The notes below the pieces were generated by a model. The model was not told the origin of the DNA and made no database searches. It worked only from the letters and a program-made list of their open reading frames with translations. Positions 1-64,000 of a DNA stretch of 64,000 nt are shown in pieces. The position numbers and the translations under genes were made by a program. How positions within the stretch are numbered: position 1 is the first letter of the stretch; each line of letters opens with the position of its first letter. Location of the stretch: assembly GCA_913055685.1 (NCBI GenBank), contig CAJXKC010000001.1, forward strand, positions 620,001-684,000, given 5' to 3'. This DNA comes from an uncultured Flavobacteriales bacterium (GTDB lineage: Bacteria; Bacteroidota; Bacteroidia; Flavobacteriales; Schleiferiaceae).

Positions 1-398
1 AATTAAATGGCGGCATGGAGTATGAGTATCGAGGGTTTTTCGCTGGCTTCAAGCGCAATTCCTGCTCGGAATCCGTGGCAATTTTAGTTGCACCCAGGGA
101 GATTAGCTATACTAGCTTTGGCTTGGGTTATAACTACCGATCTTCACCAAATTTTGGGTTCATGGCCTCACTTTACATCGGAAAAGGTGAAGTGATTGAT
201 GCCAGTTTAAGACATGATTTCCTTTTCTTTTTTAGCACCGTAATCGAGAAGTACCCAACTTACACGCGCGATTTGAGTTGTTCGGTCTATTATAAATACT
301 ACTGGTTTATGCTAAAAGGAGGATTGGCTATTCACCAGAATGATTACTTTGATAACCTTACCCTTAACCTAGGAGTTGCCTTTGACATTGATTTCTAA
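1..398 (+). CDS. 3' fragment of a probable outer-membrane beta-barrel protein
   Basis: The frame is open from the first bases of the window, so the 5' end is probably outside it; the first internal ATG is at 15. The visible ~130 residues are rich in alternating aromatic and polar residues (repeated Tyr/Phe strands with Gly turns) and end in a terminal Phe, which is how Bacteroidota outer-membrane beta-barrel proteins usually end. No catalytic motif or named domain is recognisable. It could instead be a small complete protein starting at 15, but no signal peptide is visible there, which favours a truncated barrel. Its stop lies about 30 bases before lpxH on the same strand. Confidence 0.5.
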   Translation, partial: LNGGMEYEYRGFFAGFKRNSCSESVAILVAPREISYTSFGLGYNYRSSPNFGFMASLYIGKGEVIDASLRHDFLFFFSTVIEKYPTYTRDLSCSVYYKYYWFMLKGGLAIHQNDYFDNLTLNLGVAFDIDF

Positions 399-417
399 AT
401 GACATTGGCGAGATTAG

Positions 418-425
418 TATCTTCG
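418..425 (+). promoter_or_regulatory. -7 promoter element of lpxH (near-consensus)
   Basis: TATCTTCG matches the Bacteroidota -7 consensus TAnnTTTG except for one base. It ends four bases before the lpxH ATG, so the transcript would begin at or next to the start codon (leaderless). No convincing -33 TTG is seen at the usual spacing. Confidence 0.4.
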
Positions 426-429
426 CCGC

Positions 430-1194
430 ATGCAATTGCCTCCGGGAAAGAAAATATACTTTGCTAGTGATCTTCATTTAGGCGCCCCTGATTATTCCAT
501 TAGTTTAATTCGGGAAAAGCATTTTGTTGCCTGGTTAGATGAAATTGCAAAGGATGCGCATTGCATTTACCTAGTAGGTGATTTATTCGATTTTTGGTTT
601 GAGTATAAAAAAGCCGTGCCTCGAGGTTTTGTCCGCTTGCTCGGCAAATTGGCGGAGCTTAGCGATTCTGGGATAGAATTGCACCTCTTTACCGGTAATC
701 ATGATATGTGGATTTTCGACTATCTCCCACAGGAGATCGGGCTAACTTTACATCGAGAACCCATTGAAAGACAGTGGTCTGGCAAAAGCTTCTATATTGG
801 TCATGGTGATGGCCTCGGTCCGGGTGACCACGGCTATAAGTTTATTAAAAAGGTATTTAGTAATCCATTTTTGCAGTGGTGCTTCGCGCGCCTGCATCCA
901 AACTTTGGAATTGCTTTGGCCGACTATTTTTCTAAAAGTTCAAGGGCAAAAACGGGAGATAGTGATGCTAAGTTTTTAGGGGAGGAAAATGAGTGGCTAG
1001 TAATCTATGCAAAGGAGCAATTGCAAAAGAAGGCCTTCGATTATTTCATCTTTGGTCATCGACACCTACCCCTCGACATTCAATTAAATGAGCAGGGAGC
1101 GCGGTATGTTAACCTGGGCGATTGGATTCAATATTTTACCTATGGCGTTTTCGATGGAGAAAACTTGGCTTTAAAAGAATACCCTCTTAGCTAA
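430..1194 (+). CDS. lpxH: UDP-2,3-diacylglucosamine diphosphatase (LpxH)
   Basis: Hydrolyses UDP-2,3-diacylglucosamine to lipid X and UMP in lipid A synthesis, at the cytoplasmic face of the inner membrane. The 254-residue protein has the calcineurin-like metallophosphatase motifs in order: SDLHLG (D14, H16), GDLFDFW (about 50-56), GNHD (about 90), GHGDG (about 125) and GHRH (about 210). These are the Mn-binding residues of the family, and the length is normal. The ATG at 430 directly follows the promoter element, and its protein begins just before the first motif. The stop overlaps the convergent TonB receptor stop by four bases. LpxH is preferred over a generic phosphoesterase because of the FDFWFEY-type first half. 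Confidence 0.9.
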   Translation: MQLPPGKKIYFASDLHLGAPDYSISLIREKHFVAWLDEIAKDAHCIYLVGDLFDFWFEYKKAVPRGFVRLLGKLAELSDSGIELHLFTGNHDMWIFDYLPQEIGLTLHREPIERQWSGKSFYIGHGDGLGPGDHGYKFIKKVFSNPFLQWCFARLHPNFGIALADYFSKSSRAKTGDSDAKFLGEENEWLVIYAKEQLQKKAFDYFIFGHRHLPLDIQLNEQGARYVNLGDWIQYFTYGVFDGENLALKEYPLS

Positions 1195-3527
1195 TCCATT
1201 TCAAGTTTTAAGGTGAGAAAATAAGTTCTCGGCTGGTTTGGCCCATAAATATAGCCGGCGTCTCGATCTTCTCCACGATCAAAATCTTTTTGGTAGGCGT
1301 TTAAAACATTACGTACTCCAGCATGTGCTTTTAGTGCCCAACCCGCAGGGTTATGCCAGATTAAGGTTTCGGCCGAAAGCGAAACATCAAAGAAATTCGG
1401 GCTTCTTTTAAGCTGAGGGTACTCTGTATTGGGATCAATGATATGGCTTAAGAGCATTGGCCCAGTGAAGTTAAGACTGGATTTTAGGTCCCAATGATCA
1501 TTTAATTTATAACTGGCACTGAGGTAGCCGTATATATTTGGAGCCCGTAACATTTCACGGGTGCTAACAATGCTGTCACCACTAGACCATAAAACTTCAT
1601 CTTCCGAAAATAAAGAGCGCTGCAGGGTGAAAGAGGATTGCAGTGTCCAAGCGCTCCAGTAGTGACTGTATTCCAGGTTTAGACCATAAACTCTAGCCCC
1701 TTCTCCATTTCGTTTTAGCAAGCGGGCACTACCATTAGGCAATTCCTGTTGATCGCTTAGAATAAAGTTATTCTTGAGCTCCGTATAGAAGGCATTGGCA
1801 ATAAAATTCGCTTCATAAAAAGGTCGCTGGAGGTTCCAATCCACCGAAAGGTTATAGCTGTTGCTTTTCTCCAAATCGAGCTCTGGGTCTAGCTGAATAA
1901 ATAGCGCTGAGCCACCAACCACGGCAATGTGTAAGTCTTCATTAAAAGCCTGGGGTGCCCTAAAGCCACGAGCGTAGGAACCGCGGAATTTTAAATTTCT
2001 ATCTAGGGCGTATTTTAGACTAAAGCGAGGAGAGAGGTTTAAGTAAGTGGCTTTATCATAATAACTTAAGCCGCCAAGTATATTGCTGTTGTTGATGTGA
2101 TTAGCGTCTAATCGGGCGCCCGCCTGCATGAGCCATTGGTCATTTAACTGGTATTCACTTTGGAGGTAAGTACCCCAAGTCTGTACGGTTTGCTCTATTT
2201 TTCTCTGATAGCCCGTCATAATATCGCTAAGATCATTGGCTTGGTATTCGGAGCCTAAGCTAAAATTCCAACGTTCACCAATTTTCTGATGTATCACAAA
2301 GCCTCCTACCAAGGTTAGGTCCTCCGATTCCCCGTAAGCGTTTAATGCTAATAGGTCTGCGCTGGTGAGGCTGTCACCCGGACTAAGCACTCGGCCACCG
2401 CCCCCATAATAGCTGTTGCGCCAAGTGCGCTGCGCAGAAAGGTAAGCGCTCCATTGTCGACTATTATCGGCAGATAGTTTTTCGTAGCTGAGGCCAGTGC
2501 CTAGAATGTTGTGTTTAAGCTGCTCCGCAATACGGCTTTGATGGGGCTTTAATTCAAAGTCACTCCCACCACGGCGGAACTCCCGAATGTAGAACAGATC
2601 CCAAGTCCACTTTTCCCGAGCATGGCTTTTATAGTAGGAGTTAAAACCGATGCTCTGCGACTGAAGTTTGGTAATCTCTGAAAACCCATCATCATTGGCA
2701 TCCCATGCCTCTCGGGAACGGTTAAATGCAAAAAGGTTAATTCCGGCATTAGCTTCTTCATTAACTAAAGATGCTCCAAGGCTTTGATGGTGCTGAATAG
2801 CCTCACCGCCAATTAGGTCAATTTGGGATTGAAGAAAATAGCTGTTTTTCAAAGCCTCTTTGGTAATAATGTTGATGGTTCCGCCAATAGCATTACCACC
2901 GTACATCGCCGAACCACCACCTTTAAGTACCTCTACACGATCAATCATGGTAGGGGGGAACATTTCCAAGCCATAAACTCCCATCAAGGATGAAAAGATG
3001 GGCCTTGAGTTTAATAGAACTTGTGAGTAGGCACCTTCGAGCCCGTTTATACGCACTTGGGTAAAACCACAGTTCTGGCAATTGTTTTCAAGGCGCAAGC
3101 CCGGACTAAAATTGAGGCCTTCGGCTAGACTTAAGGCCGCAATGTTTTCGAAAAGCTTCGGGTTTATGGTGTTTACGATTAATGGAGCATTGTGTTTGGG
3201 CACACTTTTCCGGGAGCCACTTACCACCACCTCTTCTAAAGCTAAGTCGCTTTTCTCAAGCTTTAACTGATAAAAGCTTTGACCCGGGATTACCCGGATT
3301 TCAGCCGGTTTGTAAGCGATATGCTCTATGATAATATGAGTTACATCTGGGGGAAGATTAAGGCTCCATTTTCCTTGCTCGTCACTTATGGTTCCGCTTT
3401 TCCCTGCTATAATAGTGACGCCTTCTATTGGCTGTCCTTGCCAATTTAGGACCTCTCCATCGACTAGCTGGGCAATACTCGGGGAGCCAAGTAGTAGTAA
3501 AAGTATTAATAGCTTAAGTTTAGCCAC
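1191..3527 (-). CDS. TonB-dependent outer-membrane receptor, probably metal or metallophore uptake
   Basis: A 778-residue TonB-dependent transporter. Residues 1-19 form a signal peptide ending SIAQ; about 20-95 is a CarboxypepD_reg-like beta-sandwich; about 100-230 is the plug, with an NNCQNCGF segment and the GGGSAMYGGNAIGGTINI signature; the rest is a 22-strand-type barrel. It is divergent from the DtxR regulator gene with only 66 bases between them, and a palindrome covers its promoter, so I infer control by that regulator and a role in bringing a transition metal or chelate across the outer membrane. The CxxC pair in the plug is a common variant in Bacteroidota receptors. The substrate cannot be named from sequence. 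Confidence 0.88.
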   Translation of the reverse strand: MAKLKLLILLLLLGSPSIAQLVDGEVLNWQGQPIEGVTIIAGKSGTISDEQGKWSLNLPPDVTHIIIEHIAYKPAEIRVIPGQSFYQLKLEKSDLALEEVVVSGSRKSVPKHNAPLIVNTINPKLFENIAALSLAEGLNFSPGLRLENNCQNCGFTQVRINGLEGAYSQVLLNSRPIFSSLMGVYGLEMFPPTMIDRVEVLKGGGSAMYGGNAIGGTINIITKEALKNSYFLQSQIDLIGGEAIQHHQSLGASLVNEEANAGINLFAFNRSREAWDANDDGFSEITKLQSQSIGFNSYYKSHAREKWTWDLFYIREFRRGGSDFELKPHQSRIAEQLKHNILGTGLSYEKLSADNSRQWSAYLSAQRTWRNSYYGGGGRVLSPGDSLTSADLLALNAYGESEDLTLVGGFVIHQKIGERWNFSLGSEYQANDLSDIMTGYQRKIEQTVQTWGTYLQSEYQLNDQWLMQAGARLDANHINNSNILGGLSYYDKATYLNLSPRFSLKYALDRNLKFRGSYARGFRAPQAFNEDLHIAVVGGSALFIQLDPELDLEKSNSYNLSVDWNLQRPFYEANFIANAFYTELKNNFILSDQQELPNGSARLLKRNGEGARVYGLNLEYSHYWSAWTLQSSFTLQRSLFSEDEVLWSSGDSIVSTREMLRAPNIYGYLSASYKLNDHWDLKSSLNFTGPMLLSHIIDPNTEYPQLKRSPNFFDVSLSAETLIWHNPAGWALKAHAGVRNVLNAYQKDFDRGEDRDAGYIYGPNQPRTYFLTLKLEMD

Positions 3528-3533
3528 AATAAA

Positions 3534-3553
3534 TTTTTAGGCAAATCTAAAAA
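3534..3553. promoter_or_regulatory. Inverted repeat, candidate DtxR/MntR-family operator
   Basis: TTTTTAG, six central bases (GCAAAT), then CTAAAAA: seven-base perfect arms in the 66-base divergent intergenic region. It covers the minus-strand -7 element of the TonB receptor and sits roughly at the -33 position of the plus-strand promoter of the regulator/transport operon. The TTTAGG...CTAAA shape resembles operators of DtxR-family repressors. Binding is inferred. Confidence 0.55.
3542..3549 (-). promoter_or_regulatory. -7 promoter element of the TonB receptor gene
   Basis: On the minus strand this reads TAGATTTG, a full match to TAnnTTTG, 14 bases before the receptor ATG at 3527. It lies inside the inverted repeat, so a bound repressor would occlude it. 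Confidence 0.55.
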
Positions 3554-3562
3554 TGAATTTTA

Positions 3563-3570
3563 TAACTTCG
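3563..3570 (+). promoter_or_regulatory. -7 promoter element of the DtxR/metal ABC operon
   Basis: TAACTTCG matches TAnnTTTG with one mismatch and lies 23 bases before the ATG at 3594. The inverted repeat at 3534-3553 falls where the -33 element would be. Confidence 0.45.
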
Positions 3571-3593
3571 CAAAATAAAATTAGAAATCCCTT

Positions 3594-4253
3594 ATGCAGC
3601 TGAGTCTAGCCGAAGAGAATTATCTAAAGGCCATTTATTTTATTAGTGGTCCGGAACGAAATTTGGTGAACACCAATGCAGTGGCCGAGCGGCTTGACAC
3701 AAAGGCTGCTACTGTGACGGACATGCTTAGAAAATTAAAGAAAAAGGGCTTAGTGAGCTATGAGCCTTATAAGGGCGTGCGCTTAGCGGAGACCGGCGAA
3801 AAGTTGGCGATCGGTATTTTGCGAAAGCACCGCTTGTGGGAAACCTTTTTGGTGGAAAAGCTTTCTTTTGGTTGGGAAGAAGTACATGAAATTGCCGAAC
3901 AGCTGGAGCATGTACGATCATCCAAACTAACCGAGCGACTAGCGAATTTCTTAGGCAATCCTCAATTCGATCCACATGGAGACCCGATACCGAATAAAGA
4001 AGGGGTCTTCCCTAGAAGAGAAAACCTTACTCTAGATAAGGCAGAGGTTGGTGATTTCCTCTTAGTAAAAGGGGTTAAAGACAGCTCAGTTGATTTTTTA
4101 AACTATGTGGCAAAATTGGGCATCAGGTTGGGGGATAGCATTGAGGTAATGGGGGTTGAGTCTTTCGATCAAAGTATGAAGTTAAAACACGAAGGCTCAG
4201 TTTTGCACTTATCGGCTATGGCTTGTGCTAATATTTATATCAGTAGGGGATGA
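3594..4253 (+). CDS. DtxR/MntR-family metal-dependent transcriptional regulator
   Basis: A 219-residue member of the iron-dependent repressor family, sensing Fe2+, Mn2+ or Zn2+. Residues 1-65 are a winged helix-turn-helix starting with the typical ENYLKAIY. About 66-140 is the metal-binding and dimerisation domain with KHRLWE, EEVHEIAEQLEH and DPHGDPIP, which hold the His/Glu ligands. About 145-219 is an SH3-like FeoA domain. The gene heads a transport operon: its TGA overlaps the ATG of the binding-protein gene (ATGA). It probably represses both this operon and the divergent TonB receptor through the palindrome between them. The metal is not decided by sequence. Confidence 0.9.
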   Translation: MQLSLAEENYLKAIYFISGPERNLVNTNAVAERLDTKAATVTDMLRKLKKKGLVSYEPYKGVRLAETGEKLAIGILRKHRLWETFLVEKLSFGWEEVHEIAEQLEHVRSSKLTERLANFLGNPQFDPHGDPIPNKEGVFPRRENLTLDKAEVGDFLLVKGVKDSSVDFLNYVAKLGIRLGDSIEVMGVESFDQSMKLKHEGSVLHLSAMACANIYISRG

Positions 4254-5158
4254 GAAAGTTTGTATTAGTCCTTAGCCTTCTATCACTCATCGCTTGTACT
4301 GAGGGCCCAAAAAAGGAACAGCTGCAAATTGTATGCACTACAGGAATGCTTGCCGACGCGGCAAAGCAACTTACATTGGGCATAGACTCCATCCAGCTAA
4401 TAACCTTGATGGGGCCGGGTACAGACCCTCATTTATATAAGGCTAGTCAGGCGGACGTTCTAGCCCTCTCTCGGGCCGACTTAATTGTGTACAATGGATT
4501 GCACTTAGAAGGTAAGATGAACGACTTATTCAAGAAGTTACCGGCACAAAAAACCTACGCTGCTGCGGATGGCGTGGCCGAGGAAGACCTGATTAACGCT
4601 AGTGATTACCCTGGTGCTTATGATCCTCACCTCTGGTTCGATTTAAGTTTATGGGCACAGCTAGTGGACTCCTTGGGAGAACGGTTGGCAATTTTACTTC
4701 CAGAGCAGTCCGGGAAAATTCGGACCAATACAAAAAATTACCAGCAAAGGCTTTTAGAAACACATAAGTGGGCTAAAACAAAGTTATTACAAATACCTGA
4801 AAATCAAAGGGTATTAATAACTGCACATGACGCTTTTAAGTATTTTGGCCGCGCTTATTCCGTAGAGGTTCGCGGCTTACAGGGTATATCCACTACTGCA
4901 GAGTATGGTATCGCTGATATTAGCGCCTTGGCAGATTTTATTGCCCAGCGAAAAATAAAGGCTGTTTTTATTGAGAATTCTGTTGACCCTAGAGCGATAC
5001 AGGCAGTTATTGAAGCGGTTGAATCTCGGGGTGAAGAGCTAAAACTTGGCGGTGAATTGTATTCTGATGCTTTAGGGGGATCAGATGGCCCTGCGGCTAA
5101 TTTTTTAGGCATGTTTCGCTACAATGTGCAAACAATCTATCAGTCCTTAAAGCAATGA
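4250..5158 (+). CDS. Metal ABC transporter substrate-binding lipoprotein (TroA/ZnuA/MntC family)
   Basis: Captures a divalent metal in the periplasm and delivers it to the downstream permeases. The 302-residue protein has a lipoprotein signal ending LSLIAC (lipidated Cys about 16). The cluster A-I ligand motifs are present: TDPHLYKAS, DPHLWFD, TAHDAFKYF, FIENSVD and YSDALGG, giving His, His, His/Glu and Asp ligands as in TroA-type proteins. There is no long His-rich loop of the kind many zinc-specific ZnuA proteins carry, which leans slightly to Mn or mixed Mn/Zn/Fe. It is translationally coupled to the DtxR gene and to the ATPase gene by ATGA overlaps on both sides. Confidence 0.9.
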   Translation: MRKFVLVLSLLSLIACTEGPKKEQLQIVCTTGMLADAAKQLTLGIDSIQLITLMGPGTDPHLYKASQADVLALSRADLIVYNGLHLEGKMNDLFKKLPAQKTYAAADGVAEEDLINASDYPGAYDPHLWFDLSLWAQLVDSLGERLAILLPEQSGKIRTNTKNYQQRLLETHKWAKTKLLQIPENQRVLITAHDAFKYFGRAYSVEVRGLQGISTTAEYGIADISALADFIAQRKIKAVFIENSVDPRAIQAVIEAVESRGEELKLGGELYSDALGGSDGPAANFLGMFRYNVQTIYQSLKQ

Positions 5159-5988
5159 AAAACAAGGATATAAATAAAGTACCATCATTGGAAGTGCACA
5201 ATTTAGCGGCGAGTTACAATCGTATGCCGGTGCTTTGGGATATCGATTTTCAGATTCCACAAGGAGTTTTAACCGGAATAGTGGGTCCAAATGGCAGTGG
5301 CAAAACAACCCTTCTCCGCAATATCATGGGACTGATGAAAGCGGATAGTGGTTATGTGAAGATTTTCGGGGAAGACCTAAATAAGGTTCGCGAGCGAGTT
5401 AGTTATGTGCCACAGAGGGAGTCGGTAGATTGGACTTTCCCTGCTTCAGTAAGAGAGGTGGTGGAGATGGGGCGCTACCGGAATGCTAATCTCATGCGTC
5501 GCTTATCGAAAACAGACAAGGAGAAGGTTAATATCGCTTTGGAGAAGGTGGGCATGCTGGAGTATGCAAACCGACAGATTTCGCAGCTAAGTGGTGGGCA
5601 GCAGCAAAGGGTTTTTCTGGCCCGCTCATTAGCTCAGGATGCAGATTTGTATTTGATGGATGAGCCTTTTGTTGGAGTAGATGCCGCCACAGAGGAAGCT
5701 ATTTTAGAGGTGCTAAGCGAACTTCGTAATGAGGGTAAAACGGTGGTTATTGTCCACCACGATTTGCAAACGGCTTACCAATATTTTAACTGGATCATTT
5801 TATTGAATACCAGATTAGTTGCGGCCGGACCTAAAGAGGAGGTTTTTTTACAAGAGAATCTTCGTGAAGCTTATGGCGGCCGCCTAACTATTCTATCGAA
5901 ATTGTCTAATCTGATTGCCAAATCCGAATTCCCAGTTCGCGAAAAGGGCTTTAAGGAAACGGAAGGATCCGGCGATGGCCAGTCTTAG
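5155..5988 (+). CDS. Metal ABC transporter ATP-binding protein
   Basis: The 277-residue ATPase powers import through the two permeases that follow. Walker A is GPNGSGKTT (about 44-52), the Q-loop lies in SYVPQRESVDWTFP, the signature is LSGGQQQR, Walker B is LYLMDEP, and the switch His is in IVHHDL. The QRESVDW segment is typical of the TroB/ZnuC/MntB branch. The last 14 bases overlap the first permease gene, supporting coupled translation. Confidence 0.92.
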   Translation: MKNKDINKVPSLEVHNLAASYNRMPVLWDIDFQIPQGVLTGIVGPNGSGKTTLLRNIMGLMKADSGYVKIFGEDLNKVRERVSYVPQRESVDWTFPASVREVVEMGRYRNANLMRRLSKTDKEKVNIALEKVGMLEYANRQISQLSGGQQQRVFLARSLAQDADLYLMDEPFVGVDAATEEAILEVLSELRNEGKTVVIVHHDLQTAYQYFNWIILLNTRLVAAGPKEEVFLQENLREAYGGRLTILSKLSNLIAKSEFPVREKGFKETEGSGDGQS

Positions 5989-7273
5989 TAATTATATAAG
6001 CATTTTGGACCCGAGTCTTTTAGTGGTAATGGCCGGAACGGTCCTTCTCTCTATTTCAGCCTCTTTGGTTGGGACCTTTGCCTTTCTTCAAAAACGCTCC
6101 TTAGTTGGTGATGCTGTGGCTCACGCAATTTTACCCGGTATTGCCTTAGCCTTTATTCTGAAGGGAGAGAAAGACCCACTTATTTTACTATTTGGCGCCC
6201 TAATAAGCGGTTGGATAGCAATTGCTTTGATGGACTTTATAAGTACGAAAACCAAATTGAGTAGCGATACGGCCATTGCCACCATTTTAAGTGTTTTCTT
6301 CGGCTTTGGGATTTTACTATTAACCTACATTCAAGGTCAGGCTAATGGCAATCAAGCAGGCTTAGATCAATTCCTCTTTGGTAAAGCAGCAGCGATGCGA
6401 CAGAGCGATTTATGGGTTTATGGTGGTTTGGCATTAGTATTAATTCTGGCCGTCTTTCTCTTCTTTAAAGAGTTTAGTTTGCTGAGTTTTAATCCAGACT
6501 TTGCCCAGAGCTTAGGTTTACCCGTAAAAACCTTGCGCTTTATCTTAAACACCCTTATGGTCCTAGCCATTGCAGTAGGAATCCAGGCGGTGGGCGTAGT
6601 TCTCATGGCGGCCCTTTTAATTACGCCTTCTGCAGCGGCTCGCAGCTGGACAGACAGCCTTAAACCCATGATGCTTATCGCCGCCATGATGGCAGCCCTA
6701 TCCTCATTTGCGGGATCTTATTTGAGTTTTATTGCTCCCTCTATGCCTACGGGTCCTTGGATTGTAATGAGCTTATCATTAATGGCCTTGGCCTCATTAT
6801 TCTTTGCTCCGAAACGCGGCATGCTAGCCCGCTTACTGCAACAAAAAAAGCATCAGCGAAAAATCCGCAATGAGAATATCCTTAAAGCGATTTACCATTT
6901 TTCGGAACGCAGTGATCAACAAAAAGACTGGTTACGAATTGAGGATATACAAGGTATCCGAGCTTTTAAAAATGATAGTCTAAAGGAAGGGCTTAAGCAG
7001 TTAAATCGAAAAGGCCTTCTATTGTTAAAGTCGCATCAGCTGCAGCTTAGTAAAAGAGGTGAGCAGGAGGCGATGCGAATTGTACGGCTGCACCGACTTT
7101 GGGAAATGTACCTCACGCAAAGATTGCGCTTAAAATCGGACCATATTCACCCTAATGCGGAAACTATGGAGCATATTATTAGTCCGGAGATTGAGGCGCA
7201 ATTGCTGCGCGAACTGGATTACCCAGACTTAGATCCACACCAAAGCCCAATTCCCTACGAAAATGACAATTGA
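5975..7273 (+). CDS. Metal ABC permease fused to a C-terminal DtxR-like domain
   Basis: The ATG at 5975 is preferred over an in-frame ATG at 5915: it gives MASLSNYIS, sits after AAGGA, and only just overlaps the ATPase gene. Of 432 residues, about 1-285 are an ABC-3 family permease with eight or so membrane helices, including SLVGDAVAHAILPG and FNPDFAQSLG. About 290-432 are a soluble region resembling a whole DtxR repressor without the FeoA part: ENILKAIY, a winged-helix stretch, RLHRLWEMYL, AETMEH and DPHQSPIP, all aligning with the free regulator at 3594-4253. Such fusions are known in some Bacteroidota permeases. A cytoplasmic metal sensor gating the transporter is a reasonable inference, unproven. 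Confidence 0.9.
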   Translation: MASLSNYISILDPSLLVVMAGTVLLSISASLVGTFAFLQKRSLVGDAVAHAILPGIALAFILKGEKDPLILLFGALISGWIAIALMDFISTKTKLSSDTAIATILSVFFGFGILLLTYIQGQANGNQAGLDQFLFGKAAAMRQSDLWVYGGLALVLILAVFLFFKEFSLLSFNPDFAQSLGLPVKTLRFILNTLMVLAIAVGIQAVGVVLMAALLITPSAAARSWTDSLKPMMLIAAMMAALSSFAGSYLSFIAPSMPTGPWIVMSLSLMALASLFFAPKRGMLARLLQQKKHQRKIRNENILKAIYHFSERSDQQKDWLRIEDIQGIRAFKNDSLKEGLKQLNRKGLLLLKSHQLQLSKRGEQEAMRIVRLHRLWEMYLTQRLRLKSDHIHPNAETMEHIISPEIEAQLLRELDYPDLDPHQSPIPYENDN

Positions 7274-8111
7274 AGCTTGGTATATAATAATTACGGGAGC
7301 CCTAATTGCTGCTAGCACGGCTATTTTAGGTTCTTTCCTGGTATTGCGTAAAATGGCGATGTTGGGCGATGCAATTTCACATGCGGTATTGCCCGGAATT
7401 GTGGTGGCCTTTTTACTTTCGGGAGAACGAGATAGTACTTTGCTTTTAATAGGCGCCGCATTTAGTGGCTTGCTGGCCTCGCTCTTAATTGAATTATTAC
7501 ATCGGAAAGCGCGTTTACAGGAAGATGCTTCAATAGGGGTTAGCTTTACTTGGCTTTTTGCGATGGGAGTGCTGTTGATTAGCGCTTATACTGGTCAGGT
7601 TGATCTCGATCAAGAATGTGTTCTTTATGGAGAAATTGCCTATGTGCCCCTCGATTTGATGGCCTTTGGGAACACCTATTTACCCAGACCTTTGCTAGTT
7701 GCTGCACTTTTATTTTTGATTGTGCTCCTTTATTTACTCTTCTCATTTAAAGGATTGAAGTTAATGTCTTTTAACCCAGACTTTGCTCAGTCTCTCGGCA
7801 TTCGCACTCAAGTATGGCATTTTACTTTTATGGCAATGGTATCCCTTACTACGGTATTGGCTTTTGAAATTGTGGGCGCCATACTCATTGTTGCCTTGCT
7901 GGTGGTGCCTGCCGCTACGGCCTTTTTATGGACTAGGGCCCTAATCCCAATGATTGTTTTGGCGGTATTTATTGGTGTCCTTTCCAGTTTTGGTGGCTAT
8001 GGCTTGGCTAGCGTACTCAAGGGGAGCATTGCTGGAGCGATGGTAAGTGTTGCGGGACTCTTGTTTTTTAGTTCCCTGCTGATCAAGCTTTTAACGCCTA
8101 AAAAAAATTAG
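7263..8111 (+). CDS. Metal ABC transporter permease, second subunit
   Basis: A 282-residue ABC-3 family permease with about eight membrane helices, sharing MLGDAISHAVLPGIV and MSFNPDFAQSLG with the upstream permease but ending after the last helix with no DtxR-like tail. Its ATG overlaps the end of the first permease gene by 11 bases. The pair would form a heterodimeric channel, as in TroC/TroD systems. It is the last gene of the metal operon; the next gene has its own promoter. Confidence 0.9.
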   Translation: MTIEAWYIIITGALIAASTAILGSFLVLRKMAMLGDAISHAVLPGIVVAFLLSGERDSTLLLIGAAFSGLLASLLIELLHRKARLQEDASIGVSFTWLFAMGVLLISAYTGQVDLDQECVLYGEIAYVPLDLMAFGNTYLPRPLLVAALLFLIVLLYLLFSFKGLKLMSFNPDFAQSLGIRTQVWHFTFMAMVSLTTVLAFEIVGAILIVALLVVPAATAFLWTRALIPMIVLAVFIGVLSSFGGYGLASVLKGSIAGAMVSVAGLLFFSSLLIKLLTPKKN

Positions 8112-8132
8112 CGCGAGCATTAAGTTTTAGTA

Positions 8133-8140
8133 TAGATTTG
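8133..8140 (+). promoter_or_regulatory. -7 promoter element of the oxygenase gene
   Basis: TAGATTTG, a full match to TAnnTTTG, 19 bases before the ATG at 8160 and just after the metal operon ends. Confidence 0.45.
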
Positions 8141-8159
8141 CGGGCTTTTTTTCAAAATA

Positions 8160-8786
8160 ATGGATTACCGCAATTTAAATTGGGAAGACCTTCTCGATCA
8201 ACTAGCTGAGCGTTCATGGCTAGTACTCGACAATTTTTTATCGCTTGAGGAATTAAATGCCTTGCTAAAAGAGTTTGAACAACACCGTAAGCAAGAAGAT
8301 CTCAGGAGGGCTGGGATTGGCAATGCCTTTCACTACCAGAAGGATAAAGAGGTGCGAGGTGACTACATTGTTTGGATTGATAAAGAAGAAAGTGCAAGTC
8401 ACACTTGGTCATTCTATCAAAGGATGCTGTCCTTTATGGGCGACCTGAACCGAGGACTTTTATTAAGTATGAAAGAAATAGAAGCGCACTTTGCCTTATA
8501 TCCACCTGGAGCCTTTTATCAGAGACATGTCGATCAATTTAAGAATAACGGTCACCGTATTCTTTCTTTCGCCTGCTATTTGAATCGAAATTGGCAAGAA
8601 GGCGACGGCGGTGAAATAGAAATTGTGGATGGAGATCAAATAGTAGTAATTCCCCCTCTAGCAGGCCGACTGGTTCTTTTTAGAAGTGACCTAGTGGAAC
8701 ACGCGGTGCTAAAAACCCATAAAGACCGTATAAGCATTACCGGGTGGATGCTAGACCGACCAATAGATTTACCAATCCATTATTAA
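8160..8786 (+). CDS. 2-oxoglutarate/Fe(II)-dependent oxygenase (SM-20/prolyl 4-hydroxylase type)
   Basis: A 208-residue protein with the double-stranded beta-helix facial triad: His and Asp in QRHVDQF (about 121-125) and the distal His in LVEHAV (about 180), followed by the 2-oxoglutarate-binding Arg in KDRISITGW. YPPGAFYQRHVD and ILSFACYLN are typical of the SM-20-related family. Hydroxylation of a protein side chain is the usual family activity; the substrate is unknown. It follows the metal operon, but its own promoter suggests separate expression. Confidence 0.8.
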   Translation: MDYRNLNWEDLLDQLAERSWLVLDNFLSLEELNALLKEFEQHRKQEDLRRAGIGNAFHYQKDKEVRGDYIVWIDKEESASHTWSFYQRMLSFMGDLNRGLLLSMKEIEAHFALYPPGAFYQRHVDQFKNNGHRILSFACYLNRNWQEGDGGEIEIVDGDQIVVIPPLAGRLVLFRSDLVEHAVLKTHKDRISITGWMLDRPIDLPIHY

Positions 8787-8959
8787 GGGCCAATATATTT
8801 GCTACATTAGCTAAGAGGCTCGATTCCAAGGCAGTGATTTTTTCAAGCAAAAATTAGCGGAGAATTAATCCCACCTTGTTGTATAAAATGACTGAAAGTG
8901 CATATTTGCAGGCACAATTTGCTGAAACTATTACCCTAAACAACACAGCTAGAAAAGAA

Positions 8960-9277
8960 ATGCCAGTCTCTAAAGGAAATGATCAGAAACGTAGAGTAAT
9001 CGTTGACTACAAGAACGTTACTCAGGATATTTTATCCTTATTTACCGATCGCTATCCTTATGGATATGACGATTCGGACATCATTAAATTTCAAAATGCC
9101 AAAGGCGAATTGGTAAAGGCTGTTCCTTTCGAAACCGCAGACACCAAGTACTTGGTAAAAGTGAGTGTGGAAATGGATCGTCGTATTGAGGCCTACATGG
9201 ATGATGAGGATGAAGATGACGATTTAGGAGAGGATGATTCTAACTTAGAAGCGCCGGAAGAGGATTTAGATGACTAA
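8960..9277 (+). CDS. Conserved small protein with an acidic tail, function unknown
   Basis: The frame is open further upstream (TTG at 8876, ATG at 8888), but I choose the ATG at 8960 because the recognisable globular part (KRRVIVDYKNVTQDIL...) follows it and a promoter-like TTG-N19-CATATTTG lies at 8879-8908. The ~105-residue protein has a basic/mixed N-terminal half with RYPYGYDDSDIIKF, then a C-terminus almost entirely Asp/Glu. Small proteins of this kind occur widely in Flavobacteriia, sometimes wrongly labelled DNA primase; I see no primase motif. Its stop overlaps the next gene by eight bases, so the two are co-translated. Confidence 0.65.
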   Translation: MPVSKGNDQKRRVIVDYKNVTQDILSLFTDRYPYGYDDSDIIKFQNAKGELVKAVPFETADTKYLVKVSVEMDRRIEAYMDDEDEDDDLGEDDSNLEAPEEDLDD

Positions 9278-9740
9278 GCCTCGTTTCTTAGACTATTTCT
9301 TAGTTGCGCTTCAATTTAGCCTCTTTGGACTTTACCTATGGCCGGTAAGTTGGCCTTATGCTTTGCCCGATATGGTCTTATGGCCTGCTCAGCTGGCGAT
9401 GATTGTAGGCCTAATCCTTCTTTTCGCGGCTCTTGGGCAAATTGGCTTTAAAATCTCACCATTTCCAAGACCTAAAGAAAATACCGTTTTAATAAGCTGG
9501 GGCGTTTTTGGCATCGTAAGACATCCAATTTACAGCGGCATTATTTTATTTGCTGTAGGGATGGGCCTTTATCAGGAAGACCTGTACAAGCTTTTTATTT
9601 CCTTTTTACTCTTTGTGCTTTTCTATTTTAAGAGCAGCTATGAAGAACGCAATATGCGGAAGTTCTTTCCGGAGTATAAAGACTATCAAAAACGAGTAGG
9701 TCGCTTTTTTCCTAAAGTTTTAAGAGGAACTAAGCCATAA
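9270..9740 (+). CDS. Isoprenylcysteine carboxyl methyltransferase-like membrane protein
   Basis: A 156-residue integral membrane protein with four or five helices and the ICMT/NnrU-type C-terminal signature: GIVRHPIYSGI (about 87-97), then YEERNMRKFFPEYKDY, the SAM-binding RHP and EE...F.Y pattern of the isoprenylcysteine methyltransferase/phospholipid methyltransferase superfamily. The methyl acceptor in bacteria is generally unknown. It overlaps the upstream gene by eight bases, and its 3' end overlaps the convergent EnvC-like gene by 21 bases. Confidence 0.75.
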   Translation: MTKPRFLDYFLVALQFSLFGLYLWPVSWPYALPDMVLWPAQLAMIVGLILLFAALGQIGFKISPFPRPKENTVLISWGVFGIVRHPIYSGIILFAVGMGLYQEDLYKLFISFLLFVLFYFKSSYEERNMRKFFPEYKDYQKRVGRFFPKVLRGTKP

Positions 9741-11072
9741 AAGTGGGTTCACCGCTTTTTTGTCCTTCCAGATTTCAAAGTGAAGCTTAGTTTCACCGCT
9801 AATGGGGTTGGTGTAAGCACTTCCAATTACTTGCATTTTGGTGATTTTATCACCCTGACTAATCCGCACATCGGTGATTCCTTGGTATACAGAAAAATAA
9901 GAGCCGTGATTAATAATCACCGCTAATTGTCCATCGGGCATGCGGAATATTCGTCCCACCTCACCGTCAAATACCGCGCGAATTTCACTTTTACTCTGGG
10001 TAGCGATGTCTACTCCCTTATTGTCGATAATCACGGATTTTACTACTGGGTGCCTTTGCGGTCCGAAATTTCCGGTAACCAAGCCTCGCGCTACCGGCCA
10101 TGGCAAGCGCTTCTGATTGGCCTCAAAATTGGCAGCCAGGGTGCGCGCTTCGGGCGTTAGGGCATATACCTTCGCAGGCTTTGCCACGGGCTTATTAGCC
10201 GCGGCTAACTCCGCTTCTTTGCTGGAGATTAAGCTTTCTAAACGATTATTACTGGTATTGCTAGTAAAGTCCTTACCCCGAGTTAAGCCAAGCTTTATGG
10301 CCCGGTCCTCCAATTGTTTGCGCGCTGCTAAAGCCTTAGCGCGGGCAATTTCCTCCGCAATAATTTTCTGAATCTGTTTTTCGACTTTTTGGGCTTCAGC
10401 AACTTTACTTTTTAGGTCCTTTTCCAAGTCGCTTTCCATTGCTTGAAGGGTTTTAATAGCCTCCGTTTGGTTTTGTCTTTCTTGGTTTAACCTTAGGTTT
10501 TCTTCACTAAGCTGAGAGAGCACTGCTGCTTTCCGCACTTTTTGGAGTCGAAGTTTTTCTATTTCCGCTTCAAGCTTCTTTTCTTCCGCCTCAATTTCCT
10601 TAACCTTTTGTTTTCTGTAGGCACTGTATTGCTTAAGGTATTCGATACGCCTTAGAGCTTGGTTAAAATCCTTAGAGGATAAAATAAACATGAGCCGACT
10701 TGAGTTCTTACGACTTTTATATGCCTGCTGAATCATATAGGCATAAGCCTCTTTTTGTCGTGCAACCCGTGCTTGTAAGGTGTCGATGTTTTCTTGAATA
10801 TCGTCTTCGTCTTCTTCAATAAGCTTGATCTCCCGACGCATGGTACGAATTAGGCGCTCACGTAATTTTATCTTTTGTTCAACCGTGGCTATGCTGGCCA
10901 GCGAATTTTTTCGATCGCGCTGGGTTTCGCTTAGGATGCGATTGGCCAATTCAATTTCATCCATTAAACGCACCTTTTGCGCTTCCAACTCCTGTCGTTT
11001 TTTGCTTTGCCCTGAGAGGTCAGCTGCAGCAAGCAGAAAGAGTAAACTAAAGAATAGATACCTAAAGCGCAT
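9720..11072 (-). CDS. EnvC-like murein hydrolase activator (coiled coil + degenerate LytM)
   Basis: A 450-residue periplasmic protein with a signal peptide (1-20, ending LSGQ), a long Glu/Lys/Gln-rich coiled coil (about 25-260) and a C-terminal LytM/M23 domain (about 335-450). In active M23 peptidases zinc is held by HxxxD and HxH; here the first motif reads NKGVD (His to Asn) and the last reads KLHFE (first His to Lys). The domain is therefore probably non-catalytic, like EnvC/NlpD, which activate amidases during cell separation. It is the last gene of the flippase-dut-nucleotidyltransferase-TPR-DUF4292 row. The domain call is sure; the activator role is by family analogy. Confidence 0.85.
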   Translation of the reverse strand: MRFRYLFFSLLFLLAAADLSGQSKKRQELEAQKVRLMDEIELANRILSETQRDRKNSLASIATVEQKIKLRERLIRTMRREIKLIEEDEDDIQENIDTLQARVARQKEAYAYMIQQAYKSRKNSSRLMFILSSKDFNQALRRIEYLKQYSAYRKQKVKEIEAEEKKLEAEIEKLRLQKVRKAAVLSQLSEENLRLNQERQNQTEAIKTLQAMESDLEKDLKSKVAEAQKVEKQIQKIIAEEIARAKALAARKQLEDRAIKLGLTRGKDFTSNTSNNRLESLISSKEAELAAANKPVAKPAKVYALTPEARTLAANFEANQKRLPWPVARGLVTGNFGPQRHPVVKSVIIDNKGVDIATQSKSEIRAVFDGEVGRIFRMPDGQLAVIINHGSYFSVYQGITDVRISQGDKITKMQVIGSAYTNPISGETKLHFEIWKDKKAVNPLLWLSSS

Positions 11073-11847
11073 GGTAATTATCGGGTATTCGGAAAGGGGT
11101 TTTAAAATTCTGGTTGAGCTTGAGGGACTTTATATCTAGTTCAAGATGGTTTTCATCCGAACTTACCGCTCGGATATTAATTTTTTCGGGGAAGAGCAGC
11201 CCATCAAAGTCTTGGTAGTCTCCAAATTGAACCTGCATCAACTCACCTCTAGTTGGTCTTTTAAACTCGATGCTGTTTGGTCTAAAATTTTGAGGGTCAA
11301 TGTTTTGCTGGATGAGGTTCTGCTCGCCTAAACTTAAATCCTCCGGGCTTTGAGGATAATTGTTGATGCGGTAAAATTGAGGAACTAAAACTTGATTCCA
11401 CTTTTGATTCCACTGCAAAACATTAGCGCTTAAAATGGACATTAAGGGTTCGAACTCGAAACTGAAGCCAAGGTCCTGGGCCAGCTTTTTGCTGCTGCCC
11501 TTGAAATACGTTCGGTCTAATCGATTGTAATAGGCAATTTCTTTTTCGCTTAGTTGTGCCCGTACTAATTTTAATCCAAGAATTGGATCGGCTAGATCAA
11601 TCCAAATGAGGCTATCCTTAATAACTCTAAGCGTGTAGCGAAAACTTAAACGACTACCATCTTTGTCTTCGTAAACACCACTTCCCTTTAATTCAAGCTT
11701 GTTAAAGCCGAGACTATTCTCATTAATCGCCTCCCAGAGTTTAGCATCCTTTAAATAAGTAGGCGCTCCTTCTGGCAATTTCTTTTTGGGGCCACAAGCT
11801 GCTGCTACAACCAGCAAGAGTAAAAAGCTAATGCGCTTTAGGGTCAT
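11062..11847 (-). CDS. DUF4292-type lipoprotein
   Basis: A 261-residue lipoprotein; the signal ends VVAAAC and the lipidated Cys is followed by GPKKKLPEG. The body is a LolA/LppX-like run of beta strands (SFRYTLRVIKDSLIWIDLADPILGLKLVRAQLSE) characteristic of DUF4292 proteins, which bind neither a known cofactor nor a known substrate. Its start overlaps the TPR gene stop by four bases, and its 3' end overlaps the EnvC-like gene start by 11 bases, so the three are a tight unit. A periplasmic envelope role is likely; the exact function is unknown. Confidence 0.75.
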   Translation of the reverse strand: MTLKRISFLLLLVVAAACGPKKKLPEGAPTYLKDAKLWEAINENSLGFNKLELKGSGVYEDKDGSRLSFRYTLRVIKDSLIWIDLADPILGLKLVRAQLSEKEIAYYNRLDRTYFKGSSKKLAQDLGFSFEFEPLMSILSANVLQWNQKWNQVLVPQFYRINNYPQSPEDLSLGEQNLIQQNIDPQNFRPNSIEFKRPTRGELMQVQFGDYQDFDGLLFPEKINIRAVSSDENHLELDIKSLKLNQNFKTPFRIPDNYHAL

Positions 11848-13547
11848 TGATTAAGCTTTGAAATTTTCGCTTCTACTTGGGCATTTGGTTCAAGGCTTAA
11901 AGCTTCTTGATAAGCCTTAGCGGCCGCTTCATTCTCACCTAGTGCAGCGAGAATGTCGCCATAATGCTCTAATACCTCCGCTTCTTTATTAGACATTAGG
12001 GATAAGGCTTGCTCCATCACTTCCCGGGCTTCCTCTAAACGCTTCATTTCGAATAATATCCAAGCTTTGGTATCTAGGTAAACGGGATTTTGCGGACTTA
12101 TTTCATTGGCCTTAGTGCTCATCGCTAAGGCTTTTCTCAAGTTTTCTCGTCGGAGTGAAAGGTAGTAGGCGTAATTATTTAGCGCAACGGCATTATTAGG
12201 ACTAATAGCAAGAGCTTTCTCGAAATAGGAGTCGCTTTCGCGATGAGATTCTAATTGGTGGTAGGCCGCTGCCAATTGAACATAGAATTCAAACTGAAGT
12301 TGCGGATTATCGAAAACATAATTCACCCCAGACTCTAGCATTTCCAGCGCCTTTTGGTATTCTTCTCCTTCGTTAAAAGCAATACCGCCCAACAAATAGG
12401 GTAGCGGCTGATTGGGAAAGGAGAGGCTTGCTTCAGGCGCATCTTCCCGCAGGGCGTCAAACATGCGGTTTTGCATTTCGATAAGCAGGATTTGCTCCCA
12501 AACTGCAAATTGTTCCCCGTATTTAAGCGCTTTTTTATAGTAGGCGACTGCTTCGCGGTCTTTACCATCGCGACTCAAATAATCGCCGTACATGGCGTAA
12601 ATACGAGGGTCCTCAGGTTCGAGGGCGATAATTTCATCTAAGATTTGGAAGGCCTCAATTCGTAGGAGGCTGTCGTTCTGTGAAGCCTCAAATAAACTGA
12701 GTAATACCGCAATTTTACGCTCCATGTCTAGCTCACGGCTAACCATGGCCTTTTTTAAATGATAAATACTTTGACTGTATTCCCCCTCAATGCGGTAATA
12801 GTTGGCAAGGTCAAGATGCGGACGAGGATCGGTACTATCAAGGGCAAGCATCGACTGGTACATTTCCATGGCCTTCTCGTTCTCGCCATTGGCCTGGTAT
12901 AACTGACCTAAAGCCCCGCGATAGTCCAGCTTTCTTGGAAAGGCAGCAATGAGTTTTTTAAGCTCATTGGCCGCAGCCTCTAAATCGCCAAGTTCTAGAT
13001 AAATACTCTTTTTTTGATTGGATATTTGCTCACTTAATCCAATTTCTTGCTCTACTAATTCTAATTGTTCCAGCGCTTTTTGCGGCTCTTCATCCTGATA
13101 ATAGGCTTCTGCTAATTGAAAGCGCCATACGCTCTTTTCGTCCGAACGTTCAATGGTTTGAAGCAGGGCTTTTTGCAGGGCCTCTTGCTTATCGAATTGA
13201 CGGTAAACCGCAAGCTTTAGTTTAAGATACCAACTGTTATCTGGATCTAGGGAATAGGCACGCTCTGCATGGAAAATTGACTTCTCTGGAGCTTCCTCGG
13301 CCGCGTATAATTGCGCTAGTTCATAGGAAATTGCCGCGTTTTTAGGGTCCTTCTTGTACAGGCTTTCGAAGATTACTAAGGCCTCCTCGGCATCACCTCG
13401 GTTTTTCGCATTCTGAGCCGCGAAAAACTGTTCATTAAAAAGCCGCAGCCTTTCTCCCTCAAGTTCTTTTTGAGCGGAAAGGCTGAAACTAATGATTAAT
13501 AGGCCTATAAAGAGGCTTGTTTTATTCCAATACGCTGTAATCGCCAA
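11844..13547 (-). CDS. Secreted tetratricopeptide-repeat protein
   Basis: Starting at the TTG at 13547 gives MAITAYWNKTSLFIG and a normal signal peptide ending SLSAQ; an in-frame ATG at 13592 is possible but would overlap the upstream gene by 71 bases instead of 26. The rest of about 565 residues is a solenoid of 12 or more TPR units (repeated A..YE.A..L.P), helical and acidic. Such proteins act as scaffolds in periplasmic or outer-membrane complexes. The gene lies between a nucleotidyltransferase and a DUF4292 lipoprotein gene, with overlaps on both sides. No enzymatic motif is seen. Confidence 0.8.
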   Translation of the reverse strand: MAITAYWNKTSLFIGLLIISFSLSAQKELEGERLRLFNEQFFAAQNAKNRGDAEEALVIFESLYKKDPKNAAISYELAQLYAAEEAPEKSIFHAERAYSLDPDNSWYLKLKLAVYRQFDKQEALQKALLQTIERSDEKSVWRFQLAEAYYQDEEPQKALEQLELVEQEIGLSEQISNQKKSIYLELGDLEAAANELKKLIAAFPRKLDYRGALGQLYQANGENEKAMEMYQSMLALDSTDPRPHLDLANYYRIEGEYSQSIYHLKKAMVSRELDMERKIAVLLSLFEASQNDSLLRIEAFQILDEIIALEPEDPRIYAMYGDYLSRDGKDREAVAYYKKALKYGEQFAVWEQILLIEMQNRMFDALREDAPEASLSFPNQPLPYLLGGIAFNEGEEYQKALEMLESGVNYVFDNPQLQFEFYVQLAAAYHQLESHRESDSYFEKALAISPNNAVALNNYAYYLSLRRENLRKALAMSTKANEISPQNPVYLDTKAWILFEMKRLEEAREVMEQALSLMSNKEAEVLEHYGDILAALGENEAAAKAYQEALSLEPNAQVEAKISKLNQ

Positions 13548-14526
13548 TAGAAATTTCCCTAAAGTTACCGTCAAATTTTGCCTTATTGCCAATCATGGAA
13601 TTGCTTAGCTTGGCATTGCGCACCTCGCTATCTTCTTGAATGAGCACGTCCCTGAGGGTAGAATTATCCACTACGGTGTTGGCACCAACACTTACCCTTG
13701 GACCAATGGTGCTATTGCTAATTTTAGCGCCAGGGGCAATGTAACAAGGCGGGATGATTTTAGAGTTTTCGATCTGCGCCTCTGAACTAACCAAATCTTC
13801 TTCATCAGCGATAAAGCCCAAGATTTTACCATTAGTTTCTATGGTCACATTCTTATTTCCGCAATCCATCCATTCATTTACCGTACCGCTGGTAAACTTG
13901 GAGCCTTTGGCCTTCATGTTTTCTAAACCATTGGTAAGCTGGTACTCTCCTTTGTCTTTTATATCATTATCCAACAAATACTGAAGTTCCGACTTTAGGA
14001 AATCACCATCTTTAAAATAGTAGATTCCAATGATCGCTTCGTCCGAAACAAATTCTTCGGGCTTTTCTACGAAATCGGTAATTATGCCGTTGGCGTCTTT
14101 TTTTACCACCCCAAAGGCTTTAGGGTTTTCTACCCTTTTGGTCCATATAACACCATCATGCTCTACATCTAAGGTGAAATCGGCGCGAAATAGCGTATCG
14201 GCAAAAGCCACTACTACGGGTCCAGTTAAGGAGTCTTTGGCACACATTATAGCGTGTGCGGTGCCTAAGGGTTCGTCTTGGTAATAGATAGAGCCTTTGG
14301 CTCCTAAACCTTCGGCTACCTTTTTAAGGTGATCTTCAGTTTCTTTACCGAAATCGCCAATGATAAAAGCTATTTCATCAACAGCCTGACCGGCTACTTT
14401 AACAATATCTTCAACTAGACGCTGGACGATGGGTTTGCCAGCAATAGGAATTAAAGGTTTGGGAACAGTTAAGGTGTGTGGTCTGAGTCGGCTTCCCCGA
14501 CCAGCCATGGGTACAATTATTTTCAT
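13522..14526 (-). CDS. Sugar-phosphate nucleotidyltransferase with left-handed beta-helix tail
   Basis: A 334-residue enzyme that joins a nucleotide to a sugar 1-phosphate to make NDP-sugar for polysaccharide synthesis. MKIIVPMAGRGSRLRPHT.TVPKPL (positions 1-25, given in abbreviated form) holds the GXGXR nucleotide loop and the PKPL lysine; FADTLF holds the metal-binding Asp, and EKPEEF follows. The C-terminal ~90 residues are hexapeptide repeats (SKIIPPCYIAPGAKISNSTI). It resembles RmlA/GlmU-like enzymes, but sugar and nucleotide cannot be fixed from sequence. Its last codons overlap the TPR gene. Confidence 0.85.
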   Translation of the reverse strand: MKIIVPMAGRGSRLRPHTLTVPKPLIPIAGKPIVQRLVEDIVKVAGQAVDEIAFIIGDFGKETEDHLKKVAEGLGAKGSIYYQDEPLGTAHAIMCAKDSLTGPVVVAFADTLFRADFTLDVEHDGVIWTKRVENPKAFGVVKKDANGIITDFVEKPEEFVSDEAIIGIYYFKDGDFLKSELQYLLDNDIKDKGEYQLTNGLENMKAKGSKFTSGTVNEWMDCGNKNVTIETNGKILGFIADEEDLVSSEAQIENSKIIPPCYIAPGAKISNSTIGPRVSVGANTVVDNSTLRDVLIQEDSEVRNAKLSNSMIGNKAKFDGNFREISIGDYSVLE

Positions 14527-14556
14527 GAGCGAAATGTGTATAAAACAATGTCTCTA

Positions 14557-14564
14557 CAAATCTA
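14557..14564 (-). promoter_or_regulatory. -7 promoter element of the nucleotidyltransferase-TPR-EnvC operon
   Basis: TAGATTTG on the minus strand, a full match to TAnnTTTG, 30 bases before the ATG at 14526 in an 82-base gap. It would give the four genes downstream their own promoter separate from dut. Confidence 0.45.
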
Positions 14565-14608
14565 AACAATGTCTGTTTTTAAACGGATTATCTAAACTTT
14601 AATTCAGT

Positions 14609-15046
14609 TTAATGCCTGCCGGTACTGCCAAAACCGCCTGCGCCTCTTTCGGTCTTGTCTAAATCATCAGTTTCTTCCCATTCGACTTGCAAATAATTGG
14701 CAATTACCAATTGCGCAATGCGTTCCCCTGGCTCAACGATCGCGTCTTCATTGCTAAGGTTTACCAAAATGACCCCTATTTCGCCACGGTAATCGGCGTC
14801 TATCGTACCTGGGCTATTTAAAACACTAAGGCCTTTTTTAAGTGCTAAACCGCTGCGCGGGCGCACTTGGGCTTCGGTACCCTCGGGCAGAGCGATATAC
14901 AAACCAGTTTTTACCAATGCTCTTTCCAGTGGAGCTAAGCGAAGTGGCTCGGTAAGAACCGCCTGCAGGTCCATTCCAGCAGAATGCTTGGTCTTGTATT
15001 CGGGGAGCGGATAAGGGGAACGGTTAATTACAGCAACGTTATTCAT
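14609..15046 (-). CDS. dut: dUTP diphosphatase
   Basis: Hydrolyses dUTP to dUMP, keeping uracil out of DNA and feeding dTMP synthesis. At 145 residues it is the normal size for the trimeric enzyme. All five motifs are visible: SAGMDLQA (about 22-29), RPRSGLALK (about 63-71), [13 protein letters not shown] (about 78-90, catalytic Asp), GERIAQLVI (about 107-115) and the C-terminal [10 protein letters not shown]. The gene overlaps the flippase gene by four bases and is probably co-transcribed with it. Confidence 0.95.
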
Positions 15047-16509
15047 CTCTTTATGAGTCCGTTTTTTAATTCTTTAGCTTCAAATATAATTAGGAGTCCA
15101 AGATAAACTCCGAAGATTATTAAGCCCGGGATTAAGGCGGCATCAAAAACATAGAAGCTGAGGTAGGCGCCTAAAGTTGATGCGATCAGATAAGCTCCGA
15201 TTCTACCCAGGGGATATGGGGTGTGGGCGTGCTTTTGATTTAAATAGTAAGAGTAGGCGGTCATTGCCCCATAACTAATTAAGGTTGCCCAGGCAGCTCC
15301 TGCATATTGGTATCGGGGTACTAGAATTAGGTTTAGAATTATCGTAAAGGCTAATCCAAAAAAGGAAATATAGGCCCCCATATGAGTCTTGTTATCAAGC
15401 TTATACCAAATGTTGAGGTTAAAGTTTATCCCCAGAAGTAAATTGGCCAATAGTAAGATTGGCACTATGTGCCACCCTTCCCAATATTTAGGGTCAATAA
15501 AATGGGTCCACTTTAGTATTTCGGTGCCCGCTACAAGGCCTAAGAATATTAAACTTTGCACCATCACGAAATAGCGCATTACTCGAGCCATTTTGGTTTT
15601 AAACTCACCCTCGCCCGAGAAGAAGAAAGGCTCTGCAGCAAAGCGGAAAGCCTGAATGAATAGGACCATGAAGGTGGCAATTTTCATCATGGCGGCAAAG
15701 ATTCCGGCTGAGTACAAATTCACTTCGTCAGGTAAAAGGTATTTCATGAATTGGTACTGAGCCTTCTCATTAGCAATACCCGCTAAAAAGCCTATTACCA
15801 GTGGACTTGAGTACACTAGCAGTTTCCGCATGAGTTTTTTATCCAGCGACCAGGAAATACTCAAAAACTCGGGGAGGAAGAAGATCATCATAAGGATATT
15901 CCCTAATAAGTTGGCAAGGAAGACGTATTCGACGCCCCAGTCCTCGCGGTAAATTTGACTCCATAAGGAATTAGCCGATGAGCCTTGAGCTAAATCGGGA
16001 AGGACTAAGAAAAAGAACAGGTTTAGTAGCACCATAAAGGCAATGGTGCTTAAGCGCACTAGTAGGAATCGGTAGGGGCGGTTGTCTGCCCTAAGCTTGG
16101 CAAAGGGAACCGCGGCCATCGCATCCATCGCAACAATCGCCAAGGTCCAAATAACTAGATGCGGCCGGTTGGGGTATTCAAGCCAAAGCGCAATGCTATC
16201 TATAAATAAGTAGCTTAAAACCAGTAAGCTGAGGCTGGTGAATATGGTAAGGATACTAGTGTGACTAAATACTTTTTTGGCCTCATGCTGAGGGTCGCGG
16301 TTAAAGCGAAAGTAGGCGGTTTCCATACCAAAAGTGAGGACTACCATTAAAAATGCGATGATCGAATAAAGATCACTTAGAACCCCATACTCTATTTGCT
16401 CAATGCGTGCCGTATGCAGCGGCGTTAAGGCAAAATTGAGCAAGCGCGCCAAAATGGTAGTGAGCCCGTAGATTACGGTTTGAGATGCTAAACTTTTAAG
16501 GGAGGACAT
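15043..16509 (-). CDS. Polysaccharide flippase (MATE/Wzx-like)
   Basis: A 488-residue inner-membrane protein with about 14 predicted helices, of the oligosaccharide/lipid-linked precursor flippase superfamily. The N-terminus ([21 protein letters not shown]) is the usual start of Wzx-type proteins, and [13 protein letters not shown] near the C-terminus is a common motif. Polyprenyl-linked sugar export is the family role; the neighbouring nucleotidyltransferase fits, but no glycosyltransferases are in the row, so the cargo is open. The ATG at 16509 follows a -7 promoter element. Confidence 0.82.
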
Positions 16510-16524
16510 GCTATTTATCTAATT

Positions 16525-16532
16525 CAAAAATA
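16525..16532 (-). promoter_or_regulatory. -7 promoter element of the flippase-dut operon
   Basis: TATTTTTG on the minus strand, a full TAnnTTTG match, 15 bases before the ATG at 16509. Confidence 0.45.
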
Positions 16533-16612
16533 CTAGAATGCCTTGTCCAGAGCTCTTGTAAATAATAGAGTTCTACACGATGGTATTAACAACGAAAGCC
16601 TAGGCATTTCCT

Positions 16613-16620
16613 TATATTTG
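16613..16620 (+). promoter_or_regulatory. -7 promoter element of the M28 peptidase gene
   Basis: TATATTTG, a full TAnnTTTG match, 21 bases before the ATG at 16642. It is divergent from the flippase promoter within the same 132-base region. Confidence 0.5.
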
Positions 16621-16641
16621 AGGCCCTAAATAAATGATTTG

Positions 16642-18315
16642 ATGAAGAAGATTTGGCTTTTCCTGCTTATAGGACCAATGGCTTTTGCCCAAACTCAGCC
16701 TTGTTACAATTTACCAGCGAATCTTACTGAATATATATTTAAAGACATCAACTACCTGGCTTCGGATGCATTAGAAGGACGCAAGCCTGGAAGCGAGGGG
16801 GCTTTATTGGCACGTGATTATATAGTGGAAACCTTTACAGATTTAGGTTTAAGTCCGGCCTTTAAAGACAGTTACTTCGAAGAATTCACAGTTCCCAACC
16901 GAGTAGATCGTAGTGCCGATGGCAATTACATGTTTTACAAGTCGGATGCTTTGAAACTGGATGAGGACTTTTACCCAGTGTACCTATCCGGTAACGGCCA
17001 GATAAAAGCTGAAACCGAGTATGTCTCTTTTGGCATAGAGAGTGCAAAATTGGATCGCGACGATATTGATGATGAGGATGTGCGTGATCAGATTGCGGTG
17101 ATGGAATTAAGTTCTCCCGATGGAATTCACCCTCATTCCAAGTATAAGGACTGGCATGATTTGGCTAAGCGCATAAAATTGCTAAAAAGCAAAGGCGCCA
17201 AGGCGGTAATTTTAATTCATACTGAAGGTAACGCAAACCCGCCAGACTATAAATTTAAAAGTTTAGATGCCCTGGGTATACCAGTGGTTTATGTGCGCAA
17301 TGAGAAAATTGCTAAAAAATTACGCCGTTCCAGAGAAGTAGAAATTTCGGTGAGTCTCAATGAGGTAAAAGACCAAGCCTTTAATGTGGCGGCACGCATC
17401 GATAATGGAGCGCGCAATACTATTATCATTGGTGCTCATTACGATCACTTAGGGATGGGAGGCGAAGGCAGCCGCTACCTTAATTCGGAGGAGCCAATGG
17501 TGCATAATGGCGCAGATGACAATGCCAGTGGAACCAGTGGCTTATTAACCATGGCACGCTTTTTAGCTAGTTCCGAAGATAAAGACCTTCGCAAGTTTAA
17601 TTATTTATTTATCGCCTTTTCGGCAGAGGAGATGGGTCTTCTAGGGTCTAAGCATTTTGTAAAAGGCATGGAGCGCTTCGATCAAAAGTGGCTCTACATG
17701 TTAAACATGGATATGATTGGCCGTATGGAGGAATCTACTTTAGCCTTAAGTGGCGTTGGTACTTCGCCAATGTGGGCCGATATCCTTGCCTCTCTAAATT
17801 GCGGCATAGAAGTAAAAATGAGTGAAAGTGGAGTAGGCCCTAGTGATCATACCAGTTTTTATTACCAGGACATTCCAGTATTACATTTCTTTACCGGTAC
17901 CCATGCCGATTACCACAAGCCTAGTGACGATGTTGAGAAAATCAATTTCGATGGTATTTTCAGAACGCTATGCTATTTAACTTCCATTATTCGCAATACC
18001 CCAGCGGTAGAGGACTTCCCATTTTCAGCCACTAAGGTGGAAAGTACCAAGGCGCCTAAGTTCTCGGTAACCTTGGGGGTGATGCCCGACTACCTATACA
18101 ATGGTAATGGTATGAAGTTAGACGGAGTGAGTCCCGATAAGCCGGCGTCTAAAGCCGGTTTAAAGGCCGGAGATATTATTACTCAGTTAGGTGAGGTTCA
18201 GGTGAGTAACATGCAGACTTATATGGAGGCCTTAGCTCAATTTAAGGCCGGTGATAAAGCAGACTTGCTTTATCAAAGAGACGGAAAAACCCTTCGTGCC
18301 CAAATTCAATTTTAG
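16642..18315 (+). CDS. Secreted M28-family aminopeptidase with PA and PDZ domains
   Basis: A zinc-dependent exopeptidase, 557 residues. The ATG at 16642 gives MKKIWLFLLIGPMAFAQ, a signal peptide; a TTG one codon earlier is not needed. An inserted PA-like segment lies at about 100-240. Zinc ligands follow in M28 order: GAHYDH (His), NGADDNASG (Asp), SAEEMG (Glu), NMDMIG (Asp) and the His in FTGTHADYH. The last ~95 residues form a PDZ domain (DGVSPDKPASKAGLKAGD). It acts in the periplasm or outside the cell, most likely in peptide scavenging. Only one base separates it from gpsA, but no functional link is evident. Confidence 0.9.
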   Translation: MKKIWLFLLIGPMAFAQTQPCYNLPANLTEYIFKDINYLASDALEGRKPGSEGALLARDYIVETFTDLGLSPAFKDSYFEEFTVPNRVDRSADGNYMFYKSDALKLDEDFYPVYLSGNGQIKAETEYVSFGIESAKLDRDDIDDEDVRDQIAVMELSSPDGIHPHSKYKDWHDLAKRIKLLKSKGAKAVILIHTEGNANPPDYKFKSLDALGIPVVYVRNEKIAKKLRRSREVEISVSLNEVKDQAFNVAARIDNGARNTIIIGAHYDHLGMGGEGSRYLNSEEPMVHNGADDNASGTSGLLTMARFLASSEDKDLRKFNYLFIAFSAEEMGLLGSKHFVKGMERFDQKWLYMLNMDMIGRMEESTLALSGVGTSPMWADILASLNCGIEVKMSESGVGPSDHTSFYYQDIPVLHFFTGTHADYHKPSDDVEKINFDGIFRTLCYLTSIIRNTPAVEDFPFSATKVESTKAPKFSVTLGVMPDYLYNGNGMKLDGVSPDKPASKAGLKAGDIITQLGEVQVSNMQTYMEALAQFKAGDKADLLYQRDGKTLRAQIQF

Positions 18316-18316
18316 C

Positions 18317-19300
18317 ATGAATATAGCTGTAATAGGAGGAGGCTCTTGGGCCACGGCAATCGTAAAAATGCTAACCGAGAGCAACGATTATGTAGGCTGG
18401 TGGATGCGCGATGAAGAAAATGTCCTTCATATAAAGCGCTATCACAATAACCGACGCTATTTAACCGGTGTGGAGCTGCAAACCGAGAAAATTGCCATTA
18501 GCACCGATTTAGACCACATAGTTTCGGAGGCCCATTGCTTAATTGTGGCAATACCCAGTGCCTTCTTAAAAGCCTCTTTAAAACACTTAAGCATTAGTCT
18601 GGAAGGCAAGTATATTTTTAGTGCCATTAAGGGAATTGTGCCCGATGAAAACCTAATTGTAGGGGAGTTCTTTCATCAGAACTACCAGGTGCCTCTCGAT
18701 AAAATAGGCGTAATAACTGGACCCTGCCACGCCGAAGAGGTGGCTCTAGAGCGCTTGAGCTATTTAACGGTAGCCGCACTCGATTCCGACTTAGCCGATA
18801 AAGTGGCCAAAAGGATAAGTTGCGATTACATAAAGGTATGTACCTCCGATGATATTTACGGTACCGAGTACGCGGCGGTCTTAAAGAATATTTACGCCCT
18901 TGCCGCGGGTATTTGCCATGGTTTGGGTTACGGTGATAACTTCCAGGCGGTATTGGTAAGCAATGCTATTCGCGAGATGAAGCGCTTTATGAAGGTGGTT
19001 CATCCGATTAAACGTGATATAAATGATTCGGCGTATTTAGGTGACTTGCTGGTGACCGCCTACTCACAGTTTTCACGAAATCGAACCTTTGGCAATATGA
19101 TCGGTAAAGGCTACACCATTAAAAGTGCGATGCTGGAAATGAATATGGTGGCCGAAGGTTATTATGCCGCCAAGTTGATTCGAGAAGTACGGAAGGAGAA
19201 AGAGGTGAAAATGCCCATTGCCGATGCTGTTTACAAGATACTATACAAGGATAGAAACCCTAAAAAGGTAATGGCCAAGCTCACCGGTAAATTGGATTAG
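18317..19300 (+). CDS. gpsA: NAD(P)-dependent glycerol-3-phosphate dehydrogenase
   Basis: Reduces dihydroxyacetone phosphate to sn-glycerol 3-phosphate, the backbone for phospholipids. The ATG at 18317 gives MNIAVIGGGSWATA with the Rossmann GxGxxA loop at the N-terminus; earlier in-frame starts would fall inside the peptidase gene. Other marks are SAIKGIV, GPCHAEE (about 138-144), and TEYAAVLKNIYALAAGI (about 180-196), which carries the catalytic Lys. At 327 residues the length is normal. Confidence 0.93.
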   Translation: MNIAVIGGGSWATAIVKMLTESNDYVGWWMRDEENVLHIKRYHNNRRYLTGVELQTEKIAISTDLDHIVSEAHCLIVAIPSAFLKASLKHLSISLEGKYIFSAIKGIVPDENLIVGEFFHQNYQVPLDKIGVITGPCHAEEVALERLSYLTVAALDSDLADKVAKRISCDYIKVCTSDDIYGTEYAAVLKNIYALAAGICHGLGYGDNFQAVLVSNAIREMKRFMKVVHPIKRDINDSAYLGDLLVTAYSQFSRNRTFGNMIGKGYTIKSAMLEMNMVAEGYYAAKLIREVRKEKEVKMPIADAVYKILYKDRNPKKVMAKLTGKLD

Positions 19301-19307
19301 AAATAAA

Positions 19308-19376
19308 AAGACCTGTCCGGGGAGGACAGGCCTTGGGGGAGAGAATAAAAAACCATTGTTTTTTTCGAACAACAAT
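19308..19376 (+). ncRNA. Structured intergenic element: GC-rich hairpin, G-rich linker, AU hairpin
   Basis: A hairpin at 19308-19334 (AAGACCTGTCC / GGACAGGCCTT, one mismatch, loop GGGGA) is followed by a TTGGGGGAGAG linker and a second, weaker hairpin at 19355-19376 (ATTGTT / AACAAT) whose loop carries a run of seven T. The first hairpin with no T-run directly after it is not a standard terminator; the second could end transcription. It may simply be the gpsA terminator, or a small RNA or 5' leader of the nitroreductase gene at 19465. No covariation evidence is available here. Confidence 0.35.
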
Positions 19377-19464
19377 CTAAACTAGTAAATTATTCTCAAG
19401 AAATCAAGTTAATACTCTCGCTTAAAGGAGCTTGGGTGCTAGCCTTAATGCTTAAATACCTTAA

Positions 19465-20148
19465 ATGACTAAGGAAAATTCATTCATCCCCTTACAAATT
19501 AAGGAGCGCTTTTCTGCCTCAGAATTAGCCCAAGAGTCCAAAGCTCTAAAAGAGAATTACCTCTTACGTAGGAGTTGTCGCCATTTTTCTGAGCAGCAAG
19601 TTGATCAAGCCGTAATAGAGAACCTTATAAGTATCGCTTCTTCCGCTCCTAGCGGCGCCAATAAGCAGCCTTGGCACTTTGTAGCCATATCAGACCCCGA
19701 GCTTAAAGCCGAAATTCGAAAAGCGGCTGAGGCCGAAGAGAAACTATTTTATGAAGAGCGTGCGCCTCAAGAGTGGCTTAATGACTTGGCTCCCTTGGGA
19801 ACCGACTGGCAGAAAGAGTTTTTAAGTACCGCGCCCTGGTTGATCGTGGTTTTTAAAGAAATCTACGGAAAGGATGAAAGCGGTGAAAAGAACAAGCATT
19901 ACTATGTGAATGAGTCAGTGGGTATTGCCTCTGGCTTTTTAATATCGGCTATCCATCAATTAGGATTGGTTACCCTTACCCACACCCCTAGTCCGATGAA
20001 TTTTCTATCGAAGATTCTGGGGCGTCCCGAAAATGAAAAACCCTTTTTATTGTTACCGGTTGGGTACCCGGCCGAATCTGCAATGGTTCCTAATATTAGC
20101 AAAAAGGACTTATCCGAAAATTGTACCTTTTTAACCGCTAAACGCTAA
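19465..20148 (+). CDS. Nitroreductase-family FMN oxidoreductase
   Basis: A 227-residue flavoprotein. RRSCRHFSEQQV (about 34-45) holds the FMN-phosphate-binding arginines, APSGANKQPWHF (about 70-81) is the isoalloxazine-contacting loop, and SVGIASGFLISAIHQLGL plus the ILGRPENEKPFLLLPVGYP end complete the fold. The SGANKQPW form is typical of the iodotyrosine-deiodinase/BluB-like branch, but the BluB-specific function is not supported and the substrate is unknown. The next gene starts two bases after its stop. Confidence 0.83.
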   Translation: MTKENSFIPLQIKERFSASELAQESKALKENYLLRRSCRHFSEQQVDQAVIENLISIASSAPSGANKQPWHFVAISDPELKAEIRKAAEAEEKLFYEERAPQEWLNDLAPLGTDWQKEFLSTAPWLIVVFKEIYGKDESGEKNKHYYVNESVGIASGFLISAIHQLGLVTLTHTPSPMNFLSKILGRPENEKPFLLLPVGYPAESAMVPNISKKDLSENCTFLTAKR

Positions 20149-20150
20149 CC

Positions 20151-21791
20151 ATGCAATTTCCACGCTTAACCAGGCCGGGGCTTTCCCTAAATCTAGATTA
20201 TCTCTTTTTATGCCTTATTGCTGTGGCTTCATTGATTGGTATAAACCAGTATCATTATGGCATGTGGAATCAGTTTGTTTCCTTGCCATGGCTCTATGAT
20301 TTATTAGATCCGAGCCTCTTTCCCAATGATATGCTAGTTGAGCAGCGGAGTGCCTCGCCCAGTTTCTTTCTAAATATAATTGCCTGGTTTAGCGCCTTCT
20401 TTGGACTTAGTATCGCCAGGGCGCATTTTATACTGTACATTCTGTTTTTAATTCCTACCATTTTTAGCTTTTACGCATTGGGGAAGAGTTTTTTCCAGAA
20501 TTCAAAGGCGGGAATTATGGCGGCGGTATTGATGAGCTTTGCCTTTCCGGTTATTGGCGATGTGCAAAGTTGGGATAGCCTGCTTATGGAACGAACCATG
20601 GCTTTGCCATTCCTTCTTTTTGCTTTAAGCGCTTTTATTAGGGATCGCTATTGGATAATGACTTTGTTATTGGGAGTGGCTTTTAACTTACATCCCCTTT
20701 CGGCTATTTACCTAAGCTTTCCTTTGGCTTGCGCCCTCTTTTACAAAGAAGGCTTTAAATGGTCCTATTTGCGCTATGGGCTGGCTTTCTTAATATTAGC
20801 AGGCCCGGTGCTTTATTTAAGGTCTCAGAGTTCTTCGGGGGAGTCTTTATTTGCTTTTGGAGAAATTTGGATGGAGGCCATGAGGTTACGCAATGCGCAT
20901 CATGCATTTCCCTCGGCCTATCCCTTATTCATTTGGCTTAAATCAGCCGCTATCTTAATTCTATTCTTAGTCCTAAGTCATTTCGGACCGTGGACAAAAA
21001 AGCTAAGGCGGAGTCTTTATGGTTTTGGTAGCGGCATTCTTTTGCTGTTGCTGATGGGGACCATCTTTACTGAATGGTATCCAGTGAAAATCATTATTCA
21101 ATTGCAGTTTTTCCGATCCTTCCTCTTTTTAATTTTCATCAGTTTGGCGATGTGGTCGGCCGTGATTTTTGAAAAGGCGCGCCCCTGGTACTATCTGCTT
21201 TTTGCTTTCATCGTACTGCAGTTCGTGGGGGCAGACCTCGCTAAGTTAGCGGGACTCCTTCTGTGTGGGGTATTCACTTGGTTTATTCTAACTTTTAATC
21301 ATCATAAAGTTTGGAGCTTGACCCTAATAGCGGGCCTTTTTCTGGCCTTGGGGGCTGGAGCCTTTTACATGAGGGGGGGGCTTAAAATTGACCGGGGCAT
21401 TCAGTCACAGGAATGGTATGATCTACAAGATTGGTTTGCCGAAAAAAGCGCGAAAGACGCGATGGTTATTGTGCCTCCCACAGAGTTGGGCTTTCGAGTA
21501 AGGGCTAAAAGAAGTTCTTATGGTGATTGGTTTGATGGTACCAAGGCCTTTTTTAGTGAGGAATATGCCCGGTATTGGCTCGACCACATGTATAGTTTAG
21601 ACGCTTATAAGCCTTCTAATTTGAAAGAGTCATACAATGGCCTTCTTTTAGAGCACGTCTCGCGATTGGGAGAGCAATTAGCCGCTAAACATTCGGAAGT
21701 TTACATTATTCGATATGCCGATAGCGAAGCCTATCCCTTGGCGGAGAGCTTTTGGAACGATCGCTATAGGGTGTACCGGCTTTACCCTTAA
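20151..21791 (+). CDS. Polytopic membrane protein, glycosyltransferase-C-like, function unknown
   Basis: A 546-residue protein with about 10-12 membrane helices in the first 420 residues and a soluble C-terminal ~120 residues containing VVPPTELGFRVRAKRSSYGDW. An early luminal loop has PWLYDLLDPSLFPNDML, and LLMERTMALPF follows. The layout (many helices then a soluble domain) resembles GT-C glycosyltransferases and O-antigen-type enzymes, but I do not see a decisive DxD/ExD motif with family context, so no reaction is assigned. The stop shares TTAA with the convergent lipoprotein gene. Confidence 0.65.
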   Translation: MQFPRLTRPGLSLNLDYLFLCLIAVASLIGINQYHYGMWNQFVSLPWLYDLLDPSLFPNDMLVEQRSASPSFFLNIIAWFSAFFGLSIARAHFILYILFLIPTIFSFYALGKSFFQNSKAGIMAAVLMSFAFPVIGDVQSWDSLLMERTMALPFLLFALSAFIRDRYWIMTLLLGVAFNLHPLSAIYLSFPLACALFYKEGFKWSYLRYGLAFLILAGPVLYLRSQSSSGESLFAFGEIWMEAMRLRNAHHAFPSAYPLFIWLKSAAILILFLVLSHFGPWTKKLRRSLYGFGSGILLLLLMGTIFTEWYPVKIIIQLQFFRSFLFLIFISLAMWSAVIFEKARPWYYLLFAFIVLQFVGADLAKLAGLLLCGVFTWFILTFNHHKVWSLTLIAGLFLALGAGAFYMRGGLKIDRGIQSQEWYDLQDWFAEKSAKDAMVIVPPTELGFRVRAKRSSYGDWFDGTKAFFSEEYARYWLDHMYSLDAYKPSNLKESYNGLLLEHVSRLGEQLAAKHSEVYIIRYADSEAYPLAESFWNDRYRVYRLYP

Positions 21792-22234
21792 TACACATTG
21801 TCGCTGTCTGGGCAGTCGATGGCTAAGGTGTAGGCAAAGCCGTAGATATTCCTAAATCGGAGTACAGCTTTATCGCAAGAAGAATGCTGTTCATTACCAA
21901 GCTCCCTGCAATAATAACGCACACTGCGACTGTTAAGGTTCTCCCAGCTTTGATCAAACTTATCCCAGGTATTTATTAGGCTATCGGCTTGATAAAACCA
22001 GACTTTCTCCAGACGTAGAGGAGAGAGGATAGGCCTTTGGTCGCGGCTATAAAGGGAAACCACCCCATAGGATTTACCATTACCACCAGGCATCTTATTG
22101 TTAATGATGTTACAACCAATTTGCCAGTTTTTACCTAAAATTTTTGCCTCCTCTGTAAGTTTGTATTGGCCTGGGCGGGGCCTACCAATACCGCATGAGC
22201 TAAGTGCTAATAATAGAACAAGAATTCTTTTCAT
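21788..22234 (-). CDS. Small lipoprotein, function unknown (end of the Lol-like operon)
   Basis: A 148-residue protein with a lipoprotein signal (MKRILVLLLALSSCG; Cys about 14). It has five further Cys in the mature part (IGC, YYC, SSC, and DCPDSD near the end), suggesting disulphides in the periplasm or at the surface. No family is recognised. Its start overlaps the previous lipoprotein gene stop by four bases, and it appears to be the last gene of the TetR-LolA-FtsX-ATPase-barrel row. Confidence 0.6.
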   Translation of the reverse strand: MKRILVLLLALSSCGIGRPRPGQYKLTEEAKILGKNWQIGCNIINNKMPGGNGKSYGVVSLYSRDQRPILSPLRLEKVWFYQADSLINTWDKFDQSWENLNSRSVRYYCRELGNEQHSSCDKAVLRFRNIYGFAYTLAIDCPDSDNVY

Positions 22235-22860
22235 TTCAGTTGACTTAAGGCAATGCTCATTCTTTGTCTCGAAAAGGACTCACCTTCACCACCGGGGAAA
22301 AGCACCAGGCTATCCGCCGAAAGGCAATAGGGGATTAAATCCGAGTCGCCCCAAACATAAGAGGCTTCATTGAACTGCCTATTTTGGGGGTCATTGGCAG
22401 CCCAAGTCTTTAATTTTGATTGCATTTCTTGCCACTCCGATTCACTTAAAGCCAATTCCAAGGGATAGAAATAACCCTCAGGAAACTTTATGGTAATGGG
22501 ATAATAGGTGGTCCATACGCTACTAGTGCTGGTATCAAGTTTATCGCTTCGAAGTTCAATACTTAGCAGGGTGTCGAGGTGACTATGGACCCTGTAGGAG
22601 CTTTTAATAGAGCTCGGAATACTATCCTTTAAGCAAGCCGCACTAGCTTTAAACAAACCGGTAGCTTCCCTTAAATAGCGGTTAATACCTTCTTGAATAA
22701 GACTATCTTCTAGGGCACTAATTTGAGGGTAGTGATGCTCAATCTTACAATGGGGCTCATCCATTAAAAGTAAATCCTGGCCTTCGAGATTGTAATGTGG
22801 CTTTTGCTGGCAAGCCATGGCAATAAGGCCGATTAGGAAAAAGGAAATTTTCTTAGGCAT
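22231..22860 (-). CDS. Lipoprotein, function unknown (Lol-like operon)
   Basis: The ATG at 22860 gives MPKKISFFLIGLIAMACQQ, a clear lipoprotein signal (lipidated Cys about 17); an in-frame start 24 bases upstream would spoil it and overlap the barrel gene. The mature ~190 residues have no recognised domain; DSLIQEGINRYLREATGLFKASAACL looks helical, and later strands (SIELRSDKL, YYPITIKFPEGY) look beta. It starts 11 bases after the barrel gene and overlaps the next lipoprotein gene by four bases, so it probably works with the barrel. Confidence 0.6.
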   Translation of the reverse strand: MPKKISFFLIGLIAMACQQKPHYNLEGQDLLLMDEPHCKIEHHYPQISALEDSLIQEGINRYLREATGLFKASAACLKDSIPSSIKSSYRVHSHLDTLLSIELRSDKLDTSTSSVWTTYYPITIKFPEGYFYPLELALSESEWQEMQSKLKTWAANDPQNRQFNEASYVWGDSDLIPYCLSADSLVLFPGGEGESFSRQRMSIALSQLK

Positions 22861-22871
22861 GCCTAAAGGTA

Positions 22872-24101
22872 CTAAAAGGACCACTTCAAGCGCACAAAGA
22901 AATTATTGCTAAGCCATTGTAATTCTTGATTTTCCCTAGCGTTTTCGGTTAGGAAGACTTGAGCGGCTAGCAATAAGTCGAGGTTGGTGCCTAGGCTATA
23001 ACTGAGACTGGGGAAAAGAATAAGGTTTTGATTTTCCGGCGCATACATAAAGGTTAAGGAGCCATTGAAAATGGGGCTGAAGGCAAAATTGCTATTGAGG
23101 GCAATGGTGTGGGCAAAGGGAAAGGGGTTTTTCGGACTTAAAACCACCCCTTGATTGAAGCTATTAAACTCTCCGATACCGGTGAATGCCTGCTCGGCAT
23201 TGAGTAAATAGGAAGCAGAGATATATAGACCATTACTAAAGACATAATCTAGGGCCGTGCTAAACACAAAATTGTTGTACTCATCAATTGCCTTTCCGGT
23301 TGCGATAATACTTGATTGCGCTTGCCCGAGGCCCCAATAATAATTAGCCTCACCTTTAAAGCCGAGCTGCCAAATATTGCCGGCCCAGCCTCCTCCTAGG
23401 CTTATATTATTCCGGTAAAAAGCGCCGATTATTTGAAAGTCGTAGCTAAACTGGGTGTTTTTATAGAGTAAGGCCGCGGTGCTTTCCTTGATTTGCTCCG
23501 CTGGAGCAATAGCCAGCTCCCAAGTACTGGTAAAACTTGGGAAATACTGTAGTCGCAGGGCATCGCTGCCCGGTCTTTCCTCGTAATCAAAATCAAAGAA
23601 ATTATACTGATTTAAGATATCATTGGGGTTCCAGATGGTGTTTATCCCCCAATTAATCCGTTGCCGGCCAAGTCGGAGTCCGAACTTCTCGCCCTGGTAT
23701 TGAAACCAAAGCCGGTCAATTATAGTGTGAAGTACCACTTCATCGTTGCGCCAGTATAGCATGCTAAGGTCTACCAATCCTGGATCTGCGTCTAAAATGT
23801 CTAAGAAAAGGTCGCCGCTTTTAAGTTGACTCCCATTAAAAAGGCGGTTACGCATGCCAATGCCCATTGACCAAGCACCGTGGTAGAGTTTAAAGTCGAA
23901 ACGATTATGCAATTGTTGATCAAAACTTTGCAGCTCTAAGTTAGCAGAGATATTGGGGTCGAAAAAAGCATCATTCACTTTGCCATAGGCGCCAAAATAC
24001 TTGAGATAGCCCTGCAGCTCGTAATCCCATTCGGACCCTTCTTGACCTTGAAGCCTCAAAGCAGCGAATATTAAAAGCACTATGAGCCTTCTAAGCCTCA
24101 T
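22872..24101 (-). CDS. Outer-membrane beta-barrel protein (DUF1302-like) of the Lol-like operon
   Basis: A 409-residue protein with a signal peptide (1-19, ending LRLQGQ) and a barrel-type pattern throughout, closing with FFVRLKWSF (terminal Phe). The segment GRQRINWGINTIWNPNDILN (about 142-161) is reminiscent of DUF1302/alginate-export-like barrels, which are often encoded beside LolA-like proteins and envelope pumps. It overlaps the ATPase gene by four bases. I infer it is the outer-membrane endpoint of the exporter, either channel or acceptor. DUF1302 membership is a resemblance, not a search result. Confidence 0.7.
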   Translation of the reverse strand: MRLRRLIVLLIFAALRLQGQEGSEWDYELQGYLKYFGAYGKVNDAFFDPNISANLELQSFDQQLHNRFDFKLYHGAWSMGIGMRNRLFNGSQLKSGDLFLDILDADPGLVDLSMLYWRNDEVVLHTIIDRLWFQYQGEKFGLRLGRQRINWGINTIWNPNDILNQYNFFDFDYEERPGSDALRLQYFPSFTSTWELAIAPAEQIKESTAALLYKNTQFSYDFQIIGAFYRNNISLGGGWAGNIWQLGFKGEANYYWGLGQAQSSIIATGKAIDEYNNFVFSTALDYVFSNGLYISASYLLNAEQAFTGIGEFNSFNQGVVLSPKNPFPFAHTIALNSNFAFSPIFNGSLTFMYAPENQNLILFPSLSYSLGTNLDLLLAAQVFLTENARENQELQWLSNNFFVRLKWSF

Positions 24102-24781
24102 TTCTTGGTATCGCTTTTTATTTTTCCGTCCTCAACATAAACCAAGCGTTGCGCTCGGTCAATCACCCGCTGATCATGGGTAGAGAATAAAAAAGTAATA
24201 CCTTCTTCCTGATTGAGTTTGTGCATTATATCGAGAAGGTCCTCGGTGCTTTTCGAATCGAGGTTGGCGGTCGGCTCATCGGCCAAAACAAAGCTAGGTT
24301 TAGAAGCTAGAGCTCTTGCCACCGCGACTCTTTGCTGCTGCCCGCCACTTAATTCATTCGGCCTTTTATGTGCCTGTTGTTCGAGGCCAACGGCTTTTAA
24401 AAGCTCGAGAGCTCTCTTGCTGCGCTCCTTAGCACTCTTACCCTGCAATTGCATGATAAACTCCACATTCTCCTTGGCGCTAAGCACAGGAATCAGATTG
24501 TAAGCTTGGAATACGAATCCAATATGACGAAGTCTAAAATTGATGAGTTCGTTATCGCTTAGCTCGTGGATTTCTTTTTGGTCTACAATTACTTCGCCCT
24601 GGCTAGGATTGTCAAGTCCGCCGATAAGGTTAAGGAGCGTAGTTTTCCCCGAACCAGAAGGACCTATAATAGCGGTGAACTCCCCTTCTTCAACCGAAAG
24701 GTTTATTCCATCTACGGCACGAATGATGCTATCTCCATCCTGGTAATCGCGGTGTAAGTTTGTAGTTTCTATAATAGCCAT
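24098..24781 (-). CDS. LolD/MacB-type ABC transporter ATP-binding protein
   Basis: The 227-residue ATPase has Walker A GPSGSGKTT (about 40-48), Q-loop FVFQAYNLIP, signature LSGGQQQRVAVARAL, Walker B FVLADEPTANLDS and switch His in FSTHD, all as in the LolD/MacB/FtsE group that drives mechanotransmission rather than classic import. It pairs with the two FtsX-type permeases upstream in the operon (10-base gap) and overlaps the barrel gene by four bases. Confidence 0.9.
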   Translation of the reverse strand: MAIIETTNLHRDYQDGDSIIRAVDGINLSVEEGEFTAIIGPSGSGKTTLLNLIGGLDNPSQGEVIVDQKEIHELSDNELINFRLRHIGFVFQAYNLIPVLSAKENVEFIMQLQGKSAKERSKRALELLKAVGLEQQAHKRPNELSGGQQQRVAVARALASKPSFVLADEPTANLDSKSTEDLLDIMHKLNQEEGITFLFSTHDQRVIDRAQRLVYVEDGKIKSDTKK

Positions 24782-24791
24782 AATAAATGCT

Positions 24792-26018
24792 TTAGATGGT
24801 TCTGATGGTTTCGATGGGGTTTAATTTAAGAGCATGACGGGCCGGGTATATGGAGGCCAGAAGGGTCATGATAAAGACAATGGCTGCGGTACCAAAATAG
24901 AAGCTGCTGGGTACGCTCGGATAAATTATAGTTCCTATGCCATAGCTGGCTAAGCCATCACTGAAAACCTCTAAAGATAAGCCACTAAGCTTGCCTTGCT
25001 CTACCGAAAAGTAGCCTAGAATTATTCCCAAAGGGCCGCCAATTAATGATAGGTAGAGGGTTTCAATAATGATCATGCTAAAAACTCGGCCTTTGCTCAT
25101 TCCTACGCACATAAGAACTCCGAGTTCTTTGCGCCTTTCAAGAACAGCCATAAGCATAGTGTTTATGATGCCGAAGGAAAGGGCCAGCATAATAATTCCG
25201 ATAATGATAAAGAGCATTTGGGTCATGATGGAGTCACTGTAAGCAAGTTCCGGCGCTAAGTCCTTCCAGCTTTCCACCAATTGATTGGGATACTGACCTT
25301 GTAACCAGGTTTTAAGACTATCGGAATCCGCTTCGTTTTCTGCAAAAGCCGCGATCTCGTGGTAGTCCTCAGCGCCAATGCCCAGTAATTCCTGAAGGTC
25401 ATTTGCGCGTACATATACCTTCATTTTTTCGATGGTGGAGGATACTTCCGTATATATCCCCTTTACTTTAAAAGAAGCCGAAACAAGATCATTGTTGGCG
25501 TTGCTAAAGTTTAAGATAACCTTTGAGCCAGGCTTTACTTCCAGCTTTTCGGCCAAAGCAGCCCCAATGAGAATGGGGTTACGACCTTTTTTACTGAAGT
25601 ACTTACCACTGCTGTCAATTTTTGCCGCTAAACCGGTTAGCTTGTTTTCTGCCTCTGCTTCGATGCCATAGATCTGGACGCCGCCGCTGTAGTGGGCCGT
25701 GGCCGCCATTCCGTTGGCAATCACTCTCGGAGCTACTGCTGCTATTTCAGTTTTACTGCTTAGGGAGCTTAAAATGGCTTTGGCTTCAGAAAGCAGATAT
25801 TCTACTTCCATCTGGTCTTTCCACTCCGCTTTGTGCACCTGGATATGAGAGAACTGGTTCTTTAAAAGCGCGTCTTTCCGTTGATCGTTCAGTCCGAAGC
25901 TGAAGGCGCTCACAAAAATACCAGCCCAAATTCCTAGCATAATGGAAATAATTACCACGGAACTGCGGAGCTTATTGCGCCAAATATTGCGCCAAGCAAT
26001 GTTAAATAGAGTTTTCAT
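24792..26018 (-). CDS. FtsX/MacB-type ABC permease (second)
   Basis: A 408-residue permease with one N-terminal helix (about 18-38, after NIAWRNIWRNKLRSS), a large periplasmic MacB_PCD-like domain (about 45-265) and three C-terminal helices ending in YPARHALKLNPIETIRTI, the classic FtsX family tail. This four-helix layout is shared with LolC/LolE and MacB. It overlaps the first permease gene by four bases. Together they would form a heterodimer like LolCE, extracting a lipid or lipoprotein from the inner membrane. Confidence 0.87.
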   Translation of the reverse strand: MKTLFNIAWRNIWRNKLRSSVVIISIMLGIWAGIFVSAFSFGLNDQRKDALLKNQFSHIQVHKAEWKDQMEVEYLLSEAKAILSSLSSKTEIAAVAPRVIANGMAATAHYSGGVQIYGIEAEAENKLTGLAAKIDSSGKYFSKKGRNPILIGAALAEKLEVKPGSKVILNFSNANNDLVSASFKVKGIYTEVSSTIEKMKVYVRANDLQELLGIGAEDYHEIAAFAENEADSDSLKTWLQGQYPNQLVESWKDLAPELAYSDSIMTQMLFIIIGIIMLALSFGIINTMLMAVLERRKELGVLMCVGMSKGRVFSMIIIETLYLSLIGGPLGIILGYFSVEQGKLSGLSLEVFSDGLASYGIGTIIYPSVPSSFYFGTAAIVFIMTLLASIYPARHALKLNPIETIRTI

Positions 26019-27232
26019 CGACGCATGGCTTTAACAGGTGATAATCGGTAAATACTAAATACAGCGTAGAGACCTAAAATCATACTTATTACTAATACCA
26101 CTAGGCCATGAGTAAGCCATATAGAGGGATCTACACTGAAGGGAATGATGGGCTCCATGCCGTACTCCTCGGTCATTTTCTCCATTTCACCACTAAGCTG
26201 AATAGGGTTTAGGTGGTAATACCAAGAGATAGGTAAAGAAAGGATACTACCTAGTAAAATGCCCAATAGAGATAAGAAACTGGTTTCCATAAAGGTAGTG
26301 ACCGCCAAACGGGCGCGGTTCATCCCTATCGAAATGAGGATGCCAAATTCTGGTCGGCGCTCAGCGCTTAGCATTAGGATGGTTCCGAAAATACCAAAGC
26401 CAATCACTAAATAAAGGATGAATAGGATGGCCAAGCCTCCGGCGCTATCGGCCTCCATGGCTTGTATTAGTTCGGGCATCATCTCTCGCCAGGTAAGGAT
26501 TTCACTACCCTCGCTAAGCTTGGCACTCAATTCAGTCTTTAATGCAGCTAGCTTATCCGTAGATTTTGGAATTAGTACTAGGCCGGTATACTGACCAAAG
26601 GCTCCGGTTAGTTCTTGCATTTGCTCAAGGCCGATAAAAACGGTTGATTTATTGGCATCAGGATTCGGTAATTTGGCAAGGCCAATAACGGGATATTTGC
26701 CATTGGCACTCATGCCGTGGTAACCCTGACCAATAATAACGAGCGTGTCGCCTATAGAAAGACCAAGGTTTTCAGCCAACTTTTTAGCTAAGACCACTCC
26801 ATTTTCTCCCTTTGCAGGTAGGTGTCCGCTTTCTATTTTATCAGCTAAGCCGAAGTATAGGCTTTCTTTATCTGCTTCAATTCCACGAATTAAGCCAGGC
26901 CTAGTATCGCTATGGTCAGAGGCCAGCAGAGCGAAGCTCTCTAAGCGCGGCACAAGATCAATTACCTCGGGGTGATTTTCAATTTTAGCAAGGTCTTCCT
27001 CATTAGGGCTAAAACTTCTCTCCAGACTTTGTTTTTCCCAATAGCCTTCACCTTGCCATTGCAGGTAACCGGTGGTGGCGTTAATTACACTGGAATAGGC
27101 TTGGTCGTAAGTGCCCAATTGCATACTCCGCATTACCAGGGCAAAGAAGAGCGCAAAGCTCACAGAAGCCATGGTAATTATACTGCGGCGCTTGTTTCTC
27201 CAAACATTGCGCCAGGCCATTTTAAATAACAT
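26015..27232 (-). CDS. FtsX/MacB-type ABC permease (first)
   Basis: A 405-residue permease homologous in layout to the next gene: start MAWRNVWRNKRRSIITM, one N-terminal helix, periplasmic MacB_PCD-like domain (about 45-265), three C-terminal helices and an end in YRLSPVKAMRR. Its ATG overlaps the TAA of the LolA-like gene by one base. The two permeases differ along their length, so this is an ancient pair like LolC/LolE rather than a recent duplication. Confidence 0.87.
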   Translation of the reverse strand: MLFKMAWRNVWRNKRRSIITMASVSFALFFALVMRSMQLGTYDQAYSSVINATTGYLQWQGEGYWEKQSLERSFSPNEEDLAKIENHPEVIDLVPRLESFALLASDHSDTRPGLIRGIEADKESLYFGLADKIESGHLPAKGENGVVLAKKLAENLGLSIGDTLVIIGQGYHGMSANGKYPVIGLAKLPNPDANKSTVFIGLEQMQELTGAFGQYTGLVLIPKSTDKLAALKTELSAKLSEGSEILTWREMMPELIQAMEADSAGGLAILFILYLVIGFGIFGTILMLSAERRPEFGILISIGMNRARLAVTTFMETSFLSLLGILLGSILSLPISWYYHLNPIQLSGEMEKMTEEYGMEPIIPFSVDPSIWLTHGLVVLVISMILGLYAVFSIYRLSPVKAMRR

Positions 27233-27972
27233 TAGCGGATGCGTTTCATGTACTGGGTGGTGAAATACTCACGTGGAATATTCACTTTAAAGTCTAGGCT
27301 TTGATAGCGCATTATGGTCTTATGCCCCTCCTTATTCACTGGGGTCATAATTAGCACCGAAGCCAGCATTTTCCCGCCAAGCTCTTTGATTTCCTTGGCT
27401 TCCATTACATTGACTAAATCGAGTTCCTCATCGTAAAACTCGGTGCGTAGGTGTATAAATTCTTTCTTATCAATATGTAAAACGACTTTGCCCCAAACCA
27501 CGGCGGCATTTTCCTTAGGAAGAAGTTCAATTTTATAAGCCTTACGCCCATCGATTTCCACTTCTTCGATATATTTATGGCTGTAGTCGCGCACTAATGA
27601 TGATTCATTTACTAAGTCATCGTTGGTGAAATCAGAACCCATCCAGCTTTGCGACATCATGCTTGGCGGAAGCTTAATATTTCGTTCGATACTGGGGATC
27701 CAATTGTAAATTTCTTTGTCCTTTTTTAGAAATACCGTACCCTTATCTCGGGCCGGCTGGGTAATTAAGACTAATGAATTCTTGCTTCCCCTTGACCAAG
27801 ATTTTAAGGCGATGGTACGTTCCCATCTAGGTCTTACAATGGTCATGGACATTTCCGCATAGCTTTGCTCACCCCTTAATTTGTCCTCGGCTTTTTGAAC
27901 GATTTCCAATGCATCTTGGGCGGTAATAGTGAGGGAAATTCCCATTAGGAAGCTTAGCACCAAGCTTTTCAT
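27232..27972 (-). CDS. LolA-like periplasmic carrier (outer-membrane lipoprotein-sorting family)
   Basis: A 246-residue protein with a signal peptide (1-18, ending LTITAQ) and a half-barrel LolA-like fold: KAEDKLRGEQSYAEMSM, then strands with RGSKNSLVLITQPARDKGTVFLK and the family segment MMSQSWMGSDFTNDDLV. This longer LolA-like class is found beside FtsX-type or RND pumps and differs from housekeeping LolA. It is expected to carry a lipophilic cargo through the periplasm from the permeases to the barrel. It sits directly after the TetR gene (four-base overlap). Confidence 0.82.
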   Translation of the reverse strand: MKSLVLSFLMGISLTITAQDALEIVQKAEDKLRGEQSYAEMSMTIVRPRWERTIALKSWSRGSKNSLVLITQPARDKGTVFLKKDKEIYNWIPSIERNIKLPPSMMSQSWMGSDFTNDDLVNESSLVRDYSHKYIEEVEIDGRKAYKIELLPKENAAVVWGKVVLHIDKKEFIHLRTEFYDEELDLVNVMEAKEIKELGGKMLASVLIMTPVNKEGHKTIMRYQSLDFKVNIPREYFTTQYMKRIR

Positions 27973-28544
27973 AATTGATATTTTTTTAGGATTTTTTGTT
28001 TCATTCTTTCCAGAGGATAGTCTGCATTCATAGCAAGGTAACCTATACCAGTCCCATCTAAAAGGGCGCCAAAGGCATAAGCTTCGGCGAGGGGATCATC
28101 ATAGCCGAGCTCCTTAAAAATTTCCTCGTATTGCTTTAAGCCATGCAGTTTTTGGAATTTAACCTTTTCCTCTACAAGATGCATCACCTCCGGCTGTAAG
28201 GCTAAGGCAGTCATAAAACGCACGGTATCGGTATTTTTTTGGAAATACTCGAAGCTCATTTCCACGACATAGCGCAGCTGCTCCTTGGCGCCCATGTCTT
28301 TTACGGCTTCCTCAATACCCTGGCCCACCGCGAATAACATATCGATAATCCCCTGTAGGATTTCTTCCTTGGAATTGAAATAATGATAGCTGAGACCTTT
28401 AGAAATACCCGCCTCCTTGGCGATATAGCTCATGCTCGCAGAGCTATAACCCTTTTCAGCGAAAGCTTTGAAAGCGGCCAATAGAATTTGTTGGCGCGTT
28501 TCTTCTCGTAGGGCACGATTTTGGGCTTGCGTACGCGGACTCAT
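27969..28544 (-). CDS. TetR/AcrR-family transcriptional repressor
   Basis: A 191-residue regulator with an N-terminal TetR helix-turn-helix (about 14-58: ILLAAFKAFAEKGY, SMSYIAKEAGISKGLSYHYF) and a helical ligand-binding C-terminal domain. It is the first gene of the LolA-FtsX-ATPase-barrel operon and overlaps the LolA-like gene by four bases. Two near-identical 16-base palindromic sites lie in the 68 bases upstream, on the -33 and -7 elements, so autorepression of the whole operon with release by a lipophilic ligand is likely. The ligand is unknown. Confidence 0.9.
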   Translation of the reverse strand: MSPRTQAQNRALREETRQQILLAAFKAFAEKGYSSASMSYIAKEAGISKGLSYHYFNSKEEILQGIIDMLFAVGQGIEEAVKDMGAKEQLRYVVEMSFEYFQKNTDTVRFMTALALQPEVMHLVEEKVKFQKLHGLKQYEEIFKELGYDDPLAEAYAFGALLDGTGIGYLAMNADYPLERMKQKILKKYQL

Positions 28545-28553
28545 AGTTTTTAA

Positions 28554-28569
28554 TTGAACGACTGGTCAA
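28554..28569. promoter_or_regulatory. TetR-type operator O1 (on the -7 element)
   Basis: TTGAACGACTGGTCAA, an imperfect palindrome (TTGAnC...GnTCAA). It overlaps the TTTG end of the minus-strand -7 box, so occupancy would block the promoter. It shares 12 of 16 bases with O2. Confidence 0.6.
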
Positions 28570-28574
28570 AGGTA
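28567..28574 (-). promoter_or_regulatory. -7 promoter element of the TetR-Lol-like operon
   Basis: On the minus strand TACCTTTG, a full TAnnTTTG match, 22 bases before the TetR ATG. The -33 region (GTT, 19 bases upstream) falls inside operator O2. Confidence 0.6.
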
Positions 28575-28590
28575 CGGTAAAAAATTTTAA

Positions 28591-28606
28591 TTGAACAGAT
28601 GGTCAA
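28591..28606. promoter_or_regulatory. TetR-type operator O2 (on the -33 element)
   Basis: TTGAACAGATGGTCAA, same pattern as O1, 37 bases away. It lies over the expected -33 element of the same promoter and extends to an ATTGA...TCAAT palindrome. Confidence 0.6.
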
Positions 28607-28612
28607 TTAAAA

Positions 28613-30775
28613 TTAAAACCAAAACCCTAATCTGATGTATGCGTAGATATCGCGATGGTTGGTGCTGCCTGCGAGGTTAAACTCGAGCGGACCAAGGATA
28701 CTGTTATAGGTGTAGCCAAGACTATAGCCATCTAATAGAATATCGGAAATAAACAATGCATTTAGGGTAGGCTCCATTTTCCCAAAGTTAGCTTTAAGCT
28801 GAAGGTAATGGTTCTTATAAACCTCGTAGTTTAGGTCGGCCCGCAACATTAAAGCATTGCGACCGATTAACTCCATAAAGCGATAACCAATAAAGGGCTG
28901 GATATAGTTGATATATGCCTGACCCATACTACCAAAGTGAATTTGATAAGGCCTGGCAAGGTTAGGCCCAATTGTGGTGGCTCCGTAAAAACGGCTTATC
29001 AAGGTCCACCTGGAGTTAAAACTAATGGCCTGCCGGTAGCTTAAATCAAAAACGGAACTAGGTTCTAAAAAGGTTTCAAAGCCCTGTCTTTCGGCAATAA
29101 TGCGGTATTGAGCATTTAGCTGAAAGCCGTGCTTAGGGAAATTAGCGTCATCGAAAGAGTCGAAGTCGAGGTAAGCATAGTAGTTTATAAAGCCCTGGTG
29201 AAGTTCTTCGGTCTGACTCGTTTCAAAATCCTCGGTGATATCTACATCTTCAATTTGAATTCCCCCTCCCAGAGCATAGGCGTCCCTTATAGTGGACTGC
29301 AGAAATAAGTCAAGGGAGTAATCCTGATATATTTTTTCATTAATGGCAAAACGGTTTCTAAAGTTTTGATAGCGAAAACGATAACTACGGAGTCTTATGC
29401 CCAAGGTGGGGATAAAACCTCGATCAACGAAATAGTTTAATTCTCCACGGGGCATCTCCCCCAGGGCTAGGTCTACGCTCAAGCGCGAGTTCTTAAAGAG
29501 GAGCTTGCGGTTGGTGTAATTAAGCAATAAGGCTGCGCCAAAATCGTCGCTGTAATTCAGCCCCAGCTTAAAGCTTTGGTAATAATCCTGCTCCTTTAAG
29601 TTAATACGGAGCGTATAACCCGAATCGGCCTTGGCAATGGTATAGTCTACTGTTTCAAAATAGCGTGAGCCATAGAGTTGATCTAGACCAGCCTCCAGTT
29701 TCTCTAATTTACAGGGGCGACCTTCCTTAAGTCTAAGCTTGCCAAGTACATAGTTCCGGGTTAAACTTTTAAGACCATTTACTTCTATTTTTTGGACATA
29801 AAACTCACGTTTTGGGGTGGCTTTGTCCTTTAACTCAGCTTTAATTGGATCCGCGGCAGCGAGCTCCACTAAAGCGTCCCAATGCTTACGTGCTTCCCGC
29901 TCACCTTCTGCCACAATGCTGTCAAATAGTTCGAAGCTATTAATTCCCGCTGCCGGAATTTTCGGGGTAATCCAAATATCGGTTAATGCCTCGGAGTCGC
30001 CTTTATTTCTGGAGTTTAAGAAGGCGGTGGTTTGCTCCAAGACCCGAATTACGCTATTTAATTCTTCACGTTCGTTGAGGTAATCCTGCATGTCTACGCC
30101 AATGACTACGTCCACATCCTTCTCACGCATAATTTTCACCGGATAGTTTAACACTACTCCTCCGTCGATGTAAAGACTATCGTCTATTTCGTAAGGCGTG
30201 AATAAACTTGGAAAGGCAGAACTAGCTCTTAAAGCATCGATTAAGCGCCCTTCTTCAAAGACCTTGGCTTTACCGGTTTCTAAATTTGTCGCCAAGCAAT
30301 AGAAGGGAATTGGTAATTCTTTAAAGCTTTGGTAGGGATATGACTGCTGCGTAATAGAGCTAAGCTCTTTTAAAATGTATTGGGCATAATTTATTCCTTG
30401 TGGTACTTCTATTCCGTTCTTGGTAAGGGGAAAGCTCAGGAAATAACGGTCATCCGCTTTACGATCAAAAAAGCTTAGACGGTTTCTCGGAACTTCATTC
30501 GCCATTAAGGCATCCCAGTTCACCTGGCGCAGATATCCTTCAATTTCATTAGCACTGTAGCCCAGGCTGTACATGGCGCCGATGATTGCGCCCATAGAAG
30601 TTCCCCCAATGTAGTCGAGCTTGATGCCGGCCTCTTCTATTACTTTAAGGGCACCAATTTGAGCCATACACTTTGCGCCCCCACCACTTAGTACTAAACC
30701 AAACTTGAGATCTTTTTTAGCCTGGCCAGCTAGCAGAGCGGGAATAAGGGTTACTATGAGAAGAAAGCGCTTCAT
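28613..30775 (-). CDS. Patatin-like phospholipase with POTRA and outer-membrane barrel (PlpD-like)
   Basis: A 720-residue fusion: signal peptide (1-17), patatin domain (about 25-215), POTRA-like domain (about 325-395, FYVQKIEVNGLKSLTRNYVLG) and a C-terminal Omp85-type barrel ending LGFWF. The catalytic dyad is Ser in GTSMG and Asp in DGGVV. The oxyanion loop reads GGGAKCMAQIG, where most relatives have GGGAKG/RG and AHIG, a small deviation. Relatives such as PlpD are type Vd autotransporters that hydrolyse phospholipids. Its start overlaps the uvrC stop by four bases; the TetR operon follows after 68 bases with its own promoter. Confidence 0.87.
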   Translation of the reverse strand: MKRFLLIVTLIPALLAGQAKKDLKFGLVLSGGGAKCMAQIGALKVIEEAGIKLDYIGGTSMGAIIGAMYSLGYSANEIEGYLRQVNWDALMANEVPRNRLSFFDRKADDRYFLSFPLTKNGIEVPQGINYAQYILKELSSITQQSYPYQSFKELPIPFYCLATNLETGKAKVFEEGRLIDALRASSAFPSLFTPYEIDDSLYIDGGVVLNYPVKIMREKDVDVVIGVDMQDYLNEREELNSVIRVLEQTTAFLNSRNKGDSEALTDIWITPKIPAAGINSFELFDSIVAEGEREARKHWDALVELAAADPIKAELKDKATPKREFYVQKIEVNGLKSLTRNYVLGKLRLKEGRPCKLEKLEAGLDQLYGSRYFETVDYTIAKADSGYTLRINLKEQDYYQSFKLGLNYSDDFGAALLLNYTNRKLLFKNSRLSVDLALGEMPRGELNYFVDRGFIPTLGIRLRSYRFRYQNFRNRFAINEKIYQDYSLDLFLQSTIRDAYALGGGIQIEDVDITEDFETSQTEELHQGFINYYAYLDFDSFDDANFPKHGFQLNAQYRIIAERQGFETFLEPSSVFDLSYRQAISFNSRWTLISRFYGATTIGPNLARPYQIHFGSMGQAYINYIQPFIGYRFMELIGRNALMLRADLNYEVYKNHYLQLKANFGKMEPTLNALFISDILLDGYSLGYTYNSILGPLEFNLAGSTNHRDIYAYIRLGFWF

Positions 30776-32577
30776 TTTTCAGGTTTAGCGGCGAAGTGTT
30801 GATGCACCAATTTAGCACGATTTTTACCAATTACGGTCTCTAATTCAGTCAAGTTGGCGCCTTTAACTTTTTTAACACTCTTGAAGTGTTTAAGCAACAG
30901 CTTTATTGTTTCGTCACCGACCCCTTTAATATCATTAAGCTCGGTTTTAAAAGTGCTCTTGGAGCGTCGATTGCGATGATGCGTAATACCAAAGCGGTGA
31001 GCCTCATCCCTCAGGCGCTGAATCACCTTTAAGGTTTCTGAGCGTTTGTCGAGGTATAGAGGGTATTTGTCACCCGGGAAATACAGCTCCTCTAAACGCT
31101 TGGCAATACCTAAAATGGCAATTTTACCGCGCAGGTCAAGTTCCTCTAGTGCTTTTAGGGCGGCGCCAAGCTGACCCTTACCTCCGTCGATTACAATTAA
31201 CTGCGGCAAGGCCTCGTCTTCATCTAATAAACGCCGATAACGTCTAAAAACAGCCTCGTACATACTGGCAAAATCATCGGGCCCTTCAACCGTTTTAATG
31301 TTAAAGTGACGATAGTCTTTTTTACTGGGCTTCCCCTCTTTAAAAACCACGCAGGCCGATACCGGATTGGTCCCTTGGATATTAGAATTATCGAAACACT
31401 CGATATGGCGCGGCTCTTCCTTTAGGCGCAGGTCCTGCTGCATTTGCTTCATCAAACGCTTGGTATGCCGATCGGGGTCAACAATTTGAATGTTCTTGAG
31501 TTTTTCCAGCCTAAAGTAGCGGCCATTCTTAAGCGATAATTCAATCAGTTGCTTTTTATCCCCCCTTTGGGGTACGTGAAAATGAACTTCGGGAATTTCA
31601 AGCTCTATTTCATGCGACAGATAAACCTCGGTGGAATTAGATTTAAAACGCTGTCTTATTTCTGGCAATGCCAGTTCCAGCAGTTGGGCATCACTCTCAT
31701 CTAGCTTTTTCTTAAGTTCTATAGTATGAGACTGCAAAACCGCCCCGTCCATTATCTTCAGGAAGTTTACATAAGCATACTCGGCATCGCTAAAAATGCT
31801 GAAAACGTCTACATTACTAATGCTGGGGTTTACCACCGTGCTCTTTGCTTGGTAGCGATCTACAATCTCATATTTCTCCTTTAAAGCCTGCGCTTCTTCA
31901 AAGCGTAAGTCGGAAGCGGCTTTTTGCATTTGCTGCTCCAACATTTTCTTTACACTATTAAGGTGTCCCTTGATGAGGGCCCGGGCTGCCTCTACGTCTT
32001 TAAGGTAGTCTTCCTCCGCTTGCATTCCTTCGCAGGGCCCTTTGCAATTGCCGATATGGTATTCGAGGCATACCCGGTATTTTCCCGATTCAATATTAGC
32101 CGGACTTAGATTAAGCTTGCAAGTACGCAGGGTATAGAGCTGCCTAATTAGGCCAAGCACCGTTTTCATAACCTTTACCGAAGCATAGGGGCCAAAGTAT
32201 TCCGAGCCATCCTTTACTGGATTGCGGGTGGGGAAAATACGCGGGAAGGGCTCTTTCTTAATACAGATCCAGGGATAGGTTTTATCGTCTTTAAGGTTGA
32301 TGTTGTATCGAGGTTGATACTCCTTAATTAGGTTGTTTTCAAGCAATAGCGCATCAAACTCCGTTTCCGTGATTATGGTTTTGATATCCGCAATTTTGCT
32401 CACCATTACACGAATTCGAGCGCTATCATGACCTTTAGTGAAATAGCTGGAAACCCTTTTTTTAAGATCTTTGGCTTTGCCTATATAAAGGATCTTACCA
32501 TTTTTGTCGAGATGCTGATAAATCCCCGGTTTATGGGGAAGGGTCTTAAGAATATTAGCGATCTTTTCCGCAGGCAT
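30772..32577 (-). CDS. uvrC: Excinuclease ABC subunit C
   Basis: Makes the two incisions flanking bulky DNA lesions in nucleotide excision repair. At 601 residues it is the usual length. Domains: GIY-YIG endonuclease (about 14-94; PGIYQHLDKNGKILYIGKAK), a Cys-rich segment (YRVCLEYHIGNCKGPC), UVR motif (about 205-240), UvrC RNase H-like endonuclease (about 390-545; IECFDNSNIQGT, VIDGGKGQL) and C-terminal HhH (NDIKGVGDETIKLLLKHF). A -7 element ends four bases before the ATG, so the mRNA is probably leaderless. Confidence 0.95.
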   Translation of the reverse strand: MPAEKIANILKTLPHKPGIYQHLDKNGKILYIGKAKDLKKRVSSYFTKGHDSARIRVMVSKIADIKTIITETEFDALLLENNLIKEYQPRYNINLKDDKTYPWICIKKEPFPRIFPTRNPVKDGSEYFGPYASVKVMKTVLGLIRQLYTLRTCKLNLSPANIESGKYRVCLEYHIGNCKGPCEGMQAEEDYLKDVEAARALIKGHLNSVKKMLEQQMQKAASDLRFEEAQALKEKYEIVDRYQAKSTVVNPSISNVDVFSIFSDAEYAYVNFLKIMDGAVLQSHTIELKKKLDESDAQLLELALPEIRQRFKSNSTEVYLSHEIELEIPEVHFHVPQRGDKKQLIELSLKNGRYFRLEKLKNIQIVDPDRHTKRLMKQMQQDLRLKEEPRHIECFDNSNIQGTNPVSACVVFKEGKPSKKDYRHFNIKTVEGPDDFASMYEAVFRRYRRLLDEDEALPQLIVIDGGKGQLGAALKALEELDLRGKIAILGIAKRLEELYFPGDKYPLYLDKRSETLKVIQRLRDEAHRFGITHHRNRRSKSTFKTELNDIKGVGDETIKLLLKHFKSVKKVKGANLTELETVIGKNRAKLVHQHFAAKPEK

Positions 32578-32581
32578 GTAA

Positions 32582-32589
32582 CAAAAATA
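32582..32589 (-). promoter_or_regulatory. -7 promoter element of uvrC
   Basis: TATTTTTG on the minus strand, a full TAnnTTTG match, ending four bases before the uvrC ATG. Predicted transcription start is at the ATG itself. Confidence 0.5.
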
Positions 32590-32609
32590 GAAATCCTAAA
32601 GCCTTATTC

Positions 32610-32999
32610 ATGCAAGTTGTTTGTGCAGTTATCACCAATTCGGAAGGAAAGATTTTCGCCGCGAGGCGCGCGGAGGGTAAAAGCTTCGAGGGTTATTGGG
32701 AGTTCCCAGGGGGTAAAGTGGAGGAAGGCGAGGAAGCTGATCAGGCTTTAGCCCGAGAGCTGGAAGAGGAATTGGGTTTAAGTCTAATGATTGGTGCTTC
32801 GATACACAAATTAGCTTGGGAGAATAAAAGCGGTGCTTTTGAACTCGAAGCTTTTCATATTAGTGATGAATTAGCGGGACTAAAACTGCAAGATCACGAT
32901 AAGTACGATTGGTTTAGCATTGAAGAGCTCTTAGGTATAGAGCTAATGGTCGCCGATATCGCTTTACTTTCCCACATTGAGAAATTCCTTGGCGCTTAA
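32610..32999 (+). CDS. MutT-type Nudix hydrolase (8-oxo-dGTP diphosphatase-like)
   Basis: A 129-residue Nudix protein. The Nudix box GGKVEEGEEADQALARELEE (about 36-55, continuing ELG) matches GX5EX7REUXEEXGU. The N-terminus VVCAVITNSEGKIFAARRAEGKSFEGYWEFPGGK is the MutT-style pattern, shown here only to mark the substrate-binding start at about 3-37. Cleaning 8-oxo-dGTP from the nucleotide pool is the best guess; other (d)NTPs are possible. It is divergent from uvrC across a 32-base gap, a neighbourly DNA-repair pairing. Confidence 0.87.
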   Translation: MQVVCAVITNSEGKIFAARRAEGKSFEGYWEFPGGKVEEGEEADQALARELEEELGLSLMIGASIHKLAWENKSGAFELEAFHISDELAGLKLQDHDKYDWFSIEELLGIELMVADIALLSHIEKFLGA

Positions 33000-34141
33000 T
33001 CTCCGAATAAGCGGAGCCCTTCTTGCAGATAAACGTAGAAATCGCGCGGATGGTGATTTACATTTTCTAGACGCTCATGCCCCAGTCGCACTAAAACCAA
33101 ATCTTGGGAAGGAATAACCATTATGTATTGGCCATTAATGCCCCGCATATAGAAACATTTTTCGCCCGTACTTTCTGTCTCAATCCAAAAAGAGCGACCG
33201 TAAAAGTCGACTAGCTTAGCGGCTGATGCGTCTTTTACATATGCACTATCCAGTATTTGTTGGCCATCCCAGTTTCCAAAGTTCAGAAGAAGTTTACCGA
33301 AACGTGCGAAATCGCGGGCATTGCTATTAAAGCAACAATAGGCTAGCTCCTTGCCCTTATCGTCATCCAGTTGCCAAAATGCCTCATGTTCTGCACCCAA
33401 TGGTTTCCATAGCCACTCAGAGGCAAGCTCAGCTAAAGATTTACCCGTTGCCTCGCGTAGGCATAGGCCTAAAATTTGGGTAGCTCCACTTTGATACTCG
33501 TACTGGCTTCCAGGCTTAATGCTTACCTGTACATGCTCCAAAACAGTCTCTTCAATATCGTCTCCATAATAAGCTCTTGCCGTTATATCGAAGGGATTAG
33601 TGTAGTGTTCATTCCAATCCAGACCAGCGGTCATGTCCGAACACTGACCAATATTTAGCTCAGCCGCAAAGGGCCCTTTTAATTCGGGAAGGTAGTTTTG
33701 CACTTTGTCTTCCCAAGAGTTAAAGATTCCTTTTTGAATGGCAATTTGCGCCAGCATGCTCGTGATGCTTTTGGCCATCGAAAAACTATTGCTATGGGAA
33801 CTATCGGAACCAAAGCCCCAGTAGCTTTCGCTGATGATGCTGTCTCTTTTAATGGCCAAGAAAGCGATGCTTCTGGTTTTTTCTAAATAGTGTTTAAGAC
33901 TATCACTTAAGGGTATGCTATTATAGTTCTTAGCTAATGCCCAAGCTTGTCCCTCTCCGGCGGGAATAGATCGGGTATCAAAGAATTGCGCATCATCAAT
34001 GGTGGCTGACTTTTCACCATGTAAATAAGTGGCATAAAGTCCTTTAAATAGATAGTCGTTTCCGCTAAGCCAAAGGCCTAAGCTGGCTAAAACAACTAAG
34101 GCTACTAGGCCTAAAAAGAAGCGGTAGATAAATTTTAGCAT
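32996..34141 (-). CDS. Serine hydrolase, class C beta-lactamase/esterase family
   Basis: A 381-residue protein with a single N-terminal membrane helix (about 5-25). The nucleophile motif SMAK (SxxK, about 122-125) and the Tyr-containing YQSGATQILG (YxS/N, about 213) are present, and the late HxG-type region reads RLGHERLE. These place it with penicillin-binding-protein-like serine hydrolases (EstB/CubicO-like). The periplasmic substrate is unknown, and resistance is not implied. It follows lipB by 17 bases on the same strand and shares the TTAA stop with the convergent Nudix gene. Confidence 0.8.
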   Translation of the reverse strand: MLKFIYRFFLGLVALVVLASLGLWLSGNDYLFKGLYATYLHGEKSATIDDAQFFDTRSIPAGEGQAWALAKNYNSIPLSDSLKHYLEKTRSIAFLAIKRDSIISESYWGFGSDSSHSNSFSMAKSITSMLAQIAIQKGIFNSWEDKVQNYLPELKGPFAAELNIGQCSDMTAGLDWNEHYTNPFDITARAYYGDDIEETVLEHVQVSIKPGSQYEYQSGATQILGLCLREATGKSLAELASEWLWKPLGAEHEAFWQLDDDKGKELAYCCFNSNARDFARFGKLLLNFGNWDGQQILDSAYVKDASAAKLVDFYGRSFWIETESTGEKCFYMRGINGQYIMVIPSQDLVLVRLGHERLENVNHHPRDFYVYLQEGLRLFGD

Positions 34142-34158
34142 AACAAATCTCTAAGCAA

Positions 34159-34878
34159 CTAAGTTAGAGATTCTGAAGCAATAAGTTCTACGGAAAAAAC
34201 CTCTTGGAAATAGCGCTTTGCTTTGGCCTCTACTTCAGCAATATCAACTTCTCGGCCCAATTCTTTTGCTAAGGAAGTAACTTCCTTGTCGGCGATACCA
34301 CAAGGAACGATATAATTGAAGTAATTAAGGTCGGTGTTTACATTAAAGGCCCAACCATGCATGGTAACCCAACGGCTCGCTCGTACCCCTAAAGCACATA
34401 TTTTACGAGCATTAGGACTGCCAACATCTAACCAAACGCCAGTTTCCCCAGGAGATCGCTCACCTTTTAGGCCGTAATCGGACATAACTTTGATAAAAAC
34501 CTCTTCTAGGAAACGCAGGTATTTATGAATATCAGGGAAAAAGTGGTCAAGGTCTAAAATAGGATAACCCACTAATTGGCCCGGACCATGGTAGGTAATA
34601 TCACCGCCTCGATTAATCTTATAATAGCTGGCTTGCACCTCTTTGAGCTTTTGCTCTGAGATGAGTAGATGCTCTCTTTTACCGCTTTTTCCAAGGGTAT
34701 AAACATGAGGGTGCTGGCAAAATAACAGGTAGTTTTGGGTAGGCTCTTGTTGGCCCTCAGGTAATTTGCGATTGGCGAACTTGCGCGCAACAGTTTCGTC
34801 GAAAAGCTTTTCTTGGAAGTCCCAAGCCTCCTTGTAGTCTATTAGCCCTAGGTCCTTGAAGCGGACCGGTATTTTTAC
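34159..34878 (-). CDS. lipB: Lipoyl(octanoyl) transferase, start codon unresolved
   Basis: Transfers octanoyl from acyl carrier protein to lipoyl domains. The frame is intact and carries LipB motifs: NYLLFCQHPHVYTLGKSG, RGGDITYHGPGQL, catalytic Lys in ARKICALGVRASRWVTMHG, and Cys in YIVPCGI. The odd point is the start. The conserved N-terminus (VRFKDLGLIDYKEAWDFQE) is in frame, but between it and the upstream stop (TGA at 34912-34914) there is no ATG, GTG or TTG; the first GTG, at 34638, would remove about a third of the domain. Candidates are ATT at 34908, ATC codons at 34902 and 34893, or ATA at 34872. The coordinate given marks where the family N-terminus should lie, next to an out-of-frame ATG at 34880. 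Confidence 0.8.
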   Translation of the reverse strand, partial: VKIPVRFKDLGLIDYKEAWDFQEKLFDETVARKFANRKLPEGQQEPTQNYLLFCQHPHVYTLGKSGKREHLLISEQKLKEVQASYYKINRGGDITYHGPGQLVGYPILDLDHFFPDIHKYLRFLEEVFIKVMSDYGLKGERSPGETGVWLDVGSPNARKICALGVRASRWVTMHGWAFNVNTDLNYFNYIVPCGIADKEVTSLAKELGREVDIAEVEAKAKRYFQEVFSVELIASESLT

Positions 34879-35864
34879 ATTGGAATTTTCGATAACTCGG
34901 ATTTCAATAGGTCAATAGACTTAATGTCCATGATGTCCACTTGGTTCATTTCCGCTAAATAATAGCTCACCCAGTCCCCAAAATGGATTAGATATAAGGC
35001 CCGCTCAATGGCATCTTCACCCTTACTCCAATGTTCAAAAACAGAGCTAGTTTTCGAGGCAATAATCTCCTTAATGATATCCATCCGCTTTTGGTTGCGT
35101 CGATTGTCATGCTTATTGCGTAAAAATAAACAAGCGTATAGATCCGAGCCGCCTTCCCAGCCTACTAGTTGGTTATGATTCATCTCGGGCACCTCTGCCT
35201 CCCAGGCCAACATTTTAGAGTTTTCATTTAACTGTTGACGCATGCGGGCGGCAATGCCAAGGCTGCCGCTATTTACTAATATTTGAGTGGTTTTTCCTTT
35301 GAGGCCTTCCGCTAGTGCATGGGCATCATTTAGAATACTTTCCTCCTCTCTATCCAGCAACTCAATACCGCTAGCTATTGAGTCGAGAGGTTTGCCTGCA
35401 ATAACGCCATAGGCCCGTAAATAGTAAAGCAAAAAGCTAAAGGGGTAAGCAAACATGGACCGAGGGGCATTACCTCCTTGCATGCTTAAACAATTATAGC
35501 CTTTAGCCTCGGCTATTTCCTTGAGCTTTCCACCAGAACTAATACATGCGATAATGGCACCTTTGGCTTCGGCCTGAGCCAAGGCATTTAGGGTTTCTTC
35601 GGTATTACCACTGTAAGAACAGGCTATAACCAAGGTATGGCGATTCACAAAGCCCGGGATATCGTAATTTTTAACTACCTGTATTGGTACAATAGCTTCT
35701 TCGGAAACGAGGTCACTTACGGTAGAGCCTCCAATTCCAGATCCCCCCAAGCCGGTGATCATCACATTGTGAATGGCACGGTCGGTAGCTTTGAAATTGA
35801 AGTTTTCAACAGTCTGAAGCGCATCGCGCAAGTGTTGACTAAAATTGGCGATGAGTGTTTTCAA
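34875..35864 (-). CDS. Bifunctional phosphoglucose/phosphomannose isomerase
   Basis: A 329-residue SIS-domain enzyme of the archaeal/bacterial Pgi-Pmi type, interconverting fructose 6-phosphate with glucose 6- or mannose 6-phosphate. GLGGSGIGGSTVSDLV (about 36-51) and SYSGNTEETL (about 85-94) are the phosphosugar-binding SIS motifs. WEAEVPEMNHNQLVGWE (about 220-236) has the family Glu and the His that aids ring opening. It belongs to the lspA-side operon, and its last codons (ATG TAA) overlap the lipB reading frame. Confidence 0.88.
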   Translation of the reverse strand: MKTLIANFSQHLRDALQTVENFNFKATDRAIHNVMITGLGGSGIGGSTVSDLVSEEAIVPIQVVKNYDIPGFVNRHTLVIACSYSGNTEETLNALAQAEAKGAIIACISSGGKLKEIAEAKGYNCLSMQGGNAPRSMFAYPFSFLLYYLRAYGVIAGKPLDSIASGIELLDREEESILNDAHALAEGLKGKTTQILVNSGSLGIAARMRQQLNENSKMLAWEAEVPEMNHNQLVGWEGGSDLYACLFLRNKHDNRRNQKRMDIIKEIIASKTSSVFEHWSKGEDAIERALYLIHFGDWVSYYLAEMNQVDIMDIKSIDLLKSELSKIPM

Positions 35865-35882
35865 GCTATAAGGGGTTTAGGG

Positions 35883-36521
35883 CTATTCTTCAGGTGTAGG
35901 TAGGGGAGCTTTTTCCTCCTCTTCCTCATCATCTTTGAATACCGATTTCTGATATAAAATTAATAAACCTACGCCGGTTGAGATAGCGGCATCGGCTAAA
36001 TTAAATACCGGTCGGAAGAAAATGAAGTAATCTCCGCCCCAAATAGGTAGCCAATCAGGCAAATAGCCTTTTAAAATAGGGAAGTAAAACATGTCTACCA
36101 CATGCCCGAATAAAAAAGGAGCATAGCCTCCTTCCTCCGGAAAAGCAGTAGCTACCGCATGATATTGTGACTCCCCGAAAATGAGCCCGTAAAAAGCAGA
36201 GTCGATGATATTGCCCAGAGCACCCGCTAAAATTAAGGCCACCGCAATGATTCCCCCTTGAGGGATATTCTTTTCAATGAGACGCTTTAGCCAGATAAAA
36301 ATGAGTACTACCGTGGCAATGCGGAAAACGCTTAGCAGCAGTTTCCCCCAATTACCGCCAAATTCGACCCCAAAGGCCATACCTGGGTTTTCGGTAAAGT
36401 GGATAATAAACCAATCGGCAATCCGGATATCCTCACCTAAAGTCATATGGGTCTTCACCCAAATCTTAAGTACCTGATCCAGAATGAGTACGCCCACTAT
36501 TATAAGAAGGGCCTTGCGCAT
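35883..36521 (-). CDS. lspA: Lipoprotein signal peptidase II
   Basis: Cleaves the signal peptide from prolipoproteins after lipidation. The 212-residue inner-membrane protein has four helices and the aspartyl dyad in NIIDSAFYG (about 105-113) and FNLADAAISTG (about 173-183), the two signature motifs. It is slightly longer than E. coli LspA because of an internal loop common in Bacteroidota and an acidic C-terminal tail. It overlaps the TraR/DksA-like gene by one base; ileS-traR-lspA is a conserved order in the phylum. Confidence 0.95.
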   Translation of the reverse strand: MRKALLIIVGVLILDQVLKIWVKTHMTLGEDIRIADWFIIHFTENPGMAFGVEFGGNWGKLLLSVFRIATVVLIFIWLKRLIEKNIPQGGIIAVALILAGALGNIIDSAFYGLIFGESQYHAVATAFPEEGGYAPFLFGHVVDMFYFPILKGYLPDWLPIWGGDYFIFFRPVFNLADAAISTGVGLLILYQKSVFKDDEEEEEKAPLPTPEE

Positions 36522-36898
36522 TATTGACGGTTTTTAGCCTCGATACTAAGGGTAGCGTGAGGTACTAGGCGTAAGCGCTCTTTACTAATTAATTTTCCTG
36601 TTACTCTGCACACGCCGTAAGTCTTGTTCTCAATACGATTCATTGCGTTGTGAAGGTCGCGGATAAATTTCTCTTGGCGAGCGGCAAGCTGGCTATTCGC
36701 TTCCTTGCTCATGGTGTCGCTTCCTTCTTCAAACGCCTTAAAGGTGGGAGAAGTATCATCGGTACCATTGTTGCGATCGTTGGCGAAATTTTCTTTAAGC
36801 ACGGCTAAATCTTGCTCGGCCTTTTCAATTTTCTTTAGGATAATTTCACGGAACTCCTGTAATTCTTCATCAGAGTAGCGCAATTTTTGCTCCGCCAT
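36521..36898 (-). CDS. TraR/DksA-like protein with a degenerate zinc finger
   Basis: A 125-residue protein with an N-terminal coiled coil (about 8-60) and a C-terminal zinc-finger-like part. The canonical CxxC...CxxC is reduced to a single Cys in YGVCRVTGKLISKERL, with the closing pair absent (VPHATLSIEAKN), as in many Bacteroidota members. DksA proteins bind the RNA polymerase secondary channel; whether this cysteine-poor version does is inferred. It lies between ileS and lspA with its own promoter. Confidence 0.85.
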   Translation of the reverse strand: MAEQKLRYSDEELQEFREIILKKIEKAEQDLAVLKENFANDRNNGTDDTSPTFKAFEEGSDTMSKEANSQLAARQEKFIRDLHNAMNRIENKTYGVCRVTGKLISKERLRLVPHATLSIEAKNRQ

Positions 36899-36957
36899 AA
36901 TTCCTTGATTTAGATTCTATTATTATTAATGTTTTGTCCTTAATTTTTTAAAACGGC

Positions 36958-36965
36958 CAAATATA
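36958..36965 (-). promoter_or_regulatory. -7 promoter element of the TraR/DksA-like-lspA operon
   Basis: TATATTTG on the minus strand, a full TAnnTTTG match in the 77-base gap after ileS, 59 bases before the ATG at 36898, leaving a moderate 5' leader. Confidence 0.45.
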
Positions 36966-36975
36966 GGAAAAACCG

Positions 36976-39900
36976 CTAATCGCGAGCTTTTAACGCAATT
37001 CGACTGTTTATGGTATCAAAGTTTAATTCTTCTCCTTCAAAACTTTCGCTACTCCATTCGATAGAATCGGCCAAAACTTCTTCTTTTACATAGTCCTCAT
37101 TAGCCGCCAAGGCCTCTTTTAGTCTGGGGTCCTCTAACACGGTGAGAGCAATTCGGTCGGTTACTTCTAAACCAGAATCTTTACGTAGGTTTTGAATCCG
37201 ATTTACTAATTCACGCGCGATGCCTTCATTTTTTAGGACTTCATCGATATGGATATCTAAAGCTACGGTTTGTCCGTTTTCACTAGCAACCAACCAACCC
37301 GGGATGTCTTCGGTAATAATTTCTACATCATCCATTTCAATGCGCACCTTTTCTCCCTCGAGTTCCATTTCGTAGAAACCTTGGTTTTCTAAAGTGGCAA
37401 TCTGAGCTTGGTCAAATGCCTTTAAAGTGGCAGCAAGAACCTTCATCATTTTACCGTAACGAGGCCCCAACTTTTTAAAGTCTGGTTTTAAGCTCTTAAC
37501 TAAAATGCCTTCAACCTCACGCAGCACTTCTAGTTCCTTGACGTTAACTTCGGCTAATAGAATGTCCTTTACACTACTTAGAAGCTCCGCTTGTGAATCA
37601 CTTAAGGCAGGGACCATTATTTTCTGTAAAGGTTGACGTACCTTGATTCTTTCCTTTTTACGAAGAGAAAGTACCATCGAACTTAGGTTCCGAGCCAGTG
37701 CCATTCTTTCATTCAGACGTTGGTCAACTGCCTTAGTGATAGACTTAGGCCACATAGCAGTGTGCACCGAGTTTTTAGCTTCAACAGCAAGCTCTTGAGC
37801 GCTTAAATCTTGATACAAGCGCTCCGCAAAGAAGGGGGCAACCGGACTAATAAGTACCGCTAAATCGTGCAAACAAGTGTAAAGCGTTTCGTAGGCCATT
37901 TGCTTATCACGACTCATCTCTCCTTTCCAGAAACGGCGACGGTTTAAGCGCACATACCAGTTACTCAGTTCTTCGTCTACAAAATATTCAATCGCTCGAG
38001 CGGCCTTGGTTGGTTCATAGTCTTCATAGCTTTTCTCTACCGTAGCCTTTAATTCTTGTAAACGCGAGAGTATCCATCGGTCCAACTCAGGGCGCTCCTC
38101 CCAAGGAGTTTCCGAAGTGCTATCGAAGTGGAATTGATCGATGTTAGCGTATAAGGCAAAGAAAGAATAGGTGTTGTAAAGAGTACCAAAGAATCTTCTT
38201 TGAACTTCCGCTACTCCATCTAAGTCAAATTTCAAATTATCCCAAGGTGAAGCATTACTGATCATATACCAGCGAACCGGGTCACTACCAAACTTTTCAA
38301 TGGTAGTAAAGGGGTCTACAGCATTACCCAATCGCTTGGACATCTTTGCCCCGTTTTTATCCAGAACGAGACCATTAGAGACAACATTTTTATAGGCTAC
38401 TTTGCCAAATACCATGGAGGCAATAGCATGCAAGGTATAGAACCAACCTCGGGTTTGATCGACCCCTTCCGCAATAAAGTCGGCCGGATATAATTGGTCG
38501 AAGTTTTCCTTGTTTTCGAAGGGATAATGCCATTGGGCATAAGGCATTGCACCTGAATCAAACCAAACGTCGATAAGGTCTGCTTCTCGGCGCATGGGCT
38601 TGCCATTTTCCGACAGTAACACTATTTCGTCTACAATATGACGGTGTAGGTCTACTTGCGCATAGTTTTCTTCAGACATGTCGCCTGGTTTAAAGCCAGC
38701 AAAAGGATGTTTGTCCATTAAACCAGCTTCTACCGCTTGGTCACAGGCTGTTTTCAGTTCCTCTACGCTGCCAAAAATGCGGCGTTCGCTGCCGTCTTCG
38801 GTCGACCAGATCGGCAAAGGGATACCCCAGTAGCGAGAGCGACTTAAATTCCAGTCATTGGCATTTTCGAGCCAATTCCCAAAACGTCCTTCTCCCGTGC
38901 TTTTGGGCTTCCAGTTAATGGTCTTATTTAGGGATACCAATGCCTCTTTTTTTCCGGTTACCCGGATAAACCAAGAGTCTAAAGGATAGTATAATACTGG
39001 CTTGTCGGTGCGCCAACAATGAGGGTAGCTGTGCACATACTTTTCCACTTTAAAGGCTTTATTGCTTTCCTTTAAAAGGATGGAAATTTCCACGTCTACC
39101 GATTTATCTGGCGCCTGGCCCTCACCGTAATACTCATTCTTTACATAGCGACCGCCAAGTGGACCTACTTCTGGTCGGAAACGTCCTTGAAGGTCTACTA
39201 AGGGAACAGGGTTTTCGTTTTCGTCTAGCACCAGCATAGGTGGAACCGGTGGCTGTGCTTCGCGCGCAACTTTGGCATCATCGGCACCAAAAGTAGGGGC
39301 AGTATGCACGATTCCAGTGCCGTCTTCGGTCGTTACAAAATCCCCTAAAATTATCCGGAAAGCATTCTCGGCTCCTTCATATGGGCTGGCCCATGGCAGT
39401 AATTGCTCGTAGCGAAGGTCCAATAGCTGGGTACCTTTACCCTCCCAAACGACGCGCCATGGCATTAGCTTGTTCCCGTTTTCGTAGGCTTCCATATCCG
39501 CTTCAGCTCCTTCTGGCTTAAAGTACTTTGCCACTAAATTTTTAGCGAGCAATACTTTTTGACGGATGCCGGTATAGGGGTTATAGGTGTCGATTAATTG
39601 ATAATCGATTTTTGGTCCAACCGTTAAGGCAGTATTCGAGGGTAAGGTCCAAGGAGTAGTGGTCCAGGCAATGTAATAGACCTTATCACCTTGAGCTACG
39701 GAGTCACCAAAAACCGATTTAAAGCGTTCGTCTTGCACGGCCACAAACTGCGCAATAGCAGAAGTGTCCTTTACATCTCGGTAGCTTCCCGGCATATTGA
39801 GCTCATGCGAACTTAGACCCGTTCCCGCCTTTGGGCTGTAGGGCTGTATAGTATATCCCTTGTAAATAAGGTCTTTATCCCACAGCTGTTTTAGGAGCCA

Positions 39901-40386
39901 CCAAACCGACTCCATATATTTGGGCTTATAGGTAATGTAAGGGTCTTCCATATCTACCCAATAGCCCATTTCTTCGGTAAGCTTATTCCAGATGTCGGTA
40001 TAACGCATCACCGCTTCCTTACAAGCGGCATTATATTCTTCTACTGAAATAGACTTTCCAATGTCTTCTTTGGTGATGCCAAGCTCTTTCTCTACTCCAA
40101 GTTCCACTGGTAGACCATGCGTGTCCCAGCCAGCTTTGCGGTTTACTTGATAGCCCTGAAGAGTTTTAAAACGACAGAAAATATCCTTGATAGTACGCCC
40201 CATAACGTGATGGATCCCTGGTTTGCCATTGGCTGAAGGGGGACCTTCGTAAAACACGAAACTTGGCTTTCCTTGACGGCTACTAATACTTTTTTCAAAG
40301 CTCTTGTTCTCCTTCCAGAATTCAAGGATTTCTTTATTGATCAGAGCTAAGTTTAAGTGCTTGTATTCAGGATATTTACCCGACAT
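36976..40386 (-). CDS. ileS: Isoleucyl-tRNA synthetase
   Basis: Charges tRNA-Ile. At 1,136 residues it is of the longer class found in Bacteroidota. The class I signatures are HIGH-like HHVMG (about 58-62, after PPSANGKPG) and KMSKR (about 680, in GAKMSKRLGN). The connective peptide editing domain lies at about 200-400 with TTTPWTLPSN. The C-terminal anticodon-binding region and a DUF5915-like tail with RKDSGLEVTDRI follow. The ATG at 40386 is right for the family (MSGKYPEYKHLNL). Confidence 0.96.
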   Translation of the reverse strand: MSGKYPEYKHLNLALINKEILEFWKENKSFEKSISSRQGKPSFVFYEGPPSANGKPGIHHVMGRTIKDIFCRFKTLQGYQVNRKAGWDTHGLPVELGVEKELGITKEDIGKSISVEEYNAACKEAVMRYTDIWNKLTEEMGYWVDMEDPYITYKPKYMESVWWLLKQLWDKDLIYKGYTIQPYSPKAGTGLSSHELNMPGSYRDVKDTSAIAQFVAVQDERFKSVFGDSVAQGDKVYYIAWTTTPWTLPSNTALTVGPKIDYQLIDTYNPYTGIRQKVLLAKNLVAKYFKPEGAEADMEAYENGNKLMPWRVVWEGKGTQLLDLRYEQLLPWASPYEGAENAFRIILGDFVTTEDGTGIVHTAPTFGADDAKVAREAQPPVPPMLVLDENENPVPLVDLQGRFRPEVGPLGGRYVKNEYYGEGQAPDKSVDVEISILLKESNKAFKVEKYVHSYPHCWRTDKPVLYYPLDSWFIRVTGKKEALVSLNKTINWKPKSTGEGRFGNWLENANDWNLSRSRYWGIPLPIWSTEDGSERRIFGSVEELKTACDQAVEAGLMDKHPFAGFKPGDMSEENYAQVDLHRHIVDEIVLLSENGKPMRREADLIDVWFDSGAMPYAQWHYPFENKENFDQLYPADFIAEGVDQTRGWFYTLHAIASMVFGKVAYKNVVSNGLVLDKNGAKMSKRLGNAVDPFTTIEKFGSDPVRWYMISNASPWDNLKFDLDGVAEVQRRFFGTLYNTYSFFALYANIDQFHFDSTSETPWEERPELDRWILSRLQELKATVEKSYEDYEPTKAARAIEYFVDEELSNWYVRLNRRRFWKGEMSRDKQMAYETLYTCLHDLAVLISPVAPFFAERLYQDLSAQELAVEAKNSVHTAMWPKSITKAVDQRLNERMALARNLSSMVLSLRKKERIKVRQPLQKIMVPALSDSQAELLSSVKDILLAEVNVKELEVLREVEGILVKSLKPDFKKLGPRYGKMMKVLAATLKAFDQAQIATLENQGFYEMELEGEKVRIEMDDVEIITEDIPGWLVASENGQTVALDIHIDEVLKNEGIARELVNRIQNLRKDSGLEVTDRIALTVLEDPRLKEALAANEDYVKEEVLADSIEWSSESFEGEELNFDTINSRIALKARD

Positions 40387-40410
40387 TTCTTCGTTAATTT
40401 TAAAAGACTG

Positions 40411-40418
40411 CGAAGGTA
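40411..40418 (-). promoter_or_regulatory. -7 promoter element of ileS
   Basis: TACCTTCG on the minus strand, one mismatch to TAnnTTTG, 24 bases before the ATG. No T-box or other leader structure is apparent in the short leader. Confidence 0.4.
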
Positions 40419-40511
40419 AGAATTAAAGCCTTTTAGCAGGCATAATATTGGAATTGCCCACTTTGGAATGCCTAATCCACTTTTTTACCTTGCCAAGCCT
40501 AATAAAACAAG

Positions 40512-41567
40512 ATGCGAAAACTGTTCTTTTTTTTATTCATCCTTAGTTTTTTACCAGGCCGGGCGGCCGATACAACTTTGGTGATTGGCCTTAAGGAAAC
40601 GCCTCCCTTTATTAAGAAAACGGCCTCAGGTCGACCAGCCGGACTCAGCTTTGAGTTCTGGGAGATGATTGATGAAACTGTGAGTGCCAAGGTACAGTAC
40701 CGCTGGTTCGATAACCTTGAAGAAATGCTGAAAGCGGTGGCTGTTGAGGAGGTGGCAATGTCTATAAACCCTGTTACTGTAACGGAACAAAGGATGGATA
40801 GCCTCGATTTCTCTCAGCCTTATTTTATTTCGGGAACCACCATCGCGAGGCGCTCGGAAAGCACATGGATAATATTTTTGAAAAACTTCTTCTCTAAGCG
40901 GTTTCTATCAGCAGTAGCGATTTTGCTAGGAGTAATCTTGGTTTTTGGCTTTTTGGTCTGGTTGTTCGAGCGCAAGGCAAGTTCTGAGCAGTTTCGATCT
41001 AGCCATCATGGTATTTTTGATGGCTTTTGGTGGAGTGCGGTAACGATGACCACAGTGGGTTATGGCGATAAATCGCCCGAAACTACTGGCGGCAGAGTAG
41101 TGGCCTTTGTATGGATGTTTTTAGCGATATTATTGATATCCGGTTTAACCGCAGGTATAGCATCGGCCTTAACCGTTAGCAGCATTGAAAGTAAGATTGA
41201 AAATGTTGAAGATTTGCGACGCTTTAAAACCGCAACTATCGATGGAACAGGCACGGCAGAATATCTAGGTTTATATGGTCTGCCCGACCGTTATTATCCT
41301 ACTGTAGAGGCAGGCTTAAAAGCAGTTCAGTCGCAGGAAATTGACATTTTTATTTATGATCGCCCCGTATTGCGCTATAGCCTGCAACAAGGCGAATACC
41401 CCGATATAATTATTGAGGAGCGCAATTTAAAGACTGATTATTACAGTTTTGCATACCCAAAAGGGAGTGCTTTACGAAGTCATTTCGATCCTAAAATTGT
41501 GCGCGCTTTGAAGTCGGATTCTTGGAATTATATTTTACGAAAAGCTCAAAAGATGGGTGAGGAATAA
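40512..41567 (+). CDS. GluR0-like ligand-gated potassium channel
   Basis: A 351-residue protein with a signal peptide (1-18), a periplasmic substrate-binding lobe S1 (about 20-118; VIGLKETPPFIKK, GLSFEFWEMI), helix M1 (about 130-152), a pore loop with the K+ selectivity filter TTVGYGD (180-186), helix M2 (about 190-215) and lobe S2 (about 225-345; DLRRFKTATIDGTGTAEY, DIFIYDRPVL). This split SBP_bac_3/ion-channel order is that of prokaryotic glutamate receptors such as GluR0, where an amino acid in the S1-S2 clamshell opens a K+ pore. The ligand here is unknown. Confidence 0.88.
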   Translation: MRKLFFFLFILSFLPGRAADTTLVIGLKETPPFIKKTASGRPAGLSFEFWEMIDETVSAKVQYRWFDNLEEMLKAVAVEEVAMSINPVTVTEQRMDSLDFSQPYFISGTTIARRSESTWIIFLKNFFSKRFLSAVAILLGVILVFGFLVWLFERKASSEQFRSSHHGIFDGFWWSAVTMTTVGYGDKSPETTGGRVVAFVWMFLAILLISGLTAGIASALTVSSIESKIENVEDLRRFKTATIDGTGTAEYLGLYGLPDRYYPTVEAGLKAVQSQEIDIFIYDRPVLRYSLQQGEYPDIIIEERNLKTDYYSFAYPKGSALRSHFDPKIVRALKSDSWNYILRKAQKMGEE

Positions 41568-41608
41568 AACCATTGGCTTTCAAGCGAGTTATCTCTAAAA
41601 AATAGACT

Positions 41609-42496
41609 ATGAAAAAAATTATCGGCGCGAGCTTAGTATTTGGTCTTCTTATAGCTTGTCAGGGTCCAAACGGGACAGAAGTAAATGGAGAAGAAAAATC
41701 AGATCAATCTTTAAAACAAGCCCCTGAGGCTCCTTCCTTGGATTTAGCATGGGAAACGGAGGCAAGTCTTATTACTAATGAATCGGTCTTGTATTACCCT
41801 CAAGGCAAGCATTTATTTGTTTCCTGCATCAATGGTCAGCCTTTGGACAAAGACACCAATGGCTATATCGCTATTGTAGATTTAGAGGGAAATATTGTGA
41901 ACTCTCAATGGGCTACTGGTTTGCATGCTCCTAAAGGGATGTGTGTAAGTAATGGACGATTATTTGTTAGCGATATTGATCGTATTGTGTCATTTAGCTT
42001 AACTAATCCGGCCGATAAATATGTTGTAGAAGTTCCTGGGTCTCAGTTTCTGAATGACCTCACTCCGGGTTTAAACGGGGTGTACTTTAGCGATATGAAA
42101 ACTGGGCATCTCTATTATCTAGAGGGTATGGTAGTGCATACGATCAACGAAGATTTAGCCGGACTTAATGGCCTAGCTTTTTTTAATCAGAGTATTTATG
42201 CCTTAAGCAATAATGGCCTGCAAAGACTATCGGTAGGTGGTGAAGTAATGGAAACCATCAGTGCCGAAATGAGTGGTGGCGATGGTTTAATTGTATTGGA
42301 TGATTCACGCTTTATAATGAGTCGTTGGCAAGGGGAAGTTTGGTATGTGAAAAACGGTGAAGCCACGCAGTTACTGGACTCCAAAGCGGAGGAAATTCAA
42401 ACCGCAGATATCGGCTTTGACCCTATGTCAAATACGCTGTATGTACCGCGCTTCTTTGCGAATAAGGTTTCTGCCTATAAAGTTTCGGGTTTATAA
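41609..42496 (+). CDS. Lipoprotein with SMP-30/NHL-like beta-propeller
   Basis: A 295-residue lipoprotein (signal ending LLIACQG, Cys about 16) with a short linker and a six-bladed-propeller-type repeat pattern: YYPQGKHLFVSCING, LHAPKGMCVSNGRLFVSD, LNGVYFSDMKTGHLYYL, LAGLNGLAFFNQSIYAL, DGLIVLDDSRFIMSRW. This matches SMP-30/gluconolactonase/NHL-like folds. Metal-binding residues for a lactonase cannot be assigned safely. It follows the ion-channel gene after 41 bases and may be co-transcribed; whether it modulates the channel is speculation. Confidence 0.78.
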   Translation: MKKIIGASLVFGLLIACQGPNGTEVNGEEKSDQSLKQAPEAPSLDLAWETEASLITNESVLYYPQGKHLFVSCINGQPLDKDTNGYIAIVDLEGNIVNSQWATGLHAPKGMCVSNGRLFVSDIDRIVSFSLTNPADKYVVEVPGSQFLNDLTPGLNGVYFSDMKTGHLYYLEGMVVHTINEDLAGLNGLAFFNQSIYALSNNGLQRLSVGGEVMETISAEMSGGDGLIVLDDSRFIMSRWQGEVWYVKNGEATQLLDSKAEEIQTADIGFDPMSNTLYVPRFFANKVSAYKVSGL

Positions 42497-42524
42497 GGGA
42501 GATTTTTCAAGAATAAAAAAATTA

Positions 42525-42551
42525 GGGGCGAGCTTAGGCTTGCCCTTTTTT
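42525..42551. terminator. Bidirectional intrinsic terminator
   Basis: GGGCGAGC / GCTTGCCC, eight pairs (one G-T) with loop TTAG at 42526-42545, followed by TTTTTTATT on the plus strand and preceded by a run of A (T on the minus strand). It lies between the convergent propeller lipoprotein and HD-hydrolase genes and can serve both; the T-tract overlaps the end of the HD gene. Confidence 0.8.
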
Positions 42552-43206
42552 ATTCTAAATGTGTCAACTCCCAATCGCGGTAGAACTGCTCTAGAAATTG
42601 GAGCATAAAACGATGTCTTTCTTCGGCTAATTCTCTGGCGCTTGTAGTGTGCATGCCATCCTTTAACTTCAAAAGCTTTTCGTAAAAGTGATTAATGGTG
42701 CTGTTTCCTTCTTTGCGATATTCTTCTAGGCTTTGATTTTCCTTAGGAGCTTGGTCGGGCAGGTAAATCGGAGCGTTTTTATAACCGCCGTAATTGAAGG
42801 TCCTTGCGATACCAATGGCCCCGATAGCATCCAGCCGATCGGCATCTTGTAAAATTTGAAGTTCTATGGTCTGAGCTGATGTACCGTGCCCTCCTTTGTA
42901 GGAGCAGTTTTCCACTAAGTAAACAATCTCTTTAATGGTATCAATGGCTAAACCTAATTGACCCAGAAAAGCTTCACTCTTTTGGGCCCCTAGCTTTTCA
43001 TCGCCCCCATTAAACTTAGCATCCGAAATGTCGTGCAATAGAGCAGCCATTTCAAGGCTAAAGCGGTCACCCCCTTCCCTCGACTGTAAATAGAGAGCCA
43101 GCTTGCGAACCCGCTCAACATGAAACCAGTTATGGCCTGCTTCTGCCTTTTCGAGGGTTTCCCGAACAAAGTTTTCACAAGCCTCAATGGTGGCCTTTTT
43201 ATCCAT
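42550..43206 (-). CDS. HD-domain phosphohydrolase (YedJ-like)
   Basis: The ATG at 43206 gives MDKKATIEACENF; an in-frame start five codons earlier lies in the RidA gene. The 218-residue protein has the HD motifs in order: H in HNWFHVERV (about 30), HD in LLHDISDAKF (about 62), and the late D in QDADRLDAIGAIG (about 128). The GAIGIARTFNYGG segment is typical of the YedJ/RNase-like HD hydrolases that act on nucleotides or small phosphoesters. The substrate is unknown. It overlaps the RidA gene by eight bases. Confidence 0.85.
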   Translation of the reverse strand: MDKKATIEACENFVRETLEKAEAGHNWFHVERVRKLALYLQSREGGDRFSLEMAALLHDISDAKFNGGDEKLGAQKSEAFLGQLGLAIDTIKEIVYLVENCSYKGGHGTSAQTIELQILQDADRLDAIGAIGIARTFNYGGYKNAPIYLPDQAPKENQSLEEYRKEGNSTINHFYEKLLKLKDGMHTTSARELAEERHRFMLQFLEQFYRDWELTHLE

Positions 43207-43618
43207 TAGTTTCGGCCACACACTTCAGTTCAATAGCAATAGGCGTCGGTAATGCGTTAATGGCAATAGTCGTTCGGCAGGGCTTGGGGTCTACTTTTTC
43301 GAAATACTCTGCATAGATTTTATTAAAGGTCTGGAAATCCCTTTTCATGTCCACTAAAAAGACCTGAATGTCTACCAATTTGTCCCAAGAGCTGCCGTGT
43401 TCTTCTAGGATTGCCTTTACATTGGCAAAGACACTGTGTACCTGGGCAGCAAAATCAAAGCTTTTAAAATTACCATTGTGGTCTACTTCTAATCCGGGTA
43501 CGCCAGAGTCATTAGCATCACTGCCAGCAATGCGAGGCCCTACGCCACTTAAAAAAAGTAAACCGCCAGCCTGGCGTGCTAAAGGATAAGAACCTACGGG
43601 TTTTGGAGCCTTACTCAT
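43199..43618 (-). CDS. RidA-family imine deaminase-like protein
   Basis: The ATG at 43618 gives MSKAPKPVGSYPLAR, the usual family N-terminus; a much earlier in-frame start would add an unrelated 49-residue stretch. The 139-residue protein has PVGSYPLARQAGGLLFLSGVGPR, then VFANVKAILEEHGSSWDKLVDIQVFLVD and the end KPCRTTIAINALP with the substrate-carboxylate-binding Arg (R in CRTT), which suggests an active Rid member. Preferred substrate: reactive enamines/imines; a more specific aminomuconate-type deaminase is possible. Confidence 0.83.
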   Translation of the reverse strand: MSKAPKPVGSYPLARQAGGLLFLSGVGPRIAGSDANDSGVPGLEVDHNGNFKSFDFAAQVHSVFANVKAILEEHGSSWDKLVDIQVFLVDMKRDFQTFNKIYAEYFEKVDPKPCRTTIAINALPTPIAIELKCVAETNG

Positions 43619-43717
43619 AATTTGCTTTTGGGCAAATTTAGTATTCCTGCCCTCAGTAAGGCAAGCTTTTCTTCCTTCTTGGAGGGAACTATCCATGAAA
43701 TGAGGGGTTTTAATGTT

Positions 43718-44725
43718 ATGTCTCAACTTTTGCTGATAGACGAGAACGGCTACTACTGTAAGCAAGCCGATATTTATATAGACCCTTGGCGGCCGGTAAA
43801 ACGTGCTTTAATTACTCATGCACATTCCGATCATGCTCGATGGGGCATGAAGTATTATTTAGCGCATAAGGATAGCCTTCCCATCCTTAAACACCGTTTG
43901 GGGGCAGAGATTTCAGCACAGGGCCTAGAATATGGAGAAACTCTAGAAATAAATGGGGTTCGAATTTCCTTTCATCCAGCCGGACATATACCGGGCTCGG
44001 CACAAATTAGGCTGGAGTATAAGGGGGAGGTATGGGTACACAGTGGCGATTATAAATTGGAAGAGGATCCCCTTTCTCAGGCCTTTGAGCCCCAAAAATG
44101 CCACCATTTCATCACCGAGTCCACCTTCGGATTGCCAGTCTATAATTGGCCTGAACCCAAATTGGTTTTTGATGAAATCAACACTTGGTGGAGGACGAAT
44201 AAAGAACAAGGATTAGTTTCGGTAATCGGCGCCTATTCCCTGGGAAAGGCTCAAAGGATTCTTGCAGGTGTAGATGCTTCGCTAGGGCCAATTTTTTGCC
44301 ATGGGGCAGTGGAAAACACCAATCAGATTTTACGGGCAATGGCTTATAAATTTGCCAAAACAGAATTAGTTCGGTCAGAGCATAATAAGAAGGATTTTCA
44401 GGGTGCCTTGGTAATTGCTCCTCCTTCGGCCCTAAACAGTGCCTGGTCGAAAAAATTGGGAAAGCAAAGTCAGGCTTTCGCCTCAGGCTGGATGAGTCTG
44501 CGCGGACCGCGACGCCGACGGGCGGCAGACCGAGGTTTTATTTTATCTGATCATGCAGATTGGAAAGGCTTAAATCAAGCAGTTTTAGATACGGAGGCCG
44601 AGAATATTTACGTCACCCATGGCTATAAGGAGATATATGCTAAATGGTTGTGCGAAGAATATGGCCTTAACGCTCGACCGGTCGAAACCCTTTATGAAGG
44701 GGAGAACCTTGAGAGTAGTGATTAG
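43718..44725 (+). CDS. Ligase-associated-type MBL-fold DNA exonuclease
   Basis: The ATG at 43718 gives MSQLLLIDENGYYCKQADIYIDPW, the standard start; ATGs at 43622 and 43700 would add a non-conserved leader. The 335-residue protein has the metallo-beta-lactamase motif THAHSDHA (about 33-40), HPAGHIPGS, HSGDYK, ESTFG and a closing SDHADW. It matches the beta-CASP-like group called ligase-associated DNA exonuclease, usually encoded beside an ATP-dependent DNA ligase and a helicase. Neither is present in this window, so it is an orphan copy here. Confidence 0.8.
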   Translation: MSQLLLIDENGYYCKQADIYIDPWRPVKRALITHAHSDHARWGMKYYLAHKDSLPILKHRLGAEISAQGLEYGETLEINGVRISFHPAGHIPGSAQIRLEYKGEVWVHSGDYKLEEDPLSQAFEPQKCHHFITESTFGLPVYNWPEPKLVFDEINTWWRTNKEQGLVSVIGAYSLGKAQRILAGVDASLGPIFCHGAVENTNQILRAMAYKFAKTELVRSEHNKKDFQGALVIAPPSALNSAWSKKLGKQSQAFASGWMSLRGPRRRRAADRGFILSDHADWKGLNQAVLDTEAENIYVTHGYKEIYAKWLCEEYGLNARPVETLYEGENLESSD

Positions 44726-46536
44726 GGGTTATAGCGCGGAATAAAGGCCAGTCGATCTCCTTTGCCAAAATTGGGAAGCTCCCTACTAATTACATCCACA
44801 TCACCATCATTAAGCACAAAAAGTGGAATGATATCGGAATGATATTCCTTGCAAATATTTTCGTAGGACTTTAGGTCGGGGCAATCTTTAACAATCACTT
44901 CCTCAGCATGCCGAACCGACTGGGCAAGATTTAGATAATCTACACGGCCGCCAAAAAGGACATTCTTAGGGAAATTAATGTCTTTAATTTCCATCTCCTT
45001 TTTACTGAGTAGGCGAAAGACTTTGTTCTGACCAAACTCTTCATCGAAATACTTAAGTGCCAAGTTATTGATCTCGGCACTGGAGGTCATGGCCATTAAA
45101 ACACCGATATTAGTAAGGTCAATTTCATCGTAAACATTATCGCTTAAAATGCTGCCATCGTATACCTCAAAGCCTAATTTCTGGGCCTCTTTTTGATTGG
45201 TTTTTGAGGTATCCGCCAATAGTAAATCCACTCCTTGCTCTTTCAGAAAAGCGCCGAGGAAGCGTGCGTTTTCATTGGCCCCGGCAATTAAAATACCCTT
45301 AGGTTCTTCACGCTCAACGCGCAGCAATTTAGCGAGGGGTTTAGCACTAGCACCTTGCAGAATAACCGTTCCTACAATAAGCATAAAGGTTAGAGGTAGG
45401 ATAAGCTCCGCTTGTTTGATGTCGATATCTGCCGTATGTCCCGAGGTTAGCTGCAGGGCAAATAGGGATGCCACCGCTGCGGCCACAATTCCCTTCGGGC
45501 CCACCCATGACATAAATAGCTTTTCCCGCCAATTAAAGTCGGATGCAATGGTACTTAAGAATACCGCGAGGGGCCTTAAAACGAATATGATAACAATAAA
45601 TAGGTAAAGGGCATTAATACCTAGTTTTTCAATCTGCCCAACCTCTATTCGGCTCGAAAGCAGGATGAAGAGCACCGATATTAGGATGATGCTCACGTCT
45701 TCTTTGAAGGATAAGATTCGCTTAAACTCTTGAACCCGCACATTAGCCATGATTATTCCCATAACCGTGGTGGACATTAGTCCGGCTTCATGCGCTAAAA
45801 ACTCGGCGAAGGTGAAGGCAAAAATTACCATTCCCAGGGCCATTACGTTTCTTAGGTAGCTGGGTAGGCGGTTTTTTTCCATCAAATAGCGTAAAAAGAA
45901 GGCCGCCACACCACCTACGAAAATTCCCGCGGAAACGGTGAGCATGAACTCTTTGATAACCTCTAGGGTGCTGGCGTTTTGAAAATCGCTGGTTTGAATA
46001 AACTCATAGACTAAAACCGCAATTAGGGCGCCGAGGGGGTCGATTAAAATCCCCTCCCATTTAAGCACATTGTTTATTCGGATATTGGGCCTAACATTAC
46101 GTAGGATGGGAATTACCACCGTGGGCCCCGATACGATAATTAAAGCGCCATACAGGAAGGCCAGCTTGTAGCTAAGCCCCATGAAATAAGCGGCCGCAAA
46201 GCCACCACCAATTAGAGTAATGATGGGTCCAAAAATTAGGAGGTTGCGGACCACGCCCGCTTGATGTCGGATTTCTTTCAGTTTTAGGGTAAGCCCCCCT
46301 TCAAATAAAATCACCCCAACCGATATGGATACAAAGGCAAAAAGCAAGTCGCCCGAAAAAATCTGGTCTCCATCTAGAATTTTTTCTCCACTTGAAGTAA
46401 AAAAAGTAGAGCCAGGTCCTAGTGCTAGACCAATAATGATTAGCGGTAAGATAGCTGGGATTTTAATTTTCCAAGCCAACCATTGGGCAAATACACTTAA
46501 AATGAGGATGCTTGCTAACTCCGCCATCCCTTCCAT
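44722..46536 (-). CDS. Na+/H+ (CPA-type) antiporter with C-terminal RCK domain
   Basis: A 604-residue inner-membrane protein. About 1-400 are 12-13 helices of a cation:proton antiporter, with IDPLGALIAVLVYE (the NhaP-like ND/DP motif region) and SWVGPKGIVAAAVASLFA. About 410-535 form a TrkA-N/RCK regulatory domain (GILIAGANENARFLG), followed by a short TrkA-C-like part. It exchanges Na+ or K+ for H+, with gating by nucleotide or ligand binding. Its stop codon shares TTAG with the convergent exonuclease gene. Confidence 0.87.
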   Translation of the reverse strand: MEGMAELASILILSVFAQWLAWKIKIPAILPLIIIGLALGPGSTFFTSSGEKILDGDQIFSGDLLFAFVSISVGVILFEGGLTLKLKEIRHQAGVVRNLLIFGPIITLIGGGFAAAYFMGLSYKLAFLYGALIIVSGPTVVIPILRNVRPNIRINNVLKWEGILIDPLGALIAVLVYEFIQTSDFQNASTLEVIKEFMLTVSAGIFVGGVAAFFLRYLMEKNRLPSYLRNVMALGMVIFAFTFAEFLAHEAGLMSTTVMGIIMANVRVQEFKRILSFKEDVSIILISVLFILLSSRIEVGQIEKLGINALYLFIVIIFVLRPLAVFLSTIASDFNWREKLFMSWVGPKGIVAAAVASLFALQLTSGHTADIDIKQAELILPLTFMLIVGTVILQGASAKPLAKLLRVEREEPKGILIAGANENARFLGAFLKEQGVDLLLADTSKTNQKEAQKLGFEVYDGSILSDNVYDEIDLTNIGVLMAMTSSAEINNLALKYFDEEFGQNKVFRLLSKKEMEIKDINFPKNVLFGGRVDYLNLAQSVRHAEEVIVKDCPDLKSYENICKEYHSDIIPLFVLNDGDVDVISRELPNFGKGDRLAFIPRYNP

Positions 46537-46582
46537 AGCAACTTTTTTGGTGTCTTTAAATATCTATAAAAAAAAGGAAAGG

Positions 46583-46993
46583 CTAACCTTGAATTTCTTG
46601 GGCGATTTTAAGGGCCAATTTCTTTAGCTCGTCTCGAAGTTCTCGAACGCGTTGCATGCGCTCTGGGCCACCAAATCCATTGACTTCAGAAACCTCATAG
46701 ACCTGGGTTTTCTTGGCACGACAAATTCTTTCCACCGCTTCGGAGGTGGAAGGGTCAAGAATTAAGATAAGGTCAAATTGGCGATTGCTATATTCCTCAA
46801 TTGCATCGGAGGTATGCCCGGCAATCACCACGCGATCTTCGGCCATTACCCGAATGGCCTGAGGGTCTACGCCACTGGGCTCAGTACCAGCGCTATATAC
46901 CTTGCTTTTTGGTCCAAGGGCATTACGCAAATAAGCTTCTAGCATTTGGCTACGAATAGCGTTTTCGTGACTAATGATGAGAATTTCAGACAA
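46583..46993 (-). CDS. LMW phosphatase/arsenate-reductase-like protein lacking the catalytic Cys
   Basis: The TTG at 46993 gives a 136-residue protein starting LSEILIISHENAIRSQMLEAY. Family members read CTGNSCRSQ here, with the nucleophilic Cys as the first residue of C(x)5R; in this protein the position is Ser (SHENAIR) while the Arg and the following SQM are kept. VYSAGTEPSGVDPQAI and HTSDAI are well conserved. Loss of the nucleophile argues against phosphatase or arsenate reductase activity; it may bind a phospho-ligand. An ATG at 47065 would add 24 residues of no family character. No ars genes are nearby. Confidence 0.75.
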   Translation of the reverse strand: MSEILIISHENAIRSQMLEAYLRNALGPKSKVYSAGTEPSGVDPQAIRVMAEDRVVIAGHTSDAIEEYSNRQFDLILILDPSTSEAVERICRAKKTQVYEVSEVNGFGGPERMQRVRELRDELKKLALKIAQEIQG

Positions 46994-47068
46994 TGGGAAT
47001 ATTTTTGGGCAACAATAGGGCGCCTTTTCGCTTATATTGTTTGGAAAATTACAAAAGCAAAGCATAGA

Positions 47069-47614
47069 ATGAAAATATATACCAAGACCGGAGATAAAGG
47101 GCAGACCTCTTTAGTGAGTGGGGAGCGAGTTGCTAAGGACCACCTTCGTATCGAGGCATATGGAACCGTTGATGAATTAAACGCAAGCTTAGGCCTGATG
47201 AAAGATAGTTCCGATTCGGTTGATCTTAATCCCGAGATTGAGGCTATTCAGAGTCTTTTATTTACCATAGGCTCACATTTGGCCGCAAGCCCAAAAAATA
47301 AAATGGCTCTTCCTGAGATTGGCGAGGAGCATATTCTAGACTTGGAGAAAGCGATGGACCGGATGGATGAAAGCTTGGAGCCCCTGAAAAATTTTATTTT
47401 GCCTGGGGGAGACCCAAGTGCTTCCTTAGCACATGTTTCTCGTACTATTTGTAGAAGAGCGGAAAGGAGGGTAGTATCTTTAATGGAGCATGAAGCGATA
47501 GACGATCGCATTTTACGCTACCTAAACCGTCTAAGCGATTACCTTTTTACCCTAGCGCGATATTATACCAAGGTGCACGGTGGGGAGGAAACGCCATGGA
47601 AGCCAGTTAAATAA
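47069..47614 (+). CDS. Cob(I)alamin adenosyltransferase (PduO type)
   Basis: Transfers adenosyl from ATP to cob(I)alamin to make coenzyme B12. The ATG at 47069 gives MKIYTKTGDKGQTSLVSGERV with the ATP-binding TKTGDKG; earlier in-frame starts would run through the divergent gene. The 181-residue protein keeps YGTVDELNASLG (about 29-40), LPGGD, RTICRRAERR (about 130) and the LNRLSDYLFTLAR end, all PduO hallmarks. No cobalamin synthesis genes or B12 riboswitch are visible in the window, so it probably serves salvage of imported B12. Confidence 0.92.
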   Translation: MKIYTKTGDKGQTSLVSGERVAKDHLRIEAYGTVDELNASLGLMKDSSDSVDLNPEIEAIQSLLFTIGSHLAASPKNKMALPEIGEEHILDLEKAMDRMDESLEPLKNFILPGGDPSASLAHVSRTICRRAERRVVSLMEHEAIDDRILRYLNRLSDYLFTLARYYTKVHGGEETPWKPVK

Positions 47615-47638
47615 GCAAGCTTTAGATTAAAATAGTTG

Positions 47639-47668
47639 TTGCATAGCTCCTCGAAAAAATTATTTTTG
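47639..47668 (+). promoter_or_regulatory. Promoter of the DUF2795 gene (-33 TTG, 19 bases, -7 TATTTTTG)
   Basis: TTG at 47639-47641, a 19-base spacer and TATTTTTG at 47661-47668: a full Bacteroidota-type promoter, 37 bases before the ATG at 47706. This is the cleanest two-part promoter in the window with the msrA one. Confidence 0.6.
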
Positions 47669-47705
47669 CAAAAAATTAGAGATTAATTTACTTTATATAT
47701 AGCCT

Positions 47706-47930
47706 ATGTACTGGACCTTAGAATTAGCAAGTTATTTGAGCGACGCGCCTTGGCCGGCTACCAAGGACGAGCTGATTGATTACTCAATCCGCACAGGTGC
47801 TCCATTAGAGGTTGTTGAGAACCTACAGGCTATGGAAGAGGAAGAAGAAGAAGTCTACGAGTCAATCGAAGACATCTGGCCTGATTATCCTTCGGAGGAA
47901 GATTTCCTCTGGAACGAAGACGAGTATTAA
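47706..47930 (+). CDS. DUF2795 small acidic protein
   Basis: A 74-residue soluble protein starting MYWTLELASYLSDAPWPATK. The first ~45 residues (APLEVVENLQ included) are the DUF2795 domain common in Flavobacteriia, and the end is strongly acidic (EEEEEEVYESIEDIWPDYP, then WNEDEY). The function is unknown. It has its own promoter and terminator, so it is a single-gene unit and is probably well expressed. Confidence 0.85.
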   Translation: MYWTLELASYLSDAPWPATKDELIDYSIRTGAPLEVVENLQAMEEEEEEVYESIEDIWPDYPSEEDFLWNEDEY

Positions 47931-47933
47931 AAA

Positions 47934-47962
47934 AAGGCCCCCATACCGGGGCCTTTTCTTTT
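47934..47962 (+). terminator. Intrinsic terminator after the DUF2795 gene
   Basis: AAGGCCCC / GGGGCCTT stem (47934-47955) with a six-base loop, followed by TTTTCTTTT. It sits directly before the GNAT gene ATG at 47965. Confidence 0.8.
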
Positions 47963-47964
47963 CT

Positions 47965-48483
47965 ATGAAATACCAAGAATTAACCAGCAAGCGCCTGCGA
48001 TTTTTGCCATGGACGGAAAATTTCGCCCAGGCTTGGACGCCCTTTTTTCAGGATAAGTCAGCTACCGCCTATTTGGGAATTGACCGAAATTTGGAGCCAG
48101 GCGAAGCGGCTAAAGCTTGGATTGGTAAACAGTTAAACCGTTATGAGGCCAAAGAATTTGGGCATTTAGCCCTATTTGACTGGCAAGAAGAGAAGCTGAT
48201 TGGCTCTGCGGGAATTTTACTACGTGAAATTGAGGGTCAGCTATATCATGAAATTGCCTATTCTATCCTACCGTATTATTGGGGTCGGGGTTATGCTGGC
48301 GAAGCGGCGAAGGTTTTAATTCAATACGCAGAGAATAAAATCCCTGGAGCCAAGCTTATTTCCATCATTCACACGGACAATAAAGCCTCAGAGCAAGTAG
48401 CTAAGAAAATCGGGTTTACTAAAGTTGAAGAACGTGAGTATTTAGGCTTCCCGGTGTTTATCTATGGTAAATTATTGGGCTAA
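47965..48483 (+). CDS. GNAT-family N-acetyltransferase
   Basis: The ATG at 47965 (MKYQELTSKRLRFLPW) is just after the terminator; the longer open frame through the DUF2795 gene is not a protein. The 172-residue protein resembles RimJ/RimL-type acetyltransferases: the start with SKRLRFLPW, then YSILPYYWGRGYAGEAAKVLI (acetyl-CoA loop RGYAGEA, about 110-116) and SIIHTDNKASEQVAKKIGF. The substrate is unknown. Read-through of the terminator or a promoter inside the DUF2795 gene would be needed for expression. Confidence 0.85.
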   Translation: MKYQELTSKRLRFLPWTENFAQAWTPFFQDKSATAYLGIDRNLEPGEAAKAWIGKQLNRYEAKEFGHLALFDWQEEKLIGSAGILLREIEGQLYHEIAYSILPYYWGRGYAGEAAKVLIQYAENKIPGAKLISIIHTDNKASEQVAKKIGFTKVEEREYLGFPVFIYGKLLG

Positions 48484-48787
48484 TTCTTATTTCATCACCT
48501 TTTCGAGGTACGGTCAGACCAGCAACGGTTTATTTTTTTCTAAACAAGAAGATTTGCTTCCTGCCATAATGGCTTGGCTCTAGTTTAGGCGCATTTATTG
48601 AAGTTTCCCTATTCGAATTCTTCAAAATGTTGCCACTGGCTCTGGATTAAGTAATTCCTTTCTGAGCCATCTCCCAATTTAGAAGCATTCGAATAATTAT
48701 GGCTAAGGCTATTTTTAAATTTACCGCCTAAGCCTTTTGTTTAACTTTGCCCCTCTTGTTTTAAAAAGAGCGAAAAACATTCAGAAA
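48484..48787. other. Intergenic region upstream of secA
   Basis: A 304-base stretch with no convincing gene, tRNA or repeat. It is AT-rich, with a short GTTTA/TAAAC inverted repeat around a T-run (about 48528-48545) that may help end the GNAT transcript, and the secA -7 element at 48742-48749. The rest holds nothing I recognise. Confidence 0.5.
48742..48749 (+). promoter_or_regulatory. -7 promoter element of secA
   Basis: TAACTTTG, a full TAnnTTTG match, 38 bases before the secA ATG at 48788. Confidence 0.5.
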
Positions 48788-51700
48788 ATGCTGGGAAACA
48801 TTCTCACTAAAATATTCGGTAATAAGAGCGAACGTGATATGAAGGCATTAATGCCGGCCGTGGAAGCGGTAAATGCAGAGTTCCTCAAATTATCAAGCTT
48901 AAGCGATCAAGATCTGCGTAATAAAACCGCTGATTTTCAGGCCCGAATCAATGACTACATTCAAGAAGAGCAGGAAGAGGTGAATAGCCTAAGAGCAGCC
49001 CTTGACAGTGAAGAGGACATTGAAAAGAAAGAAGAACTTTATGAGCGGATCGATCAATTAGAGACTACCCTTACTGAAAAAGTTGAGGAGATTCTTAATC
49101 AGATTCGCCCCGAGGCTTTTGCGGTAGTTAAAGAAACCGCCCGTCGTTGGAAAGAGAATAAGCAAATGGTGGTTCAAGCCACCGAAATGGACCGTGAGCT
49201 AGCGAAAACTTTAGATGCGGTTGAAATTTCTGGTGATCAGGCCATTTGGAAGAATAGCTGGACCGCTGCAGGTGCAGAGATCATTTGGGATATGATGCAC
49301 TATGATGTGCAGCTTATTGGAGGTTCGGTGCTGCACAAAGGATCTATAGCAGAAATGGCTACGGGTGAAGGTAAGACCTTGGTTTCTACCTTACCGGTTT
49401 ATTTAAATGCCTTACCACAACGCGGGGTGCACGTGGTTACAGTGAACGATTACCTTGCACGCCGTGACTCAGAGTGGATGGGTCCTTTGTATCAATTCCA
49501 TGGTTTATCGGTAGACTGTATTGACCGTCACCGACCAAATTCGGAAGAGCGCCGCAAGGCTTACCGTGCGGATATTACCTATGGAACCAATAATGAGTTT
49601 GGTTTTGACTACCTGCGCGACAATATGGCGGGCAGCCCCGAAGATTTAGTACAGCGTGTCCACAACTTTGCGATTGTGGATGAGGTCGATTCGGTCTTAA
49701 TTGATGAAGCCCGTACTCCTTTAATTATTTCTGGACCGACCCCGCAAGGAGATCGTCAGGAATTTAATCAGCTGAAGCCTCATGTGGTAAAATTGGTTAG
49801 CGCTCAGAAGGCCTTAGCCACTAAGGAGCTAAAGGAGGCTAGAGAGCTAATTACTTCTGGCGACAAGGAAAAACGCGATGAAGGGGCGCAGAAATTACTG
49901 CGGGTTTATCGCGGTATGCCAAAAAACAAAACGCTCATCAAGTTTTTAAGTGAAGAGGGAATGAAAACTCTCTTGCAGAAGACCGAGAACTTCTTCATGC
50001 AAGAGCAGAGTAAGAATATGCACCTTATTGATGATGAATTGTACTTCACCATCGATGAGAAAAACAATCAGATTGACCTTACCGATAAGGGGGTTGATTT
50101 AATTTCTTCGGATACCGATAAAGATTTCTTTATCCTCGAAGATATTAGCACCGAGCTATCGGCTCTCGAAGGAGAAGAGCTTGGCGCAGAGGAGAAAGTG
50201 AAGCGCAAGGAGGAAATCATGCGTAATTTCTCAATTAAGTCAGAGCGCATTCACACCATGAATCAATTATTGAAGGCCTACACGCTTTTCGAAAAGGACA
50301 TTGAGTACGTGGTGATGGATAATAAGGTGAAGATCGTAGATGAGCAAACCGGCCGTATCATGGAGGGCCGTCGTTATTCCGATGGTTTGCACCAGGCGAT
50401 CGAAGCCAAGGAGAATGTGAAAATTGAGGCGGCTACTCAGACCTACGCAACGGTAACCTTACAGAACTACTTCCGGATGTACAATAAGCTTAGCGGTATG
50501 ACCGGTACAGCGGAAACGGAAGCGGAGGAACTTTGGGATATCTACAAATTAGAGGTAACGGTAATTCCTACCAATAAGCCCATTGTTCGTGACGATCGCG
50601 AGGATTTGGTTTACCGTACAAAGCGCGAGAAGTTTAATGCGATTATTGAGGAGATTTCCAAATTAGTAGAGCAAGGCCGACCCGTATTGGTGGGTACTAC
50701 TAATGTGGAGATTTCGGAAGTATTAAGTAGAGCCTTAAAACTGCGCAAGATTCAGCATAATGTGCTTAACGCGAAGTTACACCAAAAGGAATCTGAAATT
50801 GTTGCCGAAGCTGGTCAGCCTGGTCGTGTAACAATCGCCACCAATATGGCGGGTCGTGGTACGGATATTAAACTTAGCGCCGAGGCGAAAGCTGCCGGTG
50901 GCTTGGCCATTATTGGTTCGGAGCGACACGATTCTCGTCGGGTCGACCGCCAGTTAAGGGGTCGGGCAGGACGTCAAGGTGACCCTGGAAGCTCGCAATT
51001 CTTTGTTTCGCTAGAAGACGATTTAATGCGTCTCTTTAATAGTGAACGAGTAGCTAAGATTATGGACCGTATGGGTCTGGAAGAAGGCGAGGTTATCCAG
51101 CACAGTATGGTTACCAAGAGTATCGAACGCGCTCAGAAAAAAGTAGAAGAGAACAACTTTGGTATCCGTAAGAGACTTTTGGAATATGATGATGTGATGA
51201 ATGCTCAGCGTGAGGTTATTTACAAACGTCGTCGTCATGCCTTACACGGAGAGCGGATGCAGGTGGATATCGCCAATATGTTCTACGATACGGTAGAATC
51301 ATTAGTAGCCGAAACGCAGCCGGTAAAAGACTACGAAGGTTTCGATCTCGAATTATTACGGGTGTTCAGTATGGAGTCGCCTGTAGACCAAGCTACCTTC
51401 GACAAGGCTAATCCCCAGGAATTAGTGAATCAGATACACGAGGCGGTTTTACAGGCTTACAGCCGTAAAAACGAACGTATTGCTCAAATGGCCTTGCCAG
51501 TAATTAAAAATGTCTTCGAGAATCAAGGAAGCCAGTATCAGAATATTGTGATACCATTTACCGATGGCACGAAGTCGATGCAGATTGTAACCAATCTAGA
51601 AAAGGCAGTAGATACGGAAGGCCGTCAGTTAATTCGTGACTTTGAAAAGTCTATTACCTTGGGTATGATCGACGAACGTTGGAAGGAGCATTTACGCGAT

Positions 51701-52129
51701 ATGGATGACCTGCGCCAGAGTGTAGGTACGGCCCAGTACGAGCAGAAGGACCCTCTTTTGATTTATAAGTTTGAGGCCTTTGAGCTATTTAAGTCCATGG
51801 TCGATAAAATGAACCGCGTTATCGCGAGCTTCTTATTCAAAGGTCAACTGCCGAGTCAAGATAGCAACCAGGTGCAACAAGCAAAGGCGCCCAAACGTAG
51901 CGCCTACGAAGGCATGCAGGCTTCTCACCCGCAGAATGACGTAGCGCAGTCTTCATCAGGCGAAAGCCGCCCAACTCCCCCGAAACGCCAGCCAGTGGTT
52001 AGTGAAAAAACCTACGGTCGTAATGATCAGGTAACGGTTCAAAACCTGAGTACGGGCGAGAAAAAAGAGATGAAATATAAAAAGGCTCAGCCTTTAATAA
52101 ACGGCGGTCAATGGATCATCATCGACTAA
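48788..52129 (+). CDS. secA: Preprotein translocase ATPase SecA
   Basis: Drives export through SecYEG. The ATG at 48788 gives [17 protein letters not shown], the normal N-terminus; a frame start 51 bases earlier is unneeded. The 1,113-residue protein has Walker A ATGEGKT (about 191-197), VNDYLARRD, the Walker B DEVDS (about 296-300), and the helicase-like [10 protein letters not shown] in the second nucleotide fold. An insert of ~100 residues with [21 protein letters not shown] and the long C-terminal linker without a CxCx8CH/C zinc motif are typical of Bacteroidota SecA. The end reads GGQWIIID. Confidence 0.96.
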
Positions 52130-52152
52130 AGTGTTAAATATTAGCAAATTAG

Positions 52153-52185
52153 GAGGCCCTTCACATTGAAGGGCCTCTTTTTTTT
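52153..52185 (+). terminator. Intrinsic terminator after secA
   Basis: GAGGCCCTTC / GAAGGGCCTC perfect ten-base stem with loop ACATT, followed by eight T. Clean rho-independent structure. Confidence 0.85.
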
Positions 52186-52242
52186 GCTACATTAGACAAC
52201 CGTCCCCTCTCTCTGCGTCTATAAATAAAGCCCTGGAACCCT

Positions 52243-52860
52243 TTGAGCTCAAAACCTGAACATATCATTCGCTTGGAAGATCTGGAAGGCCTTCAGCCTC
52301 CCAAAGAGATTCTTTTAAGCAACTCTGAGCAGGAGCTAGTAATAGCTTGCGCTGCCGGGGAAAAGCTTGCTCAAAAAAGGGTTTACGAGCTTTTTTCTGG
52401 GAAGATGCTGAATATCTGTAGGCGCTATGCAAAAGACTCGGAACAGGCCCGTGACTTAATGCATGATGGTTTTATCAAAGTCTTTTTAAACATTGGAAAA
52501 TTCAAAGGGCAGGCTTCTTTGCAAACTTGGATTACGCGAATTATGATTAACAATAGTATTAGCGCAATTCGCAAGGAGGTACGAAGAGGTATCAAAGTGA
52601 ATTTAGAAGATGTGCAACTTCCAGAGACCGACCAGGAGCAGTTTGAGCTTGGCGAAGCAGAAAAGCTTACTGCGAAAGATGTTTTCGAGAAAGTAAATGA
52701 ATTACCCTTGGGTTACCGCACGGTATTTAGCATGTATGTTTTAGATGGATTTAGTCATCGTGAGATTGCCGATGAACTAGATATTAGTGAGGGAACTAGT
52801 AAGAGTCAGCTCGCAAAGGCTAAAAAGCTTTTAGTTAAAAAATTAAGGGGAGAAGTGTAG
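52243..52860 (+). CDS. ECF-like RNA polymerase sigma-70 family factor
   Basis: A 205-residue sigma factor. The start is a TTG at 52243 (protein MSSKPEHIIRL); no ATG is available before the sigma region. Region 2 is VYELFSGKML...DLMHDGFIKVFLNIGKFKGQASLQTWITRI (about 47-108); region 4 is LPLGYRTVFSMYVLDGFSHREIADELDISEGTSKSQL (about 152-188), with the helix-turn-helix. The next gene starts two bases after its stop and encodes a membrane-anchored protein, as expected for a sigma/anti-sigma pair, though the target regulon is unknown. Confidence 0.87.
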   Translation: MSSKPEHIIRLEDLEGLQPPKEILLSNSEQELVIACAAGEKLAQKRVYELFSGKMLNICRRYAKDSEQARDLMHDGFIKVFLNIGKFKGQASLQTWITRIMINNSISAIRKEVRRGIKVNLEDVQLPETDQEQFELGEAEKLTAKDVFEKVNELPLGYRTVFSMYVLDGFSHREIADELDISEGTSKSQLAKAKKLLVKKLRGEV

Positions 52861-52862
52861 TC

Positions 52863-54239
52863 GTGAATCAGGATTGGAGAAATATTGAGGATTTTGTGCG
52901 CGAGAAGCTAGGGCTGCTCGATGGCGATTCACAACCCGATTGGCTGGCATTTGAAAGAAAGTTGGCCAAGGCCCTCTGGCGAAGAAGACTGCGCCGCGCT
53001 ACTGGTTTAGCGGGGCTTTTGGTCCTACTAGGCTTTAGTCAGATGCTTATTAGTGGCGACTGGCGTCAACCTAGTGAAGAGCAGGATCTTCCTGCGGTTG
53101 GAGTTTTAAAGCGTGCTTATAAGGCCGAGCCTCAGAAAATGCGCACCACAGCCTACAGTCTGGCCAGTGAAGAAATGAAGTCCCTTAGTAGTGCGCGAGA
53201 GAATTCTCCTAACACGGTGGAAGTTTCCAACAAGCAGTTAGGCTCCAATACTATATCTGCTAATACACCCGTGGTTCAAGGCCAGACTAGTAATCTGTCC
53301 GCCACAAAGACTGTAAATACTCAAGAAGCCTTTGACGAAAGTACCGCTGAGCTTTTGGCCTTCGAGTTTTTTGAGCCCTTAGCGATTTCGAAGCCAAGCC
53401 TCGAAGAGGCTTTGGCGACTATAAAAAAAGCGGAGCCGGTAAGACCCTTTTTGGATAGCGATTTAAATCGACAAAGAATAAGAGCAGAAGATGTAGGATA
53501 TAGTGTTGCACGCGATCAACCTTATATAAGTCCCTTGCAAGAGAAGAAACCATGGACTTATAGCCTTAATATTTATCCCAATTTTGCTTTCCGCGAGTTT
53601 AGAATCGACCGACGCAAAAGAGCCTTACTACATTCCGATTTTATCGATGCCATGCAAAATGCGGAACGTTCAGGTTTAAACATGAACGTGGGCTTTGAGG
53701 TGAGTCGCCGGGTAGGAGCCATCACCTACATCAATACGGGTATTGAATACATCAACAATAGTTACCGCGCCGAATTCGACTTCTTGAACTTCAGAAACGC
53801 CAACTTTGACGCCAATACAGGAGAAATTATCAATTATTCGATTCGTAAAGATCCACAGCAAATTGCTTTTAGCAATATCAACAGTTTCCACTTCCTGAAC
53901 ATTCCCTTTAGCGTGAGTTATCAGCCATGGGCCACCGACCATATTCGCATTAATCTCGAATTTGGTTTTAGCGCCTTGTATTTCTTAAAAGCACAAGGGT
54001 CTACCATCGATTACCGAACCCTTGAAACCATCGATTTAAACGATAGGCCTTATCGTAAGTTTATGGCTTCAAGTAGCTTAACGATTGGCTTACAGTACTA
54101 TGTTTCAAGTAATATGAATATCGGTATCGAGCCTACTATGATGTATTTTACCAATAGTATTTATACCGAAGAATACCCCTTTGAGGTGATTCCTTACAGC
54201 ATGGGGGTAAACTTTAAACTGCAAATGAAGCTGCAGTAA
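52863..54239 (+). CDS. Membrane-anchored protein with barrel-like C-terminus, putative anti-sigma partner
   Basis: Starts with GTG at 52863. Of 458 residues, about 1-55 are cytoplasmic and basic (KALWRRRLRRATG just before the membrane), about 56-76 a single helix (LAGLLVLLGFSQML), about 80-230 a Ser/Thr/Asn-rich periplasmic linker, and about 235-458 a beta-rich domain resembling a porin-like outer-membrane barrel (GLNMNVGFEVSRRVGAITYI, INTGIEYINNSYRAEF) with an end in FKLQMKL. Position after an ECF-like sigma gene suggests an anti-sigma or sensor role. I see no named anti-sigma (zinc finger or FecR) domain. Confidence 0.6.
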   Translation: MNQDWRNIEDFVREKLGLLDGDSQPDWLAFERKLAKALWRRRLRRATGLAGLLVLLGFSQMLISGDWRQPSEEQDLPAVGVLKRAYKAEPQKMRTTAYSLASEEMKSLSSARENSPNTVEVSNKQLGSNTISANTPVVQGQTSNLSATKTVNTQEAFDESTAELLAFEFFEPLAISKPSLEEALATIKKAEPVRPFLDSDLNRQRIRAEDVGYSVARDQPYISPLQEKKPWTYSLNIYPNFAFREFRIDRRKRALLHSDFIDAMQNAERSGLNMNVGFEVSRRVGAITYINTGIEYINNSYRAEFDFLNFRNANFDANTGEIINYSIRKDPQQIAFSNINSFHFLNIPFSVSYQPWATDHIRINLEFGFSALYFLKAQGSTIDYRTLETIDLNDRPYRKFMASSSLTIGLQYYVSSNMNIGIEPTMMYFTNSIYTEEYPFEVIPYSMGVNFKLQMKLQ

Positions 54240-54242
54240 TTT

Positions 54243-55397
54243 TTAGAGGCGGGCTAGTTTTTCAATCGCGGCATCCAAGGTAGATTGGTCTTTGGCAAAG
54301 CACAATCGTAAAACTTTATTGTCGGTAGCCTCTCGATAAAAGGGACTTAGCGGAATACCGGCCACCCCAATTTCTTTGCACAACCATTCGGCAAACTCTC
54401 TATCTTTTAAATCGCTTACTGCCGAGTAATCAACCAGCTGAAAGTAAGTACCTTCACTTTTTAGGGCTTTTAACTTAGTTTTTTCGGTAAGCGCCTGCGC
54501 AAGATAAGCGCGCTTCTCGGCATACATATTTCCGACCGCATCCAAGTCGTAATCCTTAAGGTAATCGGCTAAAGCCCATTGCAAGGGGTGATTTACGCTA
54601 AAAACTTGGTACTGGTGCACCTTTTGAAATTCTTTCATAAGCCTCTCGGGCGCCATACAATAACCAATTTTCCAACCGGTGACATGAATGGTTTTACCCA
54701 ATGAGCCGACCACAAAACTGCGCTTTCGTAATTCTGGAAACTGACGTACGCTGCGCTTTTCGCTCGGATCAAAAACTAGATGCTCATAAACCTCGTCGGC
54801 TAGGATGAGAATATTGGAATTACTCACAATTTCTTGCAACTTCTCGTAATCTTCTTTCTGCCAGAGGCGGCCACTGGGATTATGCGGACTATTAATGATA
54901 ATCATTTTTGTCCGGTGACTTAAAACCCGCTTAAGCTGATCCCAGTCGACTTGATAATTAGGGTGAAGAAGCTTAACGGTAATGGGCGTGCCCCCGTGAA
55001 GCTCAATCATAGGGATGTAAGAATCATAGGCTGGACTGAAGAGAATTACTTCATCGCCTTCTCTAATGGTAGTGGCAATAGCAGTGGCTAATGCCTGAGT
55101 GGCGCCAGCCGTGATGGTAATTTCCGTTTGGGCGTCGTAGCGATGACCAAAAGTAGCGGCGCTAATATCGTTTAGCTTCTCCCTAAACACTAAAGCCCCC
55201 GGCATAGGCGCATACTGATGATTGGCATTGTCAATATTCTCCTTTACTTTTTCAAGGAGTTTTGGGTCTACAGGAAAGTCTGGAAAACCTTGAGAAAGGT
55301 TAACGGCCCCATTTTCATTGGCCATTCGCGTCATAACGCTAAAAATGGTTTCTTGAACATGACTAAGATTGCCGCTAAAGCTGATGGGTTTATCCAT
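54243..55397 (-). CDS. PLP-dependent aminotransferase (methionine aminotransferase-like)
   Basis: A 384-residue class I/II aminotransferase. N-terminal NLSQGFPDFP (about 32-41) binds substrate; SPHNPSGRLW carries the cofactor Asn; ADEVYEHLVFD holds the cofactor Asp-Tyr pair; SLGKTIHVTGWKIGY (about 232-246) holds the Schiff-base Lys; the end RLCFAKD has the carboxylate-binding Arg. The pattern is close to YbdL-type methionine or kynurenine-glutamine aminotransferases, so 2-keto-4-methylthiobutyrate transamination is a good guess. Confidence 0.87.
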   Translation of the reverse strand: MDKPISFSGNLSHVQETIFSVMTRMANENGAVNLSQGFPDFPVDPKLLEKVKENIDNANHQYAPMPGALVFREKLNDISAATFGHRYDAQTEITITAGATQALATAIATTIREGDEVILFSPAYDSYIPMIELHGGTPITVKLLHPNYQVDWDQLKRVLSHRTKMIIINSPHNPSGRLWQKEDYEKLQEIVSNSNILILADEVYEHLVFDPSEKRSVRQFPELRKRSFVVGSLGKTIHVTGWKIGYCMAPERLMKEFQKVHQYQVFSVNHPLQWALADYLKDYDLDAVGNMYAEKRAYLAQALTEKTKLKALKSEGTYFQLVDYSAVSDLKDREFAEWLCKEIGVAGIPLSPFYREATDNKVLRLCFAKDQSTLDAAIEKLARL

Positions 55398-55464
55398 ATT
55401 TTCTAAGTAAAAAGGGAATTGAGGCTAAATTAAACTAAAGGAAGCTGATTTGGTTTAATAGGAT

Positions 55465-55995
55465 ATGAAAGTAATTGACAAGGACAAGATTATTGAATTA
55501 AAGTACGTGCTTCGAGAAGGAGGTGCGCAAGGATCGGTGATGGAAATTATGGACGAACATTGGCCTTTAAAATTTTACTTTGGATCAGGTCAGATGATTC
55601 CCGCCTTCGAGGAAAACTTAAGAGGTCGGGCCGAAGGAAGTGCTTTCGATTTTACCATCGCAGCGGCTGATGCCTATGGTGTTTTAGATCCCGCTCTAAT
55701 TAAGGAATATGCTTATGCCGACTTGCCCGAAAGCGAGCGCTTCCCCAATAAGGAGTTTGAGAAAGGTGACCGCTTGGTTTTTGATATGGGCAGCCCAGAT
55801 GAAAAGTTAGGCACGGTGAGCGAAGTCTTAGAAAACTCGGTTTTAATTGATTTCAATCATTCCTTGGCTGGAAAAGACTTGCACTTTAGTGGCCAAGTTT
55901 TATACATACGTGAGCCGCGCGAAGAAGAGCTTCTGGCTAAGCGCTATATTGAGCCAAACGGAATTCGCTCCGACAGTCGCCTAAGACCCGAGTAG
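55465..55995 (+). CDS. FKBP-type peptidyl-prolyl isomerase (SlyD-like)
   Basis: A 176-residue cytoplasmic protein with the SlyD-like arrangement: VLREGGAQGSVMEIMDEHWPLKFYFGSGQMIPAFEENLRG is the FKBP part (about 13-52), split by an inserted-flap region (about 75-130, with DPALIKEYAYADLPESERF), and LIDFNHSLAGKDLHFSGQVLYI (about 131-152) closes the fold. No His-rich metal tail is present, unlike E. coli SlyD. It acts as a proline isomerase/chaperone. Confidence 0.85.
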   Translation: MKVIDKDKIIELKYVLREGGAQGSVMEIMDEHWPLKFYFGSGQMIPAFEENLRGRAEGSAFDFTIAAADAYGVLDPALIKEYAYADLPESERFPNKEFEKGDRLVFDMGSPDEKLGTVSEVLENSVLIDFNHSLAGKDLHFSGQVLYIREPREEELLAKRYIEPNGIRSDSRLRPE

Positions 55996-56017
55996 AGCAC
56001 AAAAGACATAATTATGG

Positions 56018-56043
56018 AAGGCCTGCATTGCGGGCCTTTTCTT
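56018..56043 (+). terminator. Intrinsic terminator after the FKBP gene
   Basis: AAGGCCTG / CGGGCCTT stem (one G-T pair) with a five-base loop, followed by TTTTCTTAT. It separates the FKBP gene from the ABC-F gene at 56067. Confidence 0.7.
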
Positions 56044-56066
56044 ATGCTTAATTTCGCCTTCCCGAG

Positions 56067-57941
56067 ATGAATTACCTATCCGTCGAAAATATTGCCAAGT
56101 CTTATGGAGCGCGAAAGCTCTTTGAAGGAGTTTCATTTGGTTTAGCTGAAGGAGAAAAAGCGGCCTTAGTAGCCCGTAATGGAAGTGGTAAAACCACTAT
56201 GCTTCGGATTCTGGCCGGTGTCGAGGAACCTGACCAAGGCTTAGTTACCTTTCGTAAAGGTATACGCGTAGAGTTTTTGAGTCAGGAGCCCGATTTAGTT
56301 CCAGAGCGAAGTATTTTGCAAAGTGTATTGGCGGTAGACAATCCAATGACGCAGGCCATTTTGGAGTATGAGGAAGCTTTGGAGAACCCCAATCAGGCGG
56401 AAGCCTATCAAAGAGCCTTCGAAAAAATGGACCGCCTTAAGGCCTGGGACTTTGAAGGCCAAGTGAAAACTGTGCTGGGAAAACTGGGTCTGCATCAAGT
56501 GCATCAAAAAATTGCTCCCCTTTCTGGAGGGCAGAAGAAGCGGGTGGCCCTGGCGCGAATTTTAATTTCCTCACCCGATCTATTAATTCTTGATGAGCCT
56601 ACGAACCACCTCGACTTGGATATGATCGAGTGGCTAGAAGCCTACCTAGGACAAAAGGGTAAAACCTTGTTAATGGTGACCCACGACCGCTATTTCCTAG
56701 AATCGGTTTGTGATATTATTTTAGAACTGGAGGATCAAAAGCTCTACAAACATCCTGGAAATTATACCGCATTTTTGGAGCGCAAAGCTGAACGACAAGA
56801 AGCGGAGGCCTCGAAGGTGGATAAGGCTCGTAATTTGATGCGGAAGGAGCTGGAATGGATGCGCCGTCAGCCAAAAGCAAGAGGGACCAAGAGCAAGGCC
56901 CGGATAGACGCCTTTGGGGAATTAAAAAAAGTGGCACATACCGATTTAGGAGAAGATGAGTTAAAGCTGAATATTAAAATGACCCGCTTGGGCTCCAAGA
57001 TTATCGAGGTTCATAAACTGCGCAAGGCTTATGGCGATAAACTCATTTTAGATTCCTTTAATTACGTCTTTAAAAAAGGGGAAAAAGCAGGCATCGTTGG
57101 TCCGAATGGCGTAGGGAAATCTACCTTAATGCGACTCATCACCAAGCAGGAGGAAGCGGATGGGGGAAAGGTTATAATTGGCGATACGGTGCAGTTTGGC
57201 TTTTATACTCAGGGCGGATTAAACCTAAAAGAAGACAAAAGGGTAATTGATGTTGTTAAGGATATTGCCGAATACATTCCCCGTGAAGGGAAAGGAGGAG
57301 ACCTAAGTGCTAGTCAGCTTTTAGAGCGTTTTTTATTCGATGGTGATAAGCAATACACCTATGTGTCTAAGCTTAGCGGTGGCGAAAAAAGACGCTTGTA
57401 TCTGTGTACCATTTTAATGGCTAATCCCAATTTTTTGATTTTGGATGAGCCGACCAACGACCTTGATATTCTCACTTTAAATGTACTGGAAGACTTTTTA
57501 TTGGAGTTTCCAGGTTGTGTATTAGTGATTACCCACGATCGTTTCTTTATGGATAAGATCAGTGATCACTTATTTGTTTTTGAAGGCAATGGCGAGCTCC
57601 GCGATTTCCCTGGCAATTACAGCGAGTATCGAGCGGCCCTGAAAGAAGAGGCAGAAAAGAAACGCTTACGAGAGAGTTCGCAGGTTAAGGTGAAAAAAGC
57701 GGTGGCAGAAAAACCCAAGGAGAAAACCAAGCTAACCTATGCGGAAAGATTAGAGTTTGAAGCCTTGGAAGGTGAGATAGAAAGTCTCGAAGAGGAAAGG
57801 GCCAGTTTGGCCTCGGACTTAGAGAGCTCAGCCACCGATGCAGAAAAGGTTATGGAGATTTCTCAGAAATTAGAGCAAGTTCAAAGTGCCTTGGAAGAAA
57901 AAGAGCTCCGTTGGTTGGAGCTCTCAGAATTTGCGGAGTAA
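56067..57941 (+). CDS. ABC-F family ATPase (Uup-like)
   Basis: A 624-residue soluble protein with two ABC domains and no membrane helices. First: Walker A ARNGSGKTT (about 35-43), signature LSGGQKKRV, Walker B LLILDEPTNHLDLDM. Second: VGPNGVGKST (about 345-354), LSGGEKRRLYL, DEPTNDLDILT. The linker between has the usual charged helices (QEAEASKVDKARNLM), and a C-terminal coiled coil of ~75 residues (about 550-624) is the Uup trait. ABC-F proteins act on the ribosome or on DNA intermediates. Confidence 0.9.
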   Translation: MNYLSVENIAKSYGARKLFEGVSFGLAEGEKAALVARNGSGKTTMLRILAGVEEPDQGLVTFRKGIRVEFLSQEPDLVPERSILQSVLAVDNPMTQAILEYEEALENPNQAEAYQRAFEKMDRLKAWDFEGQVKTVLGKLGLHQVHQKIAPLSGGQKKRVALARILISSPDLLILDEPTNHLDLDMIEWLEAYLGQKGKTLLMVTHDRYFLESVCDIILELEDQKLYKHPGNYTAFLERKAERQEAEASKVDKARNLMRKELEWMRRQPKARGTKSKARIDAFGELKKVAHTDLGEDELKLNIKMTRLGSKIIEVHKLRKAYGDKLILDSFNYVFKKGEKAGIVGPNGVGKSTLMRLITKQEEADGGKVIIGDTVQFGFYTQGGLNLKEDKRVIDVVKDIAEYIPREGKGGDLSASQLLERFLFDGDKQYTYVSKLSGGEKRRLYLCTILMANPNFLILDEPTNDLDILTLNVLEDFLLEFPGCVLVITHDRFFMDKISDHLFVFEGNGELRDFPGNYSEYRAALKEEAEKKRLRESSQVKVKKAVAEKPKEKTKLTYAERLEFEALEGEIESLEEERASLASDLESSATDAEKVMEISQKLEQVQSALEEKELRWLELSEFAE

Positions 57942-57948
57942 ATTTTCC

Positions 57949-58512
57949 TTAGAATTTTTTAGTGTACATATGACAATAGGGAGTGCCACCTTTCTTTTGG
58001 TAATAGTCGTGGTGATATTCCTCTTGTTCACGGTAAAAGGTTGCATTACCGGTAATTTCTGTCGCTACATCGTAGCCCTTTTCCTTTAAGATTCCTACCA
58101 GCTTTTCGGCAATTACTTTTTGCTCTTCATTAAGGTAGAAAATAGCACTGCGATACTGCGTGCCGATATCTGGACCTTGGCGGTTAACCTGAGTAGGATC
58201 ATGGGTTTCAAAGAATAGCTTGCAAAGGCTTTCATAATCTATCTTGGATGGATCATAAATAACCTCTACCGTTTCAGCATGTCCGGTTCTACCGGTGCAA
58301 ACTTCTTTATAACTAGGATTAGCAACATGCCCCCCGGCATAGCCTACATTGGTTTCAATAACCCCTTCGGCCTGTTGAAGGTAATATTCTGTTCCCCAAT
58401 AACAACCCGAAGCGAATAAAGCGCGGGCATATTCTTTAGAATCACTCATTTCTTGTGCCTTTAATCCAAATGCCGCCACTAAAGCGACTATTAATGAAAC
58501 TCCTGCTCTCAT
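57949..58512 (-). CDS. msrA: Peptide methionine sulfoxide reductase A, secreted
   Basis: Repairs oxidised methionine (S-epimer). The ATG at 58512 gives MRAGVSLIVALVAAFGLKAQ, a signal peptide, so the enzyme works in the periplasm; a start 12 codons earlier would add a non-hydrophobic leader. The 187-residue protein has FASGCYWGTEYYL (catalytic Cys, normally GCFWG), GYAGG, and YFE-type FETHDPTQVNRQGPDIGTQYRS. A C-terminal Cys (PYCHMYTKKF) is the probable recycling thiol. Its 3' end is seven bases from the ABC-F stop. Confidence 0.92.
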   Translation of the reverse strand: MRAGVSLIVALVAAFGLKAQEMSDSKEYARALFASGCYWGTEYYLQQAEGVIETNVGYAGGHVANPSYKEVCTGRTGHAETVEVIYDPSKIDYESLCKLFFETHDPTQVNRQGPDIGTQYRSAIFYLNEEQKVIAEKLVGILKEKGYDVATEITGNATFYREQEEYHHDYYQKKGGTPYCHMYTKKF

Positions 58513-58532
58513 TGTTTCCTTTTCAGGAATAA

Positions 58533-58562
58533 CGAATGTAGCAAGCAATAAGTTTGAGCCAA
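58533..58562 (-). promoter_or_regulatory. Promoter of msrA (-33 TTG, 19 bases, -7 TACATTCG)
   Basis: On the minus strand TTG at 58562-58560, a 19-base spacer and TACATTCG at 58540-58533 (one mismatch to TAnnTTTG), 20 bases before the ATG at 58512. Confidence 0.5.
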
Positions 58563-58580
58563 ATTCGATTTAGGCTTTTT

Positions 58581-59579
58581 TTAAGCTTTGGGTAAAAAAC
58601 CTTTTTCAATCAGTTTTTCAGCGATTTGGACCGTGTTTGTTGCCGCGCCTTTGCGTAGGTTATCGGCCACTATCCAAAGGTTAACGCAGTTTACGCGACT
58701 CAGATCACGGCGCACTCTGCCCACAAATACGTCATCCTTATGCTCGGCATAACGGGGCATGGGGTATAAGTTAACTTCGATATTGTCTTGAAGTCTTACT
58801 CCCTCAGTATCGGCAATTAGCTTTTTAAGATCACTAATCTGGAATTCATTTTCGAATTCAATGTTTACGCTTTCGCTATGACCACCCTTTACCGGGATTC
58901 GCACTGCGGTTGCTGTAACATCAACCTTTTCATCACCAAGAATTTTCTTAGTCTCATTGGTAAGTTTCATCTCCTCCTTGGTGTATCCATTTTCAAGGAA
59001 GACATCGCAGTGCGGTAATGCGTTTTCATGAATAGGATAAGGATAGGCCATTTCCCCTTCGAGGCCATTTTTTTCGTTCTCCAATTGCTGAACGGCCTTC
59101 ATTCCTGTACCGGTTATACTCTGGTAAGTGCTTATCACCACCCTATTAATTTGGTATTTCTGATGCAAGGGCGCGAGTACCATTACCAATTGAATAGTAC
59201 TGCAATTAGGATTGGCAATGATGCGATCTTCCGCTTCCAATTGTTCGCCATTTATTTCGGGAACTACCAATTTTTTAGAGGGGTCCATTCGCCAGGCCGA
59301 GGAATTGTCAACGACGTAAGTTCCTTGCTCAGCAAAGCGTGGCGCCCACTCTAAGCTGGTATCTCCACCGGCCGAAAAAAGAGCCAAATCGGGTTTCGCA
59401 GCGAGGGCCATGTCTAGATCAATTACCTCTAACTCTCGTCCCGCAAAAGCAATCTTCTTGCCTACCGAACGCTTGGAAGCCACCGCCAAAATTTCGTGTT
59501 TATCGAAGCCTCTTTCTTCTAAAACTTTGAACATTACTGCTCCAACCATGCCGGTTGCCCCTACAACTGCGATTTTCAT
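58581..59579 (-). CDS. asd: Aspartate-semialdehyde dehydrogenase
   Basis: Converts aspartyl phosphate to aspartate semialdehyde for lysine, threonine, methionine and diaminopimelate. The 332-residue protein has GATGMVGAVM (about 8-17, NADP loop), catalytic Cys in ANPNCSTIQLV (about 126-136), the ITGTGMKAVQQLE region and the His in KGGHSES (about 232-238). It is the normal length for the gram-negative-type enzyme. It has its own promoter facing away from the lamin-tail gene. Confidence 0.94.
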   Translation of the reverse strand: MKIAVVGATGMVGAVMFKVLEERGFDKHEILAVASKRSVGKKIAFAGRELEVIDLDMALAAKPDLALFSAGGDTSLEWAPRFAEQGTYVVDNSSAWRMDPSKKLVVPEINGEQLEAEDRIIANPNCSTIQLVMVLAPLHQKYQINRVVISTYQSITGTGMKAVQQLENEKNGLEGEMAYPYPIHENALPHCDVFLENGYTKEEMKLTNETKKILGDEKVDVTATAVRIPVKGGHSESVNIEFENEFQISDLKKLIADTEGVRLQDNIEVNLYPMPRYAEHKDDVFVGRVRRDLSRVNCVNLWIVADNLRKGAATNTVQIAEKLIEKGFLPKA

Positions 59580-59596
59580 TACTTAAATTTAGGCTG

Positions 59597-59604
59597 CAAA
59601 AATA
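59597..59604 (-). promoter_or_regulatory. -7 promoter element of asd
   Basis: TATTTTTG on the minus strand, a full TAnnTTTG match, 17 bases before the asd ATG in the 42-base divergent gap. Confidence 0.45.
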
Positions 59605-59621
59605 ACCTAAAACCTGAACCT

Positions 59622-62141
59622 ATGTTTCGTATCATTCTATTAATGGTGCCCCTTTCGCTATGGGCGCAAATCACGGTATTTGACAATTTTAAAGACGGAG
59701 ACTTTAGCGCGAACCCTAGTTGGTGGGGCGATATCAGTACTTTTCAAGTCGACAATAACAGCTTGCGCTTGCAGGACAGTGTCGCTGGTCAAGCTTATTT
59801 AGCGCTGGCAAGCCCTATTTCGGAGCAGGCTGAATGGATTTGGCAGTGCCGAATGGTCTTTAACCCCAGCAGTTCTAATTATCTTGATTTAATCTTACTG
59901 AGTGACCGTGACTCATTAAATGCTAGTTTCCATGGTTATTACCTTCGCTTAGGTGGCAGCAAGGACCAGCTTTGCCTTTGGCGTAAAGATTATTCTGAGG
60001 ACACTCTATTGGCTTGTAGTAAAGAGGATTTGCTAGACTTGGCCAGCCTGAATCTTAAAATCCGCATTCAGCGCGATGCTAATTTTAATTGGACAGTCGC
60101 TTTGGACTCAGCTGGACTATGGTTAAGCTTATTTAGCGTCCCAGACTCTGCCTATCGTTTGTCTCGAGCTGCCGGTTGGTTTTGCCATTACACTAAAACG
60201 CGCGCCAATTTATTTTACTTAGATAGTTTGCAAATTGTAGGTTTTCCAGCCCTCGATTCGGTCGCGCCCCGACTGCAATCTAGCAGCATTAAAAAGGGTA
60301 AACTGGAACTTCTTTTTGATGAAAGCCTCCAAGGTATAGACTCTGCATTCCTAAGCACAGAAGCTTTAGGCTGGCAATTGAATGGCGCTTCATTAAGGCT
60401 AGAAGCCAAGCAAGGCTTTCCAGTAAATGATAGCTTTACTGTTCGTTTATATGGACTAAGAGATTTGTTCGATAATCGACTTGACACAAGTCTTCGGTTA
60501 ATTGACTATCAGGCTTTTTGGGGCGATGTGAAATTTAGTGAAATCATGTTCGACCCGAGTCCTCCAGTTGGCTCCACTCTTTTGGGCTTCCCTGAAGCCG
60601 AGTATCTGGAGGTTTTTAATAGCAGCGCCAAAGACTTAGATTTAGAAGATTGGCAATTGATAATTGACGACGCGAATTACCCATTAAGCAAGTTTAATCT
60701 TCAAGCTCATCAATACACGCTTTTTTGCGACCAAGATCAGGCCTCTTTTTGGCCCAGGGATTACGCCCCCATTTATCTGCCTTGGTCTATTTATGAATTG
60801 GCCAATGAAGGCAGTTTTATTGGGTTAATTTCTGCCGAAGGCCGGTGGATAGATAGTTTATATTATCGCCCAGAATGGCTTGAAAGCCATAAGCAGGATG
60901 GAGGCTGGAGCTTGGAATGCCGGGACCTTGAGGTAAGTTGCAGAGGAGCCATAAATTGGACCAGCTCTCAGTCTTCGGAGGGTGGCAGCCCTGAAGCGAT
61001 CAACTCGGTTTATGGTAGCTTGAAGGATAGCTTGGGACCTGCTCTTAATTTTTGGGCACTGGCTCGAAACGATCACTTGGTGCTTAGCTTTAACGAAAAC
61101 TTATTTTGCGATTCGCTCGCCTACAGCATAAACCCTCCCTGGCCGGTGGAGTCTGTTTGGTTGGAAGGAAAGCAATTACACGTATTTTTTAAAGAGCCCT
61201 TGGAGGGGGGCATGGAGTATAGGTTTAGCTGTTTAAATCCTCTTTTTGACTGTATGGCCAATAGCAGTCGAGTTGACAGCTTATACTTTAGCCTTGCGGC
61301 TCCACTTAGTCCAGGTGTGCTGCGTATAAGTGAAGTACTCTTTAATCCTGATCCAGATGGGATAGACTTTGTAGAAGTGTATAATTTAAGCCCAAATCCT
61401 ATCGACTTACAGGAGCTGCGAATTGCTGCATGGGACTTGGATAATAATATGGCCGGACCGCCATTATTAATAAGCTCGCAATCGCGATATTTAGCTTCGG
61501 GAGAGGTGCTGGCTTTATGCGAAGATCTAGAACCACTGCTAAAGACCCATCAGGCGAAAGCTTCCCATTGTTTGGAAATCGGCAATTTACCTTCTATGTC
61601 TGATCAAGGCGCGGCGTTGCAATTAATGACCAGCAGTTTTGAAATAATAGATCAAGTAGCTTTTACGGACCGGGCGCATAGTCCTTTTATAGGAGATCCA
61701 GAGGGGGTGAGCCTAAAGCGACTTTATTGGCAGGGACCAGCCATACGCGATTATCATTGGGAGAGTAGTACTAAGGCAGAATCCTATGCTAGTCCGGGTG
61801 AGATTAAGCATCCCAAGCAGTCTGCTACCAATGTCTTATGGCAACCCGATTCGCCCTATTTCACCCCTAATGGTGATTACGATAAGGATGGAGTGGATTT
61901 GCTCTATAATTTTGAAAGTCCGGGAAATTGGGGGCAGGTTTATATTTTAGATCGCTGGGGCTATTTGCAGTGTGAGTTGGAGTCGGGGTTACTCTTGGAT
62001 AAGCAAGGCAGGATGAGATGGAATGGCCAAAATCAGCAAGGCGAATTGTGTGAAAGCGGTATATACACAGCCGTTCTTAAGTACATTGAGTCAGGGGGCT
62101 ATGAAGGCCAGGCAGCTTGCACCTTAACTTTAATACGATAA
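59622..62141 (+). CDS. Large secreted lamin-tail-domain protein with gliding/T9SS-like C-terminus
   Basis: An 839-residue extracytoplasmic protein with a signal peptide (MFRIILLMVPLSLWAQ, 1-16), an N-terminal beta-sandwich of concanavalin-like character (about 20-205), an Ig/SbsA-like domain (about 210-300), two lamin-tail domains (about 305-440 with VKFSEIMFDPSPP; about 565-680 with LRISEVLFNPDPDGIDFVE), and a C-terminal ~95-residue FlgD/CHU_C-like domain (YFTPNGDYDKDGVD, VYILDRWGYLQ, SGIYTAVLKYIESGG). That end is typical of Bacteroidota gliding or T9SS-exported proteins. Binding or surface role; no catalytic site. Confidence 0.8.
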   Translation: MFRIILLMVPLSLWAQITVFDNFKDGDFSANPSWWGDISTFQVDNNSLRLQDSVAGQAYLALASPISEQAEWIWQCRMVFNPSSSNYLDLILLSDRDSLNASFHGYYLRLGGSKDQLCLWRKDYSEDTLLACSKEDLLDLASLNLKIRIQRDANFNWTVALDSAGLWLSLFSVPDSAYRLSRAAGWFCHYTKTRANLFYLDSLQIVGFPALDSVAPRLQSSSIKKGKLELLFDESLQGIDSAFLSTEALGWQLNGASLRLEAKQGFPVNDSFTVRLYGLRDLFDNRLDTSLRLIDYQAFWGDVKFSEIMFDPSPPVGSTLLGFPEAEYLEVFNSSAKDLDLEDWQLIIDDANYPLSKFNLQAHQYTLFCDQDQASFWPRDYAPIYLPWSIYELANEGSFIGLISAEGRWIDSLYYRPEWLESHKQDGGWSLECRDLEVSCRGAINWTSSQSSEGGSPEAINSVYGSLKDSLGPALNFWALARNDHLVLSFNENLFCDSLAYSINPPWPVESVWLEGKQLHVFFKEPLEGGMEYRFSCLNPLFDCMANSSRVDSLYFSLAAPLSPGVLRISEVLFNPDPDGIDFVEVYNLSPNPIDLQELRIAAWDLDNNMAGPPLLISSQSRYLASGEVLALCEDLEPLLKTHQAKASHCLEIGNLPSMSDQGAALQLMTSSFEIIDQVAFTDRAHSPFIGDPEGVSLKRLYWQGPAIRDYHWESSTKAESYASPGEIKHPKQSATNVLWQPDSPYFTPNGDYDKDGVDLLYNFESPGNWGQVYILDRWGYLQCELESGLLLDKQGRMRWNGQNQQGELCESGIYTAVLKYIESGGYEGQAACTLTLIR

Positions 62142-62144
62142 AAG

Positions 62145-62852
62145 ATGAAATTGAATTACCTACAACAAATCCTTTTTTTGGACATCGAAACGGTGAGCTC
62201 GAAGGCTCATTTTGAAGAGCTAAATGAGGAGTGGCAAGCTTTATGGGCGGATAAAACTCGCTTTCAAAGGACCGAGGATGAGAGTCCGTCTGAGTTTTAC
62301 CCCAAACGCGCTGGGATTCTCGCCGAGTTTGGAAAAATCGTTTGTGTCTCTTGCGGTTTTTTCACCAATCAAGGTGGAATCTGGGAGTTTAGGGTTAAAA
62401 GTTTTTCATCGGAAGATGAGGTAGAGCTACTCTTAAATTTCGCAAATCTTTTGGAGCGCATGCCTAATTATAGATTGTGTGCCCATAATGGTAAAGAGTT
62501 CGATTTTCCATACCTCAGTCGGAGAATGATTATCAATGAAATTAAATTGCCTGGTCAACTAAATAATGCGGGCAAGAAGCCTTGGGAAGTGCCACACTTA
62601 GACACTATGGAGTTATGGAAGTTCGGCGACTTTAAAAATTATACCAGCCTTAAACTTTTGGCCGCCAGCTTTGGAATCCCCAGCCCCAAGGATGATATCG
62701 ATGGCAGTATGGTTGGCTCGGTTTATTGGGAAGAAAATGACTTAGACCGAATTCGCATTTACTGCGAGAAAGACGTGGTCACTCTGGCTAAAGTATTTCT
62801 TAAGATTAGTCAGACTGAAGTTCCACCTGATTTCGAAATCATACAGTCCTAA
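62145..62852 (+). CDS. DnaQ-like 3'-5' exonuclease related to the PolB exonuclease domain
   Basis: A 235-residue DEDDy-type exonuclease. ExoI is ILFLDIETVSS (DIE, about 12-14), ExoII is CAHNGKEFDFPYLSRRM (about 107-123), and ExoIII is RIYCEKDVVTLAKVFL (YxxxD, about 205-220). The segment FGIPSPKDDIDGSMVGSVYW is typical of the family of free PolB-like exonucleases. It degrades or proofreads nucleic acid ends; the partner is unknown. It starts three bases after the lamin-tail gene. Confidence 0.85.
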   Translation: MKLNYLQQILFLDIETVSSKAHFEELNEEWQALWADKTRFQRTEDESPSEFYPKRAGILAEFGKIVCVSCGFFTNQGGIWEFRVKSFSSEDEVELLLNFANLLERMPNYRLCAHNGKEFDFPYLSRRMIINEIKLPGQLNNAGKKPWEVPHLDTMELWKFGDFKNYTSLKLLAASFGIPSPKDDIDGSMVGSVYWEENDLDRIRIYCEKDVVTLAKVFLKISQTEVPPDFEIIQS

Positions 62853-63034
62853 TTTAGGGGCTTTGTTTTTTTTGCCAAATACACTGAGCTTCACTGAGAA
62901 CTAGTTAAGCCCAGAAATAGTGGTGAATTGAAAGGGATAACCTGGAGGGTAATCGCAGTATTTCCCCTAAATGCTTGTTTAGTTAGTTTACCAATCAGGA
63001 AAGGGTTGTTAAAGTTTATACAGGCTAGAAATGT

Positions 63035-63042
63035 ATCTTTGA
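63035..63042 (+). promoter_or_regulatory. -7 promoter element of the tandem ABC ATPase gene
   Basis: TATCTTTG, a full TAnnTTTG match, ending five bases before the ATG at 63048, again suggesting a leaderless or near-leaderless transcript. Confidence 0.5.
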
Positions 63043-63047
63043 TTCGA

Positions 63048-64000
63048 TGAGCGCTACCCCCTTATTGGAAATTAATGAGCTATGGATAAAGGCCGGTGAC
63101 CAGGCCTTGGTAAAGGGCTTAAACCTTAGCCTTGAAGCCGGTAAAACTTTAGCAATTGTTGGTGAATCGGGGTCGGGTAAGTCTTTAAGTAGCTTGGCGC
63201 TGATGGGTCTCTTGCCCGCTGGTTTAGACCTGGAGGCAGAAATTAATTTTAAAGGTTCATCGCTTCTGGGTTTAGAAGAAAAGGAATGGTCTCAAATAAG
63301 AGGTGCGCAAATCGCGATGGTTTTCCAAGAGCCCATGTCTGCACTTAATCCTTCTATGACCTGTGGTAAGCAAGTAGCAGAAATGCTGGCCTTGCATCGC
63401 GATTGGTCGGCTAAGAAAATTAAAGAGGAGGTTTTAGGTCTGTTCCGAAAAGTAGAATTGCCCAGGGTAGAACAGATCTATGATTCATATCCGCATCAAT
63501 TAAGTGGCGGCCAAAAGCAAAGGGTTATGATTGCCATGGCGGTAGCTTGTAAGCCCAGCTTGCTCATTGCCGATGAACCTACCACTGCACTTGATGTCTC
63601 GGTGCAGGCCGAAATTCTTAAGCTTTTAGCCGAATTGCAAAAGGAATTTAAGATGGCCATGATCTTTATTTCGCATGATTTAGCCTTGGTGCGCGATATA
63701 GCCGATGAGGTATTGGTAATGTACCAAGGAGAGCTAAAAGAATATGGGCCTAGTGAGCAAGTCTTTAATCGGCCGAAGGATCCTTACACTAAGGGTTTAA
63801 TTGCCTGCAGGCCTCAAGCCGATAAACCTTTTCGCCGCCTACCCTTGGTAAAAGATTTTTTAGCGCAGAAAGCACCAGAATTGGAAGTACTTTCTCGTGC
63901 TAAACGCATAGAAAAGGCCGAGCATTATTTAAAGCAAACCCCGCTTTTTGAAGTAAAAGATCTCTCCAAAATTTACCGACAGAAGAAAGGGATATTGGGG
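63048..64000 (+). CDS. Tandem peptide/nickel-type ABC ATPase (5' part, cut by the window)
   Basis: Open from the ATG at 63048 to the window end without a stop. The first ABC domain (about 1-260) has Walker A GESGSGKSL (about 40-48), Q-loop FQEPMSALNPSMT, signature LSGGQKQRV, Walker B LLIADEPTTALD and switch His in ISHDLALVRDIA, then the oligopeptide-type YTKGLIACRP tail. About residue 302 a second domain begins (PLFEVKDLSKIYRQ). This is the DppD-DppF fusion layout (YejF-like), for import of oligopeptides, dipeptides or nickel. No permease genes are in the window. Confidence 0.88.

Follow-up and report, generated by a model that had tools for sequence, protein, structure and literature searches.

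A conserved LolA-FtsX-FtsX-ATPase-barrel operon of Bacteroidota as a candidate exporter of amphiphilic small molecules

Results

Gene content and regulatory sites of the operon

Open reading frame (ORF) calling on the window (the whole stretch of DNA analyzed, 64,000 nucleotides) recovered every member of a minus-strand set of eight genes at 21788-28544, most of which are joined by overlaps of 1-4 bases, while the two spacers measure 10 and 11 bases; this agrees with the preliminary description of eight closely packed minus-strand genes with overlaps or gaps of at most 11 bases. The core of the operon comprises six genes (all coordinates refer to the minus strand): a TetR-family regulator, presumably a local repressor (27969..28544; PF00440, TetR_N, 58 bits, cut-off 24), a LolA-like periplasmic carrier (27232..27972; PF17131), two FtsX permeases of the LolC/E type (permease 1, 26015..27232; permease 2, 24792..26018), a LolD-type ATPase (24098..24781), and an outer-membrane beta-barrel (22872..24101). 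They are followed by two genes for lipoproteins, lipoprotein 2 (22231..22860, within the ORF 22231-22884) and lipoprotein 1 (21788..22234). The upstream patatin-Omp85 gene was considered as a further member; because operators and a promoter-like box intervene, it was treated as a neighbour.

Two candidate operators with the pattern TTGAMC-N4-GKTCAA were found in the 68-base gap preceding the TetR gene, and no further site occurs in the 2.96-Mb genome. The distal operator TTGACCATCTGTTCAA (28591..28606, minus strand), the end of whose palindrome is also where the preliminary description placed the end of the system (28606), retains the exact pattern in three of the seven genus loci (the operon's own, L031 and L032) and, by reading, carries one or two mismatches in the remaining four. 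The proximal operator TTGACCAGTCGTTCAA (28554..28569, minus strand) is exact in 7/7 genus loci and overlaps the box TACCTTTG (28567..28574, minus strand), which fits TAnnTTTG, a pattern that we take to be the Bacteroidota -7 promoter consensus and that is present in 10/10 upstream regions. A scan with a sigma-70-type model, in which Bacteroidota promoters are not represented, detected no promoter-like site in this gap, and promoter-like and terminator-like sites were rarer than in shuffled sequences. The restriction of both operators to the gap before TetR, one of them overlapping the TAnnTTTG box, supports the earlier proposal that TetR represses its own operon. As a component of the system, TetR is common and not universal: a same-strand TetR gene precedes the carrier gene in only 35 of 77 loci.

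Permeases and ATPase

Both permeases belong to the FtsX family (62.9 and 58.6 bits, cut-off 25.5). Against the LolCE equivalog profile TIGR02212 (cut-off 362.45), permease 2 scored 133.3 bits and permease 1 86.3 bits, and the better permeases of the genome (161.5 and 143.9 bits) are below the cut-off as well. The operon pair was thus rejected as the organism's only LolCE candidate, since permeases at C1:366790 and C2:755514 score higher, and the reading of a specialised system rather than the sole LolCDE stands. The structural model of permease 1 (pLDDT 89.4) has LolE and LolC as its top matches (Z up to 29.6, versus 18.6 for MacB), with the heme exporter HrtBA at Z 22.7. From the FtsX domain and a MacB-like core scoring above its cut-off in the pair, and from the LolC/E fold predicted for permease 1, the permeases are assigned to the type VII (LolCE-like) ABC proteins. 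E. coli LolC has a short insertion at a place that we take to be that of the LolA-recruiting Hook; this insertion is missing from the operon permeases, and permease 1 has a conserved loop with the consensus GQGYHGxxAAG there. The ATPase is 41% identical to E. coli LolD (TIGR02211, 240.5 bits, cut-off 307.75; ABC_tran, 128 bits, cut-off 25).

LolA-like carrier, barrel and lipoproteins

The carrier matches PF17131 (184.3 bits, cut-off 30) and neither PF03548 nor the Bacteroides-type PF16584, which bears out its earlier placement in a longer class of LolA-like proteins. It is the sole PF17131 copy in the genome, and its relatives among solved structures are 3buu, 9tp6, 4z48 and 3bk5. A genome search with PF03548 and PF16584 gave no match at E 0.001, so that the housekeeping LolA was not located.

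The barrel scored 20.3 bits against DUF1302 (PF06980), under the family cut-off of 23.2, and 20 of 59 members of the barrel family match DUF1302 at E 0.01 or better; "DUF1302-like", as it had been called, is therefore an apt label for a protein below the family threshold. Its model (pLDDT 90.7) is most similar to OprD/Occ (Z about 24) and AlgE (Z 22.8), which predicts an 18-strand channel of the OprD/AlgE-like fold, and a LolB-like receptor role was rejected on the basis of this fold. Pfam gave no Omp85 match for the operon barrel, and Omp85 is missing from the families recorded for the 59 members; the fold lists contained OprD, AlgE and porins, though a list of this kind does not exclude Omp85 by omitting it. 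Searches for barrel relatives in viral contigs and of the barrel profile against PDB sequences returned no match.

For lipoprotein 2, translation more probably starts from the ATG at 22860, where inspection of the sequence places the beginning of the signal peptide and lipobox; a lipobox was also read in lipoprotein 1, which matched no family. In a survey of seven genomes of the genus, lipoprotein 2 was present in five and lipoprotein 1 in three, and both are restricted to the genus, so they were rejected as core parts and are regarded as genus-level accessories, contrary to their earlier description as parts of the machine. A LolB-like role was considered for lipoprotein 2; it matched no LolB-type family and had only sub-cut-off similarity to PdaC (E 0.0026) and RsiV (E 0.00016), neither of which was matched by three of its relatives.

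Conservation of the cassette

Among GTDB genomes, 62 of the 80 best barrel loci have the full order LolA-FtsX-FtsX-ATPase-barrel, as do 16 of the 21 barrel-bearing genomes of the host family; the order was also seen once in a Vibrio, V. campbellii. Cultured environmental species with the cassette include Flavobacterium limicola (L079), Lutibacter oceani (L087) and Phaeodactylibacter xiamenensis (L077). In a separate sample of 198 Bacteroidota genomes the barrel family is present in 48, with 45 of the 48 barrels lying no more than 7 kb from a strong same-strand PF17131 gene, and the whole ABC cassette is found at 42 loci in addition to the window. The preliminary description had made its reading depend on conservation of both the barrel and the lipoproteins beside the permeases; the barrel half of this holds, and the lipoprotein half fails. 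From the side of the carrier, 42 of 91 strong PF17131 loci combine LolA, both FtsX genes, the ATPase and the barrel, a further 12 have an MMPL pump, and 18 adjoin none of the cassette parts (one of these, L202, lies at a contig end). Exceptions include barrels for which the DNA examined contains no cassette gene (GTDB loci L120 and L123; family genomes L049 and L050), a genome with the barrel on a different contig from the carrier and pump (G255), and two genomes in which the cassette is split between contigs (G182 and G163).

At two loci (L216 and L234) the same carrier and barrel families are accompanied by an MMPL pump in place of the ABC motor. Clustering of the flanks of 92 loci yielded 36 families present in at least three loci, and the commonest non-core family occurred in six, partly through shared synteny of related genera, which fits a stand-alone unit. 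Distance correlations among the five genes range from 0.64 to 0.83 (carrier-barrel, 0.78) over 74 cassettes, after exclusion of the duplicate-type loci L064, L065 and L080; calculated without species-tree control, they are not proof of contact.

Discussion

Proposed function and alternatives

We infer that the core genes encode a single machine, and consider it rather likely that this is a dedicated, self-contained exporter built from an ABC pump, a carrier and a channel, with an amphiphilic small molecule as its cargo. This reading is based on the conserved five-gene order, the LolC/E-like permease 1, the channel fold predicted for the barrel, the operators confined to the locus, the MMPL-swapped loci L216 and L234, and the precedent of AmeABCD (discussed below). 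The two permeases and the ATPase would pull an amphiphilic or lipophilic compound, probably a fatty small molecule, out of the inner membrane; the soluble LolA-like carrier would receive this cargo from the pump, traverse the periplasm, and unload at the dedicated 18-strand barrel, through which the cargo would reach the surface. TetR would occupy the two operators across its own promoter, and repression would be relieved by a ligand, which may be the cargo itself. Hence, the specialised unit with a longer-class LolA-like protein, a conserved barrel and self-repression is retained from the preliminary description, whereas the lipoproteins are not, and the barrel is predicted to be a channel rather than a LolB-like receptor.

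Surface lipoproteins are numerous in Bacteroidota, and an alternative that we regard as unlikely is a second, specialised lipoprotein sorting route, in which the LolCDE-like pump would free particular lipoproteins to the carrier and the barrel would take them to the outer membrane or across it. The permease, ATPase and carrier are all nearest to Lol-type parts, two lipoproteins are encoded in the operon of the window, and lipoproteins are listed as a possible ligand of Borrelia BBJ23-29 in the accessible text of its description (PMC13078400). However, lipoproteins are not kept with the system, the barrel has a porin/exporter channel fold, and the E. coli LolC insertion, presumably the LolA-recruiting site, is missing in both permeases.

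Improbable in our estimate is a pump with a cargo related to porphyrin, heme or iron, which would be one case of the proposed small-molecule exporter. It is suggested by the HrtBA match of permease 1 and by the MMPL-driven sibling operons of Porphyromonas gingivalis and Prevotella intermedia, described in the available text as among the genes most induced by iron/hemin shortage (PMC10434189, PMC10470040). Yet these operons have a different motor and merely related parts, induction by shortage suits uptake or scavenging better than detoxification, and none of the 36 flank families reads as iron- or heme-related.

Most improbable is uptake or retrograde transport, in which the barrel, whose best fold matches (OprD/Occ) are uptake channels, could import substances instead of exporting them and the carrier would convey them to the inner membrane. 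Against it, AlgE, of similar 18-strand fold, is an exporter, and known type VII ABC proteins serve export or force transmission. An argument in favour of uptake comes from Thalassolituus oleivorans, where, by the accessible account, a protein with both MMPL and LolA-like domains and a porin-like neighbour are up on the n-C28 alkane, the porin being linked by the authors to alkane passage (PMC6304351).

If the exporter reading is true, roughly one in five of the Bacteroidota genomes sampled has an uncharacterised route by which an amphiphile is placed on the outer membrane or beyond it. No paper on an FtsX-LolA-barrel cassette in Bacteroidota was found in the open-licence PMC literature. The compact five-gene unit with its predicted operator makes it possible to test how, in the absence of a fixed bridge, the periplasm is crossed by lipids and small amphiphiles. 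The same reading could also explain the role of many pump-adjacent genes annotated as "outer membrane lipoprotein-sorting protein", among them the iron-regulated genes known from oral Bacteroidota. More tentatively, the cassette may represent a distinct duct-free class of ABC export, defined by a LolCDE-like motor, a PF17131 carrier and an 18-strand channel, with a carrier-barrel module portable between ABC and RND motors, distributed across Bacteroidota and Vibrio and often equipped with its own repressor.

Comparison with known systems

The housekeeping LolCDE-LolA-LolB system shares with the operon a LolC/E-type permease pair, a LolD-type ATPase and a LolA-fold carrier. The operon differs in having PF17131 rather than PF03548 and a barrel instead of LolB, no LolB-type family being matched by its eight genes in the profile search, and higher-scoring LolCE candidates are encoded elsewhere in the genome. 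MacAB-TolC is similar in its FtsX/MacB_PCD permease domains and ABC motor, whereas the MacA adaptor and TolC duct are absent from the eight operon genes, which encode a soluble carrier instead.

The P. gingivalis (PG1178-PG1181) and P. intermedia operons are described in the accessible text as containing TetR, MMPL, a lipoprotein-sorting (LolA-like) protein and a hypothetical protein (PMC10434189, PMC10470040). TetR and the LolA-like protein are the points of likeness; the MMPL (RND) motor, two other ABC proteins and induction by iron/hemin shortage are the differences. At a Prevotella nigrescens locus of this type (L063), we also found a DUF1302 barrel.

The nearest precedents are AmeABCD and Borrelia BBJ23-BBJ29. 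AmeABCD of Castellaniella defragrans, a related RND set for which the available text reports hydrophobe export (PMC6394551), likewise combines a DUF1302 outer-membrane protein, a LolA-superfamily periplasmic protein and an inner-membrane pump; its pump is of the HAE3 RND type, its carrier belongs to DUF1329 and it has a second periplasmic protein, while the motor of the operon is FtsX/ABC. The seven-gene BBJ23-BBJ29 cluster, which according to the accessible text of its source was found only in Borrelia (PMC13078400), brings together a MacB/LolE-like permease, an ATPase, a LolA-like carrier and an outer-membrane barrel; there the permease is homodimeric, the barrel is of the Omp85 type and two TPR proteins are present, whereas the operon described here encodes a permease pair, an OprD/AlgE-like barrel with 18 predicted strands, and TetR.

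Operon organization and conservation of the cassette

The operon postulated in the preliminary description is real: eight minus-strand genes (28544 to 21788), overlapping or separated by gaps of at most 11 bases, encode a TetR regulator, a LolA-like carrier (PF17131), two FtsX permeases, a LolD-type ATPase, an outer-membrane barrel and two small lipoproteins. Directly upstream of the TetR gene, on the same strand (28613-30775, minus), lies a fusion of a patatin-like phospholipase with POTRA and Omp85_2; its relatives are the next gene downstream of the barrel in three loci from other Bacteroidota (L099, L102 and L125).

The barrel was found in 21 of 60 family genomes, including all seven sampled from the genus, and the order LolA-FtsX-FtsX-ATPase-barrel in 16 of these 21 (the window and 15 others). 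Contig ends cut three family loci (L043, L044 and L046), and two (L049 and L050) carry the barrel without any cassette gene in the surrounding DNA examined. These lone relatives, from two genera (L049:4597-6087 and L050:7524-8714), immediately follow a gene resembling enoyl-ACP reductase (read as fabI). In genus g9 (L039:4430-7185, L040 and L042), two paralogous DUF4421 proteins, assigned by Pfam on L039 alone, occupy the permease 2/ATPase and ATPase/barrel junctions. From the named GTDB genomes, the best 80 of at least 543 barrel relatives were taken, of which 62 contain all five genes, with additional permeases in some cases, and 18 are incomplete, most of them lying at contig ends; this sample overlaps slightly with the family sample (at least L064 is the same genome as L031). 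Conservation of the barrel beside the permeases is supported. In two GTDB loci (L120 and L123), no cassette gene accompanies the barrel, even with about 4-5 kb of upstream DNA covered. Three or four FtsX permeases were observed in the cassettes of L102, L125, L089 and L124.

In a sample of 198 Bacteroidota genomes, the barrel profile matches 48, representing 35 of 103 genera; 45 of the 48 barrels have a strong PF17131 gene within 7 kb on the same strand, and in genomes G182, G163 and G255 the carrier and the barrel lie on separate contigs. Outside the phylum, Vibrio campbellii has the intact cassette order; the 19 kb examined around it contain no TetR match. Among the other plasmid-collection loci examined, two from Persicobacter differ in gene order, the second (L061) having an unassigned protein at the barrel's place, and MMPL-LolA-DUF1302 sets occur in Prevotella nigrescens and Haliovirga.

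Lipoprotein 2 is present in five of the seven genus genomes (own, L031-L034) and lipoprotein 1 in three (own, L033 and L034), and neither was found outside the genus among the loci examined. Support for the specialised-exporter reading extends to six genes and not to the two lipoproteins.

Neighborhoods of the carrier and alternative motors

PF17131 was detected in 117 of the 198 Bacteroidota genomes, above the cut-off in 87. All 91 strong places listed (E 4e-33 or better) other than the window's own formed the carrier-side sample. The carrier, at least two FtsX, the ATPase and the barrel occur together in 42 of them. Three loci have FtsX downstream and no barrel match there, one of them (L191) at a contig end, and 16 have FtsX upstream of LolA, in 15 cases with the ATPase; the three inspected of these 16 (L198, L206 and L254) contain, at the barrel position, a protein of 377-426 aa that looks secreted and has no family assignment. 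An MMPL pump was found in 12 loci, seven with a DUF1302-type match, two with the barrel family of the window and three with neither. The two (L216 and L234) have the order TetR-LolA-barrel-MMPL, and their barrels score 101 and 107 bits by this family's profile, so the carrier-barrel pair occurs with two kinds of motor. Eighteen loci lack a pump or barrel match, including L202 at a contig end; the other 17 genes (L236-L240, L242, L243, L245-L253 and L257) possibly form a stand-alone carrier class. Two of three inspected (L236 and L248) adjoin genes reading as universal-stress proteins.

Regulation of the cassette

Same-strand genes lying up to 400 bases ahead of the carrier gene were classified at the 77 of 100 loci with carrier and barrel, a count that excludes divergent regulators: TetR precedes the carrier in 35, a MarR/GbsR-type regulator in four (matched in L102 and assigned by reading in L045, L047 and L048, with Pfam confirmation for L045), another gene in 19 and none in 19. 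Among 42 phylum-sample cassettes, TetR is encoded on the same strand in 12 and divergently in six more (L204, L205, L207, L209, L212 and L221).

Two copies of the motif TTGAMC-N4-GKTCAA, with starts 37 bases apart, occupy the 68-base gap before the window TetR gene. The 2.96-Mb genome contains no further sites. The reversed control pattern is equally frequent, at two, and taken by itself the total across the genome does not exceed chance. Among 200,000 mononucleotide shuffles of the gap, one site arose in 4 and two in none; it is the presence of both putative operators in a single gap that is unusual. The proximal one is exact in all seven genus loci; the distal one is exact in three and one or two bases off in four. 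Three more distant loci (L037, L038 and L066) have TTGACT-N8-AGTCAA at the same spot instead. The element TAnnTTTG, which fits the Bacteroidota -7 promoter box, is found at the operator region in all 10 loci, and a repressor bound to the proximal putative operator would cover it.

Structural models of the barrel and permeases

The barrel model (59 sequences, pLDDT 90.7) has 18 long strands, counted from listed elements. The highest-scoring matches are to OprD/Occ channels (Z about 23-24), to chitoporins and to Campylobacter MOMP (23.2-23.3) and to AlgE (22.8), with lower scores for Wzi (20.1) and maltoporin (19.7); the small Z gaps do not separate the top families. Foldseek placed AlgE first, and a sequence search against PDB sequences gave no match. 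As modelled, the barrel is of the channel type, a fold that alone reveals no function.

The model of permease 1 (pLDDT 89.4) matches LolE/LolC of LolCDE (Z 21.4-29.6), a streptococcal non-canonical ABC permease (24.4), HrtBA (22.7) and MacB (18.6); by sequence, LolF, LolE and LolC come ahead of MacB. Both permeases lack the short insertion of E. coli LolC, the place of which is presumably that of the LolA-recruiting Hook. A loop shared there by permease 1 proteins (consensus GQGYHGxxAAG), with a similar form in Vibrio and Persicobacter but missing from permease 2, is a candidate docking loop.

Proposed export route and alternatives

In the proposed mechanism, the ABC pump would extract cargo from the inner membrane, the soluble carrier would ferry it, and the dedicated barrel channel would release it. 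In the flanks of 92 loci, 36 families recur in at least three loci, the commonest in six; the lack of a widely recurring neighbor suggests a general or cell-derived cargo rather than the product of one pathway. A point for transport in the opposite direction comes from Thalassolituus, in which an MMPL/LolA-like protein and its porin-like neighbor rise on long-chain alkane and are linked by the authors to alkane entry (PMC6304351). A specialised exporter, comprising the six genes without the lipoproteins, is the supported reading.

That the FtsX pair is simply the organism's only LolCDE disagrees with a profile search of its own genome, which gave 16 FtsX matches: on the LolCE model, two genes outside the operon lead with 161.5 and 143.9 bits, versus 132.6 and 86.2 for the operon permeases, none reaching the curated cut-off of 362, and the operon pair is therefore not the sole LolCE candidate. 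PF17131 is single-copy in this genome (99.9% complete), where the LolA families PF03548 and PF16584 gave no match at E 0.001 and a housekeeping LolA was not located.

Comparison with known systems

Published reports describe several related systems. AmeABCD combines an RND pump with DUF1302 and LolA-superfamily components, and its deletion reduces tolerance to monoterpenes (PMC6394551); Borrelia BBJ23-29 is a predicted exporter of a non-polar ligand (PMC13078400). The MMPL sibling operons are induced by iron or hemin shortage, in P. gingivalis up to 136-fold or about 8 log2 units (PMC10434189, PMC10470040). In Flavobacterium johnsoniae, flexirubin-linked LolA2/LolB2 were suggested to serve a pigment (PMC11885536), which also hints at small molecules as possible cargo of LolA-type carriers. 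No description of the Bacteroidota FtsX-LolA-barrel cassette was found in the open-licence literature searched. The cassette of the window is a new form of the pump-LolA-barrel type of system.
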